A stretch of 64,000 nucleotides of DNA, taken from positions 124,001-188,000 of the forward strand of contig JAAVVG010000011.1 of the NCBI GenBank assembly GCA_012976225.1, in the 5' to 3' direction. Positions 1 through 64,000 of this stretch are shown here, piece by piece. The notes under the pieces were generated by a model, which did no database searches, had not been told where the DNA came from, and worked only from the letters and a program-made list of their open reading frames with translations. Each line of letters begins with the position of its first letter. The first letter of the stretch is position 1. Both the position numbers and the translations under genes were made by a program. The stretch is from Golubevia sp. BC0850 (Eukaryota; Basidiomycota; Exobasidiomycetes; Golubeviales; Golubeviaceae).

Positions 1-1
1 T

Positions 2-2635
2 ACTACTGCTTCCGGTCTGAAGCCACCTCAAACTAGGGTAGCCAAGACTTCTGATCCCAAGCTTGCTTCCACTTCAAGTGCTACAGCTAAGAGCTCGAAG
101 TCCCTTGCAACCTCTACTACTTCTCGTCCAGCAAAAGCAGCAGCTACTTCACGGCTTCGCCTTCCAACCACGTCTTCCAAACCTGCTGCCATCGCTAGCA
201 AGCTTGCTAGTGCCGCTCCCACCTCAGCTCCAGCCTCTCGTCTACCCAAATCTCAAGCATCTGTCGCCTCCGTTGCCCATACCTCTGGAATCGCTAGACC
301 AAAGACTTCTTCGATCCGTCAGCCTACCATTCCTGTCTCGATAAAGAGAACCACTCCAGCTGCTCCCTCAAACGGCAAGGATCCAGCAGCTTCCATGTCC
401 ACAGCTCGTAAACCTGGGTTACCTGCTCCAAAGGCTGTGCAGACGAAGAAGCTACCAATCACTTCCAAGTCTTCGACTCAAGCCACTGTCGATCCAGTGC
501 CTAGTGCCGCAACTTCTTCTGAGAACGCAGCTGGTCAAACTCCTGCCGCCCTACCAGCGTCAACCTCCTCAGGTGAAGATGACACTTCCTCAGGCGGGGA
601 CTCTAATTCGGCTTCGAAAGATGAAGGGTCGAACAAGGAAGAAGAGATGGGAGAATCTCAGGCTGCTTCTGCCTTGACTGTCGCCAACTCAAGACCAGTC
701 GATCAGCATCAAGGAAAGGCTCCCTTTTCAGACCCTGCGACAGACCAACATCAGCCATCAATCTCCAAGCCAGAAGGTTTTTCCTCTACAGAGCTTCATC
801 AGGTGGAGTCAACATCACTCGAAGGTCCAGGATCTGCAGTCGCTCAATCCGAGCAAGGTCCTGAAGAAAAGAAAGTCTCTGCCGCCCAAGAGCCTACGCC
901 TTCGATCTCAACAGCTCCAATCACCGCCGAGACCGAAGCTCAACCTCAGGTTCAATCACAAGTGCGACCTATTCGTCGTCTCATCACTGGAACTCCCAGG
1001 GAAGCGGCGAGAGAGGCAGCTGCAGCAGCTGCTGCGTTGGCGGCTGAGATGAGTAGAAAGGCGGTACCAGAGATTCAAGAAGAGGTGAGTTCGAAAAGAT
1101 ATTGTCCGAGTGTCTAGATGGTCTCGGAAGTCTTACCCTCCTCCCTTTCTCTCTCTCGTTCCATCCTTAGCCCCCTGCTCTTGCTGCGTCCAAGCCAGTC
1201 GGATTACCTAGCACGACGTCCGCTGCCAGACAGACACCAAAGTTGACTTCTCCGATCAAGCCCACTCGAGACATGGCTGCCGTTCTAGCGCATCATCAAG
1301 CTCAATCTCAAGGTCCTAAAGCCAGAAGAGTCAAACCTGGTTCTCCAGAGGAGATGGGGATCTCTCCTGTCGTCCTAGCCGTCTCTGCTCTTCCGCCTGT
1401 CCAGGTTCCGAACGCAGCCTCTCAGTCGATGAGTCCGGCTAAGACTCCGGTCTCTCGATTTGGATTCCCTGGTTCGGCGCAGCCTGCTAGAGGAGGAGGC
1501 AATCCTTCAGACGTCTCAACAGCCTCAAATCCATCAATCGCATCTGTCCCTCAGCAGCAACCGCTGGATTCCCAGTTCTCTCCTATGAAAGCGGCTCGTC
1601 GTGCTTTCCAGCTCGGTTCAGGAGTCGCCCTAAGCAGCGATTCAGTCGCTTCTTGGAGCGACGATCATCGATCTGTGGCGACCACGACGGGCAAGTCACT
1701 GCGTTCAAGAGCAAAGAAAGCCACCACATCGAGCTCTAAACCAGTCTCGGAAGACGCCGAAGGTCTAGCATCTTCAGAACGCTCTCAACAAACCAGACGG
1801 CCTCGAGCAGCTCGTACAGCCTCTTCGTCCACCTCGGCTCCGATTTCAGATTCGAGTGCTGCTGCTCCCTCGACTTTGGACACGGCGCCAGCTCCACCAA
1901 TGTCTACAGCTGAGATCGCCAAGCTGACCAAGCGCAACACCAGAATCAACGAGGTCTACATGGCCATGCTGGACAAACGACCTGTCCAGATGGAAGGGAG
2001 ACGGCCAGCCAGCCCGACCAGCAAGATCAAGAGAGTTGATTCTACCAAGCAAGAGAAGCGAGAAAGAGCGGACAGAGCCAAGAGTAGAACCGGGAACTCT
2101 GAATCTGAGTCCTCAGACGAGGAAGAGAGTGGAAACGACGCAAGTGCTAGCGACGATGACGAGTCTCTGCCTTTGATCGGCATGACGGAGTACTTCAACA
2201 GACATACCAAAGGAGCCGGTGAGGAAGAGAGGTTCGAAACACCTCCCAGAGTGACTTCTAGAAAAGGCAAAGGAGTCAGGTGGCACAAGTCTCTATTCCT
2301 TGGTCCAAGCGAGGCGCCTGCAAACTTGGTGGCTGAGCCAGAAAATCGACCTGCTGTCGCAGATGTTGATCTCAAGAGGAACAGACCTAGGAAGAGCTGC
2401 GTTGGAAAGGTAAGTCAGATGAAAGGGCACATGGTTGTAATCTTTCAAGAAGTTAGCGACCTGCCTCTTTCGAACGAGTTCACTGACACTTGTTCCTTTT
2501 CTCTCTCACCTTCAACAGATGGTCCCTCTTGATGAGAACGGGAACCTTGTCAATGCAAATGAGCCACTTTCCCCTCGATACAGAAGAACCAAGGTGCTGA
2601 TTGCACAGCTTGTTTACGAAGGTGAACATCTTTGA
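2..2635 (+). CDS. Low-complexity Ser/Ala/Pro-rich protein, 5' end outside window
   Basis: Partial gene, open from the left edge. Exons are 2..1084, 1171..2409 and 2519..2635; both introns (86 and 109 nt) start GTGAGT or GTAAGT, end in AG and are phase 0. At least 812 residues are visible. The chain is rich in Ser, Ala, Pro, Thr and Lys, with an alanine run near the end of exon 1, an acidic Ser/Asp/Glu stretch near 2100-2170 and a short conserved-looking segment KGKGVRWHKSLFLG before the third exon. The last exon encodes a compact 38-residue tail ending in EGEHL. No catalytic domain is visible. The composition suggests a disordered nuclear or cytoskeletal scaffold, but that is inference. I do not recognise the family. 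Exon structure is well supported, function is not. Confidence 0.75.
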
Positions 2636-3296
2636 AGCTCGAATCTGTCTTTCTGTGTCCACTTCATATGACCATTTCACATGTAGTTCACACATGACAA
2701 GACTCTGCTTGTATTTCAAGAGCTTTATATTGATTGCAAGGGAAAGGAGAGAGTGAAGAAAGAAGGTGAGAAGGAAAGAAAAGGATAGAAAGGACAAAAG
2801 AAGGCAAAAGCAGTTGAAGGAAACAAGACATCAAGCAGGAAGTACAGAGGCAAGGAAAATAAACAGAGGAAAGAGAGCTGGAGAATAAAGAAACACGTGA
2901 AGGAGAGACTGATGAATAGAAGATGAGAGAAGGGGCCCCGAGTGAATTGAGGTGCCCGCTTGCAATCTCTTCAAGAGAATAATAAGAAAAATGTGGTAGT
3001 AAAGACGGCGAGAAGAAGTCGTAGGAGAACATGCGAGAATTATAGAGAGAGAGAGAGAGAGAGAGAGAGGGGACAAAAGAACGAGAGTGTGTGGTTGGAA
3101 GAGAGACGAGTTGACAGAAGAATTGAATTCACTTGATACATTGTCGACTTGGATCCGAGCTTGTTTTTGTTGTGGTTTTGAAGAGTGGAGTGCTGGAGTG
3201 GATGAGGTATCAACCCTGGGCTTGAATAAAGTTGAGATTGGTGAATCGAAGGGAAAGGGGGTATTAAAAAGATTGTGTGTTGATGAGAAAAGATGT
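2636..3296. other. Convergent intergenic region, purine-rich on the + strand
   Basis: Gap between two genes that end toward each other. The + strand is strongly A/G-biased from about 2720 to 3110 and holds an AG repeat. AATAAA-like hexamers occur near 2866, 2884 and 3224. Open frames here are low-complexity shadows. Confidence 0.6.
3044..3069. repeat. (AG)13 microsatellite
   Basis: Thirteen uninterrupted AG units inside the purine-rich convergent region, read directly from the sequence. Confidence 0.95.
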
Positions 3297-6200
3297 TCAG
3301 CTGAGCTGAGACCAGCCTTCTCTCTGTCTGCTTCTCTCATTCTCGTCTTCATCTTCTTCTTCGACATCAGAGTCGAAGGCAGGAAGAGCACCGACCTTGG
3401 GCGGCCCAGTGCTCATCTGTCTTCTTGCTGGAGGAAGGGGAGGATGAGACTTCTTCCCAATTGGAGCTGACGCCCTACGCATCAGCATCGACGGAGAATT
3501 CCTGGTTGGTACTGGAGGAGGCTGGTTGTGGTAGTGTCTAGCTTGCTGGAAGTCCGAATCTGGAGTTGGAGCATCGTAAGCTTCGTTTTGTGAAGTTCCG
3601 TCGTCGTTTGGGCGATTGAAAGCTTCACTGTCTTGCATGAGACCATGGCGAGCCTCGTTCAGAGGCTTGCCTCTAGCTCTCTCAGCAGCACTTGCTAGCC
3701 ATCTGTGTCTCTCGACGAGACCAACTGCATCCTGTCCGATCAGATCGATTGGTCGTTCTCCTTTCTTCTTGATTGGATTCGGCTCGTTCTCTCCAATTCT
3801 AAACGTTTCCGTGAAGCGATCTCTGATCGATCCAAAGTGGTCCCCGTTCAGAGTATTTCGTTTCCCGGCCCATCCAGGAGCAGTCCCTGTCCTGGCGATA
3901 GAGCTTCCAAGAACCTCGTCTACCGGACTGATAGGACCGCTGGTGCTTGAAGAGAAGGAATTAGTTCTTTTTGAGACCGGTCTGTCTGGTCTCGCAGTAG
4001 CCGCTCTTGGAGTTCCATCTTCCTTCTCGAGGTGAGATACCAGATCCGTGATAGCTCTCTGTTGGGGAGGCACGAGTCTCAATCCAGAGCTCGAGGAGCC
4101 GTCCTTATCTGGCTTGATTCCAGCGTACTTTCCTGCGAGAGCAGAAGCAAATTGTGTTGCTCCTGCAGTAGGAGCAGCGGCTCCGTTGTTTCCAGGAGTA
4201 GGAGGTAGAGGACTGAGGGCAGGCGCTTGAGAAGAGAAGGCATGGCCAGAGGTTGCTCCATAGGCTGGAGAAGAGTCTAATCGTCTTCTCGAAGGTACGA
4301 GAGGGGCCTGCTTTCCGTGTAGAGTCTTGCTTCTTCCCAGAGGTCGGTCCTTGAGAATCGAAGCATCAGGAGGAACTGGAACGAAGCCTCTCTCGACATC
4401 TCTCTTGTTCATGAAGAAGGGGTGGTTTCTTTCGATGCTAGCAGCGCTTTGAGCTTGAGAGCTCAACGTCTGGGCATCCGTGTTGTCCAGAACTGATTCC
4501 GACTCTCCATCTCCTTCTTCCGGACCATCCACTAGGGAAGATCTCTGGAGCTCTTCCTGCTCTTCCAGCCAAGACGGAAGTCCAGACTTGATACCCCCAG
4601 CTCCTGCGCGACCCAGCGATTGAGTAGACATGTGAGAGACGGCTCTGTTAGAGACTGGCAGTCCTCTGGCACCTTCTGGATAGTTGTACGATGGCTTAGG
4701 AGCCACTGTTTGAGGTAGACCGCTGAACTTCTTGGTGGGTGATCTCTGAGGTGGAGGAAGCGGAGGAGCGTCCATATCCACCGAGTTACCTCGAAGCAGA
4801 TGAGTTGGGATGTCACTGACAGATCTTCTAGGATCGAACTGATTTGTTCCTCTGCTGTTACTGTGACCGTGTCTTCTCCTTGTCTCTGGGTGCTTTGGTG
4901 GACCTTGAAGTTGATGACCTCCGCTCGTGTGAGATTGACCTCCGACTCCAGCCAATTCGCTTCCTCCAGCAGCGACTCCTTCCAGTTGAGCTAAGACAGT
5001 CTCGTCGGCCGTCTGACCTGTCAGAAGTCTAGGAGCTGCTTTCTCTTGAGGCTTTCCAGTATTGCTCTGAATGACGCTGAAAGTCTTTGGAGGTAGAGCT
5101 TTCTTGGCTCTTCGAACTTCTGACCTAGCATTCAGTCCAGCTTGAATTAAAGGAGAGATAGGTTGACGAGGCGGTAGCGGAGGAGGGAGCTTTTCGAGTG
5201 CTAGAGGTCTAGGAGGAAGAGGTGGAGAAGCGAAAGGTCCTGCTCCGCCAGCATCTACCGAGTGGAGAGAGACAGGAGATCCAGCTGAGCGCATGGATCC
5301 AGCTCGACCATTTCTGATGGAAGAAGCTCCTGTGTTTCTGAAAGGGTTCGGGACTGGAGAGCTGGCGCTGGCTACCACCGGAGTTGGTCTCACGATCCTC
5401 GGCTTGCTCTGCTTGAAGGGGTTGGGAGCTGGATCGAAACCCAGAAGAACATCGATCGGAGTTGCGTAGGATAAAGTTGGAGCTGGAGTTGGTAGAGGTG
5501 CATGGGCATGAGCCAAGACGTAGGGATTCGAGTTGGGGGCCGGCGTCGCAGTAGAATTCTCTGCAGCTCCATCTCTGAAAGGATTGGCACTTGCGCTTCC
5601 AGATCCTGAGACTCTTCTGCCGTCCACGTGAGAGGTTCCTGCAGCTGTTCCTGTTGAATGTTTTGGGGTAGGCTTGTAGAGCTTAGGTGCACTTGAATGG
5701 AGGGCGGTTGCTGACGTAGACGTAGAAGGTTGATCGAGAGAAGGCTGGACTTGAGAAGATAGAGATGGCTTCGTCTTGATCGGTACCGGTGGAGCCCGAG
5801 AAGGAGATAAAGATACAGTCGCCGTTTGAGCTGCTGCTGCTGCTTGAGCTGCGGCAGAGGAAGGATGTTGAGGAGGAGGTACTGGAGGAGGACCTAGACC
5901 AAGCTTCGAAGGCGACGATGTAGGGGAGTCCTGTATCTGAGGAGGAGAGGCTGAATTGAGAAAAAACGATCTGATAGTTAGTCATCGAGATGCAGAGCGG
6001 GGGACCATTCCTTCTGAGAGAGGAAGATGTGTGGTGTGTTCTCTGCTGGGATCGGACTCACTCTGAGTGAAGAGCAATCGCTTCGAAGGGATTTGTCCTT
6101 GTTGGATCCAAGAAGCTAGTCTCATGAGAGCATAGAAGTGACCTGGTTCGAAGCCCAGAGGCGTCCGCTCGAAGAGAGACAGAATCTGTAGTGGGTATGA

Positions 6201-6975
6201 GGAGGAGTTTTGGGGTGGTCGATTGAGTTGGAAAAAGCGGCAAGAAGGAAGGAAGTTGGGAGATTGTGTGAGTCCACTGAAGTTTTCGTTCTGAAATCAT
6301 AACTTCTCAGAAGAATGAAAGAGAGATGGTCCTCGACAGGAATTGAGGTGAGGTGAGCCCGGCCCGGGAGAGCAAAGCTTTTCTCCCATGCCTCTCGAAG
6401 GCGGTGTGCGTTGGTGGGTACGAGCTGCCTCAGGAGGACAGATCAGACATCGATAGGCCTGAGAATGATATTATCTACCTCATCATGGTGATACAATCCG
6501 ACTCTATGAGAAGAGAGTACCTTTGTTGATAGGCAATCGAGTGGATGCCATCTTCTCGAGGCCACCACCACCCTCCAGATAACGTCACTTCTCACTGACG
6601 CCAACCTCTCAATCCTGCTTGGCTTCGACTCTAACTCACCTTGATCTCATCTTTCAACTGCAAGCCCGTCTTGTTCCTCATCCACTTGAGAGCCTCTTGT
6701 TCATCCACCAAACCTTTCTGACCACTTGGAGCAGGTTTCAATCTACTGAACCAGATTGGGAAAATGTCGAACTCGTCTGAAGACAAGGCGGTGGGATCTA
6801 AGAAGCACCTCCTTGGATCAGAGTCTGATGTATGATCCATTCCTAAGATTGGAGGTTGAGGAGTTGAAGCTGAGGTGATAGAAAGAGAATGGCTGGAAGC
6901 TGTAGTATTTGAGGTAGCAGTTTGAGAAGATGAGGAGAGAGATCTTGAATGGTTTGACTGACTGGACATTGCCAA
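3297..6975 (-). CDS. EH-domain-like protein with NPF motifs
   Basis: Three exons on the minus strand: 6975..6640, 6185..6062 and 5950..3297, giving 1037 residues; phases 0 and 1 join cleanly. The start ATG is at 6975. The N-terminal module (about residues 60-153) runs from DEFDIFPIWFSRL through DEQEALKWM and EIK, then across intron 1 into ILSLFERTPLGF and GHFYALMRLASWIQQGQ. It resembles a divergent Eps15-homology (EH) fold of fungal adaptors. The rest is long, Pro/Ser-rich and probably disordered, with polyproline patches (PPLPPRP, PPVPIKTKP) that could bind SH3 domains. Three NPF tripeptides lie near residues 276, 330 and 355; NPF is the classic EH ligand. The likely role is an endocytic or cortical scaffold (inference). 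Intron 1 is long at 454 nt. The EH assignment is moderate; the gene model is strong. Confidence 0.7.
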
Positions 6976-7807
6976 TCTTTTGAGTAGATTGATGATATCT
7001 TCTCCTTCGCTGCTTGCTGAAAGAAGATATTGAAAGGAGAGAAGGATATGTGGGATGGATTGGCTTGGTGGAGCAGGAGGATCTGCGACTAATCCAGGCC
7101 TTCTTGAGAAATATTATTCTTGTTGCCTCCGGATATACTCGCACAACTTGGAAGAATTTGTTTTTGGATAGATGTGAAGATAGACACCTGAAGGTAAAAC
7201 TCAAACACTATCCTGAAATCCACCTCTACAAAGACAGCGAAGCAACGGGGAGACTGAGGAGACACTGCCTTGGTTCCAACCCTTGGCTCACTAGGTGTGG
7301 CTCTCTCAATCTCTGACATCTGACGCCAGATAGCTTGAAACACTTTCTTTTTTCTCTAATACCGAAGAATCGGAGGGCAAACGGGGCACCTTGAAGCTTG
7401 AAGAGAGATGACCAAATGGCAAAAGACAAGTTCTCCATTGGAGGCTCGGGCCCAGACATGCCGTCGACAAGCAAAGGCGGTTTTCAATTTTCTCGCGAGA
7501 CATTTCGATACATTTCAGAGACAAAAGAAGGAGACAGAGAAGGGGATTGAACCTACTAATTGGACAAGGAGAAGAGTTTAACTAGCAATTTCGCGAGAAG
7601 CATTCTAAGGGGAGGGCTACAGAAGAAAAGAGAGGCAAGAAGAAAAGAGGTATTTTATAAAAGGGAGTTGTTTTTCGTGATTGTTTTCTTGATTTATTCG
7701 TTTTTAGAAAGGAGAGACTAAGGATTCGAAGTTGGTGACTTGTTGATAGATTGGAAGTTGGATCTCGAGGATAAAGCTCGAGATTGTTCTTAAAGAGTCG
7801 AAACTTC
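6976..7807. other. Intergenic region between two minus-strand genes
   Basis: Holds the upstream region of the EH-like gene and the 3' region of VTS1. Several short open frames occur on both strands but none shows conserved protein sequence or splice logic. I see no RNA gene or repeat. Confidence 0.6.
7693..7698 (-). terminator. Candidate poly(A) signal of VTS1
   Basis: AATAAA on the minus strand about 110 nt beyond the VTS1 stop codon. Fungal 3' processing often lacks a strict hexamer, so this is only a candidate. Confidence 0.35.
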
Positions 7808-10395
7808 CTACTCTGCTGACTTCTCTTCAGAAGCAGCACTCTCGTTGGCAGTAGTAGATCCTGGAGGAGCTGGAATGTTATACTTCTCTCGAACGAGTTC
7901 AAAAGTCTTCAACATCTTTCTTCTAGCTCCGAGGGCAGCTACTCCCTTGTCCTCTAGAGCCTTATCGTCCATAGTGACCATCTCTCTCCAGTTAGATCCT
8001 TCGAAGTTAGGCTTGTACTTATGAAGACGCAATTGTCTCAACCAAGCTCCAACATCGTTGAGAACCGAGATGTCAGCCACCTCTTCTTCCTTCTCGCCTG
8101 CAGCTCCTGCTCCACCGGCGGAGGTTGGAGTCTTGAGAGGAGCTGAGGCTTGAGTCGGACGAGGTGAACGACGTCCTCCGGCGCTTCCTGGTGGGTTTGG
8201 AGATAGAGCGTTTCCGAAGGGTCCTCCAGCGAAGGCTTGACGACCAGATCTACCTCCAGCAGAGTTGGGTGGTTGTTGACCTTGCTGTTGGAATTGCTGA
8301 CCACCTTGAGTTGCCATAGCAGCCATGGCTTGTTGTTGTTGTAGCATCTGTTGTTGCATGGCTAGGAATTGAGCAGCGTTGATGTTGTTGAGTCCTCCCA
8401 TCGCGGCCATCGCGTGCATCATCTGCATGTTCATCGGATTTCCCATTCCGCCAGTTGGTGATTGGAGACCAGCCAAGGCGTTTGGAGAAATGGGGATATT
8501 GAATCCGAACTGATTGGCTGAGGGAGAAGCATTCATTCCATTCCAACCAGAGGCCATGTTGGGAGAGAGTCCAGGGCTCAATCCCATGTTTCCAATGTTG
8601 TTGGCTCCTCCTCCATTGTTGCTTCCATCGTACATTCCAGTCATCATTCCTTGATTGGGGTTTTGACCACTTCTTTGATTGGAAGGTTCGTTACCAGACT
8701 TGCGTCTGAACTTGGAGGCGTCCTTGTCGATGACGACTCTCTCGTTTGCTTGACCTCCCATCGAGGCTAATTGAGCAGCTGCAGCGTCGAGATTAGAGTT
8801 GGTCTCGGCGTTTTGAGATTTTTCGTCGTACATGTTGACCATGGGAGAGTTGACCATGCTAGCCCAGTTACCAGCGGCTGGGCTGATAGGAGAGAGTTGA
8901 TCGTCGAGAGGACCACTGGCACGAGGAGAGCGAGTCACGTTCGAGAGACCATCGGTAGATTTTGGACGAGAACCAGAGTCTGCGCTTGGATTGGGAGATC
9001 CGGAGCGCTCTTGAACTTGATCCAGGCTTCCAGAGAAGTTACGAGAACCTTCGCCAGCTGTGAGAGTTCCGGGGGCAGAGGTTCGATTGGCCTTCAGCTT
9101 GGCTCTCTGAGCTGCTAGCATGGCTGCTGCGTCGTTGTTTCCCGAGTTCATGTACATGGCAGCGGCTTGAGGAGATAGAAGTCCGGCTGCGTCATAGGAT
9201 TGACGGGAGTAAGGAGACTTGAGAGCTGCTGCACCTGGGGACTTGAGGCCCATAGAAGCTAGCTTGTGCTCCATTTGCTCAGCCATGGACGCTGAAGAAA
9301 AGCGAAGAGATAACAGGGAGAGCGAAGTTGAAAAAGGGTCAGTTTCTCACCTTCCTCGAAAGAAGTCACGCATACAACCGACTTACAGTTGGGATTGTTA
9401 GGAGACAGCAGAGCGCTCATTGGATCACTTCTGGCCATCTGTTGTAAGACAGTAATGAAGAAACGGATCTGAACTTGAGTAGACTCTTGAAGCAAAGAGT
9501 AAAGAGCGGCCGTGCGCTCTGCCTCAGAAAGAACGCGGAACCCTGCGAGTGGGGAAGGGAGGAAAGGACAAGATTTGGGGAGGAAGGAGTGAGCTCGCTG
9601 CAGGAGCCATGGCGCTTTGGAAGTCGAGTCAAATACGAGAGATGACTGACATTGTTCAATTGCACTGAGCTCTTCCTTGAAGTTCTGATCGAGAGAAGCA
9701 GCAGCCATCTCCTCTGGAAGATGGGATTGATCAGTGGGAGAGGAGGAGCAAAAGTCAGAGGTCCATTCTAAAGTTGTGTTACTTGTAAGGCGATTGATAG
9801 AGTGATATACTCGCCTAAAGTAGCTTCATAGTGTTGCAAGTCTTCGAACCACTTGTCGATGGCATCAGCTGCGAGTGGGGAGAGAGGGAGGACAAGGGCA
9901 TGCAAGGTCAGCACTCGCTCTACGTGCAGCGAAACTTCCAGCTATTCAAGTGAATGGAGTGCTGAATGTTAGCTCCTGATGAGACAGCCCACCAGAACAG
10001 ATGCTCTTTGCACTCCTTCGCCCTCCTCGCACTGAAGGCTTCCTCCCTCCTGCCTCCCCATCTACTCGAGACTAGACTCGAAACTAACCTTCAGGAGTAC
10101 CTTGTTGTTGAGCAGCCATATGAAGCATCTCAGAACTAGGTCTCATCCCTCTAGGGGTTCCAGGAAGTTGGCCAGTAGCACCCAAACTTGGACTACGAGT
10201 TGGACCTCCTACACCATGTTGAGCTTGCTCTTGAGCCATTCTCATCATAGCTTCTGAAGCATTGGTAGATTGTTTACCACTTCCAAGTGAATATCTTGAA
10301 GCGTTTGGATTTGGAGAAGAATTCCCTACTGGTGAGGAAGTTCTATGAGAATTAGGATTCCCACCTGGTGATTGTGGTGGACGTAGACCAGACAT
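7808..10395 (-). CDS. VTS1: Vts1/Smaug-type SAM-domain RNA-binding protein
   Basis: Five exons: 10395..10089, 9868..9815, 9713..9651, 9542..9387 and 9291..7808, encoding 687 residues. The N-terminal conserved block is assembled only after splicing: [20 protein letters not shown], then [20 protein letters not shown] and [18 protein letters not shown], the hallmark of Vts1 proteins. The middle is Gln/Asn/Gly/Met-rich and disordered. The C-terminal SAM domain (about 594-662) includes [13 protein letters not shown] and [14 protein letters not shown], the basic surface that in Vts1/Smaug binds a hairpin RNA loop and recruits deadenylation. The protein acts in cytoplasmic mRNA decay. The intron at 9714..9814 has a GC donor (GCGAGT). 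The start ATG at 10395 opens a short Pro/Ser-rich leader. Identity is very secure. Confidence 0.96.
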
Positions 10396-11046
10396 AATCG
10401 TTGGGTTAAAAGGGTTTGAGGTTTAGAGTAGAAGTTTGTTTGTTTTTGGTAACTTGAGTTTGCCTACCTGCGATACAATCGTCCAGAGGCTTTGAGTCTT
10501 AAAGAGAGAGTTGAAGGGAGTGGGTAGTGGGAGCGAAGAGGATGAAAGTTGTATGAGGTTGTGTAGACCAGCTTGTCGGGAAGAGAGTTGAGTTCTGAAT
10601 GACCTTAGAAAAGAGTTAAGACTTCAAGTCAACACCAAAGAACGAGTCGATTCGAAGAATAGGATGGAAGGATGGGAGGACGGTGCAGCCAGCGAGCCAA
10701 CGCCAGTGTTGGTCACAGACGACCACGAGGCGGCACTCAGTAAAGCATAGGAGCCACTCTAATAAGTCGAATCGTGATCTAGAATAGGAATGAGAACTAA
10801 ATGCTTGCTGTGATGGTAGAGTACATAAGAATGAGTCAGAATGAAGAAGTGCTTATTGTATCAGTGTTCTTATTGTTGGGAAAGGGGGATTTACAGTTTC
10901 GTCGTCATATTTACTTTCTCGGATTTGAGCTATCAATCACTATTGACGTTATCATCAAATAACAAATAACAAAATCGGCAGTGCTTTCGAAGAACCAGCT
11001 GAGTTCCCTCCATGTTTTTCTCTTCCCAACCTGTCTCCCTCTCCAT
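10396..11046. other. Intergenic region upstream of VTS1
   Basis: About 650 nt between the VTS1 start and the stop of the zinc-finger gene, both on the minus strand. It should contain the VTS1 promoter and 5' leader and the zinc-finger 3' UTR. No coding sequence, repeat or RNA gene seen. Confidence 0.6.
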
Positions 11047-13650
11047 TTAACCAGAGTCAGCCCCTTCCCCTCTCCCAAGTCTACTAGAGTTAAAACCAGA
11101 GAAAGTAGAGTGATTTTGAAGAGGAGAACTGAATGGTTCTTCATGTCTTTCCGGAGTTCCAGAAGGCGCAGGACTAAGAGCTGCGTTCAACAAGAGTTGA
11201 GCTTCGTCGAATCTGTTGTAGTTTGGTTCTGAATTTGAGAGACTGGAACTGGATGGATTCATGATTGCAGCTAATGAGGTGGAGCTGGGAACTCGAAGAT
11301 GATCATCTTCTTGATTAGAGGTAGTGGATGATGATCCGAGATTGAGAGGTTGAGGTTGAGGATTGGAAGCAGCAGCGGCAGCAGCGCTGAGATTTACTAA
11401 AGCTTCATGAGTATTTGAAGCAGAAAGAGTTGGAGTTTGAAAAGCTGAGGTCTGAATGGAAGCACTCGCTTGAACGGAGGCTCGTTCCACGGCAGCTCTG
11501 GAAAGGGGAATAGGGATGCAGCGAAAGGCAGATACACAGAGAGAGAGAAAGGTCAGTCAATATCTTAGGAACAAACGCTTTCAACAACTCTTATCCAAAA
11601 AAGATACTCACATCATCTCGTCTTCTCTTTGAGCCCGAGCGGCTGCGTTAGCCACTTCCGCCAAGGTAGAAGGAGTTGGGTTATTATGGATGAATTCGAA
11701 GACATCAGAGACTGGAACTGATGGATTGTTGAGATGAGGATATTGATACTGATGTCCAGAAGAAGCATTGGCCAAAATGCTAGCTGCATTGTTAATAGAA
11801 GCCGAGCGATGAGGTCTTGCACCCGATCCACCAAGATTGACATAAGAATCTCTAGTTTGATTGAAAGTAGATTGATCAAAAGAGCCTTGATTTGAAGTTT
11901 CAGATTCGTGTTGATCCAAATGAGTCCACTGAGCTTGATCTAGATCTGAAGGTTCTTGTTGAAGACGTTCACTTCCACTTCCTTCTGCCATCTCAATTTC
12001 AACATCTAATTCCATATCATTACTATTCTCATTTTCAGTATTCTCAGTTCCAGGTCCAAGACTGACATCATCTCCGTCATCTCCATTCTCTGATTGTTGA
12101 CCTTCTGATTCTTCTTTAACTTTCTCTACTTCTTCTTTCTTTTTCCTTCCTCTCTTTTTCCTTGGTTTCTGTTCCGAGTAGCCTTCTTGATGAGTTTCAG
12201 AATGTTTCGTCAGAGCTCCTTTTCTAGTGAATGATTTTGGGCAGACTGGACAGGTGTGAAGCTTTTGACCAAGATGCATTCGCTTATGTCTTGCAAGAGA
12301 AGACGAGTCGGCGAAAGCGGAATCGCATTTAGGATTTTCACAAATGAAAGGTTTCTCTCCGGTGTGAACTCTAGTGTGAACTGTCAAGGCTGAGCGCTGA
12401 TAGGTAAGAAAATTCAGAGAATGGGATGCCAGAAAAAAGCTATATGGTAAGAATGAAAGTCGCAAGGTGAACCTTCGTTGGCGACCCAAACTTTCTCCTC
12501 GACTCACCTGGATGAAATCCTTGGTACAACCAGGATGTTCACATTTAAAAGGTCTATCTCCAGTATGAACTCTCAAATGTCTCTGAAGATCCGATCTTCT
12601 ACTAAACCCTTTAGGACAAGAATCACAATGATAAATTTCCTCTACTTTCCCACTAGACTCAGCTTTACCTATACCAGCTTTAGCAGACCCCTCTACCTCC
12701 GAGGAGCTTCTAGATACGAAACTTGGTGTCTTGGCTCTATGAATTGCTTGTGAAGCTTTAGGTTTAGAAGGAGGAGCTGAAGATGCAGGATGAGGATTTG
12801 GCATGAATGTTTCAGAGGTAGGATCTTCTTCAGAAAGCGAAACATTTGAAGAACTTGAAGGAGTTGAGCTTGGATCTGAGTTGGTCTTGATTCTCTTACG
12901 TTTTGAAGAGAGTCTGACTGGTTCTGTTTCCTTTCTTTTCCCCTTAGATTTTGCATCTGAGCTTCCTTCACTGTCTCTTTTCTCTTGAGAATCAGCTTGC
13001 TTAGAAGTAGTACTGACTTGGGTCTTAGAATTGACATGGGAGAACGAAGCGAGATTCTCGGGTGAGGTTGAAGTCGACCCGGAAGCGCTCATAGGTGGAA
13101 GCATAGCATTTAGGCTTGAAGAGATTGCACTTTGTTGAGGTGGGACCCTCATAGACTGAGTGTTGGAAGAAGGAAGGTTCGTCTGGTCGGTCGAGATTGA
13201 ACCTGTCTTGCCACCTAAATTTTGATCCCCTCCATTGACTGCAGTACTAGTAGCAGCAGGACCCTCAAAATTGAAGAGTCGATTTGCTGCTTCTGCATAT
13301 CTATGTTCCTCAGCAGCAGAAGTGACCGGTACGAGATTAGTTGAAGATGCTAAACCAAAAGATGGATAGCTAGAGTCTTTCTCTTCCTCTCTGTTCTGGA
13401 TGTTCGGTTGTTCTCCTACTTCTCTAGCTTGATGATTCATTCCCATTCGAAAATGATCTTGAAAATTGCATTTAGAGGAAGAATTCGGAGGATTCAAGAT
13501 TGCTCTTGAAAGTGAATTACTACTGTCTTTAGGATTCATGTCCATTGTCTTGTCGTCGGATTGACTGCGATTTAATCTGTTGATGCTTTCAATTTCTTGT
13601 GAGAACCAAGAAGGAGAAGGGTAATTGGATTCTTCTACGAAGAGGTTCAT
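11047..13650 (-). CDS. C2H2 zinc-finger transcription factor, four fingers
   Basis: Exons 13650..12508, 12396..11612 and 11497..11047 give 792 residues; introns are 111 nt (phase 0) and 114 nt (phase 2). Four consecutive C2H2 fingers lie at about residues 338-448: YHCDSCPKGFSRRSDLQRHL, FKCEHPGC..., FICENPKCDSAFADSSSLARH and HTCPVCPKSFTRKGALTKH, linked by TGDRPF/TGEKPF-type linkers. Intron 1 falls inside finger 2, exactly between DFIQ and RSAL. A KKRGRKKK basic run after the fingers is a likely nuclear localisation signal, followed by an acidic stretch that could activate transcription. The rest is Ser/Asn-rich. I chose the ATG at 13650 because farther-upstream starts add hydrophobic sequence unlike the rest. 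It is a sequence-specific regulator; targets and orthologue are unknown. Confidence 0.88.
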
Positions 13651-14243
13651 GCGTGGAGGTGGTAAGGAAAGGGGTAGCAAGAGGGTCAGTTCGCAGAATG
13701 AGGATGCAGCATGGTAAACGGATGTTGTGGAAAGTACCATCACGATGCATATCGCAGGAGCCACAGAGAGGAAGCAGCTTAACTGAATAAGGATTGGAGA
13801 TCCAGCTACACAATACGTTCTACGCTCAGGCCATGCTAATCTTCAGGTTGGCCATCTCTCTCCCATCCACCACTCTTCTGCTCTTCTGGGACTTTCAACT
13901 CACCTGCTGCCAGTGATTCTATCTCTTTCAGACCCCCACTGAATTCCATCTGATGGCGTGGAAGCGCCAGGAAGAAGGGCACGATCCAGTCTTGAGGAAA
14001 TGGGGGGGGGGGGACTGTTTCAGCTTCGGCTTCAGCTCAAGGGCAAGAGTTTGAAGAGTGGCTCTCCTCCAAAGCTGGTACTTGAGTTCTAAAGATTCTC
14101 GAGTAGAAGGACTTGGATTTGGGATAGAAGTTGGAATGGTAAGGTGGAAGCAGGTCGAGGTGGTGGGAGCTCAACAAGGTATTATTGAAGCTCTCAACTT
14201 TCTTCTGTTGACCTATCACCTTCACCTTCTCCTATCCTGTTTA
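13651..14243. promoter_or_regulatory. Divergent promoter: zinc-finger gene (-) and Elp2-PPAT (+)
   Basis: A 593-nt gap between head-to-head start codons. It contains a G12 homopolymer at 14002..14013. No TATA box can be assigned with confidence, and short open frames here do not look coding. Confidence 0.55.
14002..14013. repeat. G12 homopolymer
   Basis: Twelve consecutive G residues in the divergent promoter, read directly. Such a tract is length-unstable in sequencing and replication, so the exact count is uncertain. Confidence 0.85.
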
Positions 14244-17200
14244 ATGAATTCCTCAACTGCTCAAGTTTCGACGATCTACAATTCAACTTCAGTCAATCGA
14301 AATTCTCATGTGGCAGATTGGACTTCAATTTGTGGGCAATCGATTTTAGCCTTTGCAAGTCATAAATCCATTTCAATCTGCAGGTTGAATCCTATTAACA
14401 ACCAATTTGAAGACGTTAAACTAATTCAAACTACATCTACAAAAGTCATCACCAGTTTAAAATTCATTGATAATCCACTTGATTCAATTCTACCAAGTTT
14501 AATTGTCGGTTCAGAAGATGGGAATGTCTTCATCTATCAACCTTCTATTTCCGATAACCGCAACTTAGAATGGAATCTGTTGTTAACCTTGGATAATCAA
14601 AATGCTCAGATTTCAGCTTTAGGTGTTATGAGACCTAGAACTAGGACTGGAACAACTTCCACTTCCACTTCCTTCATCTTGACTGGTTCTTCAGATGGTT
14701 TCATTAAACTTTGGTCTTTGAACCTAGATTCTTCAAAATCTGGTTTCGAACTTATTCAGACCATCAATTTGAAAGGTCCTTTGCCTTTGGATATCGCTGT
14801 CACTGCTCTACCTAAGAGTGGCAGAGAGGTTGAAGGTGGGGAGGAATATCTCATGGCTTTGGGTTTGACTGATAGGAGAATTCGAATCTTTGCTGGAGAA
14901 TTGGAAAATGGCAAGGTGAGTTCTAGAGATTACGAGGGGGAATTGAGAGAGAGAAGGCAGAAGGTAGTGGACCTAGAGCTCGAGAGCTTTCATGACTTCT
15001 ATCTGACTCTTGCCACTCTTCCTTCCCACTCTATCGAATTGTCTCTAAACTCTCTACGATGTCTCAGCTTAATTTCTCCCAGAAACTAATCCTAGAAGGT
15101 CATGAAGATTGGATTCGATCCTTGGATTTCTGTAACACTCTCCCATCCTCTTCTTCCTCTTCTCAAAACGCTCTAATGTTAGCTTCAGGATCTCAAGATA
15201 ACTCAATTCGATTATGGAAAATTCGAGAAATCTCATCTTCCTCTTCCTCTTCAGATTCGAATTCAACTTCAACTTCAATCCCAACCTCTCCAAATCCAGA
15301 AACGAAAGATGAATTCGACCTTCTAGCGTCCAGATTAGAAGGAGACATAGCTTCCAACCAAGGTGGAATCTCAAACAAAGCTCATCTTTTCAATACTTCA
15401 AAGAACAAGAAGACATGGGCAATCACTTTCGATGCTTTATTAATTGGTCATGAAGATAAGATCACAGGAGTTAGATGGCATCCTGTGGTTGGATCTGAAT
15501 CTGATTTAGACTCAGATTCTTCAAATGGGAATCATTCAAGTTGGCAACCTGCTGCTTTGTTAACTTCTTCAGGTGACAATTCTTTGATCCTTTGGTCTCC
15601 TTCTTCTCAAGATGGAAATGCAAATGCTAGTGGAAAAGGAGAAGGGAGATCCTATCTTCCAAACTTTTCTGAGAAATCAGCGGAATCTAATGGAGTTTGG
15701 TTACCAGAGATTCGGTTTGGTGAGGTTGGTGGAACTGGAACTTCAAGTTTGGGATATTATGGTGGATTGTTTTCTCCTTCTTCTACTTCTGAGGAAAAGA
15801 GACAAGATCCAACAGCCTCTCTGGTCTTTGCTCATGGTTGGGGAGGTGCAACTCATTTATGGTCAAGGATATCAAATAAATCAAAAGGAAAGGGTAAACC
15901 AAGTTTCAATCAAATCAATTCTTTGACTGGACATTTCATGGGAGTGAAAAGTTTAAGTTGGGAGAAAAATGGAAGATGGTTTTTAAGTGCTAGCAGAGAT
16001 AGAACTGTTAGACTTCATGGGATTCATAGGAGTGGAAAGGATCAAAATAGAAATAGCAAATGGTTGGAATTAGCAAGACCTCAAACTCATGGTTATGATT
16101 TCTCTTCGATTTGCTATTTGAGTCAAAATGGTTTGTCTTTCATTTCTGCTGCTGATGAAAAAGTGGTTCGGATTTTTGAAGCTCCTAGAAGTTTTCTAAA
16201 ATCAATGTCTAAGATTAGTGGGAGAAAAGTTTCGGCTGAGATTTCTTCTTCTAATGTTACTGGGATTTTGAAAGAGATAGAAAAACCTAAGAATTTAGTT
16301 CTAATTTTGAACGTACCTGATTTAGCTACTTTTTCAAACCCAGAAACTTTTGAAAATCAAGTCAAGGCAGCTGTGAATAGAGTCGGGGAGAAATTGACTC
16401 TTTTGATTTTATCTCCACTTTTCAATGGATTAGGAAAAGATGTTAAGGATGGAGAATGTAAATTATCTTTCAGGCAAATCGAAGATTTTTTAAAATACTT
16501 CTACTCAGAAAGTTTTGGAATTGCAGTTAAACTTGGAAGATTGATGTTAGACATTTCAGTTCTTTTACTTCCTTCTTCCACTGCAACTTCAGATACTTCT
16601 TCTTCCATTCTTTCCTCTCTCTCTTTAACCTCAACTTCACCTTCTGAAATTGAAATCGAGCTGATTTCATCTCCTGCCGACAAAGATTTACTTCTCTCAT
16701 TGATTCCAGACAAATTAAGAGATCAAATGAAGTTGATTTTCTCATCTCCTTCTTCTGCAACTATTCAACCTGAATCTAAAGATTCGGTGGATGGGAAAAG
16801 TAATGAAACTAAAGTTCCTTTTCCAAGACATGGTGGAATTGCTCTCGGTGGAACTTTTGATCATCTTCACGTTGGTCATAAGATTTTGTTGAGTATGAGT
16901 GCTTTGGTTGCTAAGGATAGGATTGTGGTTGGAGTTACTGGTGAGTTTGGAAGAAGGACTTGGAAAGGCGGTGTCTTTCGAAAAGATCGAAGCTGATCAT
17001 CCTCCCGACTGACGTCGCCCCTTCAGGTGAATCAATGTTAAGCAAGAAATCAAATGCTCATCTCTTGGAGCCGCTCTCAACACGACTCGCATCAGTTGAG
17101 AATTTCCTCACATTGTTTCTATTACCTTTCTCACCTTTAGAACAATCAATAGTAGAACTTCAAGATGTTTGTGGACCAGCTGGTTCTGAAGCTAATCTAG

Positions 17201-18570
17201 GAGCTGTTCTTCTAACTGAGGAAACAATTTCTGGAGGCGAAATGATTGCAGAAGAAAGATCTAAGAAAGGATTAAATCAATTGGAAAGGTATATGATTGG
17301 AGTTATTGGAAAAGATGGAGAAAGGAAAGTTAAAGGCAAAGATGCCAAAGAATTGGCAGCTGGGAAAGTTGGTAGTACTGCCATCAGAGAATGGTTGCGG
17401 AAAAAAATTGAGGATGAGGAGAGAAATGTAGGGGAGAAGTTGAGGGTGAATGAAGATGATGAGGAGGATGAAGATGATGAGAGAGCGGCTGCTGCTAGTG
17501 TTCCAGCTTTGGGATTGAGTAATAGAGCAGTTCATGATGGTGAGTTTCAGGATAGAGAGCTGTCTGCTTGATTGGCTATGAAGCTAATCAACAACTCATT
17601 TGTGGATTATTTTCCCTCTTCAGACAAAGCAACAGCAACTCCAACGTCGTCTTCCGTCGAAGCCGCTTCAAAACCCTCTTCCACTCCATCGCTTCCGCAC
17701 GAAGACATTCTCCACCTCTCGACTCTCTGGCCGGAACAAGACAAGCTTTACGGTCATGGCTATGAGCTCCTTTCAATCGCGTCATCTCCATCCTCAAGAT
17801 TCATCGCAACAACTTGCAAAGCTCAATCTGAAAAACATGCAGTCATTCGAATTTACGACTCTCGGAAAAGATGGGATCAAATCCAAGTTCTAGAGGGTCA
17901 TTCTCTTTCAATCACAAGGTGTAAATTCAGTCCTGATGGGAAATTCTTAATCTCTGGTAGTAGAGATCGAAGTTTCAGAATTTGGAAGATTGAAGAATCT
18001 CAAGAAAACGATCAAGTTCGATTTGAGTTGATTGCTATTGAGAAGATTCATAGTAGAATCATTTGGGACTTAACTTGGGATGATGAAGGACTCGTTTATG
18101 AAAATCAAGATGAAGAGAAGAATCATTTTGAGAACCATTGGTCTGGACTTTTCGCAACTGGTTCAAGGGATAAAACTGTCAAGATTTGGAAATTACTGAA
18201 AACTTCCGGAGAAGCTGAAGAAGGTACTAAACCTTTTGTTTTAAAAGCAAGTTTGAAACTTCAAGATTCAGTTACTTCAGTTGCTTTTGGTTTAAATCAA
18301 ACTTTAGCTGTTGGAATGGAAAATGGCGACGTTGCTATCTATCAACCGTCGAATCCTGAATTGAAGAGAGATGATGAATCGATTTTCAAGGAATGGAAAT
18401 TAATTAGTTTGTTGAAGACACATCATACTGAGACTGTCAGTCAGATGTCATTTAGACCTAGGAAATTGGAAAGGAGTGGAAATGGGAAGGATGAAGATGG
18501 TTGGGAGGATTTAATGTTATTGAGTGGTGGAATGGACGGTGCTGTCAGGTTGATTGGAATTCAGGCTTAG
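14244..18570 (+). CDS. ELP2: Elongator subunit Elp2 with an internal PPAT (phosphopantetheine adenylyltransferase) domain
   Basis: Exons 14244..14915, 15068..16940, 17027..17539 and 17624..18570 form one frame of 1334 residues. Residues 1-610 are the N-terminal Elp2 WD40 half: [63 protein letters not shown], ending in [18 protein letters not shown]. Residues about 630-980 are a eukaryote-type [24 protein letters not shown] (HxGH at H825-H828), [21 protein letters not shown], and GSTAIREWL near 964-971. After an acidic linker the chain returns to Elp2 with [12 protein letters not shown] (about 1006), [17 protein letters not shown] (about 1054) and further WD repeats. Elp2 is a two-propeller scaffold of the tRNA-modifying Elongator complex; PPAT makes dephospho-CoA. 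The PPAT sits between the propellers. One intron (16941..17026) lies inside the PPAT and another (17540..17623) at the return to Elp2, both phase 1, so separate genes are unlikely. Confidence 0.92.
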
Positions 18571-18991
18571 ATTTAGAGAATGGAAAATGATGTATTAGTT
18601 TTTGTTGACACTTGTAGAATATGATGCTCAATCTTTTGAGAGGGAGGGGAATCATCTCCACTCACCACAACCAACCATCCCTGACCCTTCGTTTCGTCTC
18701 TCAAGACGTTGTTACCACCATGTGAAGTCTGAGTCTATCTGCTTTGTTCAAATTATGTATTACACAGTTGAAGTTCTCCGAAGCCTGTGGAGATGACAAT
18801 TGTGTGAAGTAAACGGATCTCCACAGCCTCACCGGCGCCTGGAAGATCTTGGACCTGGATCCACCTCATCCTAAACTCGAGCATTGCTGACAACTCCCTT
18901 TCATTCTTTCCTTTAACATCAAGTGCTACTCTATTCTCAAGAACCAACTCCTCTAACTTCTCACTCTCTCGAGGCTCAAGCTTTATCCTCA
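18571..18991. other. Intergenic region between Elp2-PPAT and SKT5
   Basis: About 420 nt with the 3' UTR of the Elp2-PPAT gene and the upstream region of SKT5, both on the + strand. Just before the SKT5 start the + strand is pyrimidine-rich (CTCTAACTTCTCACTCTCTC), as in many fungal core promoters. Nothing else seen. Confidence 0.55.
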
Positions 18992-21942
18992 ATGTCAAAT
19001 CCCCCACAACTTCCCCCTTTGCCCTCTGGATTCGCTGGTTCATCGCCTTTTCCACCTCTTTACAATTCTCCAAATCCTAATTCAAATCCAGGCACACCGA
19101 ATAATTCAGTCATGAATGGACCAAGAAGGTCACAAGGTGCTCCTCCTCCCCTTCCACCTTTACCTGACGGTGCTCTAGCCAGAGAACAACAGCTAAGATC
19201 TTCAACTCCTTCCAATAACAATTCTCATCTAATGCCCAAACCGATTCCTCATAGACCTTTAGTTCAATCGATGCAAACAATGTCTCTGTCTCCAGGTCAA
19301 CTCATGAATCCACCACCTCCCAATCAGAATCCAGGTTGGAGAGCCTCAAGTCCAGTTCCACCTCCAGGTGCTTTCCCTACTTCAAATTCTTTCAGTTATT
19401 CTAATCATTCAAATTCACAAGACTCTACTTTACGTCCCAATTCAATGATGGACATGCCAACTAGACCTCTATCCGCTGCTTCATCCCATCACAACGTTCC
19501 AGACAATCACAGACCTCAATCTTACAACCCTCCTCCACCTCAATCTTATGGATTGCCCAATTCAAACTCTTTCAACGATTCAACTGCTTATTTGGCTCCA
19601 GCTACTGTGGCTCCAGGAGCTCGTAGAGCTTCTGGTCCAGTGGCCAACTTCTCAAATCACCCTCCTCCTCCAAATCATTCACAAACTATGGATTCTTACA
19701 ATCAAGTCGATGCTTCAGGGAAACCAGCTTTATGTGTTCCTCTACCTGATATGTCTACTTTGGCTGCCCTTAGGGAGAAAGCGATGGGCTCAAACGATGA
19801 GAACAAGAAGTTGGCTTGGGCGAAACAGGTTATCAAGTTTGTTGAGAGGAAACAGGAGAGGGAAGGGGGAGATGGAGCGAATGCCAAGATCAGCGATCCG
19901 AATCTAGTCAGATGGATCGATGAATCTATTGGAACTGTGAGTGTACTTGGAGAGAGGAATAGTAGAAGAGGGGCTCTGGTAATAGAATCGGCTTGATGAG
20001 TGTGCTGCGAGGGGAGCTCCACCCAAGCTCTCTATTCAAAATGTTTTGGCAAGAACAAGTAGCTTTTTGAATACGAGGGCTGATTCTTAGCCCTGTTCTC
20101 CCTCCCTCAGATCGATCGTCGAGGCAACCTGTCACCTCCCGATCCAGTAGCCCTTTACCTTCGAGGAGATCTCACAGCCTCAGGAGCTTTCCCCTCTTAC
20201 TTCAAAAAGGATCTCAAATCTGCATTCAACGACTTTGAACTTTCAGCTCGTATGGGTCACTCTGCTTCTTGGTTTAGAATCGGAAGAGATTACGAAGTCT
20301 TAGGAGATTCAGCTAGAGCAAGAGATGCCTATGAGAGAGGTAGAACTAGGGGAGACGTGGGTTGTCTTTACAGAATGGGAATGGCTAATCTTCTAGGTCA
20401 ATTGGAATTGCCAGCAACTCATGGAATTGCTATTCCTCTTCTCAAAGAAGCTGCTGATAGAGCTGATCAAGATACTCCTCAACCTGCTTACATTTATGGC
20501 ATGCTCTTAGCTGGAGAATTCTCTCATGTTTCGGTTGGGAAAGAACTTTTGGTGCCATCTCCTGATCCTGCTAATCCTAATAGACCTCAAACTTTGGAAA
20601 TGGAAGCTAGAAGAAGGATCGAAAGAGCTGCTTACTTCAATTTCGCTCCAGCTCAATATAAATGCGGTTGGCTCTATGAATACGCTCAACTCGGATGTGC
20701 TTTCGAACCCTTATTGAGTGTGCAGTATTACACTCTAGCTAGGTGAGTAGACTTCACAACAAGGGGTGATGAGAAGCGCCAAGATCCCAAGCTTTTCAGC
20801 CATTCCTCCTTCAAGGTGACTAAGTCTGACATTTGCTTTGCCTTTCATTCATTTCCCTTTTTTCCTTCAGTGAGGGAGGAGAGATCGAAGCTGATATGGC
20901 TCTGTCCAAATGGTTCTTGTGTGGAGCTGAAGGTTTCTTTGAGAAGAATGAGGACATCGCCTTCACCTTCGCCGACAAGGCTGCAAGAAAGAGTCTACCG
21001 ACGGCAGAGTTCGCTTTGGCTTACTACCATGAGGTCGGAGTGGGAGTAGGGAAGGACATTGAGAGAGCGAAGAAGTGGTATCAGAAGGTGAGTATCATGA
21101 ATTCTGGGCATTCCCATCTTCTGAAAGAGCGACGAGTTGGACCATCTGCTGAAATCTGCTCTCTTCACTTTGGCTTTCATCTCCCATAGGCAGCAGCTCA
21201 CGGAAACGAAGATGCGGTAGAAAGGCTGAAAGCTCTCCAAGGAGCCGCTCCTTCTACTCTGTCTCGAACGGAGCACGAAGCACATGTCGACACTCAACTG
21301 GTTCGTAAGCGAACCCAGGCTCGACTGTTATCCGAGAAGGAAGGTCGATCTCAAGCAGCTGGACGTGCTTCGAAGCCAGGACAAGCTGGTCCATCTGCTG
21401 CGACCAATGATCTTTCCAGAAAGAAGACTATGAAGATGGTTCAAGACGTTGCTGATAGGAACAATGGGAGAAATAGAAGGAATCAAAATCAAACAGAAGG
21501 ATCCAGACCTTCAGCTCAGCCTGTGAATCAAGGTTCGAATCCAGCTGATAGAAGGAAAGCAAATCAATCTCAAGGTCCTGCTCTTACTTCAAATGGAAAA
21601 GGTAGAACTTCAATGCCTCACTCTTCCTCTCAGAACTCAATTCAAAACCCAAATCAATCTTCAAAGTATGGCTCTTCCTATTCGTTGGTCGATGGTCCAG
21701 TCTCAACTTCAGGTTCGAATCGACCTTCTCAAGCTCCAGCTTCAGCCCCAGGTGGAATGTCTACTCCCCCGAATCAAATTCCTCCTTTCAAGCACCAGTA
21801 TTCGTCGAATTCAAATGCTTCTTCTCAGCCTTCTTCATTGGAAGTCAAACCTCAACCTCAAGGTCAAGTCTTCGAAACGTTCGGTGAGATGGGTTTCTCT
21901 AGTTCAAAAGTTCAGAAGGATAAGGATTGTTTAATCATGTAA
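18992..21942 (+). CDS. SKT5: Chitin synthase activator, Sel1-repeat protein of the Skt5/Chs4 family
   Basis: Exons 18992..19936, 20111..20742, 20871..21087 and 21190..21942; 848 residues. The N-terminal third is Pro/Ser/Asn-rich and disordered. Sel1-like helical repeats follow (about 325-620): ALYLRGDLTASGAFPSYF, SAFNDFELSARMGHSASWFR, ARDAYERGRTRGDVGCLYRM, PAYIYGMLLAGEF, APAQYKCGWLYEYAQLGC, AEFALAYYHEVGVGVGKD and KKWYQKAAAHGNEDAVERL. This order is typical of Skt5/Chs4, which tethers and activates chitin synthase at the bud neck or septum. The C-terminus ends in C-L-I-M, a CaaX prenylation box that would anchor the protein to the membrane, as known for yeast Skt5. The start at 18992 is the first in-frame ATG of the exon. 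Identity is secure. Confidence 0.94.
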
Positions 21943-22244
21943 ATATGAGATTCAAATGATGTGTTTTTGGGCATTTTTGCTTGTAATGTTGATACCCCTC
22001 ATCTCAATTGACAAATTTGAGCAGAACGCCGTCAAAGACTCTCACTGCGAACATCTGAACAATCTTAGTACGACGCGATCGAATTATTAGAGCCTTCCTT
22101 CCGGAGTTGACGTTTCGAGGCAGCATGCTGGCAACAAGAAAGGGGAGAACGGAATGAAAGGCGAGATGACATGAGAAATGGATAAAGAACAACGATACAA
22201 ATACAAATGCGATGCAGAGAATAAACAAGATTTAACAATAGGAC
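21943..22244. other. Convergent 3' region between SKT5 and EXO1
   Basis: 302 nt between two stop codons facing each other. No gene, repeat or structured RNA recognised. Confidence 0.55.
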
Positions 22245-25200
22245 CTATCTCTTCACGAATCTAAACTGCTCCAACCCCTTTCCCTTTTCCGACTGTTCCC
22301 CTGTCGTTCCGATCTCTCCAATGCCCCTCGATCTCCCGGATCGTGCCACTGCTAGTGATGGCGATTCCGTCATTGAGGTGTTTTGATGATCGGCACCAAC
22401 TCGTTTCAGCCCAGTGGAGGAAGATCTCTTCATCTTTGAGGTTGTGTTTCTTGGTTGATCTTTCTGGTCTTGATCCTCCATCTGATGAGAGGAATCTGAA
22501 GTCGATCTCATCTTCGAATTTAGAAGTCGGGAAGTTTCTTGGAATTGAAGCTGACGTGTAGAGATAGATTTGGTAGAGGCTCTTCCGCCTCTTCCTCCAA
22601 CCAGAGGACCGTTCCCGCGACTGACTGATGAAGATGAAGCAGACTTTTCAAAATTTCCAGGGGTTTTGAAAGAGAATCTCTCTCTCAATCCACGAGAGAC
22701 CGAGGCGATCCTAGCTTCATCTTCTTCATTCATCTCTTCCTCTCGGTTTTCGGGAAGCATGGTTTCGTGACGCTTGAGTGACGAATTGAAGAATCCTTTG
22801 CGAGGTTGACGAGATGATGAAAGACGCTCGGGAGAGGAATCGAGTTCGATAGGGTCGGACGAGGGAGGCGGTTGGTCTTCTTCTTCCAGCTCTTGAGCTC
22901 CTGGTTCTCTCCACGCTGCTTCTATTCTCGCCTCCTCAGCTTTGACGGAGGGACGATCCAGATGGAAGGATAAACGTCTGAAAGATTTGAAGGAATTTGA
23001 ATGAGATGGAGTTTTCGTGGGATGAGATTCACATTTTTTGAGTGGGTTGAGGAATTGAAACTGAGACTCCTCCTTTGCCTCTCTACGATTGGAGAGCGTC
23101 TGGAGAGGTGAACCTGGAGATTGATATCCGTTGCGTCGAGATTCTCGGCTGGGACTGAAGGTTGATCTCTGTTGAGAATGGCAAGAGGGAGAAGATAGGA
23201 CACCTTCCAATTCCTGCTCTTCTTCGCTGTCTGCAGCTAGGATTCCTTCCATTTGATCCGAGAATATTTGAGAACCAAGGCTGTCCCTTCTGTTTCTCTT
23301 CCCAACTCCTTCCGTCAGCAGTTCTTCTTCTTCTCCATCTGCCCTTCTAGCAGCGCTGCCTTGTCTCTCTCCATTTTCTAATTTCCTGAACTTCGACTCT
23401 CCAGGTGGAGTCCATCCTTTTCCAGTTGTGAGATTCTCCAAGTTGTCATCGTCACAGCTCCACCCATCGACGATAGGACGAGACTGCCAAAATCCAGAAT
23501 CGTCTTCAACCTCTTCGATTAGCTGATCAGAGGATGGATCAGAAGCCGATTTGAAATCGGATTCCAAGAGAGAAGGCAACTTTGAAACCATCAAAGGAGT
23601 CGTACCGTCGTCGCTGCGCTTGCGCTTGGGGGCAGCGTTGTTGAAAGTGAAACGAGCTGCAAGACTCGATTGAGCAGGCTTCTCCGACTCTTCTGGATCT
23701 TCTTCCTGTTGACATTCTTCTAGCTCCTCTTCCTGTTGGTGCTGTTGAGCTTCTTCGATCTCTTCGGGCTTCTGAAGTGCCGCCTTGGCTTGAAAGAATC
23801 GGCTGCTAGTGGCTTCCATCTTAGGAGGAATTCTGGAGACCTGGAGAGACTCTTCTTCCAGAGTCAAAGCTGCATCTTGAGATTCGGTAAGCTTAAGAGG
23901 AGAGGATGAAAAGTTGAGGTTCTTGAGAGGTGAGCGCGATGTGGATGACGTCAAAGATTTGGAGGCAGAAGGACTTTCAGCTTTCGTGCGTAGAAACTTG
24001 AGGAGGGAGCTTTGACCTTCGATTTGCTTTCGAGGTACTGAGCTTCCCTTTCCTTTGTTCTTTGGTGGAGCGTAGAAAGACTTTGAAGAGTTGCTGGAGT
24101 CTTTGGGTTTGGGCTTGAAGTTGTTGACCACTCCGCCTTGAGGCTGGAACTTGGGAGCTATGTCTTTCATCGGCTCTCGGGAGATTGGATCAATTTCACC
24201 TCTAGCTATTCCTCTCCCAATCTCATCATCTATCGGTGCACCAATGAAAGGCACATCGTCGTCACTGATTCCTTCTGGAAGAGGCGTAAGAGTAGACATC
24301 CTTCCTCCATCGTCTCCTCTTGGATCGAAGACTCTTTGATGTTCGAAAGTCAATTCTGCTCTTCTGAATTCCAGAGCGTAGTCCTTCGGTACTTTCATCG
24401 TCCCATCGAACCTGACTATTTGAATCAGCTTCTCTATTGTCTTGCATCTACGGAGTAAAGCGTGAGCTTTCTTCAAGCCCATTCCCACAATCGAAGGTAG
24501 ATAATCACAGCCACTGAGGATAGCCATTTGACGGAATTCTTTAGTTCCCCAGCCAACGAAAGAGATGGCTTTGACTTGACCGAGTCTTGAAGCCAGAACT
24601 TCTTCGCAGTCTCCATCTGAGTCGAATTTGAACAAAACCTGTCGAGAGGAAAGGGGTAAGATGAGCTGACGATTTCGAGAAAGGACAATTTCAGCGACTT
24701 TACACGTACTCTCTTGCATCCAAAGACCAACAAATCAGAATCCTCTGTGATAATTCCATCGATGATTCCAACGTTCTCGAGGAAGGTGAGCTGAGCATCT
24801 GCCTCGTAAGGAGCAACGGTGTACGGGACTCCCTCTGCTTTTAGAGCCTGAAAAGGGAAGAGAAGACAAGTGATCAGTACAATCCATTTTTCGAATCAGC
24901 ATGGAAGGAGAAAGATCTCGTTAGAGCAAATTTCTCCCTCTCGCCACCCTTCCTCTGTCCTTCCTCCAGACCCCCATTCCCGACTTCCCCTTCTCGATGG
25001 CACCATTTTGTCCTAAATCCACCTTCAACTTTACTTGAACTTTTTTGGACTGACCTTTATCAATTGATATGCCATCTCTGGAGTGATATCCACACATTTT
25101 GCAAACATGTCTCTAGCTTCCTTGTATCTCTCTTCTCTGAGCAGAGTCCTTGCTCTAGCTAGGGATTCAGCTCTTCGACTATAGACCAACAGGACAAATT

Positions 25201-25755
25201 CAAATAGACAGAAATTCAAAATCAGAAAGCAGACCTACTGAGGGTAAAGCTGCTTCACATTACTCACCGTCCTCTCTCTGTCTCCGTTCCCGACTTTGAT
25301 GGTAGATTGTCCCCATCAAAGACTATGTAAGGCTTGACACCAAAGTGTTTAAGCATTCTCACTCTATGCATTGCGTAATCCACGTACCTGTCAAGGTGAA
25401 AGAGTGGACAGAGAATCTTTTGAGTTCCAGTGATTGAAGCTGCTCCTCTTGCCCTCCCTCCTCTGGTTTCCTGACCTTCCCGTACACTTTGCACGTCTTT
25501 GATACTTACTTTGTAGTCTCCTTTCCCAACACCAAGTCCTGTGCGCAACCATAGGCACCTCTATGAAGCCAGACGTAGGCATCCACTCCAAATGTAAGAC
25601 CTGAAAAGTTAGAGACATGAGTGGTCGTCTGTGGATGGAGACAGAAGCAACAGAGGCGATTAGAATCGAGATTTAAGGAGAGAATCGATTCCTTCAGATG
25701 ATTCTCTACTAACGGAGATCTCCTTCAGCAGAGGCAGTAGGCCTGTGATTCCCAT
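22245..25755 (-). CDS. EXO1: Exonuclease 1 (XPG/FEN family 5'-3' nuclease)
   Basis: Six exons: 25755..25714, 25628..25510, 25387..25268, 25178..25055, 24847..24710 and 24638..22245; 978 residues. The N-terminal nuclease is canonical: [28 protein letters not shown] with Asp30, YIVFDGD with Asp78, [20 protein letters not shown], and [18 protein letters not shown] in the helix-hairpin-helix. Spacing puts the metal ligands at the same residue numbers as in human and yeast EXO1. The long C-terminal half is disordered, acidic and Ser-rich. It contains QSSLLKFL, close to a PCNA-binding PIP box, and SSRFF, close to the Mlh1-binding MIP box. The enzyme resects DNA in mismatch repair and double-strand break repair in the nucleus. 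Exon 2 starts at TTTHVSNF after a CAG acceptor; a second AG lies inside the exon and is not used in this model. Confidence 0.96.
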
Positions 25756-26130
25756 CTCGACGCGGTAGCGCTGGAAGTGGGTGGCTTGGAGAACTTGGAA
25801 TAGCTTGAAGGTTTGACTATGGCTTAGTGTGTGAAGTGTGCTTGAAAAGAAAAGGAATTAAAGATGGTTCAGACTTCGAAAGTCTTTGCCTTTTCTTTGA
25901 TCCTGAACTTAGAGAAGGACAGAGGAGAAACTCCATTTCCTTCCTCTCTAGACGCGTACCTCACGTGTAACGCAACAAACGGTTCGAAAAGATGGATGCG
26001 ATTGCTGTTTATTTGAGCAAGAATTTAGTACAAGTACAAATTGGAAGCAGAGAAAAAAGTTCTGTGGGGGAGGGGGGAAGGGAACTGTGTAGGGGAGGCT
26101 GAGACGTTACATCTGAATCCATGGGTCCGC
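25756..26130. other. Intergenic region upstream of EXO1
   Basis: 375 nt between the EXO1 start and the TFB2 stop, both minus strand. It should hold the EXO1 promoter and TFB2 3' UTR. No further feature seen. Confidence 0.55.
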
Positions 26131-28286
26131 CTAAACCATTCTTCGACGAATGAAATCTGCTATCTGTGTTCGACTGAAAATGAAAAAAATGAACGTGGCA
26201 GATGTGTCAGCCTTAGAGTAGACCTTTTCAATGGGACTCCCCTCCTAGAAACTCACCCATCTTCAGTGACAAAGAACATTCTCCTAGGTTCACTTTCCCA
26301 AAGTAGAACTCCAAGTTCTCTAGCATAATCTCTGACCATTTCGAAATCAGCTGAAGAGTTGAAGTCGGTAAAGAGTGAGCCATCTTCAGTGACTACTCGA
26401 TTCTTTTCTCTCTCCCAAAGTCGGATTTGATCTGTGCAAGTGACTGGAAGCAGTGGGTTCTGAAATACGAAGAAGATGAAAGTTAGAGGAAGCTACGTAA
26501 GAAAAATGGGGTAGATGATCCAGTGAGGTGATCAAGGTAGGTTGGAACTCACGTTCTTCGACATCTGAGGATGAGCGTGATGAGTCAAGTAGGCGATGAT
26601 CTGCAGAAAATAAAGATTGGATATTGAGTCAGACGAGTAAACCCTTTGCTTGAAATTCAACGTGTCTTCCGCTCACTTGTTCTGCTGTGATTCCGTTAGC
26701 TAGAGCTCTCTTGACACTTTCTCTCGTAATGTTTCCGACAACGAGGTTCTGGAATCGTTTCTTCAGAGTGCAGAAAAGATTCAGCACAGCGATTCGAAGA
26801 TTACTACCTGAAAAATTCAAGAAGTCGCGAAATCAAAGGTGGAATAAAAGGGAGAAGAAGACGTCAAAGAAAACAAAAGTGATCCTTTTCTGAATCCTGT
26901 CACTCACCAGTATAAGCATACAACCTATAATTAGTTTCCAAAATCAAGTAACCGTTTTCTTCATTCGATTCTTCATCTGAACTTATAAGAGGAGGAGCAT
27001 TAGAAGTTAAAGTAGTAGCCAATCTAGTAGGATAAAATCTATCATCTCCATCATTTTCACTTTGATAGATCAAACCAAATTCTTTAAAATCTCCCAACAT
27101 TTTCCTTTGAGTCGAAGTAAGATCTTCAGTAGAATAATCTCTTCCTAATTCCATGCTACCCAACAAAAACAAAAAACTAAGGACCTCAACTAAATCTAGA
27201 GAGAAATCTTCTTTATGATTTCTTTCTTCTGAATCTGAAAGGTATTGAAGTAAGAGATCCCATAATTGAGTGTTGACATCTTCTAATAGGAATTGGAAAC
27301 CTCGTGAAGTGATTAGGTATTCATTTTTATGATAACCTCTTTGCATCAAATCAGATCGAAGAAGTAAATTCAGGACTTCAGGTTTTGGAATTGGTGAACC
27401 TTCTGATCCAACCATGTAATGTAAAATTGATTCCCAACGAGAACGAGCGTATTCATCTAGATAAGCTATAGACACTGCTTGAGGATCTGAAGTAGTGCAA
27501 GGAATTCCAAAGGATCTATGATCTCCTCTATAAAATGGAAAAGAGAGACAAAGGAATCAGCTTCAAGAAGGACACTCTTTTCCTAATCCAGAAGTGCTCA
27601 CCCTCCAGTTAAAGCTCTACGTAAACCTTCTCTGAAAGTTGAGCTCATAGATAACTTCCCATTCCTTTGATTGACGATCCATAACCGTTCTAATCGTTCT
27701 AGAGCGATTTTGCTGTGCCTGAAAAGAGAAAGAGAGACTTCTAAGAGATTCGAGGCGGACTGAGCTTTGAGTTTTGAAAGGAGAGGGACTTACGGGAGAC
27801 CTTCTTGACGAATGAAAGGCATGTAATCTGAGGTCTCTAAACTTCCTTCTTGCCATAACATTATCATGATTAGATGACCTGCTAGCATCGGAAGTAACCT
27901 GAGTAGAAAGAGATGGGGACTTGTCAGCTTTGCCTGTCATGGTCTTTCTTGGTCAACTTCTGCCTACTGCGTCTGCAGACATGTTTCAAGCTAAATTCTA
28001 GAGAAGTATCGTCACGCTGAACTGAGCTCAATAGCTTCTCTCTCACTCTCCACATTCTTTCCACGAAGCGACCTCTCTGTTCCATCTCGTCTCGTCTCGT
28101 CTCGTCAGGTCTCGATCACGTCTGATGTCTGACTAACCTGAAGATAGCCAAACAGCTAGCAGGCTTTGAATAAAGTTTACTGAGAGTAGCTTGAGGTTGT
28201 CGATCCAAGAAGGCGTTGATGGTCTGAGCTCCCACAGCTACTTGAACATCTGATGCTCCAACTCCAGATGTTCCAGGGGCTGACAT
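26131..28286 (-). CDS. TFB2: TFIIH subunit Tfb2 (p52/GTF2H4)
   Basis: Eight exons: 28286..28138, 27898..27794, 27718..27602, 27527..26908, 26807..26677, 26600..26553, 26459..26257 and 26173..26131; 471 residues, the usual Tfb2 size. Conserved blocks appear only after splicing: ALERLERLWIV, FREGLRRALTGGG, YARSRWESILHYMVG, LLRSDLMQRG, ITSRGFQFLLEDVNTQLWDL, VVGNITRESVKRALANGITA, EQIIAYLTHHAHPQM and QIRLWEREKNRV. Tfb2 is the core-TFIIH subunit that contacts and regulates the XPB/Ssl2 translocase in transcription initiation and nucleotide excision repair. The ATG at 28286 begins a short leader before NAFLDRQP; in-frame triplets upstream lack an ATG. The terminal exon is only 43 nt. The gene is head to head with NUR1. 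Confidence 0.95.
28086..28105. repeat. (CTCGT)4 microsatellite in TFB2 intron 1
   Basis: Four perfect CTCGT units inside the 239-nt first intron of TFB2. Confidence 0.85.
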
Positions 28287-28453
28287 GCTGCTGAGCTGTT
28301 CGCCTCGCTTTCTCCTTACCAAACAATAGAGTCCTATTCACTTGCTGTCAGAGGTAGTGAAGGATTTGATGGAGCGGTTAACGAGGATGGAGAAGTTAAT
28401 AAGAAACAAAGCCTCTCCCAATCTTTCTTCTCAACACACAACACCTGTGCCAA
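28287..28453. promoter_or_regulatory. Compact divergent promoter of TFB2 and NUR1
   Basis: Only 167 nt separate the two head-to-head start codons, so the two genes probably share promoter elements. No specific factor site is assigned. Confidence 0.55.
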
Positions 28454-30671
28454 ATGTCATTCAATACGCCCAACAACAAATCTCGATTCAAATCTCGAAC
28501 AAGTTTATCGAATTCAACTTCTGCTTCTAATTTGAATTACAAACCTTCAACTCCATCTTCACTTTCACAAACTTTACCTCACAAAAACTCAACTCCTTAT
28601 CAATTACTATCCAACTCTCCTTTAAACCAAAACAATTATTACGATTCATCATCTCCATCACCATATAATCATTCCTTCAATCAAAATCCAACTTCTAATG
28701 GAAACTTAGTCAACGATAGTCTAACTTCTTCTTCTCCTATTTTCAGAAGGAATGCTGCTTTCGGTAGTCCAGGTGCAGCTGCCAATGCAAGAGCTTCACC
28801 TAGAAACAGATCCGTTTTAACTCCTTCTAGATTAAGAAGGGGCAGTGAAATTTTGGAGAGTAGTGGCAGTGGCAGTGGCAATGGGAATGGTGAATCTAGT
28901 CCAAATGGGAAATCAGTAAAGAAAAGCAGATTCGTTAGGAAGAAACCTTTGAAGGAGAGGTGAGTTCAAAGATCAAATCATCACATTATCTATCTGTCTG
29001 AATCAAGATCCATAGAAGCTGGAACATTGGAGAAGAGAAGGGGCTTCTAGACCTATCTCCTCACCCCACTCCCTCTCCACCTTCAGAATCCTCTCCCTTC
29101 CTTCAGACATCTATCACTCCTTAGCTTTAAGCCTTTCAATCACCTCATCTGAGCTACTTTATATCCCTTCAAACGCATACTTCCTATCAGGAGCTTTACA
29201 TTCCCTAAGTCTTTTAGCATGCATTCTATCTCCAGACGTTAGCTTCGGTTTCGGTTTGCCTAGCTTTAGTTCATCAAGACCAAGTTCTCAATCCATGTTT
29301 TCGAAATCCGGATCCGGAGGGGATGGTTTAAGACACTTGGCTCAAAGTCAGAAGGACGTTGGTTGGAGAGGAATGGTGAGCGGCCTCTGTTGAAGCTCGA
29401 CGAAGCAAGGCCATTTCAAAGTTTCATTTCTAACCTTCCCTCTTCTTTGGTTTGTCGAAATCTTTCACAGGCTTTCTCTATGGGATTAATTGCACTCGGA
29501 CTTTCTTTCTATGTTGCCTATCACGTTTCAACTAGTATCAAATCTTATTCTCTTTGGATGAGAGATCCGGAGGTGAGTTCTTTTGAGAAAGCTTTCTTTC
29601 GAATTTCCTTTAGAATGAGACCTTTTGAGACCTTTTCTTTGATCAGAATTCTTCTTTTCTCCTGGATTTCATCTAGACAAAAATCCCAACTTCGAACTCA
29701 AGACTCATCGACGTCCCTCTTCTTTCTGAAGAAGAAGATTCAGGAAGTTTTCAAGATCAATTGATGTGAGTTTCCTTCTGTAGGAAGGTCTCTCTCGTGT
29801 TCGGATAGCTCTTGATGTCTCTGCTTTCTCTTCACGAAAAGAAAGGAGCTCGAGGTTGACGTCTTGAGCTGATCCTTTCTTTCTTTTCAACTCCATGATC
29901 ATCAGATCATTCCTTCTCGACTCCCTAAAGTCACTTGGAAGAAAAATCCCAGTACTCGATTGGTTCATTCCATCACCTTCCAGAAGACGTTCAGTTTCAG
30001 ATCATTCAACACCAAAAATGCATTCTCTAGAAATGTGGGATCCGAATGAAGTTTTACTTAGAACTAGTTGGTTAGTGACAAACATCGCTTTCTGTTCTGT
30101 TCCCTGGTTTTCATTTGCTCATCTTTTCATTTCCTGGGTGATTTTCTATCGGCAGCATCTACTCTCCAGTTCACTCGATAATTTATCTACTACTTCTCTC
30201 ACCTCTGCCGACTTCAATTGGTTTATCTCCAGCCCCAACAACTCCTTTAGGATGGGTTTTGCTACTTTCAATCATGGCTGCTGGAAGTTTCCAACTTCTG
30301 GTTATGGCACTTTGGTTCAAAGAAAGAGAGAAAGATAAAAGTTTGTTGGCTGGTGAGGTGATGTACGAGTATGAACAAAAGGTGAGTCCAACATGTAACT
30401 CTCTCTGGACTTGTCAGCGAAGATCCAGATTCCTACTCGTTTGACGACATATAAAGATCTGACTCTTTCCTTTCTCTCTCCTTTCCTTCTTAAACAGTTC
30501 GTTCTGCCCAGAGCCATGCCTGCCGTTCGCGACGCATCTTGTCAGACTTCTCAAGCTGAATTCATCAACCCTTCAGATTGGCAAACTACGGCTCATAGCT
30601 CCAACAGACACTTTGACAAAAGTAGAGCTGGAGAAGAAGAGGAAGAAGACGAGGAAGAAGGAAAAGTTTGA
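28454..30671 (+). CDS. NUR1: Nuclear rim protein Nur1 family (inner nuclear membrane)
   Basis: Seven exons: 28454..28959, 29087..29375, 29471..29572, 29677..29765, 29906..30070, 30156..30381 and 30498..30671; 516 residues. A Ser/Asn-rich basic N-terminus (RFVRKKPLKER) precedes a hydrophobic core. Transmembrane segments include LIALGLSFYVAYHVS, the YSPVHSIIYLLLLSP block, and GWVLLLSIMAAGSFQLLVMA. The family signature follows: KDKSLLAGEVMYEYEQKFV then LPRAMP. That block matches the conserved Nur1 pattern. In yeast, Nur1 with Lem2 (Heh1) forms the CLIP complex that tethers rDNA and heterochromatin to the inner nuclear membrane. The acidic Glu-rich end (EEEEEDEEEGK) is unusual but plausible. Open frames alone miss the YSPVH exon because its frame differs from the longest local frame. 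Confidence 0.88.
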
Positions 30672-31102
30672 ATTGGTCAGCAGTCTCGATCTACTCGGAA
30701 GTCGAAGAAGAACTCTTCTACGCAGTATTAGGAATGGAGCTGGGTTCAAGTAGGAGAGCATTCTTCTCAAATTGCACTTGCTACCTTTCTACTTTCATTT
30801 GAGATGTCAATGTACAAGTATATCCGTCTCTCCTCTCTCTACCCCCCCTTTTTGAATTCTCTTCCGCTTCAAAGTGGAAACTGGAAACCGCACGAGAAGC
30901 AAGAGCTGTCTTAAATGCGTTTGGGAACGACCGAATTGAGTACTGAGTGCGAAATGATTTGTGTGCTGCTACGAATTTAGAACTCCTCTCGACATCAAAC
31001 TCTTCCACATCCACCAAAAGTTCGTACTTTCCTCCTTTTTGGTTCAAGTTCTTCATTCATCTAAATTGGTCTGAACCAATCTCTCAATCAACTCCCTCTA
31101 CA
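30672..31102. other. Intergenic region upstream of SKN7
   Basis: About 430 nt between NUR1 and SKN7 on the + strand. A C-run (TACCCCCCCTTTTT) lies near 30841. No gene or RNA seen. Confidence 0.55.
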
Positions 31103-34100
31103 ATGTCGAGGAGAGATCATCAAGAATTATGTCAGCAGCAACAAGCTACATGGTCTGCAACTGGAGGACAGAATCAGAGTTACAATGGACATCATACTCT
31201 AACTGAAGGTGTATATGCACCTGTCTCACCTAGATCTCATGCAGCCATGTATGGTCAAGGAGGCGGAGTGAGCTCTAGTCATAGTGACGCTGCGCCTAAT
31301 GGAACTGGAGGAGGAGGAGGATACTTCCCTTCCTCATCAAGATCGAGACACCCTACTGCTCCTTCTTCTACTTCAAATTCATCTCATGATCCTTATTATC
31401 AGAACAATCAGCATCAACAGCATCAGCATCCGCAGGGTCCTCACTCTTACCGACCTCATCCGTCCACCACCAATTCCCATCCTTCTCACCTTCAACCGCC
31501 GCCACCACCGCCATCAACAGATGCTAGAAACCATCAAGTTGCTCCAAACATCACGAACTACCAACAATCAAGAGCTTTCCCACAAGATTCCCGTCAAGAG
31601 TGGGCTCCTCCCTCTGCTACTTCTCAACCTCATCCAAATTTCCCAAACTCTTCAAACCATCAGAACCCTGGTTATTCAAATGCGTCTCAACACTCAATTC
31701 GACGGAGTCATCAGAATCATGACTATCAAATCAAAGCTGAACCTTCTGTCTTTGGTCACGTTGCTGCTGCGACGAATCCGAACGAGATGGCAGCGGGTGG
31801 AGAAGATGAGGAGGACAATGAGGACGATCCTAATAACTCAAATGGTCAGATCAATCAGGAATCGAGTGGAAATGCTGGAAAGAAGAGAAAGAGAAAAGCT
31901 ACTGCTTCACAGGCTGCTGATCCAGGTCCTGGAGAATTTGTTAGGAAACTTTACAAGTGAGTAGCACCCTCTTGCAGAAAGGCGTTTAGGACTTGGTACT
32001 CGGATCAATGCTACGTGCCCTCGGCTTTCATTGTTGGCTTGACAATTGGAAGTGAATTGGTAAGAGAATTAATTTGAGACTATAGATTGGTGGTAGAGCA
32101 CAAGTTTGAAAGAGAAGCGGATGTGCACCCGTTCCTCAAGTCCAAGTCCTCCTGCAACAAAGATTCTGATTTACTGATCGAGTCTCCTCCTCTCCTCGCG
32201 ATTCCCCTACTTCTTTAGCATGTTGGAGGGCACCACCCCTCAGGGATGCGTGTATTGGTCTGAACATGGTGAAAGTTTCGTCGTCAAAGTGAGTGTGCCT
32301 CGGTCCGAGCTCGGGACCTGCACAGACTGGATCTGTACTCTGAAATCTCTAGACTTGCCTTCTGATCATTCTCATCATTATTCCGTTGTCGCTCCCCTTC
32401 GCAATGGTTTGTGCCGCCATTTCTTCTCGAACGCTCTCCTTACTCTAGGATCTCAATGACTTTGCAAAAGACGTCCTACCGTTTCACTTCAAGCACTGTA
32501 ATTTCGCTTCCTTTGTTCGTCAACTCAACAAGTATGGGTTCTCGAAAGTCAGTCAGAGGAAGAACAAAGATGGAGATGGTCATCATGAAAGAGAACAAGC
32601 TTGGGAGTTCAAACATGCTGATTTCTTGAGGAATAGAGAGGATCTTCTGATCAATGTCAAGGTGATTTGAGAACTGAGATTAGAAAGAAGTCAACGAAAG
32701 GAGAGAGAAATGCCCTCGAACCTCTCAAAAAATGGAAATGAGTGAACGCTCAGGATCTCTGGGAGAGAACTGTTCGACCTCGTGTCCCTCTCTCTTGATG
32801 GATGTGTACCGCGTCTTTCTGACCCACTTACTTACCACTTACTTACTGCCTCCCCCATTTTTCTCAAATCTTCAGCGGAAGATTGTCGTGCCGACGAAGA
32901 AGGCTGCTGGAGCTGGAGCTGGAGCCGGATCTGGCGAGAACAGAGACGATTCTCCAACGATTCCAGCTGCTGCTGAGGCTGCAGAGCACGCGGCTGAAGA
33001 GTACGCCAACTTGAAGGATCAAGTAGCTTCTCTAACAACGATTCAGAATCAAATGAATGGGCATATCAACAATCTCACTCGGCAATATCAAGGAGTCATC
33101 GGAGAGATGTTGACCTTCCAGAGGAACATGGTTCAGCAAGATCAATTGATGCAGAACTTGATTCAATATCTCATGAATCTAGAAGCTGGTGAGTATCAAG
33201 ACTGCATGAATGGATGTAGAGAAGGGGAATGAATCTAGTCTTCCCTGAAGGCTCTCGATCTCACACCCTTCCCCAACCCCTTACTCTTCTCTCTCTTTAA
33301 AGATCGCAAAGTCGAGGCCAACCAGTCTTCTGGAAGCCACAGCGCTATTGAGGGATACGAAGGGCCCTTCATGCCATCAGGAGAAGTGCAGAAACTTATC
33401 GGAAACTATAGCGCTGTAGCCAAGGCTTCTTTCGCTCAGATGACCGAAATCTCTCAGAGGGCAGCTCAAGGTCGAGGTTCAGAAGCAAGTCCAGAAATCA
33501 GGAATCACCCCTCCGCTTCTGGAATTCCTTCTCGCTCTGGCGATACCCCAGCTTCTGGTTCGGTACCTGGCTCATCTAGATCTCAAGGAACAAGTTCCAG
33601 CAACTCTCATCCTCTATCGCCGAAGAGCACCAGTTCCAATCTGGGTGCCACTCCAGCTAGCGAAGCAGATGGGAACGGAAATGGGAAAGGTCACGATGCT
33701 TCTCCTAGTGGCAACATGTTCTTTCATCCCCCTCACCTTGACGCGGACGCAGCTGGAGGAGACAAGTCTTCCTCGGACATTCTGTCAGCTGCTGCCACTG
33801 CAGTTGGGAATCCAAGTTTGGCTGGATTCGAGGAAGCTGGACTTAGAGTCTTCACAGTCGGAACTCTACAGCCTAGAGAGGACGTAGACGATTGGCTCAA
33901 TACCTCCCCAGGTCCAAACTACATCGGATCCGGAGATGGAAGTCACAAGTCGAGATCCTCAATGAGAGGCGCTTCTGCAACCTCCGAAGAGAACTCTAAA
34001 TCCGGACTCTCAGTTCCTTTTCTAGAAGATCTACCAGCTGGAATGCCAAAGGTGGACTTGAGAGCCAACTCTTCTAGTTCTGATGGCAACAAGTCTCCTT

Positions 34101-35237
34101 CTCCCTTCGGCGGACCTTCAGGTACGACTGGAAACGCCAGATCTTCAACTCCCTCTGATGGTGGCTCCAATCTCTTGAGAGTCAGAAGATCCACCTTCGT
34201 TCCCGGATGGGCTGTCCCGCCTAGAGTGCTACTCGTTGACGATGACGCTGTCTGCAGAAAGCTCAGTTCCAAGTTTCTCCAAGTCTTTGGATGCGCCATC
34301 GACGTCGCCGTTGATGGAGTGAATGCTGTGAACAAGATGAATTTGGAGAAGTACGATTTGGTTCTGATGGTGAGTAATAGAGGAGAATCTTGGATGGATT
34401 GAAAAGTTTCGGGCTTCAGATCTGACGCTTTCTTTCTTCTCTTGCTATTTTCCTCTCTAACAGGACATCGTCATGCCCAACTTGGATGGAGTCTCCGCAA
34501 CCTCACTCATTCGTCAATTCGATCCTCGTACCCCAATCATCTCGATGACTTCCAACTCAGCACCAAACGAACTCCTCAACTACATGTCGCATGGAATGAA
34601 TGACATTTTACCAAAGCCATTTACCAAGGAGGGTCTCCTCAACATGCTCGAGAAGCATCTGATCCACCTCAAGACAGTTCAGAAGATGGATGAGATCCCC
34701 AAAGCTTTGGGTCTGCCTCCTTTGAGCGAAGATCAAGTTCAAAGCGTCCTCAATGCTACCGCTGCCAACGCAGCCAACATGAACATTACCACTCAATCCA
34801 CTCCTGGAGGAAGCGCTATGCCAATGGCTGCTGCAATGGGAAACGGACCTGAATCAAGTGGATTGGCTGAGATGGGGATCAACGGACCGTATCAATCGAA
34901 CTTCAACTCGACTGCAGCTCTCCCCGCCGGAGGAGATGACAGCCTACTCAATCCACTAGCCGGAATGGGATTTTCTGATGACGAGTACATTTTGATGCTT
35001 CAGAACCTCATCGCAGCTGGAACGATCTCCGATTCTGCTACTAGAGGAGAGTCTTCAGAGACTGCTCGTCTGGCTAACGTGGTGGGAGTCGTCAACGGAG
35101 AAGGAGTCAGCAACTTCAGAAGAGGCAGCAAAGAACCTACTCCTGGAGCTTCTTTCTCTGGAGGATTGAAGAGAGCTGGAGAATCTCCTTCGGAAGATGC
35201 TTCTAAGAAGAGATCCAGATTCACCGAGTTTGAGTAG
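31103..35237 (+). CDS. SKN7: Skn7-type HSF-domain response regulator
   Basis: Exons 31103..31956, 32219..32288, 32449..32661, 32876..33188, 33303..34369 and 34464..35237; 1096 residues. Order: a His/Gln/Ser-rich N-terminus; an HSF-type DNA-binding domain (about 278-380: EFVRKLYNMLEGT, CVYWSEHGESFVVKDLNDF, CNFASFVRQLNKYGFSKV, WEFKHADFLR); a coiled coil (about 420-483); a long disordered linker; a receiver domain (about 790-905: RVLLVDDDAVCRKLS, phospho-acceptor in MDIVMPNLDG, ISMTSNSAPNE, DILPKPFTKEGLL). The acceptor Asp840 is the first codon of the last exon. Skn7 takes phosphate from a Sln1-Ypd1 type phosphorelay and controls oxidative- and cell-wall-stress genes in the nucleus. The protein is longer than yeast Skn7 (622 aa) because of the linker and tail. 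The donor of intron 3 is weak (GTGATT). Confidence 0.96.
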
Positions 35238-35760
35238 AACTCTCTTCTGAGCTGGAACTCAACGTTCAAGAATCTGTCAGGTATCCTATCTCCTCTACTT
35301 TGAATTAGAACTCAATCATCGTTCCCACCTTTCAACGCTTCTTCGACAAAGGCATTCCAAAAATATTGACTCATTTTCAAACCCTCTCGAGCTGTCGCCC
35401 ATCAATTTTCGTCTTTCCGCGTCTCCCCAGTCCTTCTCTCAAAACATCCATCGCCCTTGTCCGGCACCTATTTTCTTTCTATCTTTCTATTCTCTCAAAT
35501 CTCTCTTTATTCTCTTTCGCAAAACAAAATTGGTCCAGGTCTTAATTGTCTCTTCTTCGTCGGTTCTCTTCGCTATTGCACACTGTACTTTTCTTTCTCT
35601 CTCGTCGAAATAAAACCAAATCCAATTCAACGGTGTGCTATGCAATGAGGACGAGGTCAAGCGAAAGGAAGTCAAATGAATTGAAGTTGGTGAAACGAAT
35701 TAAAGTACAAAGTGTTGAAACCCAAGAAGGGAGAACCAAGAGAGAAAGCGTAACGAGTCT
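35238..35760. other. Convergent 3' region between SKN7 and SSN3
   Basis: 523 nt between facing stop codons. The + strand is C/T-rich around 35400-35600 (TTCTTTCTATCTTTCTATTC). No coding signal survives inspection. Confidence 0.55.
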
Positions 35761-37783
35761 TCAGCCCATCTTTTGACGTTTGTTCCTACCACTGTTGGCA
35801 GTCGCAGTGCCGACCATTCCACCTCTGTCATGACTCGGTTGAGTGTGTCCTGGCACGCTGCCAGCCCCAGTCGAACCGGGAGCAGGTGCAGGGGCTGGAG
35901 GTCCAGGAGGTAAAGCGACAGCTTGAGCAGCAGCATTAGAGGACATTTTGGGATCCGTTTCATCTTGAATCACTCGTCGAGTCGGGTAGGTTGAAGAAGG
36001 GTGAGGAAGCGAGGAGAAGGCACTGGAAGAGACAGAAAGAGAGGTGAAACTTCAGCAGGGAGTTCAAGAAGCATCGATACCCAACGATGGCTGGATGAAA
36101 TTGATGGGAACGAGACTAAATACCAGCTGATCATCATTGTTTGCTCACTTCATTGATGGTTTCGGCTCTTCTTCTGTGAACCAAGGATGCTCTAAAGCCT
36201 GCGCGGCTGTGAAACGCTTGGCAGGATCATACCTTAGAAGGCCCTCAAACAATCCATATCCAGAGGAAACTTGAGCTCGAGATGTGTACCAAGTGTATAG
36301 TCTGTTCGGCCAACTATGAGAAGGAGAGGCACAAGAAGGTGAGCGTCTCTTTTCGCCGCTGGTTTGTTCGATCTTTTGGCTCTCCATTCTTAAGGCTCTC
36401 CATTCTTCACTCACTTGTCAAGGCGTAGATGAGGCCACCAGCCCTTGTAGTCAGGCATTGTGTCGATGGCGGGCCATTGCTCTCTTGAAGGAGACCCCAA
36501 AACTTCGCAAATCCTCGTCAGCTGATCTCTATAAACGGTCAGAGAGACAAATGTAAGCGAGCAGGCAGCCCAAAAAGGGGTGCTACAGTCTTTTAGCAGC
36601 TCTAGACTCTAGGCACTCACGTTTGAAACGGTATCGTCTTGGTTTTAGGATCCATCTTTGCTTCTTCCCCTTTAAACATTGGTCTCAAAGCCAACAGCTC
36701 GCCCCAAATGCAGCCGACAGCCCACATATCGATAGCAGGAGTATAATGTCTAGCACCCAACAATAATTCAGGAGCTCTATACCAAATTGTAACCACCACT
36801 TTGTCTCCGCTGTAGAGAGGCTGCAAAGGACTTGAATATAATCTAGCTAAACCTAAGTCTCCTATCTTGACTACACCTGATGAGGTGATCAAAATATTTG
36901 CAGGTTTTAGATCTCTATGAAGAACCCAATTAGCATGGAGATAAGCGACTCCGTTCAATAGCTGCCAGAGCAACGATTTGAGAACGGCCAAAGGAATCGA
37001 AGACCTTAGAGCTGTTCCGTGATGATGAATCAGTTGTAGAAAGTCGTGCTCTGCGAATTCAAAGATCATATCTGGTAGTAGTTCATCAAATCGAAGAAGC
37101 TTGTGAGCCATCTAGAAACGAACGGTGAAAGATGTGAGAAGGTTCGTGAAGGAAGCAACTCACAGATCGATTTGTCCTCCAGCATGACCTCTCTCAAAGT
37201 GACTATGTTCTCATGTCTAAGCTCTCGATTCAACTGAGAGTATCAAAGGGTAAAGAAGAGAGCAGAGTCAGCTACTGCCCGAGGGACAAGGAAGCCAGCG
37301 TTTCGTGCTCACAGCAATTTCTCTCATCGCACTTTGACTGATTCCTGTGTAAGTTTGAGGAGCTTCTGTCTCTTTATCGGGTTTAAACTTCTTGATAGCA
37401 AAGACCTGATTCTCCATCAGAGCTTTCTCTTTACCTTTGTCTTCTTTTGATGAATCTTTTCCCTTTCCCATTTCCTTGGAACCTTCGGACATTGACTTGG
37501 TAGAAGTTGGAGTATTTGATCTAGATTCTTGATTGTTAGTTGCACTTGAAGTTGATCTTAAAGGAGGTGATTTCAACCTGGCTTTATAAACTCTACCATA
37601 AGTACCACTTGATAAGAAACCTAGAATTGTATAGGTTTGCAAGACGAGCTTTCGATTTGCATCTCTGTGAGAACGATAAGCCGCCATGGCAGATTGAGGA
37701 GACGAATCATTTGGAATCGCCGGCGGCACAGGTGGCCTAATTGCAGAGGTTGAAGAAATTGCTGAAGGTGAAGGTGAAGTCAT
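35761..37783 (-). CDS. SSN3: Cyclin-dependent kinase 8 of Mediator (Ssn3/Srb10)
   Basis: Exons 37783..37313, 37233..37164, 37071..36621, 36528..36415, 36313..36149 and 36022..35761; 510 residues. Kinase landmarks: glycine loop [12 protein letters not shown], then a roughly 60-residue Ser/Lys-rich insert, catalytic Lys in [11 protein letters not shown], a CDK8-type SQSAMREIA helix, [31 protein letters not shown] in place of [20 protein letters not shown], and [14 protein letters not shown]. The C-terminal lobe ends in [12 protein letters not shown]. Mediator kinase phosphorylates RNA polymerase II CTD and transcription factors with its cyclin Ssn8. The ATG at 37783 is the first on the transcript side; four further codons upstream begin with TTG. 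The disordered Pro/Ala tail ends with GRNKRQKMG. The frame across exon 3 works only with the acceptor at 37072. Confidence 0.95.
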
Positions 37784-37889
37784 TTTGATCGACAATGCAT
37801 CTTCTGCGGAAATTGGCGTGAGATTGAGATTTGAATTGTGGTCAGAACGATGAAGAAGAAAGTTCGTTTTCTTCTTTCTTCAACCAAGC
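37784..37889. promoter_or_regulatory. Very short divergent promoter of SSN3 and a small hypothetical gene
   Basis: 106 nt separate the two head-to-head ATGs. Any promoter must be shared or lie inside neighbouring coding sequence. No specific site assigned. Confidence 0.5.
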
Positions 37890-38546
37890 ATGCCTTCAAT
37901 TTCAGATTTACTTTCTCTACTGAATTCAACTGAAACTTCAGACTTATTTCAAGAATACATCAGCAGCATCTCGGTAGAACCGAGCACCATCGAGTCTTCT
38001 AAATATTCTGACCTGAAATATCTCAACGTCAAGGAAAAGGGCATCTCTTTCCAATTTGAACCGCCTCCGAAAACCTTTCCAGAATGGATGCTAGCTGCCA
38101 TAGACCTGTACAATGTCCCGAAAGAGATTCCAAAAGAAGGCGATAAGAAGGCTAAGGATCGAAGAACAGAGAAAAATCCTTTCAGAACATTTCCATTCCT
38201 TCCAATCCGTATTCAGTTCCAGGTAGAAGCACAGGATGGAGGTTCAATAAGTCTAAAGATCAAGGATCTGGAAATCAGTGACTCTACTACTGGAATGGAA
38301 TTGGTCTCTCAATTAGGAGAACCGAGCCGAAAAGGAGGTGGAGCGAATACTGCAAGTGGAATGGGACCGGCTTCTTGGATGGAATGGGTGCTAAGACTGC
38401 TTCTTTCGGACTACGATTCTGAAAAGAAAGAGATCAATGTGAAGCTAATGGTAGAACTCAGTGGGGAAGAAGCGAGAGGGTCGGAAAGATGGGAAGCAAA
38501 GGGAGGCAAGGCAAGATGGGGCGTCTTAACTTTTTCAATTACATGA
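37890..38546 (+). CDS. Hypothetical protein, 218 residues
   Basis: A single uninterrupted frame from ATG to TGA, unusual here because most neighbours have several introns. The protein is soluble, mixed alpha/beta in look, with no signal peptide or membrane segment. Notable segments are KYLNVKEKGISFQFEPPP, LAAIDLYNVP and FRTFPFLPIRIQFQVE; the pattern of a short Leu-rich start, a GISF-x-F strand and an AIDLYN turn recalls small conserved fungal proteins without assigned function, but I cannot name a family. The C-terminal third is charged (EKKEINVKLMVELSGEEARG). It shares a 106-nt promoter with SSN3. Coding status rests on length, good frame composition and position. Confidence 0.65.
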   Translation: MPSISDLLSLLNSTETSDLFQEYISSISVEPSTIESSKYSDLKYLNVKEKGISFQFEPPPKTFPEWMLAAIDLYNVPKEIPKEGDKKAKDRRTEKNPFRTFPFLPIRIQFQVEAQDGGSISLKIKDLEISDSTTGMELVSQLGEPSRKGGGANTASGMGPASWMEWVLRLLLSDYDSEKKEINVKLMVELSGEEARGSERWEAKGGKARWGVLTFSIT

Positions 38547-38782
38547 ATTCAAGACTTGTAAAGTTGCATTCTTTCCGATTGAGAGAAATCTTTTGCGTGT
38601 CTGAATTTGAGTGAGGAAGCGAGGTATTTCGGTGCTTCCATCGGCATGCGAAGAAGTCAAGAAGACGAACCTTTAAAAAGAGAACAGCGTTTCTTCTTAT
38701 TCTCGACATTTTCTCCCACATCATTCAAACCGGTGAACCATCTTAAACATTCCTGCAACTACCTTCAAGTACTCAAACAACG

Positions 38783-40059
38783 ATGGCGAAGTCATTCCCC
38801 AAGACTCCTTTCATTCTCATTTCCGTTACATCTATCCTGGTAGGAGCATTCCTTAGCTTCACCATGTTCAATCTAGCACCAAACGAATCTCAAATGCCAG
38901 CTTTGATGAAACTCAGCACCTCTCAGATGATCAAAGCGTTGGGAGTAGACGTTTCAAATAACGAGGCTCTCTTCAACTTGATCCCAAGCTTCACCGCCAA
39001 GTTCTTTGGAATCAATGAAGCATCTAAGATGCTCTGGGTCCTCATATCTTTCTTCAAGATCGCATTGCAAAGGCAGCTTGGTCAATCAGTGAGTTTGATT
39101 GGTGCATAACCGGTCTCATCCATTCTCTTACTGAGTCCTCTCGCGTCCCTCGCTTTCGGCTCATTGCAGATGGTACTCATGATCATGAGTATTACAGCAC
39201 CTCTGCTTTTGAAACTTTGCATCGAAACTATCAAGCCTAGACGTTCGACCTCTCTTGTTCTAGGAGCAGGTACCCTCGTCTTCTTCACCTCGTTGGGCCA
39301 AGTAGTCACCATCGCCTGTGCCACCAACATGGTCTACGTTCCACTGTATACTTACTCCAAATATCGTCAAGTCAGAGATAGCAAGAAGACGTTCGAAGTG
39401 GAGAAGCTTTCTGCTGCCTCTCTGTTGGCCGTGATGGGTTGCAACACTGTAGCAGGAATTGTCTTTTTCTGGACAACTTTCTCTACTGGGAGTGATTGGT
39501 GGGTTGCCAGCAATGTGTGAGTGCTATTGATGTCTTCTGATTTATCTTGATAGCTGCGAATGAAGGCTGCAGAACTGACTTCTTGCCAATCTCCTCCAGA
39601 GTCTTCCAATTCTTCCCTCTAGCTTTCCTGCCTCTCTTGTTCACTCCAAGATCAACATCGAATCCTTCTACCTCATCATCGGCTATAACCGCTGGTTCTC
39701 TATACGATCAAATTAAAATCATGTCCACGGCAGTCTACTACCTCGCCCTCTACCTGGCTCTACCTCAAGTCATAGAGGCTTCGAAAGGCTCTAGCTTTTC
39801 ACTTTTCAAAATTTTCAAGAAGTTGTTTGGAGGAATGAACGAAGGAGAATGGTTGTTACTTTGGGATGCGATCGGAGTTACAGTAGCCGCTATCCTGTTG
39901 CAGACAATCGATTCTTATGCGGAGGAGCAAAGAGGAAAGAGCTCGAAGGTTGACGCTAGATTGTCTTTGGCTATCCTGTTTGGTCCAGGATTCGTTTTGG
40001 GAGATCTTTTGAGCAGGAAAGAGAAGGAAGGAGAGGGAGAAAGATTGAAGAAGGATTGA
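38783..40059 (+). CDS. Multipass membrane protein, tandem copy 1
   Basis: Exons 38783..39088, 39170..39516 and 39600..40059; 370 residues. Hydrophobic helices include FILISVTSILVGAFLSFTMF, MVLMIMSITAPLLLKLCIET, SLVLGAGTLVFFTSLGQVVT, FQFFPLAFLPLLF and YYLALYLALPQVIEA. Shared with the next gene downstream: MAK start, a HFK-like helix before the first intron, TIKPRRS, SDWWV-x-SN split by the second intron, FQFFP-x-AFLPLL, GE-x-LLLWD and GPGF near the end, plus a KKD terminus. Both genes place the second intron at the same phase-2 site after SDWWVxSN. This is a membrane protein of unknown family; no transporter or enzyme signature is recognised. The polar KE-rich C-terminus is likely cytosolic. 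Confidence 0.82.
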
Positions 40060-40458
40060 TGCTTGATGGGAGGGATAAGAGCTTCAGGTAGAATGCTGGT
40101 CTTCGTCTGCGCGCCTGCTAAAAATGTAATTGTGTTCAATCGAATTATTTAAAAAAAATCAAAATTGAATAGACCTTCCTTTCGGAGAGAGACTTTTGAC
40201 GAAGAGGAAGCAACCGGAGCTTGTGTTGTTCTTCTTCTTTCACGATCCCGGATCCATCTCACCTTTCCTCTTTAAAGCTCACATTCACAAGTTAATGTTC
40301 TCTCTTCTAGGATTTGGAACTTCAATCTTTGTTTCTATTGTGGCTTTCTCCTTCTTCTACACTTTACTCTATTAACACAGGTAAGATAGAGAATCCTCTT
40401 CCTCTTGAAATCTACCCACCTCACCTTCAGCTCAATTCTCTAGTCCAGCTCCCTCAAG
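40060..40458. other. Intergenic region between the tandem membrane genes
   Basis: 399 nt with the 3' UTR of copy 1 and upstream region of copy 2. An AATTATTTAAAAAAAATC A/T-rich stretch near 40143 could serve 3' processing. Nothing else seen. Confidence 0.5.
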
Positions 40459-42036
40459 ATGGCCAAGATCGCTGAAATTCAACAACCAAATCCTACTAAT
40501 TTGATCATCATCACCTCCTTGGCAGTTCTAGGTGGTCTGTTAGTTCATTTTCAAGCTCTACATTCCTCTTCTATTCCAGGTTCAGATTTACCTTACCTCA
40601 AAACTCAATCAACTGCAGCTCTAATCAAATCTTTAGGCATTTCATCTTCTGAACAGGGAATTCAATACTCAATTCCATCTCAATTAGCTACCCTTTTCGG
40701 TGACAATGAGCTATCAAGATTCTTCTGGATTATCGTCTGCTTCTTCAAAGCTATGTTGACTAGACCTCTGGGGAAAGGCCTACTAGTTCTACTTTTAACT
40801 TTCGCAGCTCCTCTCCTCATGGCATCTTTGTTGGAAACTTTCAGACCAAAAAGGTCCAGGTGGTTGGGAGCTCTCATGGTCTTTGCTTTCACAACCGTAG
40901 GACAGGCTGTTTGCATTGGAACTGCAAGCAATGTGATCTATGTCCCTGCTGTTGCTTTTGCAAGATGGAAAGAGGTGAGTTTGGTTTGGAACAAGGAGAT
41001 GGAGGGTGGGATGAAATTGGGTAAGCTGGTACAGGGAAAGGGAATGGGGTCTCAGGTACTAAAAGTCATGCGGTGAGGTAGAGTGCCGAAATTAGAATCG
41101 CTCAAAGAGTTGTGTAGCAAGGACGAAGAACGGGTGTCCAGCAGAGAGTTGGCCAGGAAACGAAGGTATAGCCTTTGAAAATTCTTCCGCGTATCCTACC
41201 TAGCCTTTCTTGACGTCCACCTCCATTCTTCTTTCTTTGCTTCCAATCTCCAGGCCACAAAAGATCCAATGGTCCGACCCTCCGCCTCTCCATCCCACGG
41301 CCTAGTCCAATTCGCTCTTGGACTCAATCTTGTGGCTGGTGCCACGATTTTCTGGACTTGCTTTTGCCCGACCACGAGCGACTGGTGGGTTCTTTCCAAT
41401 CTGTGAGTTCATCGAAAGCGCCTCGTTTCAAGGATTACATCTTCCTCTCTGCTTTGTGTTCTTCATGTGCGCTACTTCTTTACTGATGTCTCCTCTTTTT
41501 CCTCCACCACTTTCCCTCTCACTCGATCCAGAGCTTTCCAATTCTTCCCAGTCGCATTCCTACCCCTGCTCCTAATCCCAACTCCTTCAAAGTTCTCAAC
41601 TTCAACATCTCCGCGCCTAGCGGCAGCTCGAGGTTATCAAATCCTATCCTATTCTATGATTCCAGCCTACTATCTCTCAATCTACATGGCGTGGCCCCAG
41701 ATCTATCCAGCTCTAGTCAAAGGTGGAGCAAATCCTTTCAGCTTCGTTAGGCATCTGTTCTCTGATTTAAATGACGGCGAACATCTGCTACTCTGGGATG
41801 GCTTAGGGCTATTGATAGCTGCTTACGCTTTGATTTTGATTGAAGCGGAAGCAGATGAAGCATCGATTAGAACTGGATTTAGGCCTGTGCATGCAAAGAG
41901 AAGTTTGTTAGAAGACATGATGATTGGTTGGGTTGGATTGCTCGTTCTGGGACCTGGATTTGGTGTGGCTACCTTTTTTGGTAGAAGGGAAATTGTGGCT
42001 GAGAAAGCTAGGTGGGGAGTTGTTAAGAAGGATTAA
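40459..42036 (+). CDS. Multipass membrane protein, tandem copy 2
   Basis: Exons 40459..40974, 41254..41402 and 41532..42036; 389 residues. Paralogue of the gene just upstream. Shared landmarks: FRPKRS, TVGQAVCIGTASNVIYVP against VVTIACATNMVYVP, SDWWVLSNL split by a phase-2 intron, AFQFFPVAFLPLLL, YYLSIYMAWPQI, DGEHLLLWDGLG, LVLGPGF and the KKD end. The first intron of copy 1 is absent here, and copy 2 instead has a 279-nt intron after FARWKE; the shared intron is the SDWWV one. At least six hydrophobic segments are present. Divergence is considerable, so the duplication is not recent. Function unknown; the conserved Asp/Glu/Trp positions in GEHLLLWD could be functional but this is inference. 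Confidence 0.82.
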
Positions 42037-42553
42037 ATGGGAAAGCAGGAGCTGGTCGAGAAGGACGTCTTACGGAAATGTTTTGATCATGGCTGCAAGT
42101 GAGACAACGGAATGAGAGAAGGGCTTTACATTTCAGTGAGAAAAAAAGCCGCTTAGTTGTTCGGTTTAGGAATGATTCGATCATCAATTGTCGTTTGAAC
42201 TTTTTCAATTCTGAAGCGTCATTCTCGCTGTTCCGCATTACGTTCCACCTCTTCTCTTCTGCAAATGTTTGAGAGGTCTGACTCAATTTTTACGCGCATC
42301 TGACTTGTTGTTAGGATCAAGTGGTCATTCTCTTCTCTTTCCAATTCGACTCTTTCCTCTGCGTCGATCAGAAGCGCCAAGCCTGAAGCAAAACAGGTCT
42401 CAAAGCAGAATTGGTATTGAGTCACGAAGTGAATGAATCTGGTTACATTGAGAGCAAAAAAGATCAAGAGCAGAAACAACTTGGACGGAGAGGCAAAAGA
42501 AAAGCAGGTCCACGACTTGAAACATTGAACATAACGGTTCCACTCAGAGAGCT
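42037..42553. other. Convergent 3' region
   Basis: 517 nt between facing stop codons. Short frames on both strands, none convincing; no repeat or RNA gene recognised. Confidence 0.55.
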
Positions 42554-44229
42554 CTACAGATGCAACCCCCAGAAGCCACCCCTAGAACTCAATTTCGAGG
42601 TACTGAGAGCACCTTGCATTCTCGTTGAAGAAGGCGCGTAGTTGAACAAGCCCGCCAAATTGATCCCCTTGGGATTTGCTGTCGTCAATGGATGGTTGGG
42701 CGCTCCAGTAGCCATCGGCGGGCGGTGTGTAAAGGAGTGATGGTAACTGGAGGTCCTGGTAAATGGCTTTCTGAAGCTAGATGGTCTTGCTGTCTGAGCA
42801 TTTCTGGAGATAGAGGTTGGAGAGGCTTCGATGGTGTTGACGTGAGTGACTTGACTAGCGTGGGATGCGGACGACGATTGAAGAGCTTCCTGGGACGGAA
42901 TGGAATTGGCGATTGACGATGATGGATCCGACGAGACCAAAGGAGCTCCTCGATCCAGCTGAGGAGAAATCCCACTCGAAGTTGTTGAGTTGACTGGCGA
43001 TGGTAGCTCACATGAAAGAGCTTCTTGAGAATTTGGTTCCGATGAGAGCTGGCGCTTGCAGCCTGAGTTTATGACTCTATTCGATCTTCTAGGGGCGAGA
43101 ATTTTAGGAGGAGCGTCTATCAAGGGTACTTTGGCCTTAAGATGAAGCCGCTGAGACTCCAATAGGGGTTCGTCTTCATCGTCTTCCGCAAGCGACTGGG
43201 CTAGATCTCGGGAGTATTTTGAATCTGCTGGCTCCAAATCGGAGTCTCCTCCATCGTCTTGAAGTCCACCTGCCGGAGCCCAAAGAGGCAGAGGTTCTTT
43301 CAATCCCAGCTTTTTTGCATTGATCATGAAGAACTGGTCCAAAGTTGAAGATTGAAATATGACTTTCTCTAGAAACTCTGGTTTCTCACCAGGCCGAACT
43401 CCTGCAAGATTCAGGACCTCCCATATAGCTCCGGCAGTATCGACCTGTTGTTTTTGGATATTGGTGAAGTAGATGGCCATCCCTTTCGTGAATCTGTCGT
43501 CGGTATGACTGGAAGTAAGGGAGGATTGATGCGATTTTTTACCGCGGTCATCATTCGCCTCGTATAGCGACCTTTGAGCATATTCGTCTTTGAAAGGAGA
43601 AAATTCCGAGGCGAGGAACGGATAAGCTTACGAGCTAGTAAGGCTGAGAGGCGTGTCGTCATCTTTACTCACTTCGCCATCGAGAAACAAAAGATTCCCT
43701 TTCCCATTGATTATGCTTTGCAGCTTGATGAAAAGATCAGGATCACCCTGGACAGCCAGGCAAAACGCCCTCTCGGCAGGCTCGATAAGACGTTTGATGT
43801 ATTGTACCTCTAAGACACTAATTGAAGAAAGAAACAGAGATGACCTGTAAGCGAACGCCTCCATCTCTGCAGTCATCGACCTAAGACTCACTGATCACAG
43901 TGGAAACCTGAAGATTTCACTCCTAGAGTCTCTAAGGTAGCTCCCGTTTCCTGCGAGGAGAGCCGTTTCAAAGACGCTTGGTCATTCAGAGCTGCTAGTC
44001 CTGGCTGAGCGATTGGACTCAGTGAACGTAAGGCGCTCATTGTTGATGGGTCGAAACGTCCAAAGCAGACCTCTCGGTATTGCCGGATTTTTAGGGGTCT
44101 TTTACAGATGCTCGGGCCATCAGCTCCTCGAGCTTGAAGGGGAGCTGCGGTGATGAATTCTGAAAGAAGGAGAAAGATGACGAGGACAATTCCTCCAAAG
44201 AAGCCTGCTCTTGAAGTAGGTGACCGCAT
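42554..44229 (-). CDS. Unknown protein with N-terminal signal peptide and disordered tail
   Basis: Proposed exons 44229..43892, 43817..43669 and 43587..42554; 506 residues. The start gives a clear signal peptide or anchor: FFGGIVLVIFLLLSEFITAA. After it come a Cys-containing region (ICKRPLK, CFGRFDP, GFHCD), then LEVQYIKRLIEPAERAFC, then a Ser/Thr/Pro-rich tail with acidic patches and ending WGLHL. The second intron is the weak point. The best donor GTGAGT at 43672 breaks the frame with every acceptor I see. A donor four nucleotides later (GTAAAG) with the acceptor after TTTCAAAG keeps it open and yields NEYAQRSLYEAND. The third exon is a long, well-formed frame. Family not recognised; a secreted or membrane-anchored protein is inferred only from the leader. 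Confidence 0.5.
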
Positions 44230-44731
44230 TTGAGTGAGAAAAAAGATCTCTCAGAAAGAAATGAGAGAAGAAAGGAGTCTCGACCAGCGAGGTTGAAGAA
44301 GAGAAAGAAGATGGAGGAGAAGGTAGGGATGGGGAAGAAGGGGCAAAGTTGTCCGGTCGCTCTTGTACTGTTTCCAAATGAGAGACTCAAATTACTTTTG
44401 GGCTCAAATTGTCCAGATCGAAACGAGGTCCACCTTGCGTCTGCGGAGTTGGCGTAAGGGAAAAGGGATGAGATACTCAGTAATAGGTGACAGGCGACGC
44501 CCCCATGGAATGGGCGTCAAAGGATTTTCTTGGGAATTTGGCTACACACTATACTTCCACACCCCTTCTGAAGCTTTGACCTTATATAACATGAAGCGCT
44601 ATGATGTCGCCAAAGCTGACGAGGAAAACCCTGCTCTGGACCGCGAGGTCGGCGTTGGCGTTCTACTGAGTCTTAACTTTTGATCTTCCTTTCTTCCTAT
44701 CAGACCGCCACTCCTCTAACAACATCCAAAG
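44230..44731. promoter_or_regulatory. Divergent upstream region
   Basis: About 500 nt between the signal-peptide gene (-) and the F-box-like gene (+). The frame at 44363..44683 reads through it but shows no family motif or splice support. Only promoter sequence can be assumed. Confidence 0.4.
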
Positions 44732-46143
44732 ATGTCGACGATAATTCTTAACTGCAAGGCTTTTCCGTCGGATCTCTTCAGATGAGTCGGAATGTGACAT
44801 CTGTCAGCTGTCAGGAGCTCCCCTCTCACAATCCCCCTATCCGCCCTTCACAGTGAAGTTCTCGACCACGTCTGGACAGGCCGAGAAGACGAATCTGAGA
44901 AATGGGGGTCCCTTTTTGCTCCTGTCGATGAACAAGGGTCTGAGATTCACTTCGATGCCATGCTTTCACTTTCTCGGGTCAGCTCGACGACCCGTCAGCT
45001 CTGCCTCCCTCGCATCTTCGGTACCATCTGGATTCGCAAGTGCAAGACCATCGGCTTACTGTGGAGAGCTATCCAGCTCAATCCCTCACTTGGATCTCAC
45101 ATCCACACCTTTCGAGTTCTTTTCGAAACAAAGGTCTGGCCAGAGCACCTTATACCTTCTGAAGCCATGGAGAGGATGTTCACGGAACGGACGATGGAGA
45201 CATTGGAACGAGAGGTGGAAAGCCGGAAACCTGGAGCCTGGAAAGATCATGAGAGAGGATTCTGGCACTATCGCTTCAAAGGGCCGGATAGGGATGGATA
45301 CGACGCCAACATCAGAAATCCTCAAGACCTCAAGTCAGCTCTGGTTCAGATCTTCCACTCTTTCACCAGACTCAGAGAGCTCGAATGGCACTCTGAGAGT
45401 CTGCCTTTATTCTCTTCTATCATCAAGCAACTGGAGCAGCTGGACTCACTTCAAATTCTTACCATCAATCCTGCCGCCAGCGAAGAGGACTACTTTCTCC
45501 CTTCGCTTCCAGAAGGCAAGCTGCATCCTCCTAGTGAGTAACTTCACTACCTGGCCGTCTAGAAAAGGTTGCTGCTTACTGGTCGTCTTACTTCGCTCCT
45601 CGCCCTCCATCAGCACCTCTATGGCTCCTTTCTAAGCGTCTTGAGCAGCTGAAAGTGACGCCTCTGGGCCCTGGGCTGAGAGATTGCGCTGGAGTCTTGG
45701 ACGAAGATTTTGCAGCAGATGACCACCTCCTGCAGAGATAGATCCAAGCTTCCGTCAAATGCGTCAACTTAGCAAATGACCTGGATTTCCTGGACTTGGA
45801 CAGGGTAGGAGGATTCGAGGGTGCAAGAGACGTAATCGCAGATTTTGTCCCGGCCACTCTCCCTCGACTTGCTTGCGTCTCCAGGATTGTGGTATCACCA
45901 AGAGGTGAAACGAGGTTTCCTGTAGGCTGGAAAGTTTGGGGACCTGCAATTCAGGCTCTGTACCCCAACCTAGCTGCTCTCTGGAATAAGAAGGGCGCTC
46001 TCAAAGCAGAAGACATCCGGGCTCTTGGAAAAGTAGCTGGAGAAGAAGTGGACCATCCGCTGTCGAAGTTGGCGGCGTATTTGAAGAAGTCGGAAATTGC
46101 TGAGGAGATGGCTGAGAATTGGAGAAGGAAGCACTTGAGCTGA
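44732..46143 (+). pseudogene. F-box/LRR-like gene, apparently decaying
   Basis: The body reads EVLDHVWTGREDESEKW, MLSLSRVSSTTRQLCLPRIF and LWRAIQLNPSLGSHIHTFRV, typical of fungal F-box proteins that pick substrates for SCF ubiquitin ligases. Later parts are LWLLSKRLEQLKVTPLGPG, ADDHLLQR, and IQASVKCVNLANDLDFLDLD through to WRRKHLS. Two defects are visible. The join from a short first exon (44732..44781) to EVLDHVW (44854) is in frame only if the intron starts ATGAGT, not GTGAGT. An in-frame TAG at 45739..45741 splits LLQR from IQASV; a tryptophan TGG there would restore the run. The second intron (45534..45614) is normal. Alternatively the exon opens earlier, reading PLSALHSEVLDHVW, but no ATG lies in that frame. 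An intron ending at 45770 would skip the stop at the cost of well-formed sequence. I judge a recent pseudogene or truncated gene. Confidence 0.6.
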
Positions 46144-46520
46144 AAATATTTCGGGATGCTTTGTGTTTCGAACATGGGATTGGTACCAATACAATTCTTT
46201 CTTTTTTCTGTTCTTCTGTTTCGAACTTTCGAAGTTGTCTCTGAACTCAAGTCCTTTCTCCCGTCTCGAAAGAGGCCTAGAGAAACCCAATGTCATGCCA
46301 CGTGAATTTTCTTTCAATCACAGAACTACTTGAGAAACCGATAGATCATCGCTTCCTCGAGAGCATCATTAAGGTTAAATAAATTGTGCTGGAGGATGGA
46401 TAAAAAAAGGCAAGAACGCTCATTCAGTTTCGGTTCCGCAGGACACAGGTTCGTTCAGATTAAAGAGAGGCACTAGAAAAAGGACCAATTTGCTCACCTA
46501 GTGCTCGAGTTGTAGCGTAC
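46144..46520. other. Convergent 3' region between the two F-box genes
   Basis: 377 nt between facing stops, with no recognisable feature. Confidence 0.5.
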
Positions 46521-47639
46521 TCAAATGATCAATTTCTCGAAACCCGGTCTCACCGTGTCTAGATCGATCAACTCTTCAACCAATTCTCTGAGCTGAGGTA
46601 GAAAGTCTTCGAAAAGTTTGAAACAGACGACAAGAGTCTTTAAAGGAGTCATCTGAATCCCATCCACCTTGACTTGTGCTTCTACGTTTCGTTTCCTCTT
46701 GGCTAGAAAGGAAAGTGTTGACTTGACTCCTTTCATTTCCTCGTTCCTCACCTTCAACTCTTTCAGTAAGGGACATCTGATATCCAGGTCTTTCCAGTCT
46801 TCGTCGGTAGATTCGTCTAATTGTACCATGAGACGAGTGATGGAAGGGAGTCCCGAAAGCGGCCAATTGTAGAGTAAAATGATTGTCGAGGTTTCCGGAA
46901 TTGCCATCATCCAAGAAGGAAAGCAGGGATCTGCACCGATTTCTAGAACTTGAAGATTTGGAAAGGCTAGAGGGTAGTGTTCTTCATCTGCGTTTTCCAT
47001 CCATAAATCGAGATGCTTGAGCGTTTTGCTAGGTGGCTCGAGAATCTTCCTCCAGTCTGAAGAACCCATCACCCATGCAATCGAGAGAGAGGTGAGATTT
47101 TCGAAAAGATGATTGTTCAGATCCAGAACCTCTGAATGGCTCCAAATCCACAAGATCTCGAGACAATTCGACTTCCTCATTCGACGAGGCTGGACGAAAG
47201 GGATTCCCTCTCCTTCATTTATCTCAAAGATATCCGTAAGTCTGAAATCCTCTAGTCTTGGTAGTTTATATACCAGTGTTGCTAGGTCTGAATCTATTTG
47301 GTCTTCATGCTGTACGTCGAGCCTGAGGATTCGGAGGCTTTCTCTTGACCTTAGAAGCGTGCGCTGGACTGCTTTCTCTGACGAGGGAAGTAGAAGTGAG
47401 ACTTCCTCCAGAGTAGATTGACTTTTTCGATCGAAGAGAGTCAGAATCTTCTGCGTGCAACCTTCCGAATTTGTCATTAGAGACAGATACCGCCAAAGAG
47501 TTCTGCTTTGATTGATGAGCTCTAACCACTCTTTCCACACCCTTCTAGCTTTGACCATGTCCTTACAGTCCAGTCTTTTGAAGACTTCCAGAAGAATCTC
47601 TGAAGGTAGAAGGGTGACTGTAGATGGTGGATGAGACAT
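46521..47639 (-). CDS. F-box protein with leucine-rich C-terminus
   Basis: Single-exon frame of 372 residues. The F-box is at the very N-terminus: TLLPSEILLEVFKRLDCKDM, then VKARRVWKEWLELINQSRTL, the two-helix Skp1-binding module. Leucine-rich segments follow at about 25-residue intervals (LRILRLDV, LPRLEDFRLTDI, LTSLSIAWVMG, KTLKHLDLWMEN, LQVLEIGA, CPLLKELKVRNE, MTPLKTLVVCF), the usual substrate-binding arc. It probably serves as an SCF ubiquitin-ligase receptor; the substrate is unknown. There are no introns, in contrast to the adjacent F-box-like gene on the opposite strand, and the two share only general F-box layout, so they need not be recent duplicates. The frame is intact. Confidence 0.85.
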   Translation of the reverse strand: MSHPPSTVTLLPSEILLEVFKRLDCKDMVKARRVWKEWLELINQSRTLWRYLSLMTNSEGCTQKILTLFDRKSQSTLEEVSLLLPSSEKAVQRTLLRSRESLRILRLDVQHEDQIDSDLATLVYKLPRLEDFRLTDIFEINEGEGIPFVQPRRMRKSNCLEILWIWSHSEVLDLNNHLFENLTSLSIAWVMGSSDWRKILEPPSKTLKHLDLWMENADEEHYPLAFPNLQVLEIGADPCFPSWMMAIPETSTIILLYNWPLSGLPSITRLMVQLDESTDEDWKDLDIRCPLLKELKVRNEEMKGVKSTLSFLAKRKRNVEAQVKVDGIQMTPLKTLVVCFKLFEDFLPQLRELVEELIDLDTVRPGFEKLII

Positions 47640-48438
47640 ATCTGCGGAGAAGAGAATAGCTCGTTAGTTTGAGGATTCCAACTCAATTGAGATTCCTGAC
47701 TTACTGTTGGAGGACACAGTAGTTGACGATCCGATCGCAGAAAGGACTTGACGGAATAGGTGAAAAGTAGGGAAGGAAGCTTGGAGCTGTCAGTTCGCAA
47801 AAGTTTTAGTCAGAGAAAAGCTCGCTTCGTCTCGTTCGCTTTTGTCGACTCATTGCCTGACCAAATGGAAAGCTGCCGAGACAAAAAAATCAACAGTAAA
47901 ACTTCACATCTTTCCTTATTTGATAATTGCAGAACGCAAACCACGAGCCTTGCCCGATCCCCCTTGCGTTTCTGGAGTCGTTCCTTCTCTTTTGAGTTTT
48001 GTCCTTAGAAAAATCTCGAATCCTTCGTTCTTGCGTATCGTTCGATTCTTTTCTTTAATTAGTCTCTATCTCTTTCGACTTCAAGAACGTCCATTCTGGG
48101 TTTCATGTCCGAGTTTTCAATTTGAGGTTCTGTTCTTCTTTCTGCTAGAGGTCTCACATCTTAGTACGCAAGGACGAAGACTATCATCTAAGTTTGCATT
48201 GGGAGGAAAATGTAGAAAGGCAACAAAAGAAAGAAACAAGGAAGGGAAACAAAAGAAGCAGAGGGACGAATTATTGAAGGGAGAGAATTGAAACGAAGAA
48301 TGAGGTCGAGAAGTGTTCGAAAAAATTGGTAGGGCGCCTAAGAAGAGTAACAGATCATGAGGCATTTTTGGGTTCGAGAGATGACTAGAGAAGATTGAGA
48401 GAAAGTCCTGACTTTTCAGAAGCTTCTGAAAGATCCGC
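47640..48438. other. Intergenic region upstream of the F-box gene
   Basis: About 800 nt between the F-box start and the RLI1 stop, both minus strand. A long + strand frame at 47842..48291 is Phe/Ser/Lys-rich without motif and is judged non-coding. No RNA gene or repeat seen. Confidence 0.5.
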
Positions 48439-51400
48439 TTATTCTTGATCCAAGAAGAAGTAGTTACCAGAAGCTTTTTGTTCCTTGTCCTTGATGGAGT
48501 TGAGCTTGTTGACTCTTGGTCGGTAATTGGTTGGATCACGACGCATACTGACTTCTAGCGTCGCAAGGAAAGAGTTCATACCAGAGACTGGGAGATAAGA
48601 GGGTAAAGACGTCGAAATAGTTAGCACAAATACACCGCAAGAAAACCCGAAATCTTCGGAAGACGAAATAGTAATGACAAGACACTTACGAAGAGCCTCA
48701 GGTCTCTTAGCGCGAGCCTTCACGGAGGGTTGACCTTCGTAGACTACGACACGATCGGCGAGGTAAGTGGCCATGATGATGTCGTGCTCGATGATCATCG
48801 CAGTCTTCTTAGAGTGAAGGATGAAACGCTTGATGACACGAGAAGCGATAATACGTTGCTCGGAACTGGCGAGTGGGAAATGTGAGAGAAGGAAAAGGTT
48901 CCGTTAGCTGTTGCTACTCAATAGCGAGTCGATCTCGAGAGATCTGGGAGGAGCACTCACTCTAGGTAGGCAGAAGGTTCATCGATAAGGTAGATATCGG
49001 CTGGCTTTCCTAGGGCGAGAACTAAAGCGACACGCTGAAGTTCTCCACCAGAGAGGGTTTGAACGTCTTGATCGATAATATTATCCAGCTGCATTGGCTT
49101 GACAACATCAGTTTGGAACTGTGGATGCATGAAAGCTCCCTTGATCTGCTTGATGAGTAGCATACGAACAGTTCCCTGGAACTTTGGAGCAATTGTCTGA
49201 GGCTTCATCGAGACGTTCATTTGAGGTGGCTTTTCAACACCTGGATCTGGCTCGAGCTTTCCGGCTAGCATCTTGACGAATCTGTTAAGGGAAATTAAGG
49301 AATTGTCAAAATGGATTCTCGATGAAGGCAGTCAGTCCTGAGTGGAAGAGATCCAAAACTCACGTAGTCTTTCCAGTTCCATTTTCTCCCAAGAACACAA
49401 GAATCTCTGAATCAGCGAACTCTCCTCCATCGATAGTCAACTCGAAAGATCCGAGAGTCTTCTTCATTGGTGGATAGCTGAACTTCCTCGTCCTTTCAGT
49501 CTCTTCATCATCAGCGGTTTCGGCGATCTTGAAGGAAAGGGATTCTTCTCTGAAACGCATGTTTTCAGATGGTATGAAACCATCTAGGAAAATGTTGATA
49601 CCTGAATTCGATCAAAAGAGGAAAGAGGAAGAATCCTTTCAGAGATCCAATCCTGACACGCTCTCAGAAAAGGAAAGAAAGACTCACCATCTCGAACTGG
49701 ACTTGGAACAGTGACGACTCCGTAGACACTTGGAACTCCATAAAGACAACAGATGAAATCTGACAGATAATCAAGAACTGAAAGATCGTGCTCGACTGCG
49801 ATGACGTAGGTGTGAGCATCTAGAAGGGCACGGATCATACGAGCTGCATTCAGACGCTGTTTGACATCGAGGTAGGATGAAGGTTCGTCGAACATGTATC
49901 TGGAAATAGGAAATGAATTTTCAGTCATCAACTGCTGCTTCTTGTCAGTCAACTTTGATCGATTCCCTTTCTTTTTGTACTCACACGTTAGCAGACTGAA
50001 CACAAGTCATACCGATTGCGAACCTCTGAAGTTCTCCTCCAGACAACTGCTTTGGATCTCTCTCAAGAACCTCTTTGAGATCCAGAACCTTGATGATATC
50101 ATCCTTGTTATTCCTTTCCAACTTTCCGTCGAGCATCTCATTGACAGTTGTCGAGCCTTTGATGGCTCTTGGGATGTGATCAACATATTGAGGCTTGATT
50201 AGAGCCTTAATGTTGTCTTCGAGGACTTTGGTGAAGAAATTCTGGAGCTCGTTTCCTCGGAAGTAACGAAGAATCTCTTGCCAATCGGGAGGTTCCTGCG
50301 AGGGGAGAGAAGAGAGAGGTTTGGGGTTCATCAGGATCATAATTTCCAGGAGGATCTTCATCCTTTGCTCTCCCTCGACCTGATCAAAAGTTGACCTTGA
50401 CTTATTCCAGCTTCACCCCTTGCCTCGATTCGCTCAGTCCCTCTGTCTCAGTGTATCTCGTCTCCAATTTCGAATACTCACATCAAATCTACCCAAATTA
50501 GGCTTCTGCTTTCCCGCCAAAATCTTCAACGCCGTACTCTTTCCAATTCCATTAGTTCCCACTAATCCGAGAACCTGACCAGCTCTTGGAACAGGCAGAC
50601 GATGGAGCTTGAAAGAATTAGCAGAATAACGATGGGTGGTCTCATTTTCTAAATTAGTTGGAAGCTTGATGATGTTGATGGCTTCGAAAGGACACTTTTT
50701 TGGGCACTAGGAGATGATAGGAAAGGAAAATGCCATGGAAGAGATAGAAGAAAAGACGAGGAGAAGGAATGAGAAAGTTAGAAAGACAGAGAGAGGATTG
50801 AGAGAGCAGCTGCGCGAATTGAGAGACTCACGATACCACAACCAATACAGAGAGCCTCTGAAATGAAAGCGATCTTTGCGGTTGGAGTGACTTCGATACA
50901 GAGACGTCCTACAAGGAGGGAGATCGGAAGAGTAAAAGGAAGAGGAAGGGAGGAAGATGAGAACTCTGAGCTGTCAAACCTCTGGACAAGCTCAGCTGCA
51001 AATTGAGCGCTTCAAGCTAATCCCGGTCTGGATTCTAAAGTTTTGGAAATCCTTCGAGCGCGGTTCCTTCTCGAAGAGGTGAATACCAGAGGTAGTTGTG
51101 AGGCTCTGGTTCAGAGAATTGTAACTCACCCATTCGGACTACTGGACACGACTTCTTACATTCCTGACGACATTTCTTCGGCTTGCACTTATCAGAATTA
51201 ACTGTCAAATCGTAAGTTGGAAGATGAAGGAGAGAGGAGACGGGGTAGCGAGAGGGGACGCAGGAGGTGAAAAAGAGGTGAAGATTAGTGAAGAGACCAA
51301 TTTTCTACTAGAGAACGCAGAGTAAGCATTGAGGATCCTTGATTCCAATCTTCCATTCTCCAAACCGTGTGAAACGGTAATCCTGGAGGATGTGAGAGAC

Positions 51401-51611
51401 AGCCAGCGCAGCTACTGCTTGTCTCCTCCCAATCCTCCTGTCCTCTCTAATTCTTCTCTCCCTTCTGAAGGCCAGCCCAGATTGATTCATAGGTCTACGA
51501 GAGCTTCTTCTCTGATATCTAACATTCTTTGCGCCCGATTGAGTTTGGCTGTAGAAGTGAAGACGCACCGATAGCAATACGAGTCTCCTTCTGTGAAGGA
51601 GCAGGAGCCAT
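48439..51611 (-). CDS. RLI1: ABCE1/Rli1 ribosome-recycling ATPase
   Basis: Ten exons: 51611..51569, 51201..51130, 50908..50832, 50706..50482, 50295..49985, 49899..49688, 49601..49364, 49281..48961, 48865..48690 and 48587..48439. Together 607 residues, about the yeast size. The N-terminus carries two 4Fe-4S clusters: [15 protein letters not shown] and [16 protein letters not shown]. Nucleotide domain 1 has [17 protein letters not shown] and [10 protein letters not shown]; domain 2 has [17 protein letters not shown] and [10 protein letters not shown], followed by [21 protein letters not shown]. The tail [20 protein letters not shown] is diagnostic. Rli1 splits terminated ribosomes and works in re-initiation in the cytoplasm. 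It is the most intron-dense gene here, with a 367-nt first intron after only 14 codons. Very secure. Confidence 0.98.
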
Positions 51612-52555
51612 CTTGTTATCTGCTGAAATTTCGAGGTTAAAAGGAAAGATCTAGAGCCTTGAAGATTCTTCCTGTTTGATTTGCTGGTTCAATCCGAGGG
51701 TCGTCTTAACGAGTTTGTGGGTTTCGATGAAAGAGTGGGCGGAGAGAGGGAGAAGAGTGGGAGGATCTTCAGAAGGGAAGCTGAAGAATCGCTCGACTCC
51801 TATTGGCTCAACAGAAAAAGAAGCATCTAACAATTAAGAAGTTTGCAAGGAAAAGAGTTTGTCTAGAACTACAAGAATTTGTAAAAAAAAAGAGACTGAA
51901 TTGGAGAGGGAAGGAGAGAGGCTGAGAGAGCGAGAGCCGACAAAAGACGATTGAAGTAGAGATTTTGCAAAGGATGGGAAGGAAAGTAATAACAAATTAA
52001 AGGATGGCAAGACTCAGAATGGAATAGAAAAAGGAAGACGGCTTCCGATAATCAAATAGGAAGGAAGAGATGCGGGAGAAGGGAAGATGAAGGAAAATAG
52101 AATTACTTGTGAAGGAAATAGAATAGTAGAATGGAATGAAGGGGAAGTGAATAAAAACAAGCCTCTAATGCGAGGACAGAGTTGAGAAATAATATAGAGC
52201 CGGAAATGATGCAATTTGAAAAGGGAAAAAAGGAAGGAACTAGCGGCTTGGGAGTTGAATGGGGATTGTCATGTTGCTGGGTCGTGTTGTGCTGGATTGG
52301 AAGATTGGATTGGGGTTGATGACTTGTCTGTCAAGCTTGAAGGGTAAGAGAGGAGATCGGCCAATGGAAGAATCTTGCGCGATTGGAGATTGAAGGGGTT
52401 TGAGACTTGCGATGGGAGGGAACTGAGAGAAAATTTGAAGTCTGGCTTCTTGTTGGATTGAGAGTTGGTAGAAAAGTCTTGAGCGTTAGAAGTAGCAGAA
52501 ATTGAACTAGATGGAGCATATGGAGAAAGGGTCGGGAGAAAATTGAGGAATGGAC
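51612..52555. other. Intergenic region upstream of RLI1, purine-rich
   Basis: About 940 nt between RLI1 and the kinase gene, both minus strand. From roughly 51840 to 52250 the + strand is A/G-rich (for example GAGAGGGAAGGAGAGAGGC near 51903). An A9 run sits near 51882. No coding sequence or RNA gene recognised. Confidence 0.5.
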
Positions 52556-55500
52556 TTAATCGTCAAGGACGAGCCCACTCAACTTCTCCCCTCTAACCCT
52601 GGCATTCTCTCTCAACCATTTCCTACCATCCCCAGTCCTTGGATCTTTGACCACGAGATCAAATACTTCTCCATTCTGAGAGCTTTCAATTCCCAAAAAG
52701 CTACCTTCAATCAACCAAGGATCATCCCAACTTTCCCAAGCAGTAGCTCTTTTACTAGCATCTCTCCTTAGTAACTTGTTAACGAAATTCCTAGCTCTAG
52801 GAGTAATTAACCTATTGTTCTCCGGGAAATCATCACCATTTCCAGGTTCATCATTTGAATGATCATTAGTTCTAGCCGGCCATCTCAAATCTCCCTTTGC
52901 AATCCTTAATAGATGAGCCTTCCTTTGTCTAGAATCTCTATCAGTTGAAGAGTCTTCTCTTGAAAAAAATTCACTTGAAGTTGGATTGTCATCCAAGAAT
53001 GGGATTGAACCTGAAAGAAGAGCGTAAAGAACTACTCCTAAAGCCCAAACGTCGGTCTGTCTTCCATCATACCTTTTACCGATAATCAATTCTGGGGCTG
53101 CGTATTCTTCAGATCCACAACGAGTCTCTAGAAGTGGTCCATTTGGATCTACGAATCTAGATAAACCGAAGTCAGTGATTTTGAGAAGAGGGATAGATGC
53201 CAGTGAAGAAGGTAGAAGGTTCGAATTCGATACCGTTTCGAAGAGTCTGGTCGTCAAGATTACGTCTGAAGACCGAGAAAAAGGATAGAACAGAATACGG
53301 TCAGTATTGGGAGGGGAGATCTCTCTTGCAGAGCTAAACATTCCCGAGCGACTCACTCTCGAGTTTCAAGTCTCGATGAACCAAATTGACGCTATGCATC
53401 CATCCCACAGCATTAGCCATCTCAGCGTACAACCGCCTAACCAGCCACTCCCTTTTGGATATCTCGACTTGATTCTTCGCAAGTAGATCGAACAATTCCC
53501 CTCCTTCGACCCTCTCTATCACTAGGACATGTTGAGAAGGTGTCGAAAAGGAAGAGATGAATTTGACTAGGCAGGGGTGAGAGATGTGCTGAAAAAGTAG
53601 AGAGAAATGTAGTCGAAGATCAGTTTCTGCAGAACAAAGAAGCTTCAGAAGAGGGAAGATGGAAGAATGGGGAATCTCACCTTTAAAACCTCAACCTCTC
53701 TAACCCAACTGACGTTCATTCTCTCATTTTGTTTACAAGGTTCTCTAGCCATTATTTTTAAAGCTACCAATCCATAAGGTTGATTCTCTTTCTCTTGAAC
53801 ATCTTCTTGAACTTCGCCAGCACTAGGTGAATCCAATTCCATCCTCTGGCTTGAATCTTGATTTTTCAACCTGATCAATTCTTTTTCCCTTTCTTCAGGA
53901 GTAACACTAGGTCTTCTAACAAAGACTTCAGGTGCACCAAGATGATTTGAATTAGAATGAACCAGCTGAGATAAAGAAAGGTTCGTCGTAGGATCTGGAA
54001 TCGTCGTTGAGGTTGAGGTGGAAGCAAAAGGAGAACCAGAAGAAAACACAGGTTTTTTTCCTTCAGCTTTTTGACTCTGACTCCTAAATTTGAACCCTCT
54101 GAACTGTTTCCCCAAAACGACTTTCGAGAAGGCTCCAACACCAAGTGTAGAAACCACCTGATAAGGTCCAATCAATTTCCCTTCTTCATCTTCATCTTCA
54201 ACTTCTTCTTCCCTTTCCAATTCTTTCTTTCGAACAGGATTTCCTATCCTTTCATCAGGAGAATGAGATCCGCTGGGTAATCTAAAAGTAGTCTGAACCT
54301 TCAAATTCTTAGTTTTTGAATCTCCTTGATGCAGATGACTTGAAGTCGAAGAAGTAGAGGAAAAACTGTCATCGAAAAGAAGAGAATTTCTGCCATCAGA
54401 AGTTTCAGGTAAACCTTCTCTTTTGAAAGAATCTCCGAAACCTTTCTGTGATTGGAGCAAGCTTGAAGTTGTCGATTCAACGTTCAGGAAAGTTGGGATT
54501 AAACTACTTCCACTTGCATTTTCACTAGGACCATGACTATGTCTCGTTGGATTTCCAGAGTTTGTCCCATTTCCACCTCCATTCCTTCTGCCACCTGAAG
54601 CCAGATTCCTACCTCCTTCAGGCGTCATTAGAAAGTACATCGAAGAGCCAGATGAAGAAGATGTAGACTTTGAATTTGGATTTGAAGCTCCATTTTGATC
54701 TTTTCCTTCTCTCTCATCCCTTTCCCTCAATCTTGAAGACGTAGGAGAATAACCAGAGCTAGTAGTTCCCCATCCACTTTCTCGTTGAATAGTCGAAAGT
54801 CCACTGATTCCACCTTTTCCTAAATCCTTAAGCCGATTCGAGGAATCCATAGTTGTGACCGGACTATTCGTAAAGTTGTCTTTCCAATCATCCGATCCAG
54901 CGCTTGAGTTCCTCATATGACCAGGTCCAAACCAAGCTCCACCTTTGAGTCTGCTCCCTGGATTAAATGAAGAGCCCTCGAAGTTAGAAGCAGAAGAAGA
55001 AGATGAGGATGATGAAGAAGAGAAACCACTAGTTCCATCTCCTGAAAAGGGTAAAGTAGGCAATCTAGTGGTTTGATGTGACTTGCTCGGAGAGAGATTT
55101 GAGAAAGCACTAGAGGATCTCTCTTGAAGTTTAGATGTAGAAGCCACAGGATCCGAGTCTGGATCTTGAACCGAAGCATCAGAAGAGGTGCTACTTTTTC
55201 TATTGGAAGGTGGTTTTGAAGTTTTCGAAGTCCCAAAGAAACTAGCAGTCCGACTTGGAGTTCCAACCGAAGAATTAGAATTTGATTTCTTCTTCTCCTT
55301 TTCACTCAAACTTAAAGGAGTAGGGTCTGAATTTGGAGAAAGTTCTTCAAAGGTACCTTCTCCTGAATCTTCTCTTTCATGACGTCCTGCTTTACGTCCA
55401 ATCCCAATCAAATTATCCTTCCCATTAGAACCTAAACCATTTGCAGACAGATTCCCAACAGAAGCCTCAGGATTGAAATGAAACCTATCGAAATTCTGAG

Positions 55501-56317
55501 TAGATAAACTTGGGGAAGGTAAAGGAGTGATAGGTTTCCCTTCGAATTCATCCCAATTCCTTCTACTTCTAACGGAACCATTTCCAACATTCCCATCTAA
55601 TAATGAGTTCGATGATTGAGGTTGTAAGCTTGAACCGAAACCCCCAGCCCATTTGCTTGAGAAAGAGGAACTTGAACTTGGTTGATTGAAAGTGGAAGAG
55701 GTAGGTTGATGCTGTTGTTGAATTGACTTGGATCTCGAAGGTCCGGTCGAATTTGAAGCTGGAATTCTATTACTATTGTCATCTCGATCTTGATCTAGAG
55801 AGATTGAAAGGTCATTCCTTGAGATGTCATTAGACCACCAAGATCTGTCCGCTGCCAAGTCTCTTTGAATGTCTCCCTTTGAATCATCCGTACTACTTGC
55901 AATTGAGAGCAAACTGCTTGAGGGAGGTAAAGCATTCCTTATCGATCCATTTGCATTCCCCGTTCCAATTCCAGTCCCACTGGTGCTTGTACTCACTCCA
56001 TCATCTCTACTAGACATTCTACCAACACCACGAGTAGATGAAAAGGTAGGAGGAGGAGATGAAGAACTCGGATAGGCATTCGAAGATGGATCTGGAGTTG
56101 AAGGTTCACCAAAGAATGCAGCTGTCTTACTTCCACTCGTAGCTGAAGTAGGCGAGGCAGTCGAAGTTGAGGTTGAGGTGTTGAACTGATGACTGGCAGA
56201 TAAGAATCTAGCACCTGCCACTGAATTACTTATCAAATCTGAGTTGAGACTACTTGATCTTCCAATTCCTAGACTCTCTGTTTCTAATCGGGCCACTTGG
56301 GGCTTATCTGATGTCAT
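52556..56317 (-). CDS. Large CAMK-like Ser/Thr protein kinase with long disordered N-terminus
   Basis: Exons 56317..53681, 53588..53357 and 53265..52556; 1192 residues. The first 700 residues are Ser/Gly/Asn/Thr-rich and disordered. The kinase domain begins at YQVVSTLGVGAFSKVVLG. A roughly 115-residue Ser/Glu-rich insert separates this glycine loop from the catalytic lysine in LVALKIMAREP. Then follow LVIERVEGGELFDLL, HRDLKLEN (the Asn is formed across the intron at 53266..53356), ITDFGLSRF, TRCGSEEYAAPELIIGKRYD and TDVWALGVVLYALLSGSIPF. All catalytic residues are present. The CGSEEYAAPEL activation segment resembles a fungal kinase group around yeast Prr1/Prr2, but the orthologue is not certain. 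A nutrient- or pheromone-signalling role would be inference. Confidence 0.85.
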
Positions 56318-57000
56318 GACGGGTTGAGGCTGCTGGTTAGAATCCTGGGTGGATTGTTGGATGAGTTGGTGGAATGAGAGCCAGATATTGAAAGGATGAG
56401 ATTGTCCCGTAGAGAGTGAAAGAGAAGTTGATGATGATAAATAGGAAATAGATAAAGAAATTGAAAGTGAACTGACTCTTGAAGCTCAAGTGGAATCTGA
56501 TAAGAGTATTAGAGTAGAGTCAATCACGATAGGGTATTAGCCCTCAAGGTTAGCCTAATACTCCTTCCTCTTTCGTGACTTCCTTTGACTAGACCAGTTT
56601 GAGTCAAGTAATGGACAGAATGGATGGGTTTGGATGAGTTGATGGTTTGATGAGGGACTGAAAAGGAGACTGTGAGAGCAAAGCAAGGAGAAGGACTCGC
56701 GATTGGAAGCGTGAATCAATTTCCGAGGCCTCGGAACGCTCCGTTTTGGGACAAAAAGAAGAGAGACTGTGTTCAGAAATCCAAATTGAATGAGTGAATA
56801 CAGAGCAAAACTGAGAGTTAATTAAAAAGCAGATGGAAAAAGGGGGGAGGGTAAGAACTCTCGATCGCTCATTGGATAAAGAAGTTGCGAGTTGAGAAAT
56901 GAGGAATCTCTCCATTCAAAAACAGAGCCTTGACAGCTTCCTATTTTTGCCGTAGACAGGGGAGTTTGCCATAGAAAAGGGAAGAGGGAAAGCAAAAGCG
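56318..57000. other. Intergenic region upstream of the kinase gene
   Basis: 683 nt between the kinase start and the esterase stop, both minus strand; presumed kinase promoter and esterase 3' UTR. No other feature seen. Confidence 0.5.
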
Positions 57001-58126
57001 TCAGAGATCGTTCCAGAGAAAGGAGGCCTTGAACTTCTTCCAACTCACTTTTCCGAGGTACTTATGAGTAACAGTAGTGGGGTGATAAATGTCCCAGAAG
57101 ATGTATTCTTCCGGGTTTTCACAAAGACTTCTTTCTGGAGTTTCACCGTAAGCACCTTTTAAGCAAGCCTCTTTGGTATTCTTATAACCCAAAATCAACT
57201 TCTCTTTACTAAATGTTTGAATCGTATGACTCTCATCAAAGAAAGTAACAGTACAATGTTTAGGGAGTGTAGCTTCCCTTAAAGCCTTGGCGTATTGAGA
57301 AGTAAATTCTTGAAGAAGTTCTTGAGTTCTGTTGTCAGAATAATAACGCGAGAATGGAGTTTTTTGAAGAGCTGGCGTAGAAGGAACGAGAAAATGCCTA
57401 GCACCTGCTTTTGCTAATTGATTCATCGCTGAGATTAAATAATCGGATGTGTCTTGGGCGAATGATTTAGGCTCAAAGTTGGGGTCCAAGGTTCCGAAGA
57501 AGCCACTGCAAGAGGAGAAAAGATTGGCATGAGCAAAAGAGAGATCTTTGGAACCAGAGTGAACAAAACTCACTCATTAGCTCCACCGCTGACAACGTAT
57601 AAAGATTCATCATCAGCTTTTGGGTGCTTTGAGAGGTACTGAGAGACTTGGTCGATGACTGCTGGAACTGGAATCGTAGAACCTGGACCAGTATACCCCT
57701 GAGTACGAGAGTTGTTCACTGTCGCACCTCCATAAGCTAGATCCAATATCTTTTTCGAAGATAAGTGAGAGGCCATGACCTCGACCCAGGTCTGTCCATT
57801 GCTGAAACGACCATCGAAGTAGGCTGGGTCTGCTGGCCAGGTTCGGTTTGTTAAGAGGTAAGATCCGTTTCCATTGTCTGAGAGCGAGTCTCCGAATACG
57901 ACGATCTGTAAAGAACATATTCAAGAAAGTTTTCTTCAGTGCATCGCTCCTTTGTTGTGGCTGGGATCTGTGAGGGGAAGAGTACAGAGCAAGACGAATT
58001 GCAAGACCAAGCATTTAGACTCACCTGATTGAAAATTTGACCAAATGAGCGCGGAGTTGGAGTGGGTGTGGCGCTAGAGAGTGAAGTCAACACTGCTAGG
58101 CAAATCAGAGACAGAGAAGGCCGCAT
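57001..58126 (-). CDS. Secreted GDSL/SGNH-type esterase
   Basis: Exons 58126..58025, 57905..57574 and 57505..57001; 312 residues. A signal peptide (LSLICLAVLTSLSSA) is followed by IVVFGDSLSDNGNGS with nucleophile Ser41 in GDSL block I, then GRFSNGQTWVE, YGGATV (oxyanion Gly), VVSGGAND (Asn) and the terminal catalytic pair in FWDIYHPT (about Asp283, His286). All four SGNH blocks are present and ordered. The closest family layout is the fungal secreted acetylesterase/carbohydrate-esterase group (CE16-like), which removes acetyl groups from plant-wall oligosaccharides; the substrate here is inferred. The gene is head to head with a GH43-like gene 314 nt away, suggesting shared regulation in wall-polysaccharide use, although that partner lacks a signal peptide. 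Confidence 0.9.
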
Positions 58127-58440
58127 AGCGGGAGCTTTGAGATTTGAGAGATGGAGAGGGAACTAGGGCAGAAACGAAGTTCCACCATATGATGCACCGC
58201 AATCTCAATTTGGATCACTTCGCTAGTTCTTTTTCTGCAACTCTCTTCACAGATCGATTTCTTTCATCAAATATCAAAGCTCTTGCGACTGAATATTATT
58301 GAATCCGTAGTCGAATTCGCTTGAAGAATAGCAGTGCACGCTTGCACCGCCTCTGCTTCACGCAGTCCAACAGCTTTCCTTTTCTTTCTCTTTCCATCCT
58401 CCCTTCCTTCCTTCATTTCATCTTCTTCTCTCTCGAACAA
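58127..58440. promoter_or_regulatory. Divergent promoter of the GDSL esterase and GH43-like genes
   Basis: 314 nt separating two head-to-head carbohydrate-related genes. No individual factor-binding site is assigned. Confidence 0.5.
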
Positions 58441-60016
58441 ATGGCTCCTCATCCTCATCTAGCTTACCTCAATCCTGGTGAGTTCCCAGCCCCCAATACT
58501 CGACCCCTCGGGCCCTCACTGACCTGTTTCTCACCACTTGTCCTCAATCTTCTCCAGTCGTAGCTCACGATTTCGCAGATCCAGGAGTCTACTACGATGA
58601 GTACTCAAACGCGCACTACGCTTTCAGCACAAACGGGAATGGAAAGAACGTTCAATGTTCCTACTCGACCGATTTCTGTACCTGGCATCATCACGATCAA
58701 GACGTTCTTCCAGGTCCACTACCATCTTGGACTTCTGGAGCTCCTGGTTTCGTATGGGCTCCAGAGGTGATCGCTGCTCCTCAAGGTAGAGGTGGAGTGA
58801 GTCCCCGCTGTGGAAGGACGAAGAGGCTGGGAGGATTGGACTGACGCGGACTCCCTTTCTGATGATTCTCTCCTTCAGCATCTGATGTATCTAAGTTGTC
58901 AAGAGGGTCGCTTCAAGAAGCAGTGCATAGCTGTTGCTTACACACGAGGAGGTCCGCTTGGCCCGTATTCTTTCATCTCAGATGTGCCAATCATCAGCAG
59001 GGTGAGTAAGTCTGACGCCGACTTGACGGAAAACTTTCTCTAATCATCAGTTTTTCGATCTTCTGTTCGTCAGGGAGAGACTGGAGGTTCGCTTGATCCA
59101 CAACCGTTTCAAGATCCGATCTCTGGGAATCGATTCTTAGTCTTCAAAGTGAGTTGCACTCTCCTTCAGTGCCATTTACTTTTTCGCTGACCTTCTTCTA
59201 TAGTCTGATGTCGATCACATGTACACTAAAGGACCTCAACTCTGGATTTGCAAACTCTCAGAGGACGGATTAAGCCTCGATGGAGATATGTGCCCCATTC
59301 AAGCTCCCTCTCAAGATTATCAAGGAGATGTTATCGAAGCCCCTTACTTGACTTATCATTCGAAATCAAATAGCTACTGTCTCTTCTATTCCAGTGGAAA
59401 CTTTGCAACTAAGGGCGAGTCTCAAAACGCCGTTCTCGAGTCTCACCTTCTCCACTGACCTTACTTTTTCTCTTCCCTAGGATACGCCACCTCCTACGCT
59501 ATCTCTCGTTCCGGGATCTTTGGACCTTATCATCCATGTCCAGTTCCAATTCTCTCAACCGACACGCCTCGTTCAATCTTCGGACCTGGAGGAGCGTGCG
59601 TCGTGAAGGGAGTCGAAGGATACAACTTCATCGTCTTTCATGCTTTAGAAAGAGAAAATGGGCCTAGAAGGATGTGCGTTCATAGGATTGAATTCACTGA
59701 CGATGGAGTACCTGTGCTTCCTGGAAGACCAAATACCGGAAAGAGATTGAGAATGGGAGGTGAATATGAAGATGATTTGAAGCTCTTCGGTGGCGTCGTC
59801 GATGAAGCTCCGGTCCCACCATCTCCTGCTGCTTCTGGATCGAATCACCAAGGATCAAGTCATCATCATGGGGACGAGTTGAAGGCTCTGGCGGGTGGGC
59901 TTTTAGGAGGGAGCCTCATGTTTGGGAAGAAAAAGGAGAAGAAACACAAAAAGGACAAGAAGCACAAGAAGAATAAGTCCGATTCTTCTAGCTCATCCTC
60001 TTCTGATTCTGATTAG
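58441..60016 (+). CDS. GH43-type glycoside hydrolase without signal peptide, Lys/Ser-rich tail
   Basis: Exons 58441..58477, 58558..58796, 58879..59001, 59074..59148, 59204..59414 and 59481..60016; 406 residues. Family signs are AHDFADPGVYYD (general base, Asp20), APGFVWAPEVI, LDPQPFQDP (modulating Asp147), QGDVIEAPYLTYH (acid Glu203) and SYAISRSGIFGPY, all in five-bladed GH43/GH32-like order. Such enzymes usually cleave arabinosyl or xylosyl side chains outside the cell. Here the protein starts MAPHPHLAYLNP with no hydrophobic leader. It ends in a repeated lysine block (KKKEKKHKKDKKHKK) and a Ser run before DSD, a tail more typical of nuclear or nucleolar proteins. The intron at 59415..59480 has a GC donor, and the 55-nt intron at 59149..59203 is among the shortest here. 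Confidence 0.83.
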
Positions 60017-60246
60017 AATCCTGCGTGAGGGGAGAAGGTTCTTAGTCTGTAACTGTACAATACATGTGTTGGATTGCATGCCGTTCAGATCTCAGGTTGA
60101 ACATCGAAACAGTCTGATCGTTCACGATCAGTTCAAGTCATTTGCAGAGTGGCAGAAACAAAATTAATTCGAAACAAAGTGAAGGCATTCATTCATTATT
60201 ACAAAGGCTGGTAGAGGACAGGGGCGTTCTTGTTTTCTCTGAACAT

Positions 60247-61266
60247 TTAGAGTTGTTGCAAAAGGTTGTCAGCCTTAGTGACGGTGACAGATGGAGCTTC
60301 ATCCTCCTTTGAATCAGAGATGAGAGACATCGAGTCAGTCGAATGTTGCAAAAGGAAAGAGCGAAAGACCAAAGGAAATAGCAGAAAGAGTACTCACGAC
60401 GAAGATCTTCTCGACAACTCCATTGTTGACGATAGCGGCGTATCTGTTGCTACGCTTATTACCGAGAAGTCCAGAAGCATCGAAAAGTTGTCCAGAAGCA
60501 GTGGTGAAGGCAGCGGTGTCATCGGCCAAGAAGTGAATTTGGGAGTTGGAAGCTCCTAGCTTCTCCTTCCAAGCTTGCATAGTGAACAAGTCATTGACGG
60601 CAACGACGTAAATTCCCGTGATTCCTTTGGAGAGGAAAGCATCAGCCTGCTCGATACTGTAAGAGGAAGAGAGAAAGAGAGAGGGGGAAAGTGTCAGGGG
60701 AGAGAATGGGAGGGGGACTGCTGGGGCTTGAAATGACTTCTCATCCCCTACGCGTGGATCTCGCCACCTTTTGCACGACTATTCATTGATTTGAGGTCTC
60801 AATCGAGCTCTCAACAAAGCGAAGTCACAGAGCCCTGGTGACCCCACCTTTGTTCTTACTCCTTCCCAGCCAACCTCCACTCCCTTCGTCAATCCCTCAT
60901 TCTCCCCAACTTGTGTGTCGCACTCACTATCCTGGAACCTGAGAGGAGCAAGGTGGAGTGAATGCTCCGGGTAGGGAAACTACGACGATTTTACCTTTGA
61001 GTGAGAAATAATGACAAAGGAAGGAAGGAAGGTAAGTGAAGGTTCGCAGAAGAGTTTGGAATGTCATCAAACCTGACTGCCAGCTCCAGTGCAGTGAAAC
61101 GACTCTACCCATCTGGCTAAATCTGACTATCCTACTAACCTGGAATGGTAGCTAGATCGACGTCAGCCTTCTCAGGATTGGTCTCCTTCATTGGCTTTCC
61201 AGTTGGGAGCTTGACTCCAGCAGCTAGAGGCTTGATTCCTTTGATAGTGTCGACTAGTCCGGTCAT
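60247..61266 (-). CDS. Prx5/Ahp1-type peroxiredoxin
   Basis: Exons 61266..61140, 60994..60928, 60656..60398 and 60306..60247; 170 residues, the usual size. The peroxidatic motif is VVVSLPGAFTPPCSSQVPGY with Cys58; then ADAFLSKGITGIYVVAVND, MQAWKEKLGA and FTTASGQLFDASGLLGNKR. The enzyme reduces hydrogen peroxide and alkyl hydroperoxides, normally with a thioredoxin- or glutaredoxin-type partner, in the cytosol or peroxisome. Cys58 is the only cysteine in the whole protein, so the classical resolving cysteine is missing and a one-cysteine mechanism is expected. The C-terminus ADNLLQQL is not a standard PTS1. Intron 2 is comparatively long (271 nt). Confidence 0.93.
61017..61032. repeat. (AAGG)4 microsatellite in a peroxiredoxin intron
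   Basis: Four AAGG units read directly inside intron 1 of the peroxiredoxin gene. Confidence 0.7.
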
Positions 61267-61617
61267 TTTGAAGGTTGAATTGAGTTTTGTGAGTTTTGAA
61301 GTTTCGAGGGTGTGAAGGGATGGAGGATAGACCGCGAGAGGTATGATCTTTTTAAATAGCAGTGGAGCTGTGGCCGGCCTTTGGTTTCAATCTCCACACA
61401 TTCGAAGTGTTTGTGTTCAATTGTTCATACGAATGCAATTGCCTTTCCATCTTACCCTTGCTCTTAATATAACTTGCGGGGTCGTTCTAGAGGTCCCGCA
61501 GTAGGAAGAGCTCCGTTGCCACCTACATGAATTCCAACAGAAAGCTTGTTCAAAGGGAGAATGAAATCATTTCAGATGCTTATCAGGTGTACAGTACATG
61601 TCTATCGTCTATAAAAA
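61267..61617. other. Intergenic region upstream of the peroxiredoxin gene
   Basis: 351 nt with the peroxiredoxin promoter and the 3' UTR of the reductase, both minus strand. It includes a short perfect inverted repeat, TGCGGG at 61475..61480 and CCCGCA at 61495..61500. No other feature seen. Confidence 0.5.
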
Positions 61618-63526
61618 TCAATTCATAACAGGGTACCCAGCCTCGATAACCCCCTTTGCACCAAGTTCCTGAGCTTTCTTCATGTGTTCCCCAGCGACAG
61701 ACTGGAACTGCTTGACTTGAGGTTCATCAGAAGAGTCGAAAGGTTGAACTTCTCTTCCTACCTGTCTCATCTGAGTTCCAGAGATCATATTACTGGTTCC
61801 GAAGTCATTCTCATCCAGGACTGGTTCGATGGCAGCTGAGACTTCACCTGAGAGAAGCTTCTTTGGGAGATCGAACTCGACAGTGACTGGTCTTGCGAGA
61901 CCGATTCCGTGAGTAGATCCGGCTTGAATGGCAGAGGCCATGGCGGGGGCGGTACGAAATCCACCGGTAACCCAAATTTTGGCGGTAGGAGGGAGAGCTT
62001 TGACAATGATGTCCGAGAATTCCAAGAAAAAGGCCTCTCTTTTCTTAGTTGATTCACGTTTGTGACCAAAGGCGAGGCTGTAGGAGAATGAAGACAAGGA
62101 AGCAGAGATTAGTAGGAGCGAGAAGAGCAGACCAAATCGACGTTCCACCCTGGCCCCCCCCCTCTTTTCTTTTTCTCATCCCAGTAGTGCCGCAGTTACT
62201 CACGATTCATAAGTACCTCCAGACAGCTCGAAGAAAGTCATCCCTTCGTCAGCTAATCTCTGAATGACGTCCCTACACTCCTCGGGTTGGAAACCACCTT
62301 CTTGGAACTCCATAGAGTTGATCTTGATTCCGAGAACGAAACCTTTTGTAGCAGTTGGAATCCTCTTCTTGATTTCATCGACAATCTCGAAGATGATTCT
62401 AGAACGGTTCTCGAGGGAGCCTCCGTATTGATCGGTACGCTTGTTGGTCGATCTGAGGGAAGCGAAAGGGGGCGGGAGAAGGTCAGCAACAGAAGAAGTT
62501 GGCGACGAGCATCTTGCGCTCCTTTCTTCAACTCACGGAGCCAGAAATCTGAGAACATGAAAGAGAAGAGGTCAAGATAGGCAGGAGAAAGGTCAGGAAC
62601 AGAAGGAATTGGGCGACTAGAAGTTCGCACTCCCTTTGACAACCTCAGCACTCTCTCCCATACCTTTCCCATGCTTCGATAGACTCAACACTCCCTTCAA
62701 TAGACTCACTGAGAGAGGAGATAGCCGTGGCTCGAATGAAGCTGGATTCCGTCAGCTCCAGTCTTAAAAGCGTATTCAGCCGCGGAAGCGAACTCGTCTA
62801 CGACGTTCTTGATTCCTTCTAAGGTCAGAGGGGCTGGCTTCGCAAAAGAAAAGCCCATTCTATCGTCGAGCTTGACATCTGAAGCAGAGACTGGGTTTGG
62901 GTTGATTGGCTCGGCGACTTGTCTTCCAGCGTGAGAGAGTTGTACGATGTAGAGGGATCCGTTAGCTTTAGCCCCTGATGCCATCCTCTTGAAGGCGTCT
63001 AGACGCTCCGGCTCGTCACCATCCTTTGGAAAAGTTGGGTTTCCAGGAGCTTCGAGATCTGTTTGGTTGACCATCGTGTTCTAGGAAGGGGAATCGGGGT
63101 AGAGACAAGTTGGTTTAGCGGTCTAGTATTTGAGCAAACGCCGCGATGGCCTCAATCTTGCTATGGACTCGAGTACTCACACCTGAGAGAATGATTCCAA
63201 ATCTGATGAAGTGGGAAACCAAAGCAAGAAAAGAGGTGGTAAGTCCTCCTGCAGTAGCAGAAAGTGTTTGAACATTCTCTTGAAACTCACCCCCCACGAC
63301 CCCACTGTTCGTACACCTTGACGAGCTCCTCCGAAGGAATACCTCTCTTACTTGGATCTTTTTGGTCCCAACTACTCAAACGTTCGGTCATGGCTGCTTT
63401 GAGAAAGACATTTGGGGCCGATACGTTGCTTCCAAGGTCGATTGGCGTGTTAAGAAGTTTGAGTCCAGCAGCGTCGAGCTTCTCTGCGTCGTAACGTTTA
63501 ACACCTTGAGCTGAAGCGGATACCAT
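61618..63526 (-). CDS. Old Yellow Enzyme-type NADH:flavin oxidoreductase
   Basis: Exons 63526..63291, 63202..63181, 63080..62710, 62548..62537, 62452..62204 and 62077..61618; 449 residues. An FMN-binding TIM barrel is indicated by KAAMTERLSSWD, FGIILSGNTMVNQ, VQLSHAGRQ, GADGIQLHSSHGYLLSQFLA, PSTNKRTDQYGGSLENR, GIKINSMEF, FFELSGGTYE, WVTGGFR and GIGLARP. These enzymes reduce activated C=C bonds of enals, enones or nitro compounds with NAD(P)H. The join is notable for a 22-nt exon coding FGIILSG and a 12-nt exon coding FLA plus split codons; both are needed to rebuild conserved motifs, and splice sites and phases fit exactly. Substrate and physiological role are unknown. It lies next to a peroxiredoxin gene, in the same orientation. 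Confidence 0.9.
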
Positions 63527-63807
63527 GGTTGATGAACGATGAAGTTTTTAAAGCTTGAGTTAGAAGGAAGATGGGAAGAAGAAGAAATTGCCTGAACAAT
63601 TTTCTTATAAAGCTTTCTCGTTCGGTGTTAACATGACCTCCACCAACAATCTCCTTTCGATTGATCTGCATCCGTGATTCCTTCTGGAAGACACGGTTTC
63701 CGAGCCTTACAGTGACTTGGAAAAAACAACCAATAACAAGAAGGTCATAGGAGCTCTCGTTGAGGATGGAAGGAAAGAAACAGACAAAAGAAGAAAAGAA
63801 GCTCTTC
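63527..63807. other. Upstream region of the reductase gene
   Basis: Short gap between the reductase start and the stop of a possible partial gene at the right edge. Long minus-strand frames here look non-coding. Confidence 0.4.
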
Positions 63808-64000
63808 CTAGGAAATCGACTCTGCTGGGGGGACAGTCTCATCTCTGAGTATGACATCAACATGTTGAACCCTAATGAATGGTTGGGAGATGGTTTCATC
63901 GACTTTTGGTTCCAGGTCTGCAAGAGCAGCTTCGACGAGAGCGTAGATGATGATGAGAAGAGCTCCGTGAGCTTCTGGCCGCCTTCATTGGTAGAGATGC
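63808..64000 (-). CDS. Possible 3' end of a gene truncated by the window edge
   Basis: On the minus strand a frame ending with TAG at 63808..63810 reads HGALLIIIYALVEAALADLE, then PKVDETISQPFIRVQHVDVI and ends ETVPPAESIS. Its amphipathic, well-balanced composition looks coding. An upstream TGA in the same frame lies next to a plausible AG acceptor near 63985, so the visible part could be a last exon. Family not recognised; the call is tentative because only about 190 nt are visible. Confidence 0.35.

What the first reader, a model, noticed from the sequence alone, without database searches (positions are those of the whole stretch)
14244..18570. Phosphopantetheine adenylyltransferase inserted between the two WD40 halves of Elongator Elp2
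Four exons form one frame in which the Elp2 N-terminal half (ending [18 protein letters not shown]), a full eukaryotic-type PPAT ([12 protein letters not shown] ... GSTAIREWL) and the Elp2 C-terminal half ([29 protein letters not shown]) follow one another. The flanks are contiguous in normal Elp2 apart from a variable linker, so this is an insertion of one gene's product inside another, not an end-to-end fusion. The HxGH nucleotide-binding motif and the C-terminal STxxxR-like motif are present, so activity is plausible. Elp3 in the same complex uses acetyl-CoA; PPAT makes dephospho-CoA, one step before CoA. Inference: CoA synthesis may be coupled in space or by regulation to wobble-uridine tRNA modification. 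I do not know of a described Elp2-PPAT chimera.
Basis: partly seen in the sequence, partly recalled or inferred. Interest (0 to 1): 0.95.

Follow-up and report, generated by a model that had tools for sequence, protein, structure and literature searches.

The report
CoA-making enzyme inside an Elongator subunit
In this fungus, and in many related smut and skin-yeast fungi, the enzyme for the next-to-last step of coenzyme A synthesis sits as an insert inside a scaffold subunit of the tRNA-modifying Elongator complex, and here it appears to be the cell's only copy of that enzyme.

Summary
The chimera is real. Four exons (14244-18570, + strand) give one 1334-residue frame: Elp2 N-half, a complete eukaryotic phosphopantetheine adenylyltransferase (PPAT), Elp2 C-half. 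Both junctions lie inside exons, so neither depends on splicing. The insert (391 residues) sits where eight insert-free Elp2 have 9-14 residues. It is not a quirk of one genome: 61 of 87 hits carry PPAT with Elp2 on both sides (61 of 61), from Exobasidium, Ustilago and Malassezia relatives among others, with core PPAT motif residues kept in every row that reaches them. In the own genome the searches found one Elp2 and one PPAT, with Elp1, Elp3, Elp4 and dephospho-CoA kinase elsewhere. Tilletia is the exception: free PPAT and insert-free Elp2, in the same clades as the chimeras; ancestral state or reversal is unresolved. Most likely this is a bifunctional protein: an Elongator scaffold carrying the cell's only PPAT, the lineage's own gene inserted once. 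Coupling of CoA synthesis to tRNA modification is possible but untested; a frozen accident explains the data at least as well. No paper describing it turned up in the searches made. Insertion: strongly supported. Coupling: speculation.

The parts
14244..14915 (+). exon 1: start of Elp2 N-terminal half (aa 1-224)
   Evidence: WD40/Elp2 match
15068..16940 (+). exon 2: rest of Elp2 N-terminal half, left junction, first part of PPAT through [12 protein letters not shown]
   Evidence: uninterrupted frame, so the left junction needs no splicing
17027..17539 (+). exon 3: second part of PPAT through GSTAIREWL, right junction, [12 protein letters not shown] of Elp2
   Evidence: uninterrupted frame across the right junction; the same junction in JGI protein P0110
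17624..18570 (+). exon 4: Elp2 C-terminal half, stop at 18568-18570
16232..17490 (+). whole insert relative to insert-free Elp2 (aa 613-1003, 391 residues, interrupted by intron 16941-17026)
   Evidence: 8 insert-free Elp2 have 9-14 residues in this interval
16289..16600 (+). PPAT N-terminal domain as in stand-alone fungal PPAT (aa 632-735)
   Evidence: weak matches, found in only part of the stand-alone PPATs
16823..17406 (+). PPAT nucleotidyltransferase domain (aa 810-975), split by intron 16941-17026
16941..17026 (+). phase-1 intron after GVT-G inside PPAT; frames of relatives P0063 and P0122 and of PPAT-only proteins P0127, P0152, P0157, P0158 change sequence or end at the same place
   Evidence: seen by eye on protein, not on DNA

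Best explanation
The locus encodes one bifunctional polypeptide. Elp2's two beta-propellers keep their role as a peripheral scaffold of Elongator, while a complete PPAT domain, tethered by variable linkers in the loop between the propellers, catalyses ATP + 4'-phosphopantetheine to dephospho-CoA + PPi and is the cell's only PPAT. A PPAT gene copy, probably with its intron, was inserted once in an ancestor of the chimera-bearing Ustilaginomycotina; the free copy was then lost, which made the insertion hard to undo. Shown: architecture, conservation, single copy by the searches made, shared ancestry of the insert with Tilletia PPAT. Inferred: one polypeptide in the cell, enzyme activity, incorporation into Elongator, essentiality, a single insertion event.
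For: One open frame, both junctions inside exons. Same insertion in 61 of 87 hits, Elp2 on both sides in 61 of 61. GGTFDHxHxGHK: all fixed positions identical in 64 of 64 rows (window plus 63), apart from one L/I at 824; R868, K962, S965 and R969 identical in the 62 rows that reach them, P0062 and P0063 being truncated. Mean share of the commonest residue: Elp2 N 0.589, PPAT catalytic domain 0.666, Elp2 C 0.609, against 0.431, 0.295 and 0.345 in the linkers. Own genome: one strong place each for the Elp2 N-half/PPAT exon (three others at E 0.02-0.9), PPAT and the Elp2 C-half (the 43 other rows are weak, E 1.7e-7 or worse, WD40-like). Partners found: Elp1, Elp3, Elp4, CoaE, pantothenate kinase. 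No 2A-like motif in 62 rows; 12 of 62 have any Met between the Elp2 flank and PPAT, and no column of residues 590-819 has Met in more than 16 of 62, so internal initiation is not conserved. In yeast CAB1-CAB5 are essential (PMC8494682, abstract and passages).
Against: No expression, activity or complex data. The PPAT N-terminal domain scores 0.448, hardly above the N linker at 0.431, so constraint is clear for the catalytic domain only. The genome searches ignore introns and are of limited sensitivity: the generic PF01467 search did not report this very PPAT and the DFP family (Cab2) gave no match, so a divergent second PPAT split by introns could be missed. That other chimera species lack a free PPAT rests on a protein search that scored only the 8000 candidates sharing most words, not on genome-by-genome checks. 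No structure could be predicted.
Confidence: 0.85

Rival explanations
1. Functional coupling (adds to the best explanation): carrying PPAT on Elongator links CoA supply or CoA sensing to Elp3-dependent wobble-uridine modification (local CoA/acetyl-CoA, or CoA-state control of Elongator), and that is why the fusion was kept.
For: Retention across divergent genera from Exobasidium to Ustilago to Malassezia; Elp2's N-terminal propeller borders the Elp3 active-site cavity in the yeast model (PMC5286394, passages); Elp3 uses acetyl-CoA (established knowledge).
Against: The PPAT product is dephospho-CoA; CoaE is a separate gene on another contig. Tilletia does with separate proteins. Linkers vary, with no sign of a conserved docking element there. 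Retention is equally explained by loss of the free copy.
Confidence: 0.2
2. Frozen accident (adds to the best explanation): PPAT landed in a tolerant loop, the free copy was lost, and the fusion persists with no coupling function beyond equal dosage.
For: The insertion point is a 9-14 residue linker in eight insert-free Elp2; low conservation of the linkers; Tilletia exists with separate genes.
Against: Separate proteins were found, within the clade, only in Tilletia (four Elp2 rows, three PPAT rows); more fissions might be expected if the fusion were neutral, though fission is itself rare.
Confidence: 0.6
3. Two products from one locus: internal promoter, internal initiation or proteolysis frees PPAT from Elp2.
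For: Not excluded without transcripts or protein data; linkers of median 21 and 32.5 residues could be cleaved.
Against: Exon borders do not match domain borders; no conserved Met at the insert start (12 of 62) and no 2A-like motif (0 of 62); cleavage would split Elp2 between its halves.
Confidence: 0.07
4. Annotation or assembly artefact joining two neighbouring genes.
For: Two Tilletia horrida PPAT records bear the name 'Elongator subunit elp2', so name transfer does occur.
Against: Both junctions inside exons; same order in 61 of 87 hits from many sources; JGI protein P0110 carries the right junction with two differences in the read-through intron tail, so it is not the same record.
Confidence: 0.01
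5. The inserted PPAT is catalytically dead and acts as a CoA sensor or spacer.
For: Weak: PF01467 was not among the precomputed domains of P0018, P0024, P0035 and P0037.
Against: Those rows keep the [11 protein letters not shown] motif, and R868, K962, S965 and R969 are kept in all 62 rows that reach them; no other PPAT found in this genome.
Confidence: 0.04

Closest known systems
Elp2 (Elongator complex protein 2), chains 8ptx_B (human by recall) and 5m2n_A (yeast by recall)
   Same: Whole Elp2 present, both halves; [15 protein letters not shown], PxLGLSN and [15 protein letters not shown] stretches strongly conserved in a 55-row alignment
   Different: About 390 extra residues: 5m2n residues 478 and 484 align to window 607 and 996, 8ptx residues 483 and 489 to window 613 and 997
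Stand-alone fungal PPAT (yeast Cab4 type; agaric rows such as P0096-P0103; Tilletia P0088, P0090, P0092)
   Same: Same catalytic domain and motifs, similar length; N-terminal domain recognisable in part of the rows
   Different: Here embedded in Elp2 rather than a protein of its own
Mammalian CoA synthase (COASY), PPAT with dephospho-CoA kinase in one protein
   Same: PPAT as part of a bifunctional protein
   Different: COASY joins two consecutive enzymes; here PPAT lies inside an unrelated scaffold protein and CoaE is on contig C19. COASY from PMC8494682 passages
Yeast CoA-synthesising protein complex (Cab2, Cab3, Hal3, Vhs3, Cab4, Cab5)
   Same: PPAT placed in a larger assembly
   Different: Scaffold there is Cab3, complex of about 330 kDa (PMC8494682 passages); no Elongator subunit is named in those passages

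Membership tests
Elp2 | Two WD40 propeller halves homologous to solved Elp2 | tested here: met
   8ptx_B aligned in four stretches between its residues 16 and 692, E 4.3e-75
Elp2 | Other Elongator subunits in the genome | tested here: met
   Elp1, Elp3, Elp4 found; Elp5 and Elp6 not searched
Elp2 | Assembles with Elp1 and Elp3, needed for tRNA modification | not testable with these tools
   needs experiment
Eukaryotic PPAT | Nucleotidyltransferase domain with (H/T)xGH motif | tested here: met
   [12 protein letters not shown]; fixed positions in 64 of 64 rows apart from one L/I; PF01467 over cut-off for the isolated insert
   K962, S965, R969 in 62 of 64 rows, P0062 and P0063 truncated; T966 in 61, S in P0016
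Eukaryotic PPAT | NF001985 curated score | tested here: not met
   81.6 bits against a cut-off of 104; a model for naming bacterial and archaeal proteins, so not a defining test for a fungal PPAT
Eukaryotic PPAT | Groups with stand-alone fungal PPAT in a tree | tested here: met
   27 inserts plus 3 Tilletia PPATs form one clade (100/99), joined to Agaricomycotina PPAT at 93/74
Eukaryotic PPAT | Enzyme activity | not testable with these tools
   needs assay
COASY-type CoA synthase | Dephospho-CoA kinase domain in the same protein | tested here: not met
   Not among the 25 best of 38 Pfam families for the chimera nor in the isolated insert; CoaE domain on contig C19

The most novel reading that the evidence does not exclude
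In many Ustilaginomycotina the only PPAT of the cell is physically part of Elongator, so CoA synthesis and wobble-uridine tRNA modification are coupled in place, dosage or regulation; ELP2 has become an essential metabolic gene, and Tilletia re-freed the enzyme by fission.
Probability: 0.15. Interest if true: 0.95.

Novelty: new variant of a known kind. Interest (0 to 1): 0.74.

Why it matters
A core metabolic enzyme lives inside a subunit of a tRNA-modifying machine in many genera of one fungal subphylum. If it is the only PPAT there, ELP2, dispensable in yeast (recalled), should be essential in these fungi for a reason unrelated to tRNA, and Elongator knockouts there would be confounded with CoA loss. 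It offers a natural test of whether CoA supply and Elongator are linked, with Tilletia as a natural uncoupled comparison. It also warns that automatic names hide it: many records call the chimera, and two free Tilletia PPATs, by Elongator names.

Tried and rejected
Second copies: the own genome was searched with the Elp2 N/PPAT exon, the PPAT domain, the Elp2 C-half, an agaric PPAT and the PPAT subfamily model; none found. The one PF01467 hit elsewhere (C32) reads as a choline-phosphate cytidylyltransferase-like protein (recognised by recall, not scanned). Cab2 (DFP) gave no match, which shows the limits of these searches.

Origin: I asked whether Tilletia is outside the chimera clade (separate proteins ancestral) or inside it (reversal). 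Elp2 tree: chimeras on one side with support 51/72. PPAT tree: holding the 27 inserts together is not rejected (likelihood 0.41 higher than the free tree, p-AU 0.507). Concatenated: holding the 26 chimeras together is not rejected (p-AU 0.422), while the free tree keeps a set of 19 that I named (Exobasidiomycetes by recall, the window row, unnamed rows and Tilletia) on one side at 47/77. The 91-row PPAT tree, quick method and midpoint root, puts Malassezia outside Tilletia plus the other chimeras at 85. Unresolved. A published 192-gene tree puts Tilletia in Exobasidiomycetes but leaves some backbone nodes there unresolved (PMC7184893, abstract and passages); this leans to reversal. Rows dropped: one search left out Catenaria, Lipomyces, Ceraceosorus, Paramacrobiotus, P0161 and P0062 as long or truncated; one search left out Ceraceosorus and used six composite rows joining Elp2 and PPAT of different Tilletia or agaric records. 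Only some of the database chimeras went into the trees (26 of 61 plus the window). Tree labels for rows with cut-off names (P0014, P0022) are my completion.

Intron sharing: P0062 and P0159 break off a little later than the window's intron, against the pattern; most PPAT rows show no break and say nothing.

Alternative splicing as a way to remove PPAT: rejected, exon borders do not match domain borders. Rfam and tRNA scans of the window: nothing. Structure prediction and hence fold search: not available.
Full report
Observation. The window lies at C2:124001-188000 of an unnamed 25.77 Mb assembly in 64 contigs. Exons 14244-14915, 15068-16940, 17027-17539 and 17624-18570 form one frame of 1334 residues. 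Elp2 is the best structural match, on both sides of a gap: window residues up to 613 match 8ptx_B (human ELP2 by recall) up to 483, and window residue 997 onward matches 489 onward. For yeast Elp2 (5m2n_A, species by recall) the last matched residue on the left is 478, at window 607, and the first on the right 484, at window 996. The insert is a PPAT with a catalytic domain and an N-terminal domain that matches part of the stand-alone fungal PPATs weakly. Because exon 2 runs from Elp2 into PPAT and exon 3 from PPAT into Elp2, the joins do not depend on splice prediction; start codon and splice sites elsewhere were chosen by homology.

Distribution. A search with residues 570-1080 scored the 8000 candidates sharing most words and gave 87 hits; 61 cover 96-100% of that region, two more (P0062, P0063) have Elp2 and then break off in PPAT soon after the first motif, and the other 24 cover 14-30% and show no PPAT. 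All 61 have PPAT with Elp2 sequence on both sides. Named chimeras include Microstroma, Sympodiomycopsis, Tilletiaria, Violaceomyces, Parajaminaea, Exobasidium, Jaminaea, Meira, Ceraceosorus, Testicularia, Kalmanozyma, Ustilago, Sporisorium, Pseudozyma and Malassezia, all Ustilaginomycotina by recall. Insert length is 391 in the window and 314-422 in the 61; eight insert-free Elp2 have 9-14 residues there. In a slightly wider interval four Tilletia Elp2 have 21-29 residues and ten other insert-free rows 17-22. A profile of ten inserts found 73 proteins, mostly shorter, again from 8000 scored candidates; nine carry Elp2 sequence and are pieces of chimeras, the window's own frame (P0120) among them, and 64 show none. 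Of those 64, only three, all Tilletia, fall in the clade of the inserts (30 rows, SH-aLRT 100); the other 61 lie outside. Tilletia proteins P0088, P0090 and P0092 read as complete free PPATs, and P0162, P0163, P0167 and P0171 are Tilletia Elp2 without insert.

Evolution. Elp2 flanks of chimeras and Tilletia form one clade (99/98), and so do the PPATs (100/99), joined to Agaricomycotina PPAT at 93/74. So the insert is most likely the lineage's own PPAT, not a foreign gene. Frames of relatives P0063 and P0122, and of unnamed PPAT-only proteins P0127, P0152, P0157 and P0158, change to unrelated sequence or end right after G(V/I)(T/S)G, the place of the window's phase-1 intron; P0062 and P0159 break off a little later. 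Read as unspliced introns, this suggests that the insertion was a genomic gene copy, not a reverse-transcribed message; I saw protein only, not the DNA. Whether Tilletia reverted is unresolved (PMC7184893 abstract and passages).

Constraint. The fixed positions of the first motif are identical in 64 of 64 rows apart from one L/I; R868, K962, S965 and R969 are identical in the 62 rows that reach them. The catalytic domain (0.666) is as conserved as the Elp2 halves (0.589, 0.609); the linkers are not (0.295-0.431); the PPAT N-terminal domain is only at 0.448. GC at third codon positions does not set the middle part far apart (0.256 against 0.283 and 0.329, with cuts at residues 640 and 1030).

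Context. Elp1, Elp3, Elp4, dephospho-CoA kinase and pantothenate kinase matches lie on other contigs; no second Elp2 or PPAT was found, with the stated limits of sensitivity.

Mechanism. Most likely a bifunctional scaffold-enzyme. In the yeast Elongator model there are two copies of Elp2, at the periphery, and its N-terminal propeller borders the Elp3 cavity (PMC5286394, passages), so two PPATs per complex on flexible tethers are conceivable; this is inference. CAB4 is essential in yeast (PMC8494682, abstract and passages), so this locus should be essential if it holds the only PPAT. Coupling to tRNA modification is possible, but the product is at least two steps short of acetyl-CoA and Tilletia manages without the fusion. 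The two rivals 'coupling' and 'frozen accident' are refinements of the best explanation, so their odds share its 0.85.

Literature. Six searches of the held library looked for PPAT or dephospho-CoA with Elongator, Elp2 or WD40, or for Elp2 in Ustilago: searches found 0 papers, one each, two, three; none of their listings is about such a protein (search listings only, papers not read). Searches were broad and showed only 15 of 69, 12 of 170 and 6 of 3405 papers; one search was about phylogeny. Subscription journals and preprints are not in that library. Public records already hold the gene models, many under Elongator names, so the sequences are known while I found no description of the architecture.

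Noticed in passing
P0088, P0092 (Tilletia horrida records): Free PPAT proteins of 358 and 364 aa carry the source name 'Elongator subunit elp2', apparently name transfer from the chimera; no Elp2 sequence was detected in them.
   Followed up: yes
window 11611-13764, - strand: Frame with C2H2 zinc fingers, a likely transcription factor, divergent from the Elp2-PPAT gene.
   Followed up: no
window 7811-9286, - strand: Frame with a C-terminal SAM domain (PF07647).
   Followed up: no
window 46524-47639, - strand: Frame with an N-terminal F-box-like domain.
   Followed up: no
P0110 (JGI) against window 17027-17571: A JGI protein matching exon 3 from its Met onward, with two differences in the read-through intron tail: a very close strain elsewhere.
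   Followed up: partly
own genome, PF04127 search: No match to the DFP family (Cab2-type) although CoaE and pantothenate kinase are found; probably divergence or introns.
   Followed up: no
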